Source of the DNA: Herbaspirillum sp.
GTDB lineage: Bacteria; Pseudomonadota; Gammaproteobacteria; Burkholderiales; Burkholderiaceae_D
Length of the DNA: 39,174 bases
Direction: 5' to 3'
Assembly (NCBI GenBank): GCA_028291765.1
Contig: JAQGNR010000077.1
Location: 1-39,174 of the forward strand
In this document: positions 1 through 39,174 of the stretch, one piece after another
Position numbering within the stretch: position 1 is the stretch's first letter
Layout: every line of letters starts with the position of its first letter
Made by a program: the position numbers and the translations under genes
Notes under the pieces: generated by a model
Databases searched by the model: none
What the model saw: only the letters and a program-made list of their open reading frames with translations
Told to the model about the DNA's origin: nothing

Positions 1-43
1 TCGCCAGCGTAATGAGCGTATCTAATGCAGTAGGGGTAGCCAT
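1..43 (-). CDS. fliJ: FliJ, flagellar export chaperone (5' end only)
   Basis: Only the first 14 codons lie in the window. They read MATPTALDTLITLA from an ATG at 41-43 and run off the left edge. This resembles the usual FliJ start, where a short polar stretch leads into a 'LDTLI.LA' helix. It sits 34 nt downstream of the fliI stop, where fliJ belongs in the fliFGHIJ order. FliJ is a small coiled-coil protein that acts with the FliI-FliH ATPase complex in flagellar type III export. The call rests on position and a short match, so the identity is likely but not certain. Confidence 0.72.
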   Translation of the reverse strand, partial: MATPTALDTLITLA

Positions 44-77
44 GCTCGATGATTATATTTTGAAATGGCGGGCCCGA

Positions 78-1487
78 TCACTCGAATAGAGAGGTAAGTT
101 GCCCCAAGCTCTCGGACACATCGACCCTTTCGTTAATGCCTTGTTGCAAAAAAGCTTCGATTTGCGGGTAGAGACGGATCGCCTGATCGAGGACCGGATC
201 GCTTCCCGCGCTGTAGGCGCCGACGTTGATCAGGTCGCGATTGCGCTGGTAGCGTGAATACAGCTGCTTGAGCTGGCGCGTCAATTGCTGGTGTTGCGGC
301 GAGGTAATGCTGTGCATGGCGCGGCTGATCGATTGTTCGATGTCGATCGCGGGGTAGTGGCCGCTTTCGGCCAAGGCGCGTTCGAGGACGATGTGGCCGT
401 CCAGAATCGCCCGCGCCGCGTCGGCAATGGGATCCTGTTGATCGTCGCCCTCGGTCAAAACGGTATAAAACGCGGTAATCGAGCCGCTGCCTTCGCGGCC
501 GTTGCCGGCGCGCTCCACCAGCACCGGCAGTTTGGCAAATACCGAGGGCGGATAGCCCTTGGTGGCGGGCGGCTCGCCGATGGCCAGCGCGATTTCGCGC
601 TGCGCCATGGCATAGCGGGTCAGCGAATCCATGATCAGCAGCACATGCTTGCCTTCATTGCGGAAATGTTCGGCGATGGCCGTCGCGTAGGCGGCGCCCT
701 GCAGCCGCATTAGCGGCGGGGTATCGGCGGGCGCGGCCACCACGACCGAGCGCGCGAGACCTTCGGCGCCCAGAATCTGTTCGATGAATTCTTTGACTTC
801 GCGGCCGCGCTCGCCGATCAGGCCCACCACGATGACGTCGGCGGTGGTGTAGCGCGCCATCATGCCCAGCAATACGCTTTTGCCGACGCCGGAGCCGGCG
901 AACAGCCCCATGCGCTGGCCGCGGCCGACTGTCAGCATGCTGTTGATGGTGCGCACGCCCACATCCAGGATGTCGACAATCGGTGCGCGCGACAGCGGAT
1001 TGGCCGCTCGCACGCTGAGCGGGGCCGAATGTTCGGTGTGCAGCGGGCCGAGATTGTCGAGCGGCCGGCCGGCGCCGTCGAGCACGCGTCCCAGTAATTC
1101 AGGACCGACCGGCAGCCGCCGGCTCTGGTCGGCGCTGCGGCGTTCGCCGGCGCGCAGGCTGGGGCCGGTGCGCGGCGGCGCTTTGATGATGTCCACCGGG
1201 AACACCGGCGTGCCGGGAACGATGCCTTCGACGTCGCTTTGCGGCATTAAAAACAAGCGGTCATTTTGAAAGCCCACCACTTCGGCTTCGATCAGCTTAC
1301 CGCTCGGCAGCGGTACCGAGCAGGGGCTGCCGACAGCCAGTTTGAGACCGACGGCTTCCATCACCAGGCCGGCTACGCGGGTGACCCGACCGCAGATTTG
1401 CACGGAGTCGGCCATCGCCACCAGCTCCTTGCAGTTGTGCAGGTAGGCTTGCCAGTGGCCGGTATGGGATGGGACGGGGGAAATCAT
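78..1487 (-). CDS. fliI: FliI, flagellum-specific ATP synthase (type III export ATPase)
   Basis: FliI is the cytoplasmic hexameric ATPase that energises export of flagellar rod, hook and filament subunits, working with FliH and FliJ. The 469-aa protein shows Walker A AGSGVGKS at about residues 197-204, Walker B HVLLIMDS at about 281-288, and the family stretch [19 protein letters not shown]. This is the normal length for the family. An open frame extends upstream to 1595, but the ATG at 1485-1487 overlaps the fliH stop as ATGA, typical of translational coupling, and gives the usual N-terminal length. The longer version would begin deep inside fliH. It is the fourth gene of the fliF-G-H-I-J operon. 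Confidence 0.96.
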
Positions 1488-2182
1488 GTGCCGGGCGCGA
1501 GCCAGTCGGATTCTTTGCTGAGCGAGGCGGCGATACGGCGCCAACGGGTCGCGCTGCTGCCGTCGATCAGGTTGGCGGCATTGTCGACGCGGCAACTGCC
1601 GCGCTCGATATCTTCATTGGCGGCGATCAGCCAGCCGTTGGCGCTGAGGTCTTCGCCGATATGTTTGCGCACCAGTTCGGCGTCGTCGGGATGCAGGCTC
1701 AGCGTAGCCGGCAATTGCAGGCCGGGCAGGGCATGCATGGTGGCGCTGACAATCGGCAAGACCAGTTCCGGACGGATCGGCAAGGCCGTTTTGAGCATGG
1801 CTTTGGCGATGTCCAAGGCCAGGTCCAGCAATTGCGGCGCGATCGTTTCGCCGCTGGCGGCAACCTCGGTGGCGAAACTGACGGCGATTTCGCGCAGTTG
1901 CTGCAACACGACGGTATTGTCTTGCATGCCTACTTCGAAGGCGCTGCGCGCGCCCGCCGCGTAGCCGGCGTCGTGCCCTTGCTTTAACCCTGCGGCATAG
2001 GCTTCTTCATGCGCCTGGGCGCGGATTGCCGCCAGTTCTTCTTCGGTCACGAGCGGCACGGGAATCGTTTCTGCCGGCTCGATTTCAGGCACGTCCACAC
2101 CGCGGCCCTGTTCGTCGAAGGACGCCATTTCCCAGCGCTGATAAGGCGTCATCAATTCTTTGGGGAGGCGTTTGGAATTCAT
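1484..2182 (-). CDS. fliH: FliH, flagellar assembly protein and FliI regulator
   Basis: FliH is the peripheral stator of the flagellar export ATPase. It binds FliI and docks it at the C-ring. The 232-aa product has a charged N-terminus, a Glu/Ala-rich helical segment with small-xxx-small spacing (about residues 50-90, '[21 protein letters not shown]'-like, matching the GxxxG/AxxxG helix typical of FliH) and a C-terminal domain ending in the 'DDAEL...W' and 'RGSCRVD' region conserved in FliH/YscL/HrpE proteins. It lies 36 nt after fliG and overlaps fliI by 4 nt (ATGA). Identity is secure from position and pattern, since FliH sequences are weakly conserved. Confidence 0.93.
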
Positions 2183-2218
2183 TTCGCCAAGCGCCGCGAG
2201 AGGCGCGCAAAAGGGGGC

Positions 2219-3217
2219 TTAAACGAAGGCATCGTCGCCTTTCGCGCCCAGCACGATTTCGCCTTCGTCGGACAGGCGGCGCACGATTTGCAGAATCGCT
2301 TTTTGCTGGGCATCGACTTCGGACAGCCGCACCGGTCCTTTGGATTCCAGATCTTCGCGCATCATTTCGGCCGCGCGCTGCGACATATTGCTGAAGATTT
2401 TTTCGCGCAGGTCCTGTGATGCGCCCTTGAGTGCAATGATCAGCGATTCCGACTGTACTTCGCGCAACAGCATTTGAATGCCGCGGCCGTCGATTTCGAG
2501 AATGTTTTCGAAGACGAACATTTCGTCCATGATCTTTTGCGCCATGTCTTCATCGTAGGCGCGCAGATTGTTCATCACGGAGGTTTCGATTTCGCCGCTC
2601 AGGAAGTTGAGAATTTCAGCCGCGGCGCGGATGCCGCCCATTTGCTGTTTCTTCAGGCTTTCGTTGCCGGTCAGCAGTTTGGTCAGCACATCGTTGAGTT
2701 CGCGCAAGGCGGCCGGCTGCACGCCGTCCAGTGTGGCGATACGCAATACCACGTCGTTGCGCAGGCGCTCCGAAAAGGTATTGATGATGTCGCATGCGTG
2801 ATAGCGCTCCAGGTGGACCAGAATGGTGGCGATAATTTGCGGGTGTTCATTGCGGATCAGCTCGCCCACCGATTGCGCATCCATCCACTTCAGGCTTTCG
2901 ATGCCGCTGGCGTCGCGTCCGCCCAGAATGCGATTGAGCAGCGAGGAGGCCTTGTCGTCGCCCAGCGCCTTGGTCAGCACGCTGCGGATGTATTCGTCGG
3001 AATCCAGGCCCAGCGATGAGGCGCGGCCGGATTTCTCCATGAATTCATCCAGCACTTCGGCCAGCAGCTCGTTGCTGACCCCTTTCAGGGCCGTCATCGC
3101 CGCACCCAGCTTTTGCACTTCGCGCGGGCCGAGATGCTTGAGTACTTCGGCCGCTTCATCCTCACCTAGCGCAAGCATCAGGATGGCGCCTTTTTGAACG
3201 CCGTCGCTACCACTCAT
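2219..3217 (-). CDS. fliG: FliG, flagellar motor switch protein
   Basis: FliG is the C-ring rotor subunit that contacts MotA and generates torque. It links the FliF ring to FliM. The 332-aa length is standard. The armadillo-like middle domain contains the conserved EHPQ motif at residues 124-127 (RNEHPQIIATILVHLE). The C-terminal charged torque helix region follows, with 'MMREDLESKGPVRLSEVDAQQKAIL' charges in the expected place. The start codon at 3217 overlaps the end of fliF by 11 nt, which suggests coupled translation of the two proteins that assemble together. Confidence 0.97.
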   Translation of the reverse strand: MSGSDGVQKGAILMLALGEDEAAEVLKHLGPREVQKLGAAMTALKGVSNELLAEVLDEFMEKSGRASSLGLDSDEYIRSVLTKALGDDKASSLLNRILGGRDASGIESLKWMDAQSVGELIRNEHPQIIATILVHLERYHACDIINTFSERLRNDVVLRIATLDGVQPAALRELNDVLTKLLTGNESLKKQQMGGIRAAAEILNFLSGEIETSVMNNLRAYDEDMAQKIMDEMFVFENILEIDGRGIQMLLREVQSESLIIALKGASQDLREKIFSNMSQRAAEMMREDLESKGPVRLSEVDAQQKAILQIVRRLSDEGEIVLGAKGDDAFV

Positions 3218-4964
3218 TATTGACCCATCCTTTGATTACGCTGGCGACCAGTTTCGGATCGCGTTTGGCCATTGATTTGGCAATTTCCAGGGTTTCCTTG
3301 TACGACAGGACCGGGATGAAATCCGGTTCGCCTTCGCCGGACAATTCCACGATGGCGTCCGGATCGTTGGCGATCCGTTCTGCCTCTTCCTTGGCCGCCT
3401 GTTTGGCTGCGGCGGCAGCGGCCGCGTCGGCTTTGGCTTTGGCGTCGCGCTCGGTTTTGCCGGTCAGTTTCCAGATGATCGGACGCAACATGCGGAAGTA
3501 CAGAATCATCAGAACAATGAACAGCAGCACGTATTTGGCGATCAGCAATGCCAGGGAAATCATGTTCGGTTGTTTCCACAACGGCTGGACCATTTCCGCC
3601 GGTTCGCTGTTGAACAGCGTATTGACCACGTTGAGCGAATCGCCGCGGTCTTTGTTATAGCCCATCGCCTCGCGCACCAGTTCGGTAATTTGCGTTCTTT
3701 CGGCGTCGGTCAGCGGTTTCATGCTGGACTGGCCGTTGGCGGCATAGACGCGTTTGTAATTGATTACCACGGCCACCGTCAGGCGCCTTACGCCTACCAT
3801 CGGTTGTTGTACGTAGCTGACGGTTTTATCGACTTCGTAGTTGGTGGTCGAGTCTTTCTGCAAGGCCGTCGAGGTGGCGGCCGGGACAGTGCTCGCGGCG
3901 CCCCCTGGCGTGGCTTGCGTCAGCGGTGCGGTTGCCGGTCCCGGCGGCTGATTGCTCAGCGCACCCGGTATGCCGTTCGGGGACAAGCCGCTGCCGTTGG
4001 AGGTTTCGGCGCTTTGCTGGCTGCGGATCGCGGCGGTGTTCGGGGCCTGATTCGGCTTGTAGACTTCGGCCGCCTGTTCGGTGTGGGAGAAATCGATATC
4101 GGCAGTGGCTTCGGCGCGCACATTGCCGCTGCCGACGATTGGGCTGATGATCGATTCCACGCGTTTGACGATATCCTGCTGCACGTCCTGCACGTATTTC
4201 AACTGGGTCGGATCGAGACCGGAACTATTGGATTTTTTGGCGTCGGACGAGAGCAGATTGCCGTTTTGATCGATGACGGTGACGTTTTTAGTCGGCAGTT
4301 CCGGCACGCTGGCGGCCACCAGATGCACGATCGCGCTGACTTGTTCGTTGTCGAGAATACGGCCGGCACGCAGGTTGAGGATGACCGAAGCGGTCGGTTT
4401 TTGCTGATCGCGCACGAATACGGAGGATTTCGGCAAGGCCAGATGGACGCGGGCGCCGGCCACAGAGTCCAGCGATTCGATCGAACGGGCCAGCTCGCCC
4501 TCCAGCGCGCGCTGAAAATTGACCTGTTCCAGAAATTGCGAAATGCCGAGCTTTTGATTTTCCATCAGCTCGAAACCGACATTGCCGCCTTTCGGCAATC
4601 CTTGCGCAGCCAGTTTCAGGCGCGTTTCGTGCACTACTGTTTCAGGCACCAGAATGGCGACGCCGCTATCGGAAAATTGATAAGGCACGTTCATCTGTTG
4701 CAAAGATGCGACGATAGCGCCGCCGTCACGATCGGAAAAATTGGAAAAAAGTACGCGATACTCGACTTTCTGGCTCCACATCCAGATGCCGGCCATAATC
4801 GCGATCACGGCGGCCGCAGCGACCCCCAGTAAAATGCGTTGCCCCTGCTTTGATCCGAGAAATTCAGTGATGGGGTTCGGCGCCATGGGCGGCGGGGGGG
4901 GCGTTACCGCCTCCTGCGCCTCGGTTTCCGGCGGTTTGTCCAATACACCGTCAGCTACCGCCAT
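3207..4964 (-). CDS. fliF: FliF, flagellar MS-ring protein
   Basis: FliF forms the membrane MS-ring that is the base of the basal body and the housing of the export gate. The 585-aa protein has a cytoplasmic N-terminus with a proline run (residues 22-26), a first membrane helix at about 44-63, a large periplasmic region with the ring-building motifs (for example VEYRVLFSN and the FQRALEGELARSI segment), a low-complexity periplasmic loop, and a second membrane helix at about 468-490. The C-terminal tail that binds FliG ends PKLVASVIKGWVNNEW. It is the first gene of the minus-strand operon and diverges from fliE. The proline run is encoded by an eight-G tract on the plus strand (4894-4901). Confidence 0.97.
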   Translation of the reverse strand: MAVADGVLDKPPETEAQEAVTPPPPPMAPNPITEFLGSKQGQRILLGVAAAAVIAIMAGIWMWSQKVEYRVLFSNFSDRDGGAIVASLQQMNVPYQFSDSGVAILVPETVVHETRLKLAAQGLPKGGNVGFELMENQKLGISQFLEQVNFQRALEGELARSIESLDSVAGARVHLALPKSSVFVRDQQKPTASVILNLRAGRILDNEQVSAIVHLVAASVPELPTKNVTVIDQNGNLLSSDAKKSNSSGLDPTQLKYVQDVQQDIVKRVESIISPIVGSGNVRAEATADIDFSHTEQAAEVYKPNQAPNTAAIRSQQSAETSNGSGLSPNGIPGALSNQPPGPATAPLTQATPGGAASTVPAATSTALQKDSTTNYEVDKTVSYVQQPMVGVRRLTVAVVINYKRVYAANGQSSMKPLTDAERTQITELVREAMGYNKDRGDSLNVVNTLFNSEPAEMVQPLWKQPNMISLALLIAKYVLLFIVLMILYFRMLRPIIWKLTGKTERDAKAKADAAAAAAAKQAAKEEAERIANDPDAIVELSGEGEPDFIPVLSYKETLEIAKSMAKRDPKLVASVIKGWVNNEW

Positions 4965-5202
4965 GATGCTTCTCTCTGTATGTGACGGTAAATGTTGATT
5001 TGCTTCACTGATTCCTCGTCCAAAATATTTATAGCCGTATTCTGGATTGTCCGTTGTCGGGCCGGATTTAATCAGCCGAATAGAGTGATGATTCCATCGC
5101 TAATTAGCTCGTCCGGGCAGGGGCGCCGTGATAAATTACACACGTCGGAATTGCGGCTGTAGTAATGGAATGGGCCGCAGCGTGAATTCAAGGGGGAAGA
5201 AC
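4965..5202. other. Divergent fliF / fliE control region
   Basis: This 238-nt stretch must hold the promoters of both the fliFGHIJ operon and fliE. I looked for sigma-28 (TAAAGTTT-N11-GCCGATAA) and sigma-54 (TGGCAC-N5-TTGC) promoters on both strands and found no convincing match. GCCGAATA near 5077 lacks a suitable -35. The promoters are probably sigma-70 types activated by a flagellar master regulator, which is inference only. Confidence 0.4.
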
Positions 5203-5577
5203 GTGGAAACCGGGTCGGGCGGCATCAGCGGTGTAATCGACACCAGTAAAATCGAGGCCATGGTGGCGCAATTGAAGGCGGCCGCGGCGCGCGCCAGCGG
5301 TAGTGTGGCGCCCACCGAGGACGCCGCGCAAGCAAGCGAAACTGCGGCGCCGAGAACGGACTTTGCCAGCGTCCTGAAATCGACGCTGGATGGCGTTAGT
5401 ACGCTGCAGGGGCAGGCCAGTCAGCTATCGAAAGCCTACACGTTGGGCGACAATAGCGTCAGTTTGTCGGACGCTATGATTGCTGGACAAAAAGCCAACA
5501 TTGCATTACAGACCACAATTCAGGTGCGCAACAAGCTGGTGACGGCTTATACCGAGATTATGAATATGCAGGTGTAG
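5203..5577 (+). CDS. fliE: FliE, flagellar hook-basal body adaptor
   Basis: FliE is the small rod-proximal protein that joins the MS-ring to the rod and is exported early. The C-terminal part carries the family signature: a DFASVLKSTLDGVSTLQGQA segment followed by LGDNSVSLSDAMIAGQKANIALQTTIQVRNKLVTAYTEIMNMQV. The open frame can start at an ATG at 5128 (149 aa) or 5170, but neither has a ribosome-binding site. The GTG at 5203-5205 is preceded by AGGGGG at 5190-5195 with 7 nt spacing. It gives 124 aa, close to the family size, so it is preferred. Two stops (TAG TAG) end the gene. It is transcribed away from fliF and followed by a strong terminator. Confidence 0.93.
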   Translation: METGSGGISGVIDTSKIEAMVAQLKAAAARASGSVAPTEDAAQASETAAPRTDFASVLKSTLDGVSTLQGQASQLSKAYTLGDNSVSLSDAMIAGQKANIALQTTIQVRNKLVTAYTEIMNMQV

Positions 5578-5651
5578 TAGGGGCGCGGGGTGTGGAAAGG
5601 GGAAGGGCATGCTAAATGCCTCCGGTTGTGACAAAAAGAAGAAGAAAAAGG

Positions 5652-5682
5652 AAAAGGCTGATGAGAATCAGCCTTTTTTTTT
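5652..5682 (+). terminator. Rho-independent terminator after fliE
   Basis: A perfect 11-bp stem (5652-5662 with 5667-5677) closes a GAGA tetraloop and runs into nine T residues. It lies 75 nt past the fliE stop. The motif AGCC followed by T6-T9 then recurs twice more, to about 5704. Confidence 0.92.
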
Positions 5683-5777
5683 AGCCTTTTTTTCAGCCTT
5701 TTTTCTTGGGTGCGCAATGCACACTGTGCACTGTGCCGGGGCTGCAATGCTCACCGGGTGGTGATTGCAGCAGCCTG

Positions 5778-6533
5778 CTATAGCATGCCAGCGGCCTTGG
5801 CGTTCTGCTCGCGTTCGGCTTTAGTGATGAAGCGCTGGATCGCACCCAGTGCGCCGCGCCCGATATCGACAAATTCGCAGCCGTAGCGGTTGACTGTCTT
5901 GCCGGTGGTCAGCTTGACTTCCTTGAAGCCGCGCACGGCAAGCTTGATCGGAATAACCGGACCGTCGCTCAGATCCAGTATGCAATTTTCATAGATGGTG
6001 CCAAGCGAGCCGTCCAGAATACATTTGTCGTCGGTCAGGCCGATGCCGCCGGCGCTGATGTTGTAGAGCATGGTGACGATAGGCATGACGACGCCGTCTT
6101 CGCGCGTCACATTGATGGTGCATTTGATCGGTTTGGCCATCTGCGTGGCAATGCGAAAATATTCGCGGCGCTGCAGGCGGATCAGGCTGGCAGGGATCGG
6201 TACGCTCAGCGCTGCCCGGCCATCGTATTCGGTGCTATCGGCGCGGTCGGCCGCAAAAGTGATCCGGATACTGTTGTAGAGCGCTTCGAACGCTATTTTC
6301 GTGCTTTCAAGTATGTGTTCGTTCAGGACGGCGCTTGGCGCCGAGTCCATGATAAGTGCGTTGTTATCTTCGTCAACTTCCAGAATGGACGTAATGACAG
6401 ACTCAGAGCCGCCTTTGATCATCAGGCTGAGGAGTTGATTTCGATCCATCATACTGTTGAGTAGGGATACGATTTCGCGCCGGGAGCTTACCCGGAAAGG
6501 ATTGTCGTCTGAGTGGTCGTCGTCGTTGAGCAT
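5778..6533 (-). CDS. ycgR: YcgR-type flagellar brake protein (PilZ domain)
   Basis: YcgR-family proteins bind cyclic di-GMP and slow the flagellar motor by contacting MotA/FliG. The 251-aa protein has an N-terminal YcgR domain (about residues 15-115) and a C-terminal PilZ domain (about 120-240). The two c-di-GMP binding signatures are present: R123-xxx-R127 within QRREYFR, and NISAGG at 158-163, matching the (D/N)xSxxG motif. The protein is soluble with no membrane segment. It is the last gene of the minus-strand flagellar late-gene series and faces fliE tail to tail across the terminator region. The key residues are intact, so it should bind c-di-GMP. Confidence 0.92.
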   Translation of the reverse strand: MLNDDDHSDDNPFRVSSRREIVSLLNSMMDRNQLLSLMIKGGSESVITSILEVDEDNNALIMDSAPSAVLNEHILESTKIAFEALYNSIRITFAADRADSTEYDGRAALSVPIPASLIRLQRREYFRIATQMAKPIKCTINVTREDGVVMPIVTMLYNISAGGIGLTDDKCILDGSLGTIYENCILDLSDGPVIPIKLAVRGFKEVKLTTGKTVNRYGCEFVDIGRGALGAIQRFITKAEREQNAKAAGML

Positions 6534-6603
6534 CTTGGAATAGGAATTCTGCGCTAGCTTGATTTAGTGACTTTTTGTAAAGAATTGTGTGCCGTATGAT
6601 ACA

Positions 6604-6882
6604 TCACTGCTCTTGCGAATGCATGTTCTCTATGCGGTAAAGCCACGCTAATAACTCAGCCACCGCACGGTATAAAGCTGGCGGTATTTGCTGATCCAGG
6701 TCGACTTGCATCAATAAAGATACCAATTCCTTGGACTCATGCACAAAAACGCCATGTTCCCTGGCGCGCGAGATGATTTCTTCGGCAATCAGGCCACTGC
6801 CTTTTGCGACTACTTTGGGGGCGCTTTGGCCGGCCAGATAGGCCAGCGCGACGGCATTTTGCATGGGTTTATTCTGCTGCAT
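6604..6882 (-). CDS. FlhB C-terminal-domain paralogue (FlhX-like export-switch fragment)
   Basis: The 92-aa product matches only the cytoplasmic tail of FlhB-family export switch proteins. It has AVALAY, then SAPKVVAKGSGLIAEEII, then a spacer and IPPALYRAVAELLAWLYRIE, in the order found in full FlhB. The four transmembrane helices and the self-cleaving NPTH motif are absent, and the protein begins almost exactly where the released C-terminal FlhB fragment would begin. Such stand-alone paralogues are known in some flagellate bacteria and can replace the FlhB tail. It starts 3 nt after the fliK stop, and FliK is the partner that flips FlhB specificity, so the pair is probably co-translated. Confidence 0.9.
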   Translation of the reverse strand: MQQNKPMQNAVALAYLAGQSAPKVVAKGSGLIAEEIISRAREHGVFVHESKELVSLLMQVDLDQQIPPALYRAVAELLAWLYRIENMHSQEQ

Positions 6883-6885
6883 GGC

Positions 6886-8091
6886 TCAGCCCGGCCCTTC
6901 TCGTTTGACGATCAGGGAATCCAGTGACGAGCCGGCGGCGGCCATCGAATCGACCAGCTCGCTGCCGTGCGAACGCAGGGCGTTGGTGGTGCTTTCGTTG
7001 TTGGTGCGGATCTGCATGTGGATCTGATTGCCGACCAGCCGGATCGAGGCCGCCACCGTACCCAGATGCTCAAAATTGAAACGCACCACGCTTTGCCATG
7101 AGGGTTGGGCTTCCTGACCATCGGGTCGCGGTGTTTGCTGGCTGTTGTCGCGCGCGATGTCCCATTGCATGTGTTGTCCCGGCCAGACTTCGCCCTGCCA
7201 CGTAATACGCTGTTGGTCGAGCGTGTTCAATTGGACATTGACGATATTGCCTATTTCCGTACTGGCTGCATTGGGGCGCGTCAGTAATGCCGTGTTGTCG
7301 ATGGCGTGGCCGATCTGCGCTTGCGGCTCGCGTTGCAGATCGGCCAGGGCGCGCGTGCCATCGACCCACTGGGCGACGTGCGATTCGTAAAAAGCGCCGC
7401 TGAGGCTGACGCTGTTTTGCAAGGCATTGGCGATTTGCGGTGTCGGCATGGTGGGCGGGCCAGTCAGCGCCGGGGTGCGGGGGGCGATGACGGCCGGATT
7501 GCCGCTCGGCTGTGCCTGCAGCAAATTGTTGATCAACTGGCCGGCAGTACTGAGCGTGATATTGACGCTGCTGGGCAGGGGCGGCGCGCCCGGTGGCGCA
7601 CTGGGTGCATTTGCGATGCCGCCGGCCGCAGCAGCCGAGCCGGCACCGCGCAGGGCGGGGCCGCTGACGCCAAGTTCGGTCTGCGCCAGGCTGGGGCCGC
7701 CGGGGTTGCCGGCGTTGCCGATGTTGCCACCAATGGGCGGGCGGACTGCGGCGCCGAGTCCAGCGGTTGATTCTTCCTGGCTCGACTCGGGCTCGACTTG
7801 CATCGAGAAGGTGGGACGTGGATCTTTTGATGTGACGGTCAGTAGTATCGAAGCGCCCGCGCGGGCATTGGCCGGCAGCACCATGCGGGCCGCAGTTTCA
7901 CCGATTTTGACCAGGGCCGAGCCATCCTGGAAGAGCGAGACGACTTTGGCCTGGATTTGCTGGCCGATTGCGAATTGATCGAGGCGGCTAATTGTTGCCA
8001 GCCGCGGGTCGGTTGCCGCCAGCGCTGCGGGGGCCGGATCAACGCTGGTAACAGGATGAACGAGCGTCCCTAGATCGGCCCCGGGAAGCAT
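6886..8091 (-). CDS. fliK: FliK, flagellar hook-length control protein
   Basis: FliK measures hook length and switches export from hook to filament subunits through FlhB. The 401-aa protein has a variable Ala/Gly/Pro-rich middle (about residues 110-210) and a recognisable C-terminal FliK domain with VVRFNFEHLGTVAASIRLVGNQIHMQIRTNN, followed by a segment ending SSLDSLIVKREG. The middle is low complexity, as expected for a molecular ruler. It lies 4 nt after fliT and 3 nt before the FlhB-like gene, within a compact minus-strand series. The identity of the N-terminal two thirds rests on position, while the C-terminal domain is clear. Confidence 0.9.
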   Translation of the reverse strand: MLPGADLGTLVHPVTSVDPAPAALAATDPRLATISRLDQFAIGQQIQAKVVSLFQDGSALVKIGETAARMVLPANARAGASILLTVTSKDPRPTFSMQVEPESSQEESTAGLGAAVRPPIGGNIGNAGNPGGPSLAQTELGVSGPALRGAGSAAAAGGIANAPSAPPGAPPLPSSVNITLSTAGQLINNLLQAQPSGNPAVIAPRTPALTGPPTMPTPQIANALQNSVSLSGAFYESHVAQWVDGTRALADLQREPQAQIGHAIDNTALLTRPNAASTEIGNIVNVQLNTLDQQRITWQGEVWPGQHMQWDIARDNSQQTPRPDGQEAQPSWQSVVRFNFEHLGTVAASIRLVGNQIHMQIRTNNESTTNALRSHGSELVDSMAAAGSSLDSLIVKREGPG

Positions 8092-8095
8092 CGCT

Positions 8096-8464
8096 TCAAC
8101 CTTCTTTGCTTACACCGTATGCCCGCAGAAGTTTGCGCTCATTACTTGTATTTGAGATCAGCTGGGCCAGTTCGGTTACGCGCGGTTCGGTCAGACTGCG
8201 AATATCGCGGTCGTCGGCCAGAATTTTCTTGATAATCGCCACTTTGCGCTCGCGCAATGCATCGTTGCTGTTATCGATCCTGGTTTCGATCGCGCCGCTG
8301 TTGATGTCGGTGCCGTTCAGCTTCAATTGTTGCAGGTAGTATGCGCTGCGGCTTTCCAGCAACGTGAGCAGATCCCAGTTGCCGTTGCGGGCGGCATCCA
8401 GCATCTGGGCGCTGATGAGCGCCATGTTTTCATAAATTGGCAGCGTATCGACAGAGGCGTCCAT
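8096..8464 (-). CDS. fliT: FliT, flagellar export chaperone for FliD
   Basis: FliT is a small helical chaperone that holds the filament cap protein FliD before export and, in enterics, restrains FlhDC. The 122-aa product is helical and has the FliT-like pattern YENMALISAQMLDAARNGNWDLLTLLESRSAYYLQQL near the start. It sits 2 nt after fliS and 4 nt before fliK, in the standard fliD-fliS-fliT order. FliT proteins diverge strongly, so the order of genes supports the call as much as the sequence does. Confidence 0.88.
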   Translation of the reverse strand: MDASVDTLPIYENMALISAQMLDAARNGNWDLLTLLESRSAYYLQQLKLNGTDINSGAIETRIDNSNDALRERKVAIIKKILADDRDIRSLTEPRVTELAQLISNTSNERKLLRAYGVSKEG

Positions 8465-8466
8465 CG

Positions 8467-8934
8467 TTATATCTTTGCAAAGTGCTGGCTGGCGTGGAAG
8501 TTTTGCGCATTGCTTGCCGGATTTGCCGCATTGCCGCTGCGATCGGGATCGATCGCTTCCCAGGCTTCCTTGATCTGACTCAACAAGCCGTGCACTTCTT
8601 CAAGCAGTTCCGGCTTGTTGGTGACGTTGGCCGAGAACAGGGTGCGGCTCATGTAACTGTAAAGCGCGTCCAGATTGCCGGCAATCTCGCCGCCGCCGAC
8701 TTTATGGTTCAGGCTGGCGCGCAGGCCGTTATCGATGATCAGAATGGCTTGGGTGATCTTGCGGCCTTTTTCTATAATATTGCGTTCCTGCATATGCTTG
8801 ATCGCGAGGACGATCGCAATCGAAGCGCCGTCCATCAGCATCAACGTCAATTTGTGCGGCGTCGCGGCGGTAACGCCGGTTTCCATCGCCACATTTGCGT
8901 AAGCATTGGCGCCACGTGATGGTGATCCAAACAT
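8467..8934 (-). CDS. fliS: FliS, flagellin export chaperone
   Basis: FliS binds the disordered C-terminus of flagellin in the cytoplasm and prevents premature filament assembly. The 155-aa sequence shows the family features in order: the NAYANV start region, then [17 protein letters not shown], then [45 protein letters not shown]-type helices. The start at 8934 has AGGAG spaced 7 nt upstream. It lies 39 nt after fliD and is followed immediately by fliT. The C-terminal tail is somewhat longer than in enteric FliS (155 against about 136 aa). Confidence 0.95.
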   Translation of the reverse strand: [155 protein letters not shown]

Positions 8935-8973
8935 GATCGTTCTCCTAAGCGGGTAAAGCCGGGTATGGATTAA

Positions 8974-10737
8974 TTAGCTGGTGGTCAAACCGGCCAATTC
9001 AGATGTCAGTTGCGCCTGCGTACTCTGCATGGTGGTCAACGAGACATTGAGTGCATTGAACTGGGCTGTGTACATGGCCTGATCTGCGGTCAGTTGGGCC
9101 TGCATTTGGGTTTGATTGGCGGTGTTGCTGTTCAGGCTGGCCTGGATGCCGGCAGTGCGGCCGGCCACGATACCGGTGGTAGGGGCCAACATGCTGGTGA
9201 GCAGGGTATTGAGCGAGGTAACGACACCGTCTGAGGGAGAGTTGAACAACGCTGAAATAGCGCTGAAGCTGTTGGTCGTGGCGGTGGTCAGCTTGGTCGT
9301 ATCCAGTGCCAGCGTGCCGTCTTTTTGCACTGAAATGCCGACGTCGTTGAGCGTTTGCAGTGGGCCGCCATCGGTGACCGGCTTAATTATAGTGTTGAGT
9401 ATCTGGTTCTTGATGGTGTTGATGGTCGAGTCGCCCTGCAATGCACCGGCGGCTTTCGTGGTGGCATTGAAGGAAGTCAGCGGACCCAAAACGCCGATCA
9501 ATGCATTGTAAGCGTTGACAAAAGACTGCGCCGTGCTTTGCACCCCGCTGGGGTTGTTGGCAACCGCCAGGCTGTAGTTATCGTTCGTGGCGGTCACGGA
9601 ATTGAGATTGAGCGTTACACCGTTGATGGCATTGGTGATGGTGTTGCTCTGACTGGTAATGGACACGCCGTCCACAATAACGACGGCATCCTGTGGCGCC
9701 TGCTGCACAGTCATCGTGCTGGGCACCACCGTTCCGCTGCTGTTAGTCCAGGAGCCGGTGCTTAGTGAGCCGAAATCGCCGGTGCCGGTGACGGTGATGG
9801 TGTTGGTTGCGCCGGCATTGTTGGCGGTCAATACCAGGTGCGACGAGGTGCCGTCATCGACGATGGTCGCGTTGACGCCGGCGGTGCTGTTATTGATCGC
9901 ATCGCGGATGCCGGTCAATGTATTGTTGGTCGGCTGGATAAGGGTGGTGGTGCCAGTGCCGGTTTTGATCGCCAGAATACCGTTGTTAAAAGTCGTCGTG
10001 CCGTCGGGAAAGGCGGCCGATTTTATTTTGGCCGATGCTGCCAGCGAGGTCACGGCGATGTTGTAATTGCCGGAGATGGCGGCGACCTGATCTTGCGGCG
10101 CCTGCGTTTGCGTCATCGTGCTGGGAGCGCCGGCGGCCGGATTGTAGCCAAATGCCGACAAGCTGCCGTTACTGCTGATCTGGATCGTGTTGGCGCTGCC
10201 CGAGGTAGCTGCCTGCAGTACCAGATGGCTGCCGCTGCCATCGGTCACGATGCTGGCGCCGACATTCGGTTGGGCGCTATTGATCGCGCTGACCAGACCG
10301 GATAATGTCGTCGTGCTGCTTAGGGTAATAAAGGTCGGCGTATTGCTGCCGAGTTTGATGGCGATCGAGTCGCCGGCGGCAAAGGTCGTGGCGGGATCCA
10401 TCCCGGCCGATTGGATGATCTGGGATTTGGGTGAGATGTTGGCCGTCGAATTGACCGTTGCGGTAAATGCCGAAGTAGTTATGCCGGTGCCAGTGCCGCT
10501 GTTGGCGATGGTCGCGCTTTGCGCGCTGAATGCAGCTGAGTTAAGTTGGGCGAGCGTGGTTTGGAAGGTGCTCAGCGCGCTGCTCACGGAACTGTAAGCC
10601 GACAGCTGTGCATTGTAACTGGCGGCGGCGTTGGTCAGCGGGGTTAAGGACTTGGCTTCGTTCGCCATGAGCGAGGAGACTAAGGCCGTTACGTCGATGG
10701 CGCCTACGGTGCTTGTCAGTGGTGCTGTTGTCGACAT
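8974..10737 (-). CDS. fliD: FliD, flagellar filament cap protein (HAP2), enlarged
   Basis: FliD caps the growing filament and inserts flagellin subunits. The 587-aa protein has the conserved N-terminal coiled region (GAIDVTALVSSLMANEAKSLTPL) and the C-terminal coiled region ending TTMQSTQAQLTSELAGLTTS. It is clearly longer than the 450-480 aa of many FliDs. The extra length comes from an internal duplication: residues about 98-218 and about 229-352 align with each other, each containing a 'DG(S/T)xSHLVL' turn, a flagellin-IN-like repeat and an ending QAPQD. The start at 10737 has AGGAG 7 nt upstream. The neighbours are flaG upstream and fliST downstream. Confidence 0.96.
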   Translation of the reverse strand: MSTTAPLTSTVGAIDVTALVSSLMANEAKSLTPLTNAAASYNAQLSAYSSVSSALSTFQTTLAQLNSAAFSAQSATIANSGTGTGITTSAFTATVNSTANISPKSQIIQSAGMDPATTFAAGDSIAIKLGSNTPTFITLSSTTTLSGLVSAINSAQPNVGASIVTDGSGSHLVLQAATSGSANTIQISSNGSLSAFGYNPAAGAPSTMTQTQAPQDQVAAISGNYNIAVTSLAASAKIKSAAFPDGTTTFNNGILAIKTGTGTTTLIQPTNNTLTGIRDAINNSTAGVNATIVDDGTSSHLVLTANNAGATNTITVTGTGDFGSLSTGSWTNSSGTVVPSTMTVQQAPQDAVVIVDGVSITSQSNTITNAINGVTLNLNSVTATNDNYSLAVANNPSGVQSTAQSFVNAYNALIGVLGPLTSFNATTKAAGALQGDSTINTIKNQILNTIIKPVTDGGPLQTLNDVGISVQKDGTLALDTTKLTTATTNSFSAISALFNSPSDGVVTSLNTLLTSMLAPTTGIVAGRTAGIQASLNSNTANQTQMQAQLTADQAMYTAQFNALNVSLTTMQSTQAQLTSELAGLTTS

Positions 10738-10924
10738 TTTTGTTCTCCTGAAGCGATCAAATCACAATTTGCAGAGTAGGCGGTCTGGGGTAGCTAAAAG
10801 CACAGAAAGGCGCAACGACCAGCACAACCTGACATCGCTCGGCAAATAGGTATTACCTCCGACGTCACGCTGAAGATTAAACCCGCCGCGCGCCGTACGG
10901 ATATTACAACAACTATGGCAATGA

Positions 10925-11317
10925 TCAAGCCTTCTGGTTGATCAGATTGCCGCGCAATTCATTGTCAATCGCATGCGTTATGGCCAGCGCTTCATCAGTC
11001 GGAATCTTGCGAATGACGTCGCCTGTCTTGCTGTCGGTGACGGTGACTACGGAGAGACCGCTTTCTTTATCTGTCGAAAAGCTCAGGCCCGAAGTGCGGA
11101 ATGCTACTGAATTTTGCAGGGCGTCCGCGGCCTTGGCTGCATCGGCGCTGCTGACCGCCGCCGTGGTACCGCTGCTGCTGCCGGCGCCGCTGGCTTGCAC
11201 TGCCGGCGCGGCCGTTGGGCTGCCGGACGATACGCCTGGATTTGTTTCCGGTGTGGCTTGGCCAACTACCGATGGATCCGGTGGTACTGATGCTGCATTG
11301 ATGGGAGAGATAGACAT
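10925..11317 (-). CDS. flaG: FlaG family protein
   Basis: FlaG proteins are small, poorly understood modulators of filament length, usually encoded between fliC and fliD as here. The 130-aa product has a low-complexity Ser/Ala/Pro-rich N-terminal half and the typical FlaG C-terminus, LSFSTDKESGLSVVTVTDSKTGDVIRKIPTDEALAI. The open frame reaches 11359, but the ATG at 11315-11317 has AAGGGG 7 nt upstream, whereas the earlier ATG falls inside the fliC-flaG hairpin. The shorter start (MSISPINAAS) is therefore preferred. Confidence 0.9.
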   Translation of the reverse strand: MSISPINAASVPPDPSVVGQATPETNPGVSSGSPTAAPAVQASGAGSSSGTTAAVSSADAAKAADALQNSVAFRTSGLSFSTDKESGLSVVTVTDSKTGDVIRKIPTDEALAITHAIDNELRGNLINQKA

Positions 11318-11341
11318 TGTATAACCCCTTATTAGTATGAA

Positions 11342-11374
11342 TATGCGGAGAGTATTCAAAATACTCTCCGCATA
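11342..11374 (-). terminator. Strong hairpin between fliC and flaG
   Basis: A perfect 15-bp stem (11342-11356 with 11360-11374) closes a 3-nt loop, 40 nt past the fliC stop. On the minus strand it is followed by the loose T/A-rich stretch TTCATACTAATAAG rather than a pure T run. It is probably a fliC terminator that leaks into flaG, or a 3' stabiliser of the abundant fliC message. Confidence 0.7.
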
Positions 11375-11413
11375 GTACTACCTGCTACTCATATTACTGC
11401 CAATTATGCCGGA

Positions 11414-12511
11414 TTATCGGAGCAAGGCCAGCACGCCGTTTGGCGCCGAGTTAGCTTGCGCCAACATCGCTGTACCAGCTTGTTGCAGAATTTGAGCTCG
11501 GCTCAGATTCGCTGTTTCCGATGCGAAGTTGGTATCCATAATACGACTCATCGATGCTGTCAGATTTTCGGATGACACCTGGCTGTTGGCGATAACCGCC
11601 GTGAACCGGTTTTGTACCGCACCGAACTGGGAGTTGGCCGCTGAGATCGTGGCAATCGCTTGATCCAGATTCTGGATTTGCTTTTGCGCATCGGTTTGCG
11701 CATTAGGATTGGCAATCGCAGCGTCCAGGGACAACTGCGCGCTATCGATAGACGCTTGCAGGATTTTAGCCGATGATGCCAGGGCAGAAGACGACATGGT
11801 CGAAGCGCTGGAGAACAATGTGTCCAGAGCAGCTTGTGCTGAAGTCAGCGTACCTTGCGCGGTTGTAATTGCCGTTGCAGCGGCGGATGTCTGGGTGCCG
11901 CCGATCAGGCCAGCGGTTGTTCCCAGCACAGCGGCCAAGTTTGCGTTGTTCGACAGATCGCTTAGCGAAATGCTGATTTGATCGTTCAGTTTGTTGTTGG
12001 TCACGTTGGAGCCGACCTGGAACACCAGCGACAGCGCAGCGGAAGCAGCATTGTCGCCCGATGCGACACCGGCCGATGCGCCTGTACCAACGCCAGTAAA
12101 CAAATTCTGGCCGTTGAATGTGGTGCCGTTCAAGACGCGGAAAACTTCAGCAGCGACTTGCTTGTATTCGTTGTTCATTGTCGTACGGTCTTGTACGGTG
12201 TTGGCGCCGTTACTAGCTTGCACAGCCAATGAACGCATACGTTGCAAGTCATCGGTGACGGATGACAAAGCGCCTTCAGCGGTTTGCGCCAGCGAAATGC
12301 CGTCGTTGGCGTTACGTTGTGCAACTGTCAGACCTTGAATCTGCGAATTCATACGATTGGCGATCGACAAACCAGCAGCATCATCCGCGGCGCTGTTGAT
12401 GCGCAAGCCAGACGACAGACGTTGGATCGAAGTTGCCAATGACATTTGAGACTTGCTCAAATTATTTTGGGTATCCAGTGACGGGATGTTGGTGTTAATG
12501 ATTGATGCCAT
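11414..12511 (-). CDS. fliC: Flagellin (FliC)
   Basis: This is the major filament subunit, exported through the flagellar apparatus. The 365-aa protein has the fully conserved N-terminal D0/D1 domain ([19 protein letters not shown]... through [20 protein letters not shown] and the [18 protein letters not shown] stretch). A short alanine-rich variable centre (about residues 140-280) follows, then the C-terminal D1/D0 domain ending with the [18 protein letters not shown] motif. The small variable domain suggests a thin filament. The start has TAGGAG 8 nt upstream. It is driven by the sigma-28 promoter at 12613-12639 and is the only flagellin gene in the window. A TPR/glycosyltransferase-like gene lies just upstream. 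Confidence 0.98.
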
Positions 12512-12612
12512 GGTATTTCTCCTAAGGTATGAGGCCGATAGACCTGCGTTTCAGTGCCATAACTTTGGTCCGCCACCTAGAAGGCTTAGGCATTCAAACC
12601 GCTGTTACTTAT

Positions 12613-12639
12613 TTATCGGACGGTCCTGATAAAAATTTA
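12613..12639 (-). promoter_or_regulatory. Sigma-28 (FliA) promoter of fliC
   Basis: The minus strand reads TAAATTTT, 11 nt, TCCGATAA. This is close to the FliA consensus TAAAGTTT-N11-GCCGATAA, with one mismatch in each half. The -10 end lies about 100 nt before the fliC start, giving a leader of roughly 95 nt. This is a standard late-class flagellar promoter. Confidence 0.9.
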
Positions 12640-12795
12640 GGGTATTTCCAAAAATAATTTTTATCAGCATCTTCCGATGCGGAAACTACGCGCTGCATTA
12701 AGTTGCAAGCAGGTACTCTATCGACCTCAATTGAGAAAACTTTAGCGGGAAACTTGTTCTGGTAATATTTCCCTTCTTTATTTCCTTTTGGAAAC

Positions 12796-14769
12796 TTATT
12801 TTGCATCCAGCATTTTTTGCAATTCCGCTTTTATAGTAGCGACGACGCCAGGCCAATCGCCTCGGGTTTTCTGGCGGAACAGGCGCATGGATGGATACCA
12901 GGGCGAGTCCTCGCGATCTTGCAGCCAGCGCCAATCGGGTGTGAAAGCCACCAATGTCCAGGTCGGCGCACCCAGCGCACCGGCCAGATGGACCACCGAT
13001 GTGTCGACGCTGATCACCAGGTCGAGATTGGCGATGACGGCGGCAGTATCGGCAAAATCGGCGCATTCCTGACCGGCGTTGATAATCTTGAAGTCGTTTT
13101 CAAGCCGCTCCAGATCACCGGGCTTGCCGCCTTTTTGAAGGGAAACAAATTGAATATCCTTAAGATCGAGCAGCGATGCCATGGTTTCGAGCGGAATCGA
13201 ACGCTTATGGTCGCTGCCGTGATCCGGATTGCCTGCCCATACCAGGCCGACGCGCAGCTTGGGATTGGCCACAATGGCTTTTTGCTGCAAAAACAACTGC
13301 CATTTGAAGATATCGTTGTCATTTGCGCTCAGATACGACGGATAGGCTGGAATCTGCTCCACCGTATCGGTGCCTAGCGCATGCGGCAAACTCATCAATA
13401 AGTAGGAGATGTCGCAATTCGGCAGCTTATCTGAATGCCGGACCAGTTTGACTTGCGGCGGCAGGGTGCGGAATAAGCGTTCCAGTCCATCCACGACATG
13501 TACTGCGACGTGGACGCCTTGTTCCAGCAGAATCTTGACGTAGCGGACGAATTGAATGGTGTCGCCGAAGCCTTGTTCGTGCATCAAGAGCAGGGATTTA
13601 CCCTGCAGCGGCGATTTGCCGTCCCATTTTGGAATAATTTTGAACAGCTTGTGCACTAATACATAGACTGCCTGGCGTTCGGCCAGCGTCAGACGCACTT
13701 CGTGATTTTCCCAGCCTTCCTTGTATCTGCCTTTCAGTAACTGTCCCAGCGCTAGGTTGTGGCGCACCATCTTGTAATTGGGCCGCAAGGCAATGGCGCG
13801 TTCCATGGCGGCGATGCCCTCGTCGATCAGGCCATGGCCATACATGGTCGCGCCGATATTGTTATGGGTCATGGGCAGATCGGGATTAAGCATCAGCGCG
13901 TGCCGGAACAGCGCCATCGCTTCATCGTAGCGGCTTTCATCTTGTGAATACATCATGGAGCCGAGTTTCAGATGACTGTTGGGATCGTTCGGCGCCAGTT
14001 CGATGACGCGCCGGTAAATTTCGTGGGCTTTCTCGAAGTCGCGCTGTTTATTGTAGGCATCAGCCAATTTGTTCATGGCATAGATGTTCTCGCCATCGAG
14101 CATCTGTGAAGTGATATGGCTTTGAATCGATTGATCCATCATGCCCATGGCCTGAAAGGCGATCCCCAGATTGGTATGCGCCGGGGCATAGTTGATCTGT
14201 ATGGCCATCGCCTTGAACAGTGTCTCGACCGCTTCCTTATGGCGGCCGGCATCGATCAATGCCTTGCCCAGATGGGTCAGCGGGCCGGGGGCATCCGGTT
14301 CGCGCCGGACGGCATCTTCAAAATAGGCCACGGAGGCGTCGGGATCGTTCTTTTCGTGCAATGCGTCGGCCAGCCCGATCCGCGCCGGACCATGTTCGGG
14401 CGATTCGGCAATCGCCGCTTCAAACTGTTTTATTGCCTCGTCGATTTTGTCCTGGCGCAGTAGTGCGGTGCCCAAGTTGGTCAAGTATTCGGCATTTTTC
14501 CGATCGAACTGTAGCGCTTTGCGCAGCCAGCCTTCTGCCGCCGGGTAGTCTCCCACTGTGCTTTCTACCAAGCCCATGGCGTGATTGGCGAAAGTCAGAT
14601 TGGGTGCGTGCTGAAGGACTGTGAGGCACGTTTTTCTCGCTTCATCGAAGCGGCGTTCGACGACCAGATCCAATGCTTTGCGAATGGCAAGAAGATCTTC
14701 AATGCGCGGTTTATTGTTATGGATAATGGTTTTTGCCTTTATCGCAGGCTTGCCACCGCGCTTTGCCAT
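12796..14769 (-). CDS. TPR-repeat protein with C-terminal glycosyltransferase-like domain
   Basis: The 657-aa protein has about nine tetratricopeptide repeats (roughly residues 30-370), for example AEGWLRKALQFDRKNAEYLTNLG and DEGIAAMERAIALRPNYKMV. A C-terminal GT-B-like half follows (about 390-650) with MHEQGFGDTIQFVRYV, LRVGLVWAGNP and DLVISVDTSVVHLAGALGAPTW. These match the nucleotide-sugar-binding end of GT9/GT41-like TPR glycosyltransferases. There is no signal peptide, so it is cytoplasmic. The ATG at 14767-14769 is chosen over the one at 14796 because GAGGAAA lies 7 nt upstream. It is immediately upstream of fliC on the same strand, so flagellin O-glycosylation is the best guess. The function is inferred from context. 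Confidence 0.82.
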   Translation of the reverse strand: MAKRGGKPAIKAKTIIHNNKPRIEDLLAIRKALDLVVERRFDEARKTCLTVLQHAPNLTFANHAMGLVESTVGDYPAAEGWLRKALQFDRKNAEYLTNLGTALLRQDKIDEAIKQFEAAIAESPEHGPARIGLADALHEKNDPDASVAYFEDAVRREPDAPGPLTHLGKALIDAGRHKEAVETLFKAMAIQINYAPAHTNLGIAFQAMGMMDQSIQSHITSQMLDGENIYAMNKLADAYNKQRDFEKAHEIYRRVIELAPNDPNSHLKLGSMMYSQDESRYDEAMALFRHALMLNPDLPMTHNNIGATMYGHGLIDEGIAAMERAIALRPNYKMVRHNLALGQLLKGRYKEGWENHEVRLTLAERQAVYVLVHKLFKIIPKWDGKSPLQGKSLLLMHEQGFGDTIQFVRYVKILLEQGVHVAVHVVDGLERLFRTLPPQVKLVRHSDKLPNCDISYLLMSLPHALGTDTVEQIPAYPSYLSANDNDIFKWQLFLQQKAIVANPKLRVGLVWAGNPDHGSDHKRSIPLETMASLLDLKDIQFVSLQKGGKPGDLERLENDFKIINAGQECADFADTAAVIANLDLVISVDTSVVHLAGALGAPTWTLVAFTPDWRWLQDREDSPWYPSMRLFRQKTRGDWPGVVATIKAELQKMLDAK

Positions 14770-14881
14770 CGGGATTTCCTCAAAATGATCGATCAATGGA
14801 ATAGATACACGAACTTATGGAATCTACAATCAGCAGGCAGTGTAGTGATATTTCTTTAAAGCTATCCGTGGAACAAACAAG

Positions 14882-14907
14882 AAAAAAGCCCGCACATCGG
14901 CGGGCTT
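14882..14907 (-). terminator. Terminator of lexA
   Basis: An 8-bp perfect GC-rich stem (14886-14893 with 14900-14907) closes a 6-nt loop. On the minus strand it is followed by a run of T (complement of the A tract at 14882-14887), starting about 33 nt past the lexA stop. Confidence 0.9.
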
Positions 14908-14940
14908 GTTCTCTTGATTTGGATAATTTCAGTGCTAGTG

Positions 14941-15600
14941 CTAGTTCCAGCTGCGCACCAGACCCACAGCCAGGCCTTCCAGTGCGAATTCGCCGCTGCC
15001 GCCATCGACGCGTATGGTCTGGAAATCGGGGTTTTCAGGGAGCAATTCGATGACGCTGCCGGTTTTCTTATAACGTTTCACCGTGACTTCATCGCCCAGG
15101 CGCGCCACCACGATTTGGCCGTTGCGCGCCGCATCGGTCTTTTTGACCGCCAGCAAATCGCCGTCGAGAATGCCGGCGTCGCGCATCGACATGCCGCGCA
15201 CCTTCAGCAGATAGTCGGGTTTGGCGGAAAACAGCGCAGCATCGACGTTATAACTGGCATCGACATGTTCTTCGGCCAGGATCGGCGAGCCGGCTGCGAC
15301 GCGGCCGATCAGCGGCAGTTGCATTAACGATGCATGAGGCAAAGCCATCTGACGCGCACCGAAAATGCCGGGTTGCCGCTCGTGCCCCATGTCGCGCAGG
15401 CGGATGCCGCGCGAGGTGCCGGGGGAGATTTCAATCGCGCCTTTGCGCGCCAAGGCCTGTAAATGTTCTTCCGCCGCATTGGCAGAGCGAAATCCCAGTT
15501 CTGTCGCAATTTCGGCGCGGGTCGGCGGGAAACCGGTGTTTTCTATGGCGTCCCGAATCAGATTGAGGATTTGTTCTTGGCGCGCGGTTAGTTTTAGCAT
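14941..15600 (-). CDS. lexA: LexA, SOS repressor / self-cleaving protease
   Basis: LexA represses DNA-damage genes and cleaves itself when RecA filaments form. The 219-aa protein starts [15 protein letters not shown] and has a winged helix-turn-helix ([23 protein letters not shown], about residues 25-47). The cleavage site is VAAGSP, with the Ala-Gly bond at 103-104. The catalytic Ser138 lies in RGMSMRDAG and the catalytic Lys175 in EVTVKR, with the same 37-residue spacing as in E. coli. An open frame extends to 15675, but that start would lie beyond the SOS box, so the ATG at 15598-15600 is taken. It is monocistronic, with its own operator upstream and terminator downstream, and is therefore autoregulated. 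Confidence 0.97.
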
Positions 15601-15642
15601 GGCGATTGCGCTGCGGTAGCGAGCGCTGGTTGTAATCACAGG

Positions 15643-15658
15643 CTGTATTTTTATACAG
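15643..15658 (-). promoter_or_regulatory. SOS box (LexA operator) of lexA
   Basis: CTGT-N8-ACAG with an all-A/T spacer matches the LexA consensus and lies 43 nt upstream of the lexA start codon. It implies negative autoregulation. Confidence 0.93.
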
Positions 15659-15736
15659 TTACTGGCGGAAAGCAAGCGCTACGCAACTAGGTATGCGGAA
15701 TATTGTTGGCGGCCGGTTATCCGGGGTTTTTTCGGA

Positions 15737-15846
15737 GATTGCCCCTTAGCTCAGCGCTTTGCCTTGGGCCGCCGTGGCCTTCCCCAAGTCGTAAAAGGCC
15801 CTATCGACTTGGGGAAGGCCACGGCGGCCTGATCGAAGAGGCAATC
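15737..15846. repeat. Long composite inverted repeat (25-bp perfect core hairpin)
   Basis: The core arms 15767-15791 and 15805-15829 are perfect reverse complements over 25 bp, separated by 13 nt. Flanking arms 15737-15747 and 15836-15846 also pair, at 10 of 11 positions. The whole can fold as a two-stage hairpin of about 110 nt. It is GC-rich, and neither strand has a T run directly after it, so it is not a standard terminator. It lies downstream of the ligase-like gene and upstream of lexA. Confidence 0.85.
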
Positions 15847-15901
15847 ACGATCCTAAAAATTTTCGTAACTGAACAATGCCATTACGCCGCGGGGGCAAGA
15901 T

Positions 15902-17332
15902 TTAAAGATAATTGAATTTGCGCTCCCAATCGATTTCCATCGCATACTGAAATGTTGAATACTCGTGGAAAACGACGCGTGGTTTAGCCTCGCTATAGTC
16001 ACGCAAATGCGCGAGAAATTGTTCCGCTGCACCGGGATAAATGTTGTGCTCTTTACGTAGCTGAAACTCTATCAATGCTGCGCCGTCATCATTTGATAAA
16101 TGAAAATTTCCGGTTAGCAGAACAGCGAAACGAGGGTCGGCATAAATCGCCTCCTTGACGGCCTCTGGATATAATTTTCCCTGAGCAGTGGGCAAGAATT
16201 TACCCCTGCCGGACACCGCGACAAAAGGTAATTTCAAATCAGGTTGCCGAGGGTTTTTCGTTTTCTGAAGTATGTCGGACACTTCGCTATAGGTGAATAT
16301 CTTGCCGTAGTCGCCGGATCGATAACGCAGGAGCGGAATTTTCATTTCTTCGCTGAGCATCGAAATGACTAACTCATTGTATTCATCGGTGGCAGGCAGC
16401 TCCTCGACCAAGCAGCGATGCGGATAGTAAATGAAAAACATCGGGCAGCAGCCGCCCGTATTCGGGCCGAACAATTTTGCGCGAAAATCGGGATCCGCAT
16501 GCGCCATACGCCTGATGCTTACTGTTTCCCGCGTTTCGTGGAAAATATTCAGGTCCAGTTCTGCTACTCCCATGGAAGACATGACGATCTTGCCGTTAGG
16601 ATCGTCAAAGTCGGCGCCAATAATGTCGCCGATATAGGTCCGGTAGTTTTCAGCAATGCCTTCCTCGCCCGTAATAATATGGACCCGGAGCGCCTTCCAA
16701 TCTATGCCGTGATATTCCTGGCCATCTTCGATGACCTTTTTTATGAACGAGCCTTCGCCGACGATGATGATTTGCTCGAATTCGGGCGCGAATTTTTTAA
16801 CGAGGGCATAGATCATGTCGTCCCGCACGCTGGTTTCGGCAAGAACGGTTGCCTTGGTATTGACCTTGACACCCATGGGCAATCCATTGATGAGCAGCGT
16901 ACTTCGATTGTCCACATCGAAAATATACTGTAAGCCCAGATCGATGGACTTGGATGATCGCGCCAGGTTATCCGCCGTGTTTACGCCGAAACAAAATTTT
17001 CCGGAGTACCCGGAGCTGGTGAGCATCGACCTGACACCGTCCAGGTTGCCGTCCAGGCAAAGCTCGTGGATAGAGAAGCGAACAAAAGTATTATCCTTAT
17101 TGAGCAGCGGCGCATATTTGACAAAAGCTTCAATATTGGTGATTTCCTGATAGTCCACTCCTGCTTCAGTCAGCAGTTCCCTATAGGCCGGGACGCGTTT
17201 GGCCGCGCGCTGAAAGGCCGCTATCGCCGCTTCTATCGCCATTTCCGCCATTTGCGCGGGCGATGTATTACGTAAAAAACCGAGCATCTCGCGCCGCTCT
17301 TCTTTATCACTTTCAGACGCAAAAGGTTTCAT
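15902..17332 (-). CDS. PaaK/LuxE-like adenylate-forming enzyme
   Basis: The 476-aa protein resembles the phenylacetate-CoA ligase (PaaK) / LuxE acyl-protein synthetase group. It has an N-terminal helical part with RVPAYRELLTEAGVD, the glycine-rich region LTSSGYSGKFCFG (about 105-117) in place of the usual phosphate loop, a central MSSMGVAELDLNIFHE motif comparable to the 'YGxTE' adenylation motif, LLRYRSGDYGKI (the YRTGD equivalent) and a C-terminal VSGRGKFLPTAQGKLYPEAVKEAI. It therefore probably activates a carboxylic acid with ATP. The substrate is unknown. It lies 59 nt after the N-acyltransferase gene on the same strand, which suggests the two cooperate. The start has GGAT 7-8 nt upstream. 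Confidence 0.75.
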   Translation of the reverse strand: MKPFASESDKEERREMLGFLRNTSPAQMAEMAIEAAIAAFQRAAKRVPAYRELLTEAGVDYQEITNIEAFVKYAPLLNKDNTFVRFSIHELCLDGNLDGVRSMLTSSGYSGKFCFGVNTADNLARSSKSIDLGLQYIFDVDNRSTLLINGLPMGVKVNTKATVLAETSVRDDMIYALVKKFAPEFEQIIIVGEGSFIKKVIEDGQEYHGIDWKALRVHIITGEEGIAENYRTYIGDIIGADFDDPNGKIVMSSMGVAELDLNIFHETRETVSIRRMAHADPDFRAKLFGPNTGGCCPMFFIYYPHRCLVEELPATDEYNELVISMLSEEMKIPLLRYRSGDYGKIFTYSEVSDILQKTKNPRQPDLKLPFVAVSGRGKFLPTAQGKLYPEAVKEAIYADPRFAVLLTGNFHLSNDDGAALIEFQLRKEHNIYPGAAEQFLAHLRDYSEAKPRVVFHEYSTFQYAMEIDWERKFNYL

Positions 17333-17351
17333 TTTAGTTATCCATTATTGA

Positions 17352-17397
17352 GGCTTATTAATGAGGCTTATTAATGCGGAAATGCGGCTTATTAATG
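17352..17397. repeat. Three copies of a 12-nt repeat at the gene junction
   Basis: GGCTTATTAATG occurs at 17352-17363, 17365-17376 and 17386-17397. The third copy contains the stop codon of the N-acyltransferase gene. On the mRNA strand each copy carries a TAA. They may be the product of local duplication or slippage. Confidence 0.8.
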
Positions 17398-18111
17398 CGG
17401 CTGATATTCGGCTGGCCAAAACTCTTGCTCCAGTCCTTCCAGAAATTCTTCCAATATCGGCGATTGATTCGAGATCAGTATTTTGTCGAGTTCGCTCAAA
17501 TCCAGAAGATAGGGAGTAACCGGACCGAAGTAATCCACCTCGGGCCCTATCGCATAAAACGGAAACCGATAGCGAGACAAAAGTCGCTGCAAGGATTTTT
17601 CGGTGGCGGCCAGTAAATGCGTAATTCCGGCGCGTTTGGACGTCTGGTATATCGCTTTGTAAAGACTGACGACCAGCAAAGGATTGCCACGATGTTCAAC
17701 CGCCACTTGAACCTCTGGCTGCCCGTTAATGTCTAGCTGCGGTTCGCCAAAATAACCATCATTGGAACGTCTGCGGTAATTGCGACTGACGCAAAGGCGA
17801 GAGACTTCCGCCACGTTGCTTACCGACTTGAGACGCTGTTTTGCATCAGGAAAAAGTTGGCATGCATCGTACATCGGCAAGCCCAATCCGCTTGGCCGCA
17901 CCAAGCGAGAGGTACCGACCAGACTGTCCTGCAAATTGACTGCGCCGAGGTGGAAAGAGTAAGGATCAAATTTGTCGGTTTCGAACTGCTCAGGATAGTC
18001 GTCTTTGGGAAGAAAACTCCGCTCCATACAATAGACCTGATAACGCAAATAGTAGCTATTTTGCAGAAGGTCCGGCTTGGTATCAATAAGTTCAGATTTG
18101 AAATAACGCAT
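17392..18111 (-). CDS. PEP-CTERM/exosortase system-associated N-acyltransferase
   Basis: The 239-aa product matches the GNAT-fold acyltransferase family found with exosortase/PEP-CTERM systems, which is distantly similar to autoinducer synthases and N-acyl amino acid synthases. Visible family features are YYLRYQVYCMERSFLP near the N-terminus, HLGAVN, GTSRLVRP, then EVSRLCVSRNYRRR and the later GITHLLAATEKSLQRLLSRYRFPFYAIGP. The open frame extends to 18285, but the homology begins at the ATG at 18109-18111 (MRYFKSELI), so this start is used even though no good ribosome-binding site precedes it. It is divergent from the PEP-CTERM protein gene and shares its strand with the PaaK/LuxE-like gene. 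The acyl product is unknown. Confidence 0.85.
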   Translation of the reverse strand: MRYFKSELIDTKPDLLQNSYYLRYQVYCMERSFLPKDDYPEQFETDKFDPYSFHLGAVNLQDSLVGTSRLVRPSGLGLPMYDACQLFPDAKQRLKSVSNVAEVSRLCVSRNYRRRSNDGYFGEPQLDINGQPEVQVAVEHRGNPLLVVSLYKAIYQTSKRAGITHLLAATEKSLQRLLSRYRFPFYAIGPEVDYFGPVTPYLLDLSELDKILISNQSPILEEFLEGLEQEFWPAEYQPH

Positions 18112-18644
18112 TTTTTTTATTTGGAGTAGCGCTGCTTTTGATAACGGCTGAAAAGCCCGGGGCACGCACAAATTTTCGATGTAGTAACTGGATGCAGACA
18201 GAAAATATGTGCTTCGTTTTACACCAACTGTTGATAAATTTTTTTCAACTATCGGTAAGCTCAGCCAATCGCAGCAATTTGTCAATATGCTAATTCAGTT
18301 GTTTATACATCAATGCACAAAACGCAACACTTGCGCATTTTTTGATGGATCCATTTGTGTTGCCGTCCAGATTGTTTGCCAGGACAAGGCCGTGGATTTG
18401 CAAGTGCTGCATTGAAATCATGCGTAGCAATCGGCTGCTTGCCGGCGCGAATGAACAGTGTCGATATTCTTAACAGAAGGCGTCAATTTGCATTGTCAGA
18501 TGCGGGCAAAATTTTCTAAGTGATTGATTAGATGATTTATTTTATTGTTGGCACGTCAATTGCTATCTTGTCTCGGCAGGGAATACCCCAGATGATTTTT
18601 AGAATTTTCCGAGAACTTGTTTTGACATTTATTGGAGATATATT
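18112..18644. other. Divergent control region of the N-acyltransferase and PEP-CTERM genes
   Basis: This A/T-rich 533-nt stretch contains the sigma-54 promoter at 18549-18564 for the PEP-CTERM gene. The long upstream part is what an enhancer-dependent promoter would need, but I could not pick out a clear activator site. A TTGACA lies on the minus strand at 18280-18285 without a matching -10. No gene is evident. Confidence 0.6.
18549..18564 (+). promoter_or_regulatory. Sigma-54 promoter of the PEP-CTERM gene
   Basis: TGGCACG-N4-TTGCT is an exact match to the RpoN consensus, with the GG at 18550-18551 and the GC at 18562-18563 correctly spaced. The predicted transcript start is about 18575, giving a leader of about 70 nt before the ATG at 18645. 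RpoN with the PrsK/PrsR pair is known to control PEP-CTERM genes in other bacteria. Confidence 0.88.
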
Positions 18645-19514
18645 ATGAAATTTAAAAGAAGCCTGCTATCAAGCATATTAGGGCTGACAACATTATTTTC
18701 GGCCGGTGTTGCTCACGCTCTTCCTACCTTTTCGATGAATGGCGCCGGTCCGGTAGAAATAAAATTTAGTGGTTTCACCGCCCCCAGTGCGGACAACGGC
18801 GCGGATAAGTTCAACTCCGGTATTGAGTCCACGTTTGGTGGTGGTTATGTAACGAGCATCCAAGCGGCAGGTGATCCTTCAAATGTCTTTTGGTCACAAG
18901 TAGGCAATAACCAAACCATTTCTTACATGCTATACGGCATTGCAGATGATTCGGCAGCGGCCGCTGGAGGTGGTTTTAATTTGTTTAACAGCGGCTGTAC
19001 GGTTGGCCCGAACTGCGACGGTAACATCCATATTAATTTTTATTTGGACGACACCACAGCCAATGGCGGAACTAATCCAGGATTTACCGGCGCGAGCGGT
19101 ATCAAGCCAAGCGACAGAGTCGGCAACACCTTGGGCGGACTGACTGATGGGACCTTGCTGATGAGTTGGGTATTTGTTCCAGGTGTCGTCGTTGGCGACT
19201 TGATTACGACGCTGTTCCAAAATGTAAGCGCTTTAACTTTGCCGGCAAAGGGTGATGGCAATTTTCTGGCCGATTGCGTAGCGGGCATCGCTTGCGCGGA
19301 ATTTGCATCGGGCTCTCAAGCCAACGGCGCCGATGTGGCTGGGCAATTCACTTTGTTGGATTCAAGTTCGACAGCAGCGGGCGCCAACGGTTGGCTTGGA
19401 CGAACATCCGACCCGGCTAATACGGTAGCGCTTCCTGAACCTGCTTCTTTGGCCTTGCTTGCCTTGGGTCTTGCCGGTTTGGCTGGCGCGCGGCGCCGGA
19501 AAAATAAATCTTGA
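18645..19514 (+). CDS. PEP-CTERM sorting domain protein
   Basis: This is a secreted surface protein of 289 aa. A signal peptide is clear (KFKRS, a hydrophobic core, then AHA before Leu26). The C-terminal tripartite sorting tail starts LPEPASLALL (PEP at 264-266), continues as a short hydrophobic helix and ends in the basic cluster ARRRKNKS. Exosortase recognises and removes such tails. The mature region is glycine/serine/threonine-rich with two cysteine pairs (NSGCTVGPNCDGN and ADCVAGIACAEF). GGAG lies 7 nt before the ATG. It is expressed from a sigma-54 promoter and ends at a terminator. The role is unknown. PEP-CTERM proteins are generally linked to extracellular polysaccharide and aggregation. 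Confidence 0.95.
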   Translation: MKFKRSLLSSILGLTTLFSAGVAHALPTFSMNGAGPVEIKFSGFTAPSADNGADKFNSGIESTFGGGYVTSIQAAGDPSNVFWSQVGNNQTISYMLYGIADDSAAAAGGGFNLFNSGCTVGPNCDGNIHINFYLDDTTANGGTNPGFTGASGIKPSDRVGNTLGGLTDGTLLMSWVFVPGVVVGDLITTLFQNVSALTLPAKGDGNFLADCVAGIACAEFASGSQANGADVAGQFTLLDSSSTAAGANGWLGRTSDPANTVALPEPASLALLALGLAGLAGARRRKNKS

Positions 19515-19573
19515 TCTGAGACAGCGTGTGATATTGGAAACAAAGTTTGGCGAAGAATAGGGTGTATGAAATT

Positions 19574-19607
19574 AAGCCGTTGCGAGTAATCGCATCGGCT
19601 TTTTTTT
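19574..19607 (+). terminator. Terminator of the PEP-CTERM gene
   Basis: AAGCCG and TGCGA pair with TCGCA and CGGCTT around a GTAA tetraloop (19586-19589), with one T-T mismatch in the stem. It is followed by eight T (19600-19607) and lies 60 nt past the stop. Confidence 0.9.
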
Positions 19608-19655
19608 GCGTGGCCCCATGCCTATTTTTAGGAAAGAGATAAAAAGGTGATCGCC

Positions 19656-20777
19656 ATGGAAATGTTAGGCAAAATCCGACGTATGCATTTACCCGACAAA
19701 CTATCGCTGCATGAAGTTGCGAGGCGCACGGGCGCCAGACATTTGGATTATTTAGACGGATGGCGCGGCTTGGCAATTCTTTTTTTGTTGATTGGTCATT
19801 TTTTTCCGCTACCCGGAATTAATCTGGGTCGTGTCGGCGTCAACCTGTTTTTTGTGTTGTCCGGCTTGCTGATGGCGCAATTATTATTTGTGCGCGGCAC
19901 ACCGCTAAAGCTTTTTTACAAACGCCGAATATCACGCATATTTCCAGCGTTATATATATATCTGACGATAGTGATTTGCGTTATGGCGATTACCGGCATG
20001 ATCGTAAATTGGCGTGAGATGGCGGCGGCGACCTTGTTGGTCAACAATTACTTCCAGGGAGATAGTGATCGCGCGGCGATGCCGTTCGGTCACATCTGGT
20101 CGCTCTCGGTGGAGGAGCATGCTTATATTTTGTTGTCGCTGATTGCGCTGGCGGCACGCCGCCGATGGTGCAATCCATTGTGGGCGATAATTTTTTTTGT
20201 CGGTGTATCGGCAGTCACCAGCATTGTTTACTGGCGTTTGTTTAACCTTGGCGAGCTTGAGTTTGGCTTGTGGTACCACACAGAAATTGCTGCCTACGGT
20301 ATATTCGTTTCCGCATTCTTTATGTTGGCGCTACAAAAATGGAAAATACCCAAGCTGCCGTTTCTGGTATATCCGTTAATGGGAATTTTGGCGTTGGGGT
20401 TGCATTGGTGGTCGATACCGTTACCGCTTTCGATGATTTTTGGCGTAGGAATATTGGCCTTGCTGGTCAATCTGCTGCATGAGGCGCCGCCGCTAATCAA
20501 AGCGATATTGTCATTTCTACCTTTGCGTAAATTTGGCATCTGGTCTTTTTCGCTTTATGTTTGGCAACAGCCTTTTTATCTGGCGCATTACCGCGACGGC
20601 ATGTCGAGTGGGCATGCTATTTCCCTCGCATTCTGTGCGGGCGTCACCTCATATTATTTACTTGAAAATCCGATACGCAGATATTTGAATTCGCGCTGGG
20701 CTGCCGCGGCGGCGATAGAAGTTGTGCGTCTTGATGAAGTCGGCGCCTTGCCGATTTCTGCAACACCCCACCTGTAA
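19656..20777 (+). CDS. Membrane acyltransferase, OafA/acyltransferase-3 family
   Basis: This integral membrane O-acyltransferase of 373 aa modifies polysaccharides or lipids. The family signature is clear: YLDGWRGLAILFLLIGHFFP with the catalytic His48, then NLFFVLSGLLMA, then YKRRISRIFPALY, then the HIWSLSVEEHAYILL motif with its conserved Ser/Glu. About ten hydrophobic helices follow. No SGNH domain is fused. The start could be the GTG at 19647 or the ATG at 19656. AAGGTG lies 6 nt before the ATG, so that start is preferred. The location next to the PEP-CTERM gene suggests a role in exopolysaccharide acylation, which is inference. Confidence 0.9.
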   Translation: MEMLGKIRRMHLPDKLSLHEVARRTGARHLDYLDGWRGLAILFLLIGHFFPLPGINLGRVGVNLFFVLSGLLMAQLLFVRGTPLKLFYKRRISRIFPALYIYLTIVICVMAITGMIVNWREMAAATLLVNNYFQGDSDRAAMPFGHIWSLSVEEHAYILLSLIALAARRRWCNPLWAIIFFVGVSAVTSIVYWRLFNLGELEFGLWYHTEIAAYGIFVSAFFMLALQKWKIPKLPFLVYPLMGILALGLHWWSIPLPLSMIFGVGILALLVNLLHEAPPLIKAILSFLPLRKFGIWSFSLYVWQQPFYLAHYRDGMSSGHAISLAFCAGVTSYYLLENPIRRYLNSRWAAAAAIEVVRLDEVGALPISATPHL

Positions 20778-20813
20778 ATGTGAAGTTTATTGCACAAATT
20801 TATTGTTTTTCAA

Positions 20814-20843
20814 CTTTCATGTGCTAAATGTCGCACATGAAAG
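20814..20843. repeat. Perfect 11-bp inverted repeat between convergent genes
   Basis: CTTTCATGTGC (20814-20824) and its exact complement (20833-20843) are separated by 8 nt. No T run follows on either strand. The element lies between the acyltransferase and MFS genes, which converge. It may act as a weak bidirectional terminator. Confidence 0.65.
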
Positions 20844-20921
20844 AAATGCGTAAGCACATTGATCAAGGCGTGGCCAGTATCAGCAAGCCCCGATCATGAA
20901 CCAGCGGCTCTCGCGCTAGCG

Positions 20922-22226
20922 CTAGCGATTAACCAACGCCCGCGGCTGCAGCAACGCCAACACCGCACCCAGTACCAACGCCCCCGCAACGAAATACATC
21001 CCCGCATTGGTGCTGCCGGTCACGTCTTTCAACCAGCCGATAATCGATGGACTGACGAAGCCGGCAAGATTGCCCACAGAGTTGATCAGGCCGATGCCGG
21101 CTGCCGCGGCGACGCCGCCCAGGATGGCGCTGGGGTAAGTCCAGAACACCGGCATGGTCGACAGCATGCCGGCAGTGCCGAGCGACAGCGCACATAACGC
21201 CAGCGTCACATTATCGCCATATACCGTACTCAAAAACAGACCGAGGCCGCCCAGTGCGCTCGCAATGGCAAAGTGCCAGCGGCGTTCGCGCATGCGGTCG
21301 GCGCTGCGCGCAACCAGCAAGGTGGCGATCACGCCGCAAGTATAAGGAATCGCCGTCAGCATGCCGACATCCAGCGCATCCTTGACGCCGGAGGCCTTCA
21401 CCAGCGTCGGCAGATAGAAGCTGATGCCGTACAGGCCCATCATGCAGCAGAAATAGATCGCGGCCATCAGCCAGACTTTAGGATTGGAAAACGCGCTTGC
21501 GACGGTTTCGGATTGGTTTGTGCCGTGGTCTTGCGCGATGTTTTTAGCCAGCAGCTCTTTTTCGCTCTCGGACAGCCATTTCGATGTGCGGATATTGTTC
21601 GGCAAATAGAGCACGGTCAGGAGGCCGAGCACGACCGATGGAATGGCTTCCAGCAGGAATAGCCATTGCCAGCCATTCCAGCCGTGCATGCCGGCAAAGT
21701 GCGTCATGACCCATCCCGAGAGCGGGCCGCCGACCACGCCGGCAATCGGAATGCCGATCATGAACAGCGCATTCATGCGACCGCGCCGGGCAGCAGGAAA
21801 CCAATAAGTCAGATACAGGACGATGCCCGGAAAGAAGCCGGCCTCGGCCACGCCGAGTAAAAAGCGGACCAAATAAAACATGGCCGGCGTGGTCACAAAC
21901 ATGGTGGCGGCCGACAGCACCGCCCATGTGATCATGATGCGGGCGATCCAGACACGGGCGCCGACGCGATGCATGATGATATTGCTCGGTACTTCAAATA
22001 GAAAATAACCGATAAAGAAGATACCGGCGCCGAGACCGTAAATGGTTTCGCTGAATTTCAGGTCGCTCAGCATTTGCAGCTTGGCAAAGCCGACGTTGAC
22101 GCGGTCGAGGTAAGCGGCGACATAACAGATGAACAGGAAAGGCATCAAGCGCCATGCGACTTTGGCGTAAATGCTGTTTTCCAGCGTTTCAGAATTGCTT
22201 GTGCTGCCAGGGTGAATAGCGCTCAT
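20922..22226 (-). CDS. MFS transporter, anion:cation symporter (ACS) family
   Basis: The 434-aa protein has twelve predicted membrane helices and a central cytoplasmic loop of charged residues (LSESEKELLAKNIAQDH). The ACS-family pattern is evident: YVAAYLDRVNVGFAKLQM in helix 1 and its loop, GIFFIGYFLFEVPSNIIMHRVGARVWIARIM for motif A, and FLLGVAEAGFFPGIVLYLTYWFPA. ACS members carry organic anions such as tartrate, phthalate, glucarate and galactonate. The substrate cannot be told from the sequence. The gene stands alone with no catabolic neighbour. AAGAGA lies close before the ATG. It converges with the acyltransferase gene. Confidence 0.92.
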   Translation of the reverse strand: MSAIHPGSTSNSETLENSIYAKVAWRLMPFLFICYVAAYLDRVNVGFAKLQMLSDLKFSETIYGLGAGIFFIGYFLFEVPSNIIMHRVGARVWIARIMITWAVLSAATMFVTTPAMFYLVRFLLGVAEAGFFPGIVLYLTYWFPAARRGRMNALFMIGIPIAGVVGGPLSGWVMTHFAGMHGWNGWQWLFLLEAIPSVVLGLLTVLYLPNNIRTSKWLSESEKELLAKNIAQDHGTNQSETVASAFSNPKVWLMAAIYFCCMMGLYGISFYLPTLVKASGVKDALDVGMLTAIPYTCGVIATLLVARSADRMRERRWHFAIASALGGLGLFLSTVYGDNVTLALCALSLGTAGMLSTMPVFWTYPSAILGGVAAAAGIGLINSVGNLAGFVSPSIIGWLKDVTGSTNAGMYFVAGALVLGAVLALLQPRALVNR

Positions 22227-22388
22227 GTCTCTTGTACTTTGATATGTAAGTTAAAAATGTAAAGAATCTGTAAAAGTTGATTTCCCTTTGGATATTAGCA
22301 CCGGCCCGCGACATGCAAGTTGCAAATTTTTCATCAAAATTGGCGGCGGCCTGTCAACAGAGCGCCCCAATTGCAGCGCCTACTGGGC

Positions 22389-22424
22389 AAAAAAAACGCG
22401 CATCAGTATCTGATGCGCGTTTTT
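22389..22424 (-). terminator. Bidirectional terminator
   Basis: A perfect 11-bp stem (22396-22406 with 22410-22420) closes a 3-nt loop. On the minus strand it is followed by eight T and on the plus strand by five T. It ends the TPR gene at 22471-23334. Confidence 0.94.
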
Positions 22425-22470
22425 GCACGGATGAGTGAGTGTCGTAAAATTCGCCACTCAGGAGATCAAC

Positions 22471-23334
22471 TTAACTCCAATCGTCACCACCGCCACCGGA
22501 ACTATCGTCCCACGAGCCCGAATCGGAAATCCCAAAATCAGTCCCGCCCATGTTATCGGGTAGTTGCTGATTGTCGGGTGTATACGGTGTGTCGAACATA
22601 TTATTGCTGCTCCGATTACCATCGGTAAAGTGATGCATCAGTTCTTCGCCGGCAACTATTCCGGCGCCCATCGCGGCACCGGTGGCGAGCCCACCCAAAA
22701 TGCTTGAACCCATTCCGCCGCCGGCTGCAGGGCCCATCATTGGCGCCTGCGCAGGCGCCATTGGGCTATATGGCGACATAGGCTGGCCGGGACGGTAACC
22801 GTTCATGCTGCCCGCGCCACCACCACCCATGCTGGCGCCAGTGCGCATGTTCATGAATCGCACGGCAAAAACAATGAAGGCGATCAGGCCCGCGCCGGCA
22901 AGCAAGAAGCCCCATGGCATGCCAGGGCCAGGCGCTTCTGTAGCACTCGTAGCACTCGCTTGCTGCGGCGCAGGGCGTGAATGGGGAGCTGTATGGGCCG
23001 CCGCCAGGCGAGCCCGGAGCTGCTCAACAGAGGTAGGGCTCGCAAATGGCAGCCCAGGCGCAAGGCTCTCGGCGGTTTTGAATTCGGCTTCGGCATTGGT
23101 AAAGCGGCCTTGTTTTGCCAGTAATTCGGACTCCACAAAATGCGCCTTCGCACTCTTCGGATGGTCGTGCAGAACTTTGTCCATCATTGCTTGCGCTTGG
23201 TCGAATTTGCCGGCCTGTGCAGCCGTATAGACCTCGTGCATGGTGGCGTCTTCCGCGGCAAAGGCCGGGGTGAGGCAGAACATCGTCGCGGCCAGGATAA
23301 TTCCTCGAAGGAGGGTGTTGATATGCATGTTCAT
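22471..23334 (-). CDS. Secreted/membrane TPR protein with Gly-rich tail
   Basis: The 287-aa protein starts with a signal peptide (NTLLRGIILAATMFCLTPAFA, cleaved near residue 27). Two or three tetratricopeptide-like repeats follow (about 30-115, AAQAGKFDQAQAMMDKVLHDHPKSAKAHFVES). A Pro/Ala linker leads to one membrane helix (about 140-165, WGFLLAGAGLIAFIVFAV). The tail is Gly/Met/Pro-rich and ends in an Asp/Ser/Gly stretch (DSGSWDDSSGGGGDDWS). The repeats thus face the periplasm and the tail the cytoplasm. This arrangement is seen in uncharacterised proteobacterial proteins. I do not recognise a specific function. The gene is monocistronic with a strong terminator. Confidence 0.8.
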   Translation of the reverse strand: MNMHINTLLRGIILAATMFCLTPAFAAEDATMHEVYTAAQAGKFDQAQAMMDKVLHDHPKSAKAHFVESELLAKQGRFTNAEAEFKTAESLAPGLPFASPTSVEQLRARLAAAHTAPHSRPAPQQASATSATEAPGPGMPWGFLLAGAGLIAFIVFAVRFMNMRTGASMGGGGAGSMNGYRPGQPMSPYSPMAPAQAPMMGPAAGGGMGSSILGGLATGAAMGAGIVAGEELMHHFTDGNRSSNNMFDTPYTPDNQQLPDNMGGTDFGISDSGSWDDSSGGGGDDWS

Positions 23335-23442
23335 TGCCTTTCTAACGAAAAATTATTGTTACGTATCTTGGGGGATTCTCAGCTAAATCAAGATCGGTTT
23401 TATGCTACACGTTGTAACGCTTGCGTTTAGATTCAAGGCCTA

Positions 23443-24306
23443 TTATTGCCCATGCACCCTTCTAAGAGCATGACTTCTTACGCCGTTTTTAAGGGCCATC
23501 CTGAGCGGTTTCGCAACCAGAGCAACGGCGCAATGAATCGCGATATTCTCAAATTTACTGGGCGGCTTCCGATTTATTTTAGGAAAAACCCATTCGGGCA
23601 AATTCATGAAACCTGCTTTTACCAGTAAATCAACGAAAGGTTTTTGCGCCGGCTTGCTTGGGAAATTTTCCAGTAACGCAATAACGGATTTCGCTCTTTG
23701 TCCATAGTGCAGTTCTGCAAAGTAGCCTTCAATCAATCGCTCGGTTTCGGTTCGGGAGTGCGGCAGATCCTTGGCGCCTAATCGATTCCCGATCAACGTC
23801 ATTTGAGAAAAATATTGATCTTGCTGGTGCTGGGACAGAAGTGGATTTTTATAGCTTAAATAGGCCCGCATAAAGCTGCTGGTTTCGGTTAAATGCACCC
23901 AGGCCAGCAAATGGGGATCGCTGGCCGAATAGGGACGGTTAAATTCGTCGATGCCCGTCACTTTTTGATGAATTTGCAGCACCCTCTCAATCGCGTTATT
24001 GGCCATTTCTGTTGAGCCGTAAGTGGTAGCGGCAATGAAAAATGCTGTTCTTCCAAGGCGGCCTTTTAAATCTTCCCGAAAGCTTGAGTGATCCCATATC
24101 CCGGCTAAAGCACCTGGATGCAGCGCCTGCAAGATAAGTGAGCTGATGCCGCCTATCATCATGGAGATGAAATCGGCATGAATTTCCCACGGCAACGAGT
24201 CCGGACCAAATAGTCCTGGATCGCCGGCAGGAACGAGGAATCGCGTTGGCGGCCCGCTGGTGCCGACGAGTTCTCGAACGCTATTTCGAAGCAACGATTG
24301 CAGCAT
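23443..24306 (-). CDS. Oxygenase MpaB-like protein (DUF2236)
   Basis: The 287-aa protein matches the DUF2236/MpaB group, which is related to latex-clearing oxygenase and includes the mycophenolate enzyme MpaB. The core features are SLPWEIHADFISMMIGGISSLILQALHPGALAGIWDHS, the RLGRTAFFIAATTYGS strip and HLLAWVHLTETSSFMRAY. The two histidine positions are those expected to bind haem. Many bacterial members have no known substrate. The open frame continues to a GTG at 24378, but homology begins close to the ATG at 24304-24306 (MLQSLLRNSV), so that start is used with moderate confidence. It has no operon partner. Confidence 0.84.
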   Translation of the reverse strand: MLQSLLRNSVRELVGTSGPPTRFLVPAGDPGLFGPDSLPWEIHADFISMMIGGISSLILQALHPGALAGIWDHSSFREDLKGRLGRTAFFIAATTYGSTEMANNAIERVLQIHQKVTGIDEFNRPYSASDPHLLAWVHLTETSSFMRAYLSYKNPLLSQHQQDQYFSQMTLIGNRLGAKDLPHSRTETERLIEGYFAELHYGQRAKSVIALLENFPSKPAQKPFVDLLVKAGFMNLPEWVFPKINRKPPSKFENIAIHCAVALVAKPLRMALKNGVRSHALRRVHGQ

Positions 24307-24581
24307 ATTTTTACCAATCGTACTGAGCTGTTGTTCGGGCGGAATGGCCGTCCAGGAACGACGACGCCTTGCCTGCACATCTTGATAATACTTACTTCAA
24401 ATTACAAAATAGCCGAATGAAAAACAATATAGCAGGCGTGGCGGGAACGCGCGCAGTCATCCAACGCTACGCCCGCATTGCATTACTACGGCGCCCGCAC
24501 CCTGGCGTCATGAAGCAGTAATATTTTCTCTTTACCCTGCACCCCACGCTTTTCGCAAAATGTTGATAGGGAGTACTCCGG

Positions 24582-25163
24582 ATGTTGAGATTTCGCCACC
24601 GAATGGCCATGCTGGCGACACTATTCATCTTGAGTCAGCCTGCCGCATTCGGTGAGGCGGCCCGTGATCAGGATCTCACAGTCGATGTTAAAAAGAATGA
24701 TGGGATGCTGGTCGTAGACGTCGATATGTTTGTAGGCGCGAGTCCGAGCGAAGCTTGGGCAGTGCTGACTGACTATGATCACATGGCGCAGTTTTTACCC
24801 AACTTGCGCTCCAGTAAAGTTATCGAAAAAGCCAATGGCAAAATAAAGATAGACCAAAGCGGCGCAGTTTCTTATGGTTTTCTGTCGATGCCGTTCGAAG
24901 TGGTGCGGGAAATTGAGTTAAGGCCCGAGACCGAGATACTTTCCCATGCAATTAGCGGCAGCCTTAAAAAGGAATCTGCAAGCACACGACTGCAGGCCGA
25001 GGGAAGCGGCGCCAGAATTTTTTATCATAGCGAATCGGTGCCCAATGTATGGGTGCCGCCAGGCATTGGTCCGGCATTTATAAAAGATGAAGTACATGCG
25101 CAGTTTGAAAATATGCGAAGCGAAATAATGAAAAGGAAAAGGCTGGAAGAGCCTCCCCAATAA
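24582..25163 (+). CDS. Secreted SRPBCC (START-like) family protein
   Basis: The 193-aa protein has an N-terminal signal peptide (RMAMLATLFILSQPAAFG, cleavage near residue 25) and one SRPBCC/polyketide-cyclase-like lipid-binding fold. The family start is seen in VDVDMFVGASPSEAWAVLTDYDHMAQFLPNLRSSKVIEK, and the rest follows the beta-strand pattern to the C-terminal helix FENMRSEIMKRKR. Cytoplasmic RatA-like proteins share this fold, but this one appears to be exported. GGGAG lies 8 nt before the ATG. It converges with the SulP gene, 29 nt apart. A ligand or partner cannot be deduced. Confidence 0.85.
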   Translation: MLRFRHRMAMLATLFILSQPAAFGEAARDQDLTVDVKKNDGMLVVDVDMFVGASPSEAWAVLTDYDHMAQFLPNLRSSKVIEKANGKIKIDQSGAVSYGFLSMPFEVVREIELRPETEILSHAISGSLKKESASTRLQAEGSGARIFYHSESVPNVWVPPGIGPAFIKDEVHAQFENMRSEIMKRKRLEEPPQ

Positions 25164-25192
25164 GCGATCAGCGATCGGCGCAACCCAAGCCC

Positions 25193-27403
25193 TCAAAACG
25201 CTAAACGATAAGCCTCGCTAGTGGCTGCAAGCCGGCCGGCCAGCATGGTGACCACATAGTTATGCAGTTGCATCGCTACCGCCGGTGCATCGGTTTCCAG
25301 TTCGCGCAAATGCTGCAGCGATAGTTTGTGAACGCGCGTCGGGCTATCGGTTCGGACATCGGCGGTGCGCTGTTGCCCGGTATATAAAGACATCTCGCCC
25401 ACGATGGTGCCGCTGCCGAATGCGCGCAGCCGCACCTTTTCGTTGCCGTCCAGCGGCACGGAAATACTGACCTGGCCGTGCTCGATGAAATACATGCCGT
25501 CGCCTGTGTCCCCTTTCTGGAACAGCAAGGCGCCGGTATCGAGATTGACGGTTTGCAGCCGGGAGTAGAGGTGCTGCCAATGTTCGTCGCCGAAATGCTC
25601 GCGAAAGCCGTGTTGCCAGTCCGGCGCGCCGTGTGCGGGCGATGATTTCGCCAGTAAAACATTTTCAATCCATTCCAGCGCAGTATCGAGTGTATCGAAT
25701 TCGCGCACTGCGCCGCCAAGTTCGCAGGCACGCTCGATCGGCAGGCGCGCATTATCCGGAATGTCGGTCATGATCAGCGTGATGCCGTGCTGTTCGCATA
25801 TCTGGCGCAATTTAATGAAGCTTTGCGAAGTCGATGCATCCATGCCCTGCACGCGACGGAAATCGATCAGCACAAATTCCACCTGCGACGACAATTGTTC
25901 GCGCACGCGATTGACCATCTGGTTGGCGCTGCCGAAAAAGAGATAACCCTGCAGGCATACCCCGAAAACACGTTCGCCGTGCGCTTTGAGCAAGGCGCCG
26001 GTTTCAATGGCGCGTTCCAATCTGGAGGTGAGCGAAGCGCCGGTGAACTCCATTTTGATACAGGAAACACGACCGTAATCGACTACAAACAGCACGCAAG
26101 CGACCACGATACCCAACGCCACGCCGGTCACAAAACCCGACCAGGCAATGACGACCAGAATCAACAGGATCAGCAGGTAGTCGCTGGTGGCCAGACGCTG
26201 TCTGGCTTTCCATACCCATTCCTTTAGCAGCAAGCAACCCAGGCCTGTAAGCAATCCCACCAGCAAAGACTTCGGAATCAGCGCGACTGCATTGGAGAAA
26301 AAGCATGCGCACAACAGACATAAAAATGCCGCAATGACGCCGGAAATACGGTCGCGGCTGCCGGACTGAAAATTGAGCAGCGAGCGGCTCAGCGATTGAC
26401 TGCCGACCGCGCCGCCGAGCGCGCCGGAGATGATGTTGGCAAAGCCGGCGCTGCGCAATTCATGATTGAAGTCGACGTCGCGCCGCGTTGCCAGGCTGAT
26501 CCCGGTGGAGTTAAGCAGGATCGTGAGCGTGACGACGGTAATCATGGCGAGCAGGTCGCTATAGTGCGCGGCGATGACGCCCCAGCGCACTTCAGCCCAC
26601 GGCAGCATTGCCGGAAACTGAAAGCCGTGTAGCGTCAGCGGCTCAAACAGCCATCCCATGCTGCGCGCCTGTTGTATGCTCACGCCGCTGAGATGCAGGT
26701 TGGTAAAGAACAGGATCGTCGCCGCGATCAAGGTCAGCGGCAGCAAGGGCGGATATGCCCGTTTGAGCAGGGAGGAGCCCAGCATCACGCCGGCGATCAG
26801 GATGGATGGCAACCACACCTGCCATGGCAGATTCAGCAATTCGCGCAAGCCTGCAAGACTCAGATGATGGCCGGTCGCAATGCCGAATGCGCCGCTTAGC
26901 AGCAAATAGCCGGTGCCGGCCAAAAAGCCGCCAACGACGGGAAACGGGATGAACTGGACCAGACTGCCGCGCCGCAAAGCACCGAGGGCGGCCATGAATA
27001 TACCGGCGGCGATTGTGCTCAGCGCAACGGCCATCAGGATTGTCACCGTCGCTTGCTGCGGCGTGCTGCCCGCATTGTGCAGGTCCGCCGCAATGCCTGC
27101 AGCCATCAGCGCCAGCACCCCGGCGGAATTGGAATCGATGCCTGCCACAATAAACGGCACGGAGCTGGTCCAGGACACCAGAAATTGCATGGTAAATGCC
27201 GACAAGAGCACCAGCGGAATGCCTGCTGCCAGTAATGCGCTGCCGCCGCTGCCGAAAATCATTGCGCCGTAACTGACGGCATAGCTGAGTGAAATCAGCG
27301 CAACGATAAAGGCCGAAAGCGAGCCGCCAAGCACTTTTGAGAGGCCGGCTTGAAATTTTGACGGTTGCTGCAAACTGCTTTCATTAATCGCGGGGGTATG
27401 CAT
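25193..27403 (-). CDS. SulP-family transporter with STAS and cNMP-binding domains
   Basis: The 736-aa protein has three parts. An SLC26/SulP transporter core (about residues 20-440) has around twelve helices and includes DSNSAGVLALMAAG and GALGGAVGSQSLSRSLLN. A STAS domain (about 475-590) contains FVLIDFRRVQGMDASTSQSF. A Crp-like cyclic-nucleotide-binding domain (about 612-728) carries the phosphate cassette GEMSLYTGQQRTADV at 669-683. SulP proteins move sulfate, bicarbonate or dicarboxylates. The open frame reaches 27550, but the first 49 codons lie in spacer-like sequence, so the ATG at 27401-27403 (MHTPAINESS) is used. It follows the RND genes on the same strand by 143 nt, and the substrate is unknown. 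Confidence 0.92.
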   Translation of the reverse strand: MHTPAINESSLQQPSKFQAGLSKVLGGSLSAFIVALISLSYAVSYGAMIFGSGGSALLAAGIPLVLLSAFTMQFLVSWTSSVPFIVAGIDSNSAGVLALMAAGIAADLHNAGSTPQQATVTILMAVALSTIAAGIFMAALGALRRGSLVQFIPFPVVGGFLAGTGYLLLSGAFGIATGHHLSLAGLRELLNLPWQVWLPSILIAGVMLGSSLLKRAYPPLLPLTLIAATILFFTNLHLSGVSIQQARSMGWLFEPLTLHGFQFPAMLPWAEVRWGVIAAHYSDLLAMITVVTLTILLNSTGISLATRRDVDFNHELRSAGFANIISGALGGAVGSQSLSRSLLNFQSGSRDRISGVIAAFLCLLCACFFSNAVALIPKSLLVGLLTGLGCLLLKEWVWKARQRLATSDYLLILLILVVIAWSGFVTGVALGIVVACVLFVVDYGRVSCIKMEFTGASLTSRLERAIETGALLKAHGERVFGVCLQGYLFFGSANQMVNRVREQLSSQVEFVLIDFRRVQGMDASTSQSFIKLRQICEQHGITLIMTDIPDNARLPIERACELGGAVREFDTLDTALEWIENVLLAKSSPAHGAPDWQHGFREHFGDEHWQHLYSRLQTVNLDTGALLFQKGDTGDGMYFIEHGQVSISVPLDGNEKVRLRAFGSGTIVGEMSLYTGQQRTADVRTDSPTRVHKLSLQHLRELETDAPAVAMQLHNYVVTMLAGRLAATSEAYRLAF

Positions 27404-27546
27404 CTTTTTTGATTTTTTTCCGGTGGATGCGCGGTTATAAATAATGACACGTGAGCAGCCGGGAGTATGCCGCAAGAGTATGACGAAAATGTGACGAAAA
27501 GATAACAAACCGAAGCCGCAGAAGCGGTAGAAGCTGCAAGCGGCGA

Positions 27547-30500
27547 TCAAATCAATGCCGGCGGCTGATGCATTTCAGGTTCCGCTTTAGGCCGCTTGCG
27601 CCCCACCAGCCGCACCACCAAACGCTCAAACGAATCAACATACGTAAACACCACCGGCACAATCAATAAACTCAACGCCGTCGAGGTCAGCAGGCCGCCA
27701 ATGACCGCAGTGGCCATGGGCTGCCGGAAACTTGCATCGGCGCCCAAGCCAAGCGCGATCGGCAGCATGCCTGCAATCATCGCCACCGTCGTCATGACAA
27801 TCGGGCGGGCGCGCTTATGGCAGGCATCAATCAAGGCATCCTGCAAAGACAAGCCACGCTCGTGGATGCCGACGACCGCATATTCGACCAGCAGAATCGA
27901 GTTCTTGGTCACAATCCCCATCAGCATGACCAGGCCGATCATGGCCGGGATATCGAGCTCGCTGTGCGCCGCCAAGAGCGCTACGAAGGCGCCGCCGAGC
28001 GAGAGCGGAATCGCCGAGAGAATGGTGATCGGCTGCAGGAAATCCTTGAACAGCAATGTCAGCACGCAATACACGCATAACACGCCGATGATGATCGCCA
28101 TGCCGAATCCCGATGCCAGCTCGGCCGCGATTTCGGCATCGCCGGTCTGGATCAATCGCACGCTCGATGGCAGCGCTTTGACCGCCGGCAGCGCGCTGGC
28201 CGCGGCGAGCGCCGCGCCGAGCGGCATGCCGCCCAGATCTGCGTTGACGGTGACGTAGCGGTGACGGTCGTAGCGGCTGATTTGCGAAGGACCGCTTTCG
28301 ACCGACAGGCTGGCGACGCTGGAAAGCGGCACCAGGCCGTTGCGTCCATTGACGCGCATGTTGGCCAGCGTGTCGATGTTCTGCCGGGCCGCATCGGCGA
28401 TGCGCACGCGCATATAGACCTGCCGATTGTCGAGATTGAGCCGCGCGACATTCGCATCGAAATCGCCGCTGGTGGCGATGCGCACCACGGTGCCGATGGC
28501 CGCTGTGGTGACGCCGCGTTCGGCAGCGCGCTCAAGGTCGGGACGGATGATAATTTCGGGCCGTTCAAGGCTGGCCGTTGAATTGATATTGGACAAGCGG
28601 CCGACGCCGCGCAGTTCGCGCTCCAGCAACTGCGCGCTGTGTTTGAGCGCCTCGGCGTTGTCGCCGGCAAGAATCAATTGCATCTTTTCGCCGATGCCGC
28701 CGCTGCCCACGGTGAAGCGGGCGCCGGGCACGCCGATTAATTTCTTGCGGATCGCGGTCTCGATGGCGACTTGCTTGTCGCGTTCGCCGCGTGGCTTCAG
28801 CGTCAGGATCAGCGCGCCCTTGCGCACTTCGCCCGCCTGCCGCACGCCGTCGCCTGCCAGCAATGCATCGCCGATCGTGGTGAACACGTTCTGGATGCCG
28901 GCGACATCGGCCAGCGCAGCCCGCGCGGCTTCGGTAACGGCAAACGTATTCGCGACGGAGCTGCCGGGCGGCAATTCGATATTGATCGTGGTGAATCCGC
29001 GGTCGGCCGGCGGCACCAGTCCGGACGGAATCAAGGGCACCAGCGCCACCGAGGCCGCGAAGAACAAGGCGCCGGCGGCGGCGCTGGTCTTGCGATGCGT
29101 CAGGCACCAGGCCACGGCGGACAGATACCAGAGCATGACGCGGCCATCCTCGCGTTCTTTGGCCGGCCGCGTTTTGAGCAGATAGGCCGCCATCATCGGC
29201 GTCAACAGCCGCGCCACCAGCAAAGAAGCGAGCACCGCGATCACCGCGGTCCAGCCGAACTGCCTGAAGAACAGGCCGGGCACGCCGCTCATCATCGCCG
29301 TCGGCAGAAATACCACCACCAGGCTCATCGTAGTGGCGATCACGGCCAGTGCGATTTCGGTGACGGCATCGGTGGCCGCTTGCATGATCGGTTTTCCCAT
29401 GTGGCCGTGACGTTCGATGTTTTCAATCTCGACAATCGCATCGTCGACCAGGATGCCGACGATCACCGCCAGCGCCAGCAAGGTCAAGGTGTTGAGCGAA
29501 TAGCCCAGCCAGGACATGGCGGCAAAGGTCGGCAGAATGGATAAGGGCAGGGCGGCGGCGGAAACCAGTGTGGCGCGCCAGTCCCGCAAAAAGGCCCAGA
29601 CCACCAGCACGGCCAGCAGCGCGCCTTCATACAGCATGTCCATCGAGCCTTTGTATTGCTCCAGCGTGTAGCCGACGGTGCCGGAGATGGCGGTAAAGCT
29701 GAGCGAGGTATCGTCGCGCTTCAAGCGATCCAGTACCTGCCTGACGTTCTGGGCAATCAGCGTTTCATCGAAACCCTTGGCGCGATAAATCTTGAAGCCG
29801 ACCACCGGCTTGCCGTCGAGCAGCGCCATCTGGGTGCGCTCGGCGATGCCGTCATGGACGCTCGCCAATTGGTCGAGCCGCACTTCGCGGCCATTCGCCA
29901 ATGCGATCGGGAAGGCCGCCAGATCGGCCGCCTGGCGCACCGTCGCGACGGTGCGCACCGATTGCTCGGCTAGTCCCAGTTGTCCGCGCCCGCCGGAAGA
30001 TTCCTGCTGCACCTGGCGCAGCGCGAGCGAGACTTCGGCTGCAGTAACGCCGAGCGCGGTCAAACGCACCGGATCGACTTCAATACGGACTTCGCGTTGC
30101 ACGCCGCCGACCCGTTCGAAGCGCGCCACGCCGGGCACGCCGAGCACGGTCTTGGCCAGCGTATCGTCGACATACCACGACAGCGCTTCTTCATCCATGT
30201 GTGAAGAAGTGGTCGAATACATCAGCATGGCTTCGCCGGCGGAGGTGACCGAGGTGACCGTGGGCTGTTGCAGATCGGTGGGAAGATCGGAGCGCACGCT
30301 ATCGACGGCGTTCTTGGTTTGAATCAAGGCATCGGAAAGATTTTTTTCGAGTTCGAACTGGACCGAGATCGACACCTTGCCGTCGGTGACGGTGGTGTAG
30401 AGATGCTTCAGGCCAGATAGCGTGGCCAGCGAATCTTCCACTTTGCGCGCGACCTCGGTTTCAAGCTGCGCCGGCGCCGCGCCGGGCTGGACCAGCATCA

Positions 30501-30639
30501 CGTTGATGGTCGGCAGATCGATATCCGGCATGTTCTGAACCGGCAACTCGTGAAAGCCCCAGATGCCCGCGAGTGTGAGCAGCACAAACAGCAGTATCGC
30601 CGGAATGGGATTGCGAATGGACCAGGTAGCGAAATTCAT
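27547..30639 (-). CDS. RND efflux pump, inner-membrane permease (AcrB/MexB-like)
   Basis: The 1030-aa protein is the proton-driven inner-membrane component of a tripartite efflux pump. It begins NFATWSIRNPIPAILLFVLL and has twelve helices with two large periplasmic loops. The proton-relay residues are present: Asp399-Asp400 in GILVDDAIVEIENIERH, and a lysine near 912 in GIVTKNSILLVEYAV. The overall pattern is hydrophobe/amphiphile (HAE)-like rather than metal-exporting. An open frame extends to 30834 but overlaps the adaptor gene, so the ATG at 30637-30639 is used, 4 nt past the adaptor stop. The outer-membrane channel is encoded separately at 34010-35482. Confidence 0.96.
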   Translation of the reverse strand: MNFATWSIRNPIPAILLFVLLTLAGIWGFHELPVQNMPDIDLPTINVMLVQPGAAPAQLETEVARKVEDSLATLSGLKHLYTTVTDGKVSISVQFELEKNLSDALIQTKNAVDSVRSDLPTDLQQPTVTSVTSAGEAMLMYSTTSSHMDEEALSWYVDDTLAKTVLGVPGVARFERVGGVQREVRIEVDPVRLTALGVTAAEVSLALRQVQQESSGGRGQLGLAEQSVRTVATVRQAADLAAFPIALANGREVRLDQLASVHDGIAERTQMALLDGKPVVGFKIYRAKGFDETLIAQNVRQVLDRLKRDDTSLSFTAISGTVGYTLEQYKGSMDMLYEGALLAVLVVWAFLRDWRATLVSAAALPLSILPTFAAMSWLGYSLNTLTLLALAVIVGILVDDAIVEIENIERHGHMGKPIMQAATDAVTEIALAVIATTMSLVVVFLPTAMMSGVPGLFFRQFGWTAVIAVLASLLVARLLTPMMAAYLLKTRPAKEREDGRVMLWYLSAVAWCLTHRKTSAAAGALFFAASVALVPLIPSGLVPPADRGFTTINIELPPGSSVANTFAVTEAARAALADVAGIQNVFTTIGDALLAGDGVRQAGEVRKGALILTLKPRGERDKQVAIETAIRKKLIGVPGARFTVGSGGIGEKMQLILAGDNAEALKHSAQLLERELRGVGRLSNINSTASLERPEIIIRPDLERAAERGVTTAAIGTVVRIATSGDFDANVARLNLDNRQVYMRVRIADAARQNIDTLANMRVNGRNGLVPLSSVASLSVESGPSQISRYDRHRYVTVNADLGGMPLGAALAAASALPAVKALPSSVRLIQTGDAEIAAELASGFGMAIIIGVLCVYCVLTLLFKDFLQPITILSAIPLSLGGAFVALLAAHSELDIPAMIGLVMLMGIVTKNSILLVEYAVVGIHERGLSLQDALIDACHKRARPIVMTTVAMIAGMLPIALGLGADASFRQPMATAVIGGLLTSTALSLLIVPVVFTYVDSFERLVVRLVGRKRPKAEPEMHQPPALI

Positions 30640-30643
30640 GGCG

Positions 30644-31837
30644 TCAGTTCTTTGCCGTGGTCGAGGCAGGCGCAGCGGCAGAGGTAAACGCGGCGGTAGG
30701 TACAGCGGTAGTAACAGCCGCAGCCGCAGCCGCAGCCGTATCGGCCAGACGCACCACATCACCCTCGTTGAGGAAACCTGCGCCTTGCACCACAATCCGG
30801 TCGGCGCTGGTGAGGCCTTGCACAATCTCGGCATCGGCGCCGGCGCGGCGGCCGACGGTCACGGCCTGCAAGCTTACTTTCGGCGTAGCGCTGCCATCGG
30901 CCAGTTTCAGTACATAGCTGCGGCCGTCGCGAATCACCACGCTTTGCGCCGGGACCACCAGCGCCGGGCTTTGTCCCAGCACGATAAGGCCGCTGGCATA
31001 CATGCCGGCACGCGCTTGGCTGCCCGCATCGAGATCGGCATAGACCAGGCCCAGGCGCGATTGGGTATCCAGCGAGGGCGCGCTTTGACGTACTTTGGCG
31101 CCGGCCTTGCTGCCGTCAGGCAGGGTCAGGGCGATATGTTGTCCGATCTCGATATGGGTCAGCTGCGCTGCCGTGAGTTCGCCGCGCCACTCCAGGCGAT
31201 TGCGGCGGATCAGCCGAAACAATTCCTGTCCGACCGGCGCCACCGCGCCCAATGTTGCGGTGCGGGCGCTGATGACGCCATCATCGGGCGCCACCACTTT
31301 GGTATAGCGCAGTTGCAATTGTTTGGAGGCGAGCTGTGCGCGGGCAGTCTTGGCCTGGGTCACGAACTGCAGCACATCCTGATCGCTGATGCCGCCGCTG
31401 CCTTGCAAGGCAAGCATGCGTTGGCGATTGGCTTCGGCCTGATCCAGATTAGCTTGCAACAGCGTCTGATCGGCCAATAGCAGCGCCGGATCGAGTTGCG
31501 CCAGTATCTGGCCTTTTTTGACTTGATCGCCGACATTGACGCGCACGGCGATTAATTGATAGCCGCCGATCTGGGTGCCGATGCTGGCTTCCTGCCAGGG
31601 GGCGATGGCGCCGGAGGTCTCAAGCGTTGTCGGCAAGATGATGCGGTGCGGCATTGCGCTGGTAACGGTCAGTGCGGGCGCCGGTGGCGTGGCCTTTGCA
31701 GCCGAGCCGGCGTCGTGCAGCATGACGAACCCGCCGATGCCGAGCGCGAGGATGAGGGCAATCGCCAGTGCGCCATACACGAAGCGCAGGTTTGACTTGC
31801 CGGCGGTGGAGTCGATCAGAGGAGGGCGAGAAGGCAT
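30644..31837 (-). CDS. RND efflux pump periplasmic adaptor (MFP/HlyD family)
   Basis: The 397-aa protein links the RND permease to the outer-membrane channel. It has an N-terminal membrane anchor (about residues 18-40, FVYGALAIALILALGIGGFV) and no lipobox. A lipoyl/biotinyl-like half follows (IGTQIGGYQLIAVRVNVGDQVKKGQILAQLD), then an alpha-helical hairpin (LLADQTLLQANLDQAEANRQRML...), the second lipoyl half (YTKVVAPDDGVISARTATLG), and beta-barrel and membrane-proximal domains. The C-terminus is an Ala-rich tail encoded partly by a GCAGCC repeat (around 30718-30738). It is co-transcribed with the permease gene. It faces away from oxc across a 346-nt gap that holds the shared oxc/frc-type operator. 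Confidence 0.94.
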   Translation of the reverse strand: MPSRPPLIDSTAGKSNLRFVYGALAIALILALGIGGFVMLHDAGSAAKATPPAPALTVTSAMPHRIILPTTLETSGAIAPWQEASIGTQIGGYQLIAVRVNVGDQVKKGQILAQLDPALLLADQTLLQANLDQAEANRQRMLALQGSGGISDQDVLQFVTQAKTARAQLASKQLQLRYTKVVAPDDGVISARTATLGAVAPVGQELFRLIRRNRLEWRGELTAAQLTHIEIGQHIALTLPDGSKAGAKVRQSAPSLDTQSRLGLVYADLDAGSQARAGMYASGLIVLGQSPALVVPAQSVVIRDGRSYVLKLADGSATPKVSLQAVTVGRRAGADAEIVQGLTSADRIVVQGAGFLNEGDVVRLADTAAAAAAAVTTAVPTAAFTSAAAPASTTAKN

Positions 31838-32183
31838 GCTTTTTTTATTGGTAAGGGATGCGAATCAGGCAAGTATCAGGCAACATTGCAAGCAACGCCG
31901 CAGGCAACCTTGCCAACGGCTGGCTTTAGTGGCGATACTAGCAAAAAGAGGGGAAAATCAGGTTGGCTATCATGCGATGAAAATTGACCGTGGTCAATGA
32001 TGCAAGCGCGACCAAATCGATATGATAGGGGCCCACTTAAGTAGCGTCGCGCTGCGCTGCGCGCGTGTTTAATGGGAAAGCTTGCCTTTCAAGTATGAAA
32101 ATGGCCGCAAAAAGCGCGGTGTTTTATTGGCAAGTACCGGGACCAACTCGGCCTCAATCGAAACTTACGAAGAGAATATCACT
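31838..32183. other. Divergent control region of the RND adaptor gene and oxc
   Basis: These 346 nt contain the palindromic element and TATGAT box of oxc (31978-32026) and about 150 nt of predicted oxc leader, which includes the GC-rich hairpin CGCGC-N6-GCGCG at about 32049-32064. An open frame from a TTG at 32082 joins oxc in frame, but Oxc homology starts at the ATG at 32184. I found no separate gene. Confidence 0.65.
31978..32026 (+). promoter_or_regulatory. oxc promoter with palindromic activator-like site
   Basis: The core TTGACC-GT-GGTCAA spans 31984-31997. The 23-nt region 31978-32000 differs at one base from that upstream of frc. A -10 box TATGAT lies at 32021-32026, starting 37 nt after the core begins, and there is no good -35. 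If the transcript starts near 32033, the site is centred near -42, the usual place of a class II activator such as the CRP/FNR group, whose TTGAN-N4-NTCAA half-site architecture it resembles. The regulator is not known. Confidence 0.75.
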
Positions 32184-33893
32184 ATGAAAAACGACATTCA
32201 AGCAGCAGCGGGCGTCGAACTGACTGACGGCTTCCATCTTCTGATGGATGCGCTGGAAATGAACGGCATCACGAACATATACGGTCTGCTGGGCATCCCG
32301 GTGACCGAGGTTGGCCGCATTTGGCAAGCACGCGGCAATAAATTTTTCAGTTTCCGTAATGAACAAAACGCTGGCTACGCAGCGTCGGTCGCTGGTTATC
32401 TGACGAAAAAGCCCGGTATTTGCCTGACTGTGTCCGCGCCTGGCTTTTTGAACGGCCTGACCGCACTGGCAAACGCCACCACCAACTGCTTCCCGATGAT
32501 CATGATTTCCGGTTCGTCGGAACGCGAAATTGTCGACCTGCAGCAGGGCGACTATGAAGAGATGGATCAGCTGAACATCGCGCGTCCGCATTGCAAGGCT
32601 TCCTTCCGTATCAACCGTGTCGAAGACATCGGCGTAGCGGTTGCCCGCGCAATACGTACTGCGTTGTCCGGCCGTCCAGGCGGTGTCTATCTGGACATCC
32701 CGGCGCGTCTGTTCAGCACCACAATGCCTGCCGAAGAAGGCAAGAAAACAGTGTTCGTTCCTGTCGATCCGGCACCGGCGCAAATTCCTGGCCCTGACGC
32801 AGTGCAACGCGCAGTGGACCTGATCAAGGGCGCCAAGAAGCCATTGATTCTGTTGGGCAAAGGCGCGGCTTACGCGCAATGCGACGCCGATATCAAGGCA
32901 CTGATCGAAGAAACCGGTATTCCTTTCACACCAATGTCGATGGCCAAAGGCCTGGTTTCCGATACGCACCCACAAAGCGGCGCTGCTGCTCGTTCGATGA
33001 TTCTGCAAGAGTCCGACGTTGTTGTCCTGATCGGCGCGCGTTTGAACTGGTTGTTGTCGCATGGCAAGGGCAAAACTTGGGGCAGCAGCCCGAAGAAATT
33101 CGTTCAAATCGATATTCAAGCCAACGAAATGGACAGCAATGTCCCTATCGCTGCGCCGCTGGTTGGCGACGTCCAATCTTGCGTCAACGCATTGCGCGCT
33201 GGCCTGAAGGGCATGACCAAGCCGACCGAATGGATGAGCGCCGTTGCTGAGCGCGCAGCCGGCAGCCGCGACAAACTGGCCGTCAAGCTGACTACCCAGA
33301 CCCCTGTGATGAACTATCACAATTCGCTGGGCGCAATCCGCGACGTGCTGAAAAACTACCCGGACATCACGCTGGTCAATGAAGGCGCAAACGCGCTGGA
33401 TAACGCGCGTATGGTCATCGATCAATACCTGCCGCGCAAGCGTGTCGACACCGGCACCTGGGGTGTCATGGGCGTGGGTATGGGCTCGGCTGTTGCCGCA
33501 GCGGTTGAAACCGGCAAGCCAGTTGTTGCGATTTGCGGCGACAGTGCATTCGGCTTCAGCGCGATGGAATTCGAAACCATCACCCGTTACAACCTGCCTG
33601 TTACCGTGATCATCATGAACAACGGCGGTATCTATCGTGGTGACGAAGCGAGCCCTGCGCATCAGTTCACATGCATGTCGTTCAATCCGAATACCCGTTA
33701 TGACCAGCTCGGTATTTCCCTCGGTGGTGAAGGCGTTAGAGTCACCACTTCGGCAGAACTGGCCAAGGCGCTGGAAGATTCGATCAAATCCGGCAAGTCA
33801 ACGCTGATCGATGCCATCATCGATCCAGCTGCGGGCGTTGAATCGGGCCGTATCGGCAATCTGAATATTGTCAGCTCGATCGGCAAGAAGTAA
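32184..33893 (+). CDS. oxc: Oxalyl-CoA decarboxylase
   Basis: Oxc is the thiamine-diphosphate enzyme that converts oxalyl-CoA to formyl-CoA and CO2, the central step of oxalate breakdown. The 569-aa length equals that of the Oxalobacter enzyme (568), and the sequence follows it closely. Features include [16 protein letters not shown], the catalytic-glutamate region [16 protein letters not shown] with Glu60, [21 protein letters not shown], and the ThDP/Mg site from GDSAFGF at about 452 to [15 protein letters not shown] lies about 9 nt before the ATG at 32184. It has its own promoter and a strong terminator, so it is monocistronic. Its partner frc lies 1.9 kb downstream, beyond the channel gene on the other strand. 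Confidence 0.97.
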
Positions 33894-33943
33894 TCAGGTA
33901 ATTAATTTCCCGTGGCGCAAGCTGCGGGAAGTAAGTTGTTCAG

Positions 33944-33984
33944 AGTCTGGCGCATTCCGGTAACGGGATGCGCCAGACTTTTTT
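33944..33984 (+). terminator. Terminator of oxc
   Basis: A 12-bp perfect stem (33944-33955 with 33968-33979) continues as CCG/CGG around a GTAA tetraloop. It is followed by six T (33979-33984), starting 51 nt past the oxc stop. Confidence 0.95.
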
Positions 33985-34009
33985 GCATTATGCGTTGCTT
34001 ATGTGTTGC

Positions 34010-35482
34010 TTATGCGTCGCCTGATGCGTTGCCTGATGCACGCATCAGATCGACCCAGGCCTGGGCGCGGTCGCGGGCGGCAGCGATCGCGCTTTCCTGG
34101 GCGGTGTTGTACAGGCGTCGCGTGTCTTCAAGTTCGAAGCGGCTGATCGCACCGGCTTTCCAGCGTGCTTCGTTGGCGCGCAAGCCAAAATGCGCGGCCG
34201 CAGTTGCCTGCTGCGATGTGATTACGCGTTGTTCCGCCGATTGCTGTGCGGCGAGCGCATCTTCGATGTTTTGCACCGTGGTGCGCAGCGTCGAGCGCAA
34301 GCTTGCGACGGCTTGCCGGTAGCGTGCTTCGGCGCCGCGCACATTGGCTGCGCCGCTGCCGCCGTCGAACAACGGCGCGCTCAGATTGGCGCCGACCGAC
34401 CAGGTATCGAAATGCGCCGATTGGCCGAAGGCCGACAGCCATTGTCCGGTCAGCATGGCGGCCAGATTGATTTGCGGCAGGCGATTGGCGCGCGCCACGC
34501 CGATCTCGGCCCAACTTGCTGCGGCTTCGCGTTCGGCCGAAATGATGCTCGGATGACCCAGCAGAACCTTGGCCGGCAGGGCCGCTTGAAAGGGCGGCGG
34601 CACTGGCATCAGCAGATCGATATCTGTTGTGCCGATGGTTGTAGACGATGCTGGTTCTTGAGAGTAGGCCAGCGGCCGCGTCACCCATTCGCGCACGCCG
34701 GCGGCATCGAGTCCGCTGAGCGCTACCAACGCATCGACCGTGCGGGTGCATTGTTCTTGTTGGCTGATGCGATTGGTGCGGGCATTGGCCTGATTGCTGC
34801 TGGCATTGGCTTCATCAACCGGCGCTACATTGCCGACGGCAAGGCGGCGGCGCATCAGGTCCAGTTCGGTATCGCGCGAGGCGATATCTGCGTCGCGGAT
34901 CCGCAATGAATAATTACAGGCGCGCAAGGTGAGTACGCCATCGGCGATTTGCGCGGCCAGCGAGAGGCGCGCGCCTTGTGCATCGGCATCGCGCGCATCG
35001 AGCCGGCGGCGCGCGGCCTCGGACGATTCGCGCAGACGGCCCCATAGATCGAGTTCCCAACTGAAACTGGGACCGATCGAAGCGGAGTTTGTGAGTAGGG
35101 TAAACGGCGGATTGACCGAGGCGATGTTCTGGCTGCTGGCGCGCGCGGCACTGGCGCTGAGGCGGGCTTGCGGCAGTTGTTGCGCCTGGTTCACGCCGAG
35201 CGTCGCGCGCGCTTCATCGATGCGCGCGACCGCTTGCGCCAGCGTCGGTTGATCGGCATAGGCGGCATCGATCAAAGCGTCAATCGCCGGGTCGTGCAAT
35301 TGTTTCCACCAGGATGTATTTAAGTTTGAGGTGCTCGCGCTGCCGTCGGATGGCGTTGCAGCGCCGGCATTGGCCCATGACGCCGGCAATGCCAGCGCAG
35401 GCCGTTGATAATCCGGTTGCGTGCTGCATGCAGCGAGCCACAGAGCGCTGGCCAGCAGCGCTGCCCGGCTCAAAATGACCAT
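34010..35482 (-). CDS. RND efflux outer-membrane channel lipoprotein (NodT/OprM family)
   Basis: This outer-membrane exit duct of 490 aa is a TolC-like trimer subunit. A lipoprotein signal is present, with lipobox LAAC (Cys19 counted from the ATG at 35482, Cys27 from the ATG at 35506). Two repeated helical halves follow with SWWKQLHDPAIDALIDAAYADQPTLAQAVARI and, in the second half, LLGHPSIISAEREAAASWAEIGVARANRLPQI. The 35482 start is favoured by GGAAA 7 nt upstream. The 35506 start has no ribosome-binding site but would add positive charges to the signal peptide. It is transcribed away from frc and is separated from its presumed pump partners by oxc. Confidence 0.92.
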   Translation of the reverse strand: MVILSRAALLASALWLAACSTQPDYQRPALALPASWANAGAATPSDGSASTSNLNTSWWKQLHDPAIDALIDAAYADQPTLAQAVARIDEARATLGVNQAQQLPQARLSASAARASSQNIASVNPPFTLLTNSASIGPSFSWELDLWGRLRESSEAARRRLDARDADAQGARLSLAAQIADGVLTLRACNYSLRIRDADIASRDTELDLMRRRLAVGNVAPVDEANASSNQANARTNRISQQEQCTRTVDALVALSGLDAAGVREWVTRPLAYSQEPASSTTIGTTDIDLLMPVPPPFQAALPAKVLLGHPSIISAEREAAASWAEIGVARANRLPQINLAAMLTGQWLSAFGQSAHFDTWSVGANLSAPLFDGGSGAANVRGAEARYRQAVASLRSTLRTTVQNIEDALAAQQSAEQRVITSQQATAAAHFGLRANEARWKAGAISRFELEDTRRLYNTAQESAIAAARDRAQAWVDLMRASGNASGDA

Positions 35483-35643
35483 GGTGATTTTCCGTGATGA
35501 AGACATGTGAATGCGTTTTCGCGTTTCGATTAGGGTGCAACTATTTTGTAGTTTCGGAGTATATATGCACTACCGGCAGCGAGGCCTGCATCGACAAAAG
35601 CGTCGAATTGAGCGCACAATTTGTCATGCAGTCGGTGATCCGG

Positions 35644-35692
35644 TGAAAATTGACCATGGTCAATGAGGGTTGCGTTAACGCCTCGCTATGAT
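35644..35692 (+). promoter_or_regulatory. frc promoter with palindromic activator-like site
   Basis: The core TTGACC-AT-GGTCAA spans 35650-35663 and is a perfect 14-nt palindrome. The 23-nt region 35644-35666 matches the one upstream of oxc at 22 positions. The -10 box TATGAT lies at 35687-35692, again starting exactly 37 nt after the core begins. The predicted leader to the ATG at 35769 is about 70 nt. The element also faces the promoter side of the divergent outer-membrane channel gene. Confidence 0.76.
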
Positions 35693-35768
35693 GGCTCAAA
35701 CTAAACGTTGCGTAATTTAATACCATAATAATTAGATTAATTAGATAGAATTTTCGGAGATATCTACT

Positions 35769-37016
35769 ATGAGCAAAGCACTGGACGGCGTTCGCATTCT
35801 TGATTTCACCCATGTGCAATCGGGGCCGACCTGCACGCAATTGCTGGCCTGGTTCGGCGCCGATGTGATTAAGGTCGAGCGTGCCGGCGAAGGTGATGCC
35901 ACGCGTACACAATTGCGCGATATTCCTGGCGTCGATAGTTTGTATTTTACGATGCTCAATCACAACAAACGCTCCATCACGCTCGACACCAAGACGCCTA
36001 AAGGCAAGGAAGTGTTGGAGACGTTGATCAAGCAATGCGATGTACTGGTCGAGAATTTCGCGCCGGGCGCATTGGACCGCATGGGCTTCACCTGGGCGCG
36101 GATTCAAGAGCTTAATCCGAAGATGGTCGTGGCTTCGGTCAAAGGTTTCGGCCCCGGTCCGTATGCCGATTGCAAGGTCTATGAGAATGTGGCGCAATGC
36201 ACCGGCGGCGCAGCATCTACTACCGGTTTCGATGATGGCCCACCGATGGTGACCGGCGCGCAAATCGGCGACAGCGGCACCGGTTTGCATCTTGCATTGG
36301 GTATTGTGACTGCGTTATATCAGCGCACCCATACCGGACGCGGGCAAAAAGTCGATGCGGCGATGCAGGATTCGGTGCTTAATCTGTGCCGCGTCAAGTT
36401 GCGCGATCAGCAGCGCCTGGAACGCACCGGCCGCATGGAAGAGTATCCGCAATTTCCAAATGGTGAATTCGGCGATGCGGTGCCGCGTGCGGGCAATGCT
36501 TCCGGCGGCGGTCAGCCCGGCTCGATTCTCAAATGCAAGGGCTGGGAAAGCGATCCTAATGCGTATACCTATTTCATTACGCAAGGGCAGGCATGGGAAT
36601 CGATCTGCAAGGTGATTGGACGGGAAGAGTGGATTACCGATCCCGATTACGCAACGCTGCAGGCACGTTTGCCGCGTTTGGCATCGATCTTCGAGACGAT
36701 CGAGGAATGGACCAAAACCAAGACTAAATTCGAAGTGATGGATATATTGAATAAATTCAATATCCCTTGCGGACCGATTTTGTCGATGAAGGAAATTGCC
36801 GCAGAACCGTCGCTGCGCGCCACCGGCACCATCGTCGAGGTCGATCATCCTGAACGCGGCAAATATTTGACTGTAGGCAACCCGATCAAGTTGTCCGATA
36901 GCAGCACCGAAGTGACCCGTTCGCCGCTGCTGGGTGAGCATACCGATGAGGTGTTGATGCAATTGGGTTATAGCGCGCAGGACATCGCTGCTATGCGCGA
37001 AGAGCGGGTGATTTAA
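35769..37016 (+). CDS. frc: Formyl-CoA:oxalate CoA-transferase
   Basis: Frc moves CoA from formyl-CoA to oxalate, making oxalyl-CoA for Oxc and releasing formate. The 415-aa protein is a class III CoA-transferase with the family start [22 protein letters not shown]. The catalytic Asp168 lies in [15 protein letters not shown] and corresponds to Asp169 of the Oxalobacter enzyme. The glycine-rich active-site loop SGGGQPG has Ser in the first position where the Oxalobacter enzyme has Gly. It lacks the short insert that Oxalobacter Frc carries before this loop, as does the similarly sized E. coli enzyme. GGAGA lies 8 nt before the ATG. It is monocistronic with its own operator-bearing promoter. 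Confidence 0.96.
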
Positions 37017-37078
37017 GATTCGCCATTTAAGGCAGCGCTGATGAAGCGCCATGGGCGGCCAATTTCCAGGCGGATGTT

Positions 37079-37158
37079 GTGCTCCGTTCGTGTCATTCCG
37101 GCGGCCTGCGGCCACCTCCCTTCTTTACCTCACTGCGCACAACATCGCGCCACACCCC
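37079..37158 (+). repeat. 80-bp repeat, left inverted copy
   Basis: This is the reverse complement of 38285-38364 with 79 of 80 positions identical (one C/A difference). Weaker similarity extends outward on the far side to about 37033, where it meets the counterpart near 38416. It lies between frc and the end of the monooxygenase gene. The function is unknown. It may be an interspersed repeat. Confidence 0.93.
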
Positions 37159-37215
37159 GCCATACCCCCGCCTCGCAGCGTTACCCTAACGTTCCACCGC
37201 CCGCATCATGGGAAA

Positions 37216-38205
37216 TTACAAGCTTTTCTGTAGCTCAGCGGTAATCTCAAACGAACGCAAGCGTGCAGTGTGATCGTAAATTTGCGCGGTAATCATCAGC
37301 TCGTCGGCACCGGTGCGAGCGATGAATTCACGCAAACCTTCTTTCACTGTTGCCGCCGAACCGACCATCGCACACGACAGCGATCGCTCCAGATGCGCTC
37401 TTTCTTCGGGCTGCCATAAGCCCTCCATGCTGTCGCGGGGCGGCAGCAATTGCCCCGGCACGCCGCGAATCAAATTCAAAAATTGCTGCTGCAACGAAGT
37501 AAACAAACGCAGTCCTTCGGCATCGCTGGCGGCGGCGAACACACTTACACCCAACATCACATAAGGTTTCTGCAATTGCGCGGATGGTTTGAAACGGGTG
37601 CGATAAATCTCGATCGCCTGCATCATCATGGCCGGCGCAAAATGCGACGCGAAGGCAAACGGCAGGCCGAGTTCTGCGGCCAACTGCGCGCCGAACAGAC
37701 TGGAACCGAGCAGCCAAATCGGAATGTCGAGTCCCGCGCCCGGCACCGCCTGTATTGCCTGATTCGGCGTGGCCGGCGCGAAATACGCTTGCAACTCTTG
37801 CACATCCTGCGGGAAATCATCCGCCGTCTCGCTGAGATTACGGCGCAATGCGCGCGCGGTACGCTGGTCGCTGCCGGGCGCGCGGCCCAAGCCCAGATCG
37901 ATACGGCCGGGATAGAGCGATTCCAGCGTGCCGAATTGTTCGGCGATCACCAGTGGCGAATGATTCGGCAGCATGATCCCGCCTGCGCCCACGCGGATGG
38001 TTTTGGTATTGGCTGCGATATGGGAGATGACCAGCGCTGTGGCCGCGCTGGCAATGCCGCGCATATTGTGATGTTCGGCAACCCAGTAGCGGTGGTAGCC
38101 CCAGCGTTCGGCATGCTGCGCCAGATCGCGGGTATTGGCAAAGGCATGGGCTGCGGTGTCGCCTTGTCTGATCGGCGATAGGTCTAGTACGGAAAAAGGA
38201 ATCAT
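37216..38205 (-). CDS. LLM-class flavin-dependent oxidoreductase (YhbW-like)
   Basis: The 329-aa luciferase-like monooxygenase uses a reduced flavin, but its natural substrate is unknown. It begins [17 protein letters not shown] and has the family marks [71 protein letters not shown] and [29 protein letters not shown]. It is most like E. coli YhbW and MsnO8-type proteins. No Shine-Dalgarno is evident before the ATG. Instead there is a heptamer GGGCTAA repeated at about 38211-38230. The gene is bracketed by an 80-bp inverted repeat. Confidence 0.92.
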
Positions 38206-38884
38206 GATGAGGGCTAAGGGCTAAGGGCTATTAAAATTTAGTTTAGGAGAAGCGTTCAAAGCAGAATGTGCGCTGGCCGCCTTTGGGGTGTGGCGCGATG
38301 TTGTGCGCAGTGATGTAAAGAAGGGAGGTGGCCGCAGGCCGCCGGAATGACACGAACGGAGCACAAACGTCCGCTACAGCCCGCAACAGTCATGACGCTT
38401 ACGCAGCGTTGCCCTAGACGACCTGAACCAATATTTATTTTCATCAGGAAATTCTTATTATTAGCATGGCGCACCGATATATTTCATATGAAACGAAAAA
38501 CCACATCCAAGGGTCTACTCAAGCAATTCTCGTCGCCTGCCGTACTCTTCCCGCCCTATTAGAGCCGGAGAAGAGACTGAAACACGGGAATGCCGCGCAT
38601 TGTCGCGACAAATTGGTCACTTTCGTCGCGATAATGCATCATTATTGAATTATCTGTTTAGGCACCTGCCCTTGCCTCTAAAGAGTGCATAAACTCCCTT
38701 ATAATCGCCTCACTTCGAGACCGGCTCAGGGAGTAATGGGGAGATTTGTCCCGGATCACCAGCATTAAACTCACTATGTTCAGAAATTTTTGCGCCACCC
38801 AATCAAACGACTGCCCTTGCGCCGCCAATGTGAAAAGAATAACAACACATGCACAAGCGGCGCATCAGACTCAGGAAGCATAGC
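38206..38884. other. Intergenic region before the ketoacyl-synthase-like gene
   Basis: This 679-nt gap holds GGGCTAA heptamers (38211-38230), the right copy of the 80-bp repeat (38285-38364), a 12-bp palindrome TTGTCGCGACAA (38600-38611) with a related GTCGCGA about 31 nt further on, and a TATAAT at 38700-38705 without a well-placed -35. These are plausible control elements of the gene at 38885. I see no coding region. Confidence 0.55.
38285..38364 (-). repeat. 80-bp repeat, right inverted copy
   Basis: This is the reverse complement of 37079-37158 at 79 of 80 positions. The two copies point toward each other across the monooxygenase gene, about 1.1 kb apart. Similarity continues weakly to about 38416. 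Confidence 0.93.
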
Positions 38885-39174
38885 GTGACCGAGAACATCC
38901 ACGCCTCTCGCCCTTCGCCCTCGGCCGTCAATGAAGTTCGCTTCAGCGTACTCGCGCATGCGGCATGGGCGCCCGGCCTCGAAACACCGGAAGCATGGTC
39001 GGCCTGGGCCAATGGCAGTCACCCCAGTCACCCTGGCGATAACGCACCACAGATCGAGATCGGCACATCAGGTAGTGCCGATCCGCCGCTATCGGCCATG
39101 CCCGCCATGTTGCGCCGCCGCGCCAGCCTGCCCGGCAAAATGGCGCTCAATGCTGCGTATTCTGCTATAAGCTC
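38885..39174 (+). CDS. Beta-ketoacyl synthase-like chain-length factor (partial, runs off the window)
   Basis: An uninterrupted frame begins at a GTG at 38885-38887 (AGGAAG 6 nt upstream) and runs off the right edge with 96 codons visible. It reads NEVRFSVLAHAAWAPGLETPEAWSAW and later PPLSAMPAMLRRRASLPGKMALNAAYSA. This pattern is typical of the N-terminal domain of ketoacyl-synthase-like chain-length factors of aryl-polyene and similar clusters. These lack a full condensing site and pair with a true ketosynthase. An in-frame ATG at 38849 would add 12 residues but has a poor ribosome-binding site. The catalytic region is outside the window, so the enzyme class is inferred from this N-terminus only. 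Confidence 0.75.
   Translation, partial: MTENIHASRPSPSAVNEVRFSVLAHAAWAPGLETPEAWSAWANGSHPSHPGDNAPQIEIGTSGSADPPLSAMPAMLRRRASLPGKMALNAAYSAIS

What the first reader, a model, noticed from the sequence alone, without database searches (positions are those of the whole stretch)
31978..35692. Shared palindromic element with fixed -10 spacing defines a two-unit oxalate regulon
oxc and frc are separate transcription units. A 23-nt element (31978-32000 and 35644-35666) is identical at 22 positions, with core TTGACC-N2-GGTCAA. In both, a TATGAT box starts exactly 37 nt after the core start, and neither has a good -35. This puts the element near -42, the position of class II activators. The core resembles CRP/FNR half-sites (TTGAN-N4-NTCAA), but other families such as GntR could also bind it. 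I know of no described oxalate-responsive regulator with this site. The regulator itself is not in the window.
Basis: partly seen in the sequence, partly recalled or inferred. Interest (0 to 1): 0.82.

Follow-up and report, generated by a model that had tools for sequence, protein, structure and literature searches.

The report
CRP/FNR-type regulator of oxalate breakdown
Two matching DNA switches in front of the oxalate-degrading genes are real, and they belong to a wider set of switches that travel with one dedicated regulator protein of the CRP/FNR type, giving a concrete candidate for how these bacteria turn oxalate breakdown on.

Summary
In detail: TTGACC-N2-GGTCAA lies at 31984 (oxc) and 35650 (frc), each with TATGAT exactly 37 nt downstream and no good -35. 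It is not chance: about 0.25 exact cores are expected in this genome and 5 occur. All five have a -10-like hexamer at +37; they precede oxc, frc, the fds formate dehydrogenase, a second frc, and a porin-like gene. The regulator, absent from the window, is in the same genome (contig C305): a 202-residue CRP/FNR-family protein divergent from the second frc, with a site between them. Among 80 public oxc loci the regulator is found in the fetched stretch of 28; all 28 carry the element before oxc, against 1 of the other 52. In 300 genomes of the order, regulator and oxc co-occur (46 both, 8 regulator only, 5 oxc only). FNR is unlikely here: this genome shows no FNR-family match. The regulator lacks conserved cysteines and CRP's cAMP-contact residues; its recognition helix keeps the E..SR pattern expected for TTGA. 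Best explanation: an oxalate-pathway-responsive CRP/FNR activator at class II position. Binding, activation and effector are inferred, not shown.

The parts
31984..31997 (+). palindromic core TTGACCGTGGTCAA upstream of oxc (conserved 23-mer 31978-32000)
   Evidence: core half-sites invariant in an alignment of 7 chosen oxc upstream regions
32021..32026 (+). -10-like box TATGAT, core start +37, no good -35
   Evidence: best -10 at offset 36 or 37 in 23 of the 28 regulator-adjacent oxc loci, shuffled mean 1.5
32184..33893 (+). oxc, oxalyl-CoA decarboxylase
   Evidence: TIGR03254 880 bits, cut-off 739
35650..35663 (+). palindromic core TTGACCATGGTCAA upstream of frc (conserved 23-mer 35644-35666)
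   Evidence: same arrangement before separately placed frc genes in the five further genomes looked at
35687..35692 (+). -10-like box TATGAT, core start +37
35769..37016 (+). frc, formyl-CoA:oxalate CoA-transferase
   Evidence: TIGR03253 732 bits, cut-off 504; CoA_transf_3
31969..31974 (-). CATGAT on the reverse strand, 17 bp beyond the TTGACC half-site read as a -35; perhaps left over from an ancestral regulator/oxc divergent promoter (inferred)
   Evidence: CATNAT at the same place on the regulator side in 11 of 20 regulator loci

Best explanation
The element is the operator of a dedicated CRP/FNR-family activator (202 aa; in this genome at G000:C305:3049-3657, minus strand). The dimer reads TTGAC-N4-GTCAA and contacts RNA polymerase from about -42.5 (class II), replacing the missing -35. 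When oxalate, or a product made from it (oxalyl-CoA or formyl-CoA), is present, it turns on oxc, both frc genes, formate dehydrogenase (fdsG onwards) and a porin-like gene. On the regulator side the same TTGACC can, in part of the family, serve as the regulator gene's own -35, so binding there would also repress the regulator. Shown: site, spacing, conservation, regulon membership by sequence, co-occurrence and adjacency with the regulator, superfamily and fold of the regulator. Inferred: binding, activation, effector, autorepression.
For: (1) 5 of 5 exact cores in the genome lie in front of oxalate, formate or porin-like genes, each with a -10-like hexamer at +37: TATGAT x3, TAAGAT, TATTTT. 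(2) Of 80 public oxc loci the regulator is in the fetched stretch of 28, and 28 of 28 have the core with at most 2 mismatches within 400 nt of oxc (27 with at most 1), against 1 of 52 without it; shuffled upstreams 1.4%. (3) Best -10 at offset 36 or 37 in 23 of those 28, shuffled mean 1.5, maximum 8 in 500 rounds. (4) 300 genomes of the order: regulator 54, oxc 51, both 46. (5) All 54 regulator hits have E below 1e-70, so the family is sharply bounded. (6) frc is in the fetched stretch of 23 of 24 regulator genomes examined; the exception, G035, has its site near a contig end. (7) No FNR-family match in G000, G016 and G026. (8) E191, S194, R195 in 40 of 40 regulators. (9) AlphaFold2 pLDDT 93.7; Z 19.5-19.9 to CRP, GlxR and FNR structures.
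Against: No binding, expression or transcript-start data. Co-occurrence is not corrected for phylogeny; in a 398-genome phylum draw the 8 regulator genomes are all of one order. 5 of 28 loci do not have the best -10 at 36/37. 8 of 54 regulator genomes lack canonical oxc and 5 of 51 oxc genomes lack the regulator. The bare core also occurs elsewhere: 30 exact cores in the 50 regulator-less genomes, against 24 in the 11 with it. No HTH Pfam hit: the chain ends just after the recognition helix. The porin-like protein matches no family model. Other CRP/FNR paralogues of this genome were not tested as binders. The effector rests on gene neighbourhood alone.
Confidence: 0.84

Rival explanations
1. 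The sites are ordinary FNR/ANR boxes, so the oxalate genes respond to oxygen through the general FNR protein.
For: Half-site TTGA and 14-bp length are those of FNR boxes (recalled). The eight other regulator genomes among the relatives do have an FNR-family match. A regulator-less same-genus genome (G009) has FNR and a degenerate box TTGACGTGGATCAA before its frc-oxc-frc genes.
Against: G000, G016 and G026 have no FNR-family match at E<=1e-20 (three of the six such genomes of 61), yet carry exact, regularly spaced sites; the element follows the dedicated regulator in the oxc loci. An FNR gene missing from the assembly, or a distant paralogue, is not strictly excluded.
Confidence: 0.05
2. Another family (GntR, MarR or TetR type) binds the palindrome, and the CRP/FNR gene is only a linked neighbour.
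For: A palindrome alone does not name a family. In alphaproteobacterial oxc loci without the element the DNA upstream of oxc looks like a GntR-type coding region (judged by eye, not tested).
Against: The CRP/FNR gene co-occurs even where unlinked to oxc: in G000, G016, G026, G038 and G043 it is on another contig than oxc. Its E..SR helix suits TTGA.
Confidence: 0.07
3. The CRP/FNR regulator binds there, but its signal is formate, heme/NO, redox or another metabolite, or it acts without a ligand as FixK-like proteins may.
For: The regulon includes formate dehydrogenase and, in G041 and G047, formate-tetrahydrofolate ligase. Four invariant histidines H7, H129, H150, H155. No cAMP or Fe-S signature.
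Against: Near the regulator, frc is found in 23 of 24 genomes examined, a formate dehydrogenase alpha-like gene in 7 of 24.
Confidence: 0.35

Closest known systems
E. coli CRP (cAMP receptor protein), class II promoters
   Same: CRP fold; dimer site near -41.5/-42.5 overlapping the -35 region (promoter class recalled)
   Different: positions aligned to CRP G71, E72, R82, R123, T127, S128 are T, S/A, Y/F, mostly L, I/V, M in the 40 regulators (CRP residue roles recalled, pairing read from the alignment); NCBIfam CRP model 29 bits for this protein, cut-off 266; half-site TTGAC, not TGTGA (recalled)
FNR/ANR
   Same: TTGA half-site, 14-bp palindrome, E..SR recognition helix (FNR features recalled)
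   Different: no conserved cysteine, hence no Fe-S cluster site; model NF008365 at 13-17 bits in three of four tested, no hit in the fourth, cut-off 228
FixK/FixK2
   Same: box written TTGANCNNGNTCAA (recalled) fits TTGACCNNGGTCAA; FixK2 structure 4i2o Z 16.6, 2.2 A over 163 residues
   Different: 17% identity; oxalate gene neighbourhood instead of microaerobic genes (recalled)
CprK (recalled only)
   Same: a CRP/FNR member that senses a catabolic substrate and activates its pathway
   Different: chlorinated aromatics and a TTAAT box; not compared by any search
3dn7, Cytophaga hutchinsonii cyclic-nucleotide-binding regulatory protein
   Same: best sequence match in PDB (E 1.2e-13), also 194 aa and ending soon after the recognition helix
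   Different: 16% identity over the 145 aligned residues of chain B; function not stated

Membership tests
CRP/FNR superfamily | N-terminal cyclic-nucleotide-binding-type beta roll | tested here: met
   PF00027 41.5 bits, cut-off 27.5, and above cut-off in all 5 proteins tested; fold match over residues 9-202
CRP/FNR superfamily | C-terminal winged helix HTH | tested here: inconclusive
   No HTH Pfam hit in 5 proteins; the model's recognition helix 190-198 aligns with CRP/FNR but the chain ends there, without the wing
FNR | cysteines for the [4Fe-4S] cluster | tested here: not met
   no cysteine column conserved; the best is 15 of 40
FNR | NCBIfam NF008365 above cut-off | tested here: not met
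   at most 17 bits in 4 proteins, cut-off 228
CRP | cAMP-contact residues (recalled: E72, R82, S83, T127) | tested here: not met
   S/A, Y/F, S/A/T and I/V in 40 sequences; only S83 is commonly kept
FNR-type DNA recognition | recognition helix E..SR reading TTGA (recalled) | tested here: met
   E191, S194, R195 in 40 of 40; site TTGA...TCAA. Reading itself not tested
class II activator promoter | site centred near -41.5, no -35 hexamer | tested here: met
   core centre about -42.5 if TATGAT is the -10; best -35 match 3 of 6; start site not mapped
oxalate-sensing regulator | binds oxalate or its CoA derivatives | not testable with these tools
   needs purified protein

The most novel reading that the evidence does not exclude
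A CRP/FNR subfamily dedicated to oxalate, with a non-cAMP, non-Fe-S pocket that senses oxalate or oxalyl-/formyl-CoA, whose single palindrome activates oxc on one side and represses its own gene on the other; its regulon also marks a second, non-orthologous oxalyl-CoA-cleaving ThDP enzyme in genomes without canonical Oxc.
Probability: 0.38. Interest if true: 0.72.

Novelty: new member of a known kind. Interest (0 to 1): 0.63.

Why it matters
In the open-licence papers searched I found no described regulator of the oxc/frc pathway in these bacteria. Here is a specific protein, its site and its regulon, present also in a genome (G043) whose 85%-identical Oxc and 1.9 Mb size suggest Oxalobacter (inferred, not named by any search), the genus studied for kidney-stone prevention. 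It makes the control of oxalate breakdown directly testable, offers a possible oxalate biosensor part, and suggests a further oxalate enzyme by association.

Tried and rejected
Chance: rejected. FNR as the regulator in this genome: unlikely. A GntR or other family: no positive evidence at element-bearing loci, but not tested directly.

One search's first adjacency count (27 loci) missed the Duganella aceris regulator because my simple ORF caller preferred an antisense ORF; exposed this and the tblastn recount (28 loci) supersedes it. Several of the 52 regulator-less loci are short contigs, so absence there is absence from the fetched stretch only; 16 of them were searched as whole genomes and 0 has it. 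In one search, L015 fell outside the 300-nt search stretch; its site (L015:1501) has TATGAT at +37. One search fixed the spacing at 37 and so misses 36-nt promoters; it listed 31 places, 24 in the 54 regulator genomes and 7 in the other 246, with one reversed-control hit (G050). In one search (up to 3 mismatches) 24 places were listed: 6 with 0-1 mismatch, 2 with 2 (reverse readings of the C157 and C257 sites) and 16 with 3, of which most look like background; the control columns read 0, and I cannot tell whether they allow the same mismatches, so I lean on the 0-1 mismatch rows only. Some ORFs are on the wrong strand, an artefact of the same caller; gene counts near the regulator were redone by tblastn.

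The divergent -10 on the regulator side is not general: 11 of 20 loci; loci with equally similar regulators (L126, L138) lack it. An RNA element in the oxc leader: no Rfam match, weak consensus fold. The structural look-ups give the superfamily, not the effector.

Papers: search listings only (one search returned none); passages by term search in PMC9812493 (no occurrences), PMC4764995, PMC12927642 and PMC12542777. None of what I saw names a regulator of oxc or frc of this type; a passage of PMC12542777 reports formyl-CoA transferase, oxalyl-CoA decarboxylase and a putative oxalate/formate antiporter upregulated together in Collimonas pratensis.

Full report
OBSERVATION. The two 23-mers (31978-32000, 35644-35666) agree at 22 of 23 positions and both cores are followed by TATGAT exactly 37 nt after the core start; hexamers at the -35 distance match the consensus at no more than 3 of 6. 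The exact core is found at these two places only in the window. In the whole genome (4,675,503 bases held) it occurs five times where base composition predicts about 0.25.

REGULON IN THIS GENOME. The five places are: oxc (C118:31984), frc (C118:35650), fdsG, the gamma subunit of formate dehydrogenase (C257:314-356 minus; the gene is cut by the contig end, and its counterpart in G026, L024:1110-1589, scores 242 bits with NF004638, cut-off 198), a second frc (C305:3719; TIGR03253 723 bits), and a porin-like gene (C157:1226; named only by likeness to a gene beside the regulator in G072 that has a weak trimeric-porin match). All five have a -10-like hexamer at +37; the spaced search lists, at 0-1 mismatch, these five promoters plus one reverse reading of the C305 site. 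A second porin-like paralogue has TTGATCCTGATCAA with TATTTT at +37 (C157:3383).

THE REGULATOR. Divergent from the second frc at C305 lies a 202-aa CRP/FNR-family gene. Homologues occur in 11 of 61 genomes (own plus relatives; 61-100% identity) and in 54 of 300 genomes of the order, 58-100% identity and every hit below 1e-70; in 398 genomes of the phylum 8 have it at E<=1e-20, all of the same order. Oxc at E<=1e-140 occurs in 51 of the 300; both in 46 (Fisher p about 5e-40, not corrected for relatedness). Among the 61, 10 have both, G035 has the regulator only and G009 oxc (58% identity) only.

SITE AND REGULATOR TRAVEL TOGETHER. All 28 carry the core (7 exact, 20 with one mismatch, 1 with two) within 400 nt upstream of oxc; of the 52 without it one does (L087, two mismatches, a 3.9-kb contig), close to the 1.4% of shuffled upstreams. 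Of 16 such regulator-less oxc genomes searched whole, 0 has the regulator anywhere. In an alignment of 7 chosen oxc upstream regions, AAATTGACC-N2-GGTCAATGA and TATGAT are invariant while the spacer is more variable. The frc element recurs before separately placed frc genes in G016, G026 and G036 (exact core, TATGAT at +37) and in G043 and G093 (one mismatch, TAAGAT/TAACAT at +36).

WHICH PROTEIN. G000, G016 and G026 give no FNR-family match, as do three other genomes of the 61; 55 of 61 do, including the other eight regulator genomes. The regulator lacks conserved cysteines and most residues that hold cAMP in CRP, but keeps E..SR in the recognition helix in 40 of 40 sequences. AlphaFold2 gives pLDDT 93.7 and the CRP/FNR fold (ten best rows Z 19.5-19.9, 2.2-2.5 A over 189-192 residues). 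The chain stops after the recognition helix, without a wing.

HOW IT PROBABLY WORKS. A site centre near -42.5 with no -35 suggests class II activation (inferred). On the regulator side the same TTGACC stands 17 bp from CATNAT in 11 of 20 loci examined, so in part of the family the regulator may repress itself (inferred). In G041 and G047 the core also precedes formate-tetrahydrofolate ligase. In the stretches fetched around the regulator of 24 genomes, frc is present in 23, a formate dehydrogenase alpha-like gene in 7 and an OxlT-like antiporter in 6; G035, the exception for frc, has its site near a contig end. The eight regulator genomes without canonical oxc in the 300 all have frc there, and seven also a different ThDP enzyme, 23-24% identical to Oxc and no further from glyoxylate carboligase (23-26%); three were tested against NCBIfam and fit best PRK05858 at 449-498 bits, below its cut-off of 587. 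The near-constant partner is therefore oxalate/CoA chemistry, which points to oxalate or a CoA ester as effector; this is the least certain step.

VERDICT.

Noticed in passing
window 27547-35506: oxc sits, on the opposite strand, between the outer-membrane gene (34010-35506) and the HlyD/RND genes (27547-31837) of an efflux operon whose counterparts are contiguous in G026 (C7:18104-23744; 81, 75 and 87% identity), so oxc was inserted or the operon was split.
   Followed up: partly
window 25193-27550: A SulP-type transporter with STAS and a C-terminal cyclic-nucleotide-binding-type domain near the oxalate genes; whether it carries oxalate is unknown.
   Followed up: no
L242:8102-9868, L243:8580-10280, L244:4703-6403, L290:9728-11365: ThDP enzyme next to the regulator and frc in seven genomes without canonical oxc; fails the oxalyl-CoA decarboxylase model in the three tested, possibly a non-orthologous replacement.
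   Followed up: partly
window 32027-32183: Long oxc leader with a partly conserved CCTTTCAAGTA block; Oxalicibacterium and Herminiimonas leaders add an inverted repeat CTCTAAAAA...TTTTTAGAG; no Rfam match and only a weak consensus fold.
   Followed up: partly
G000, G016, G026: Three regulator-bearing genomes of this genus give no FNR-family match although 55 of 61 genomes do.
   Followed up: no
L257 (G009): A same-genus genome without the regulator has frc-oxc-frc genes with a degenerate TTGA-N6-TCAA box upstream, perhaps under FNR instead.
   Followed up: no
L250:14488-15411; similar ORFs in L243, L244, L247, L249, L251, L255, L258: A methionyl-tRNA-formyltransferase-like gene near frc in several regulator genomes (the L250 copy: TIGR00460 161 bits, below cut-off 201.5; the others judged by their N-termini).
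   Followed up: no
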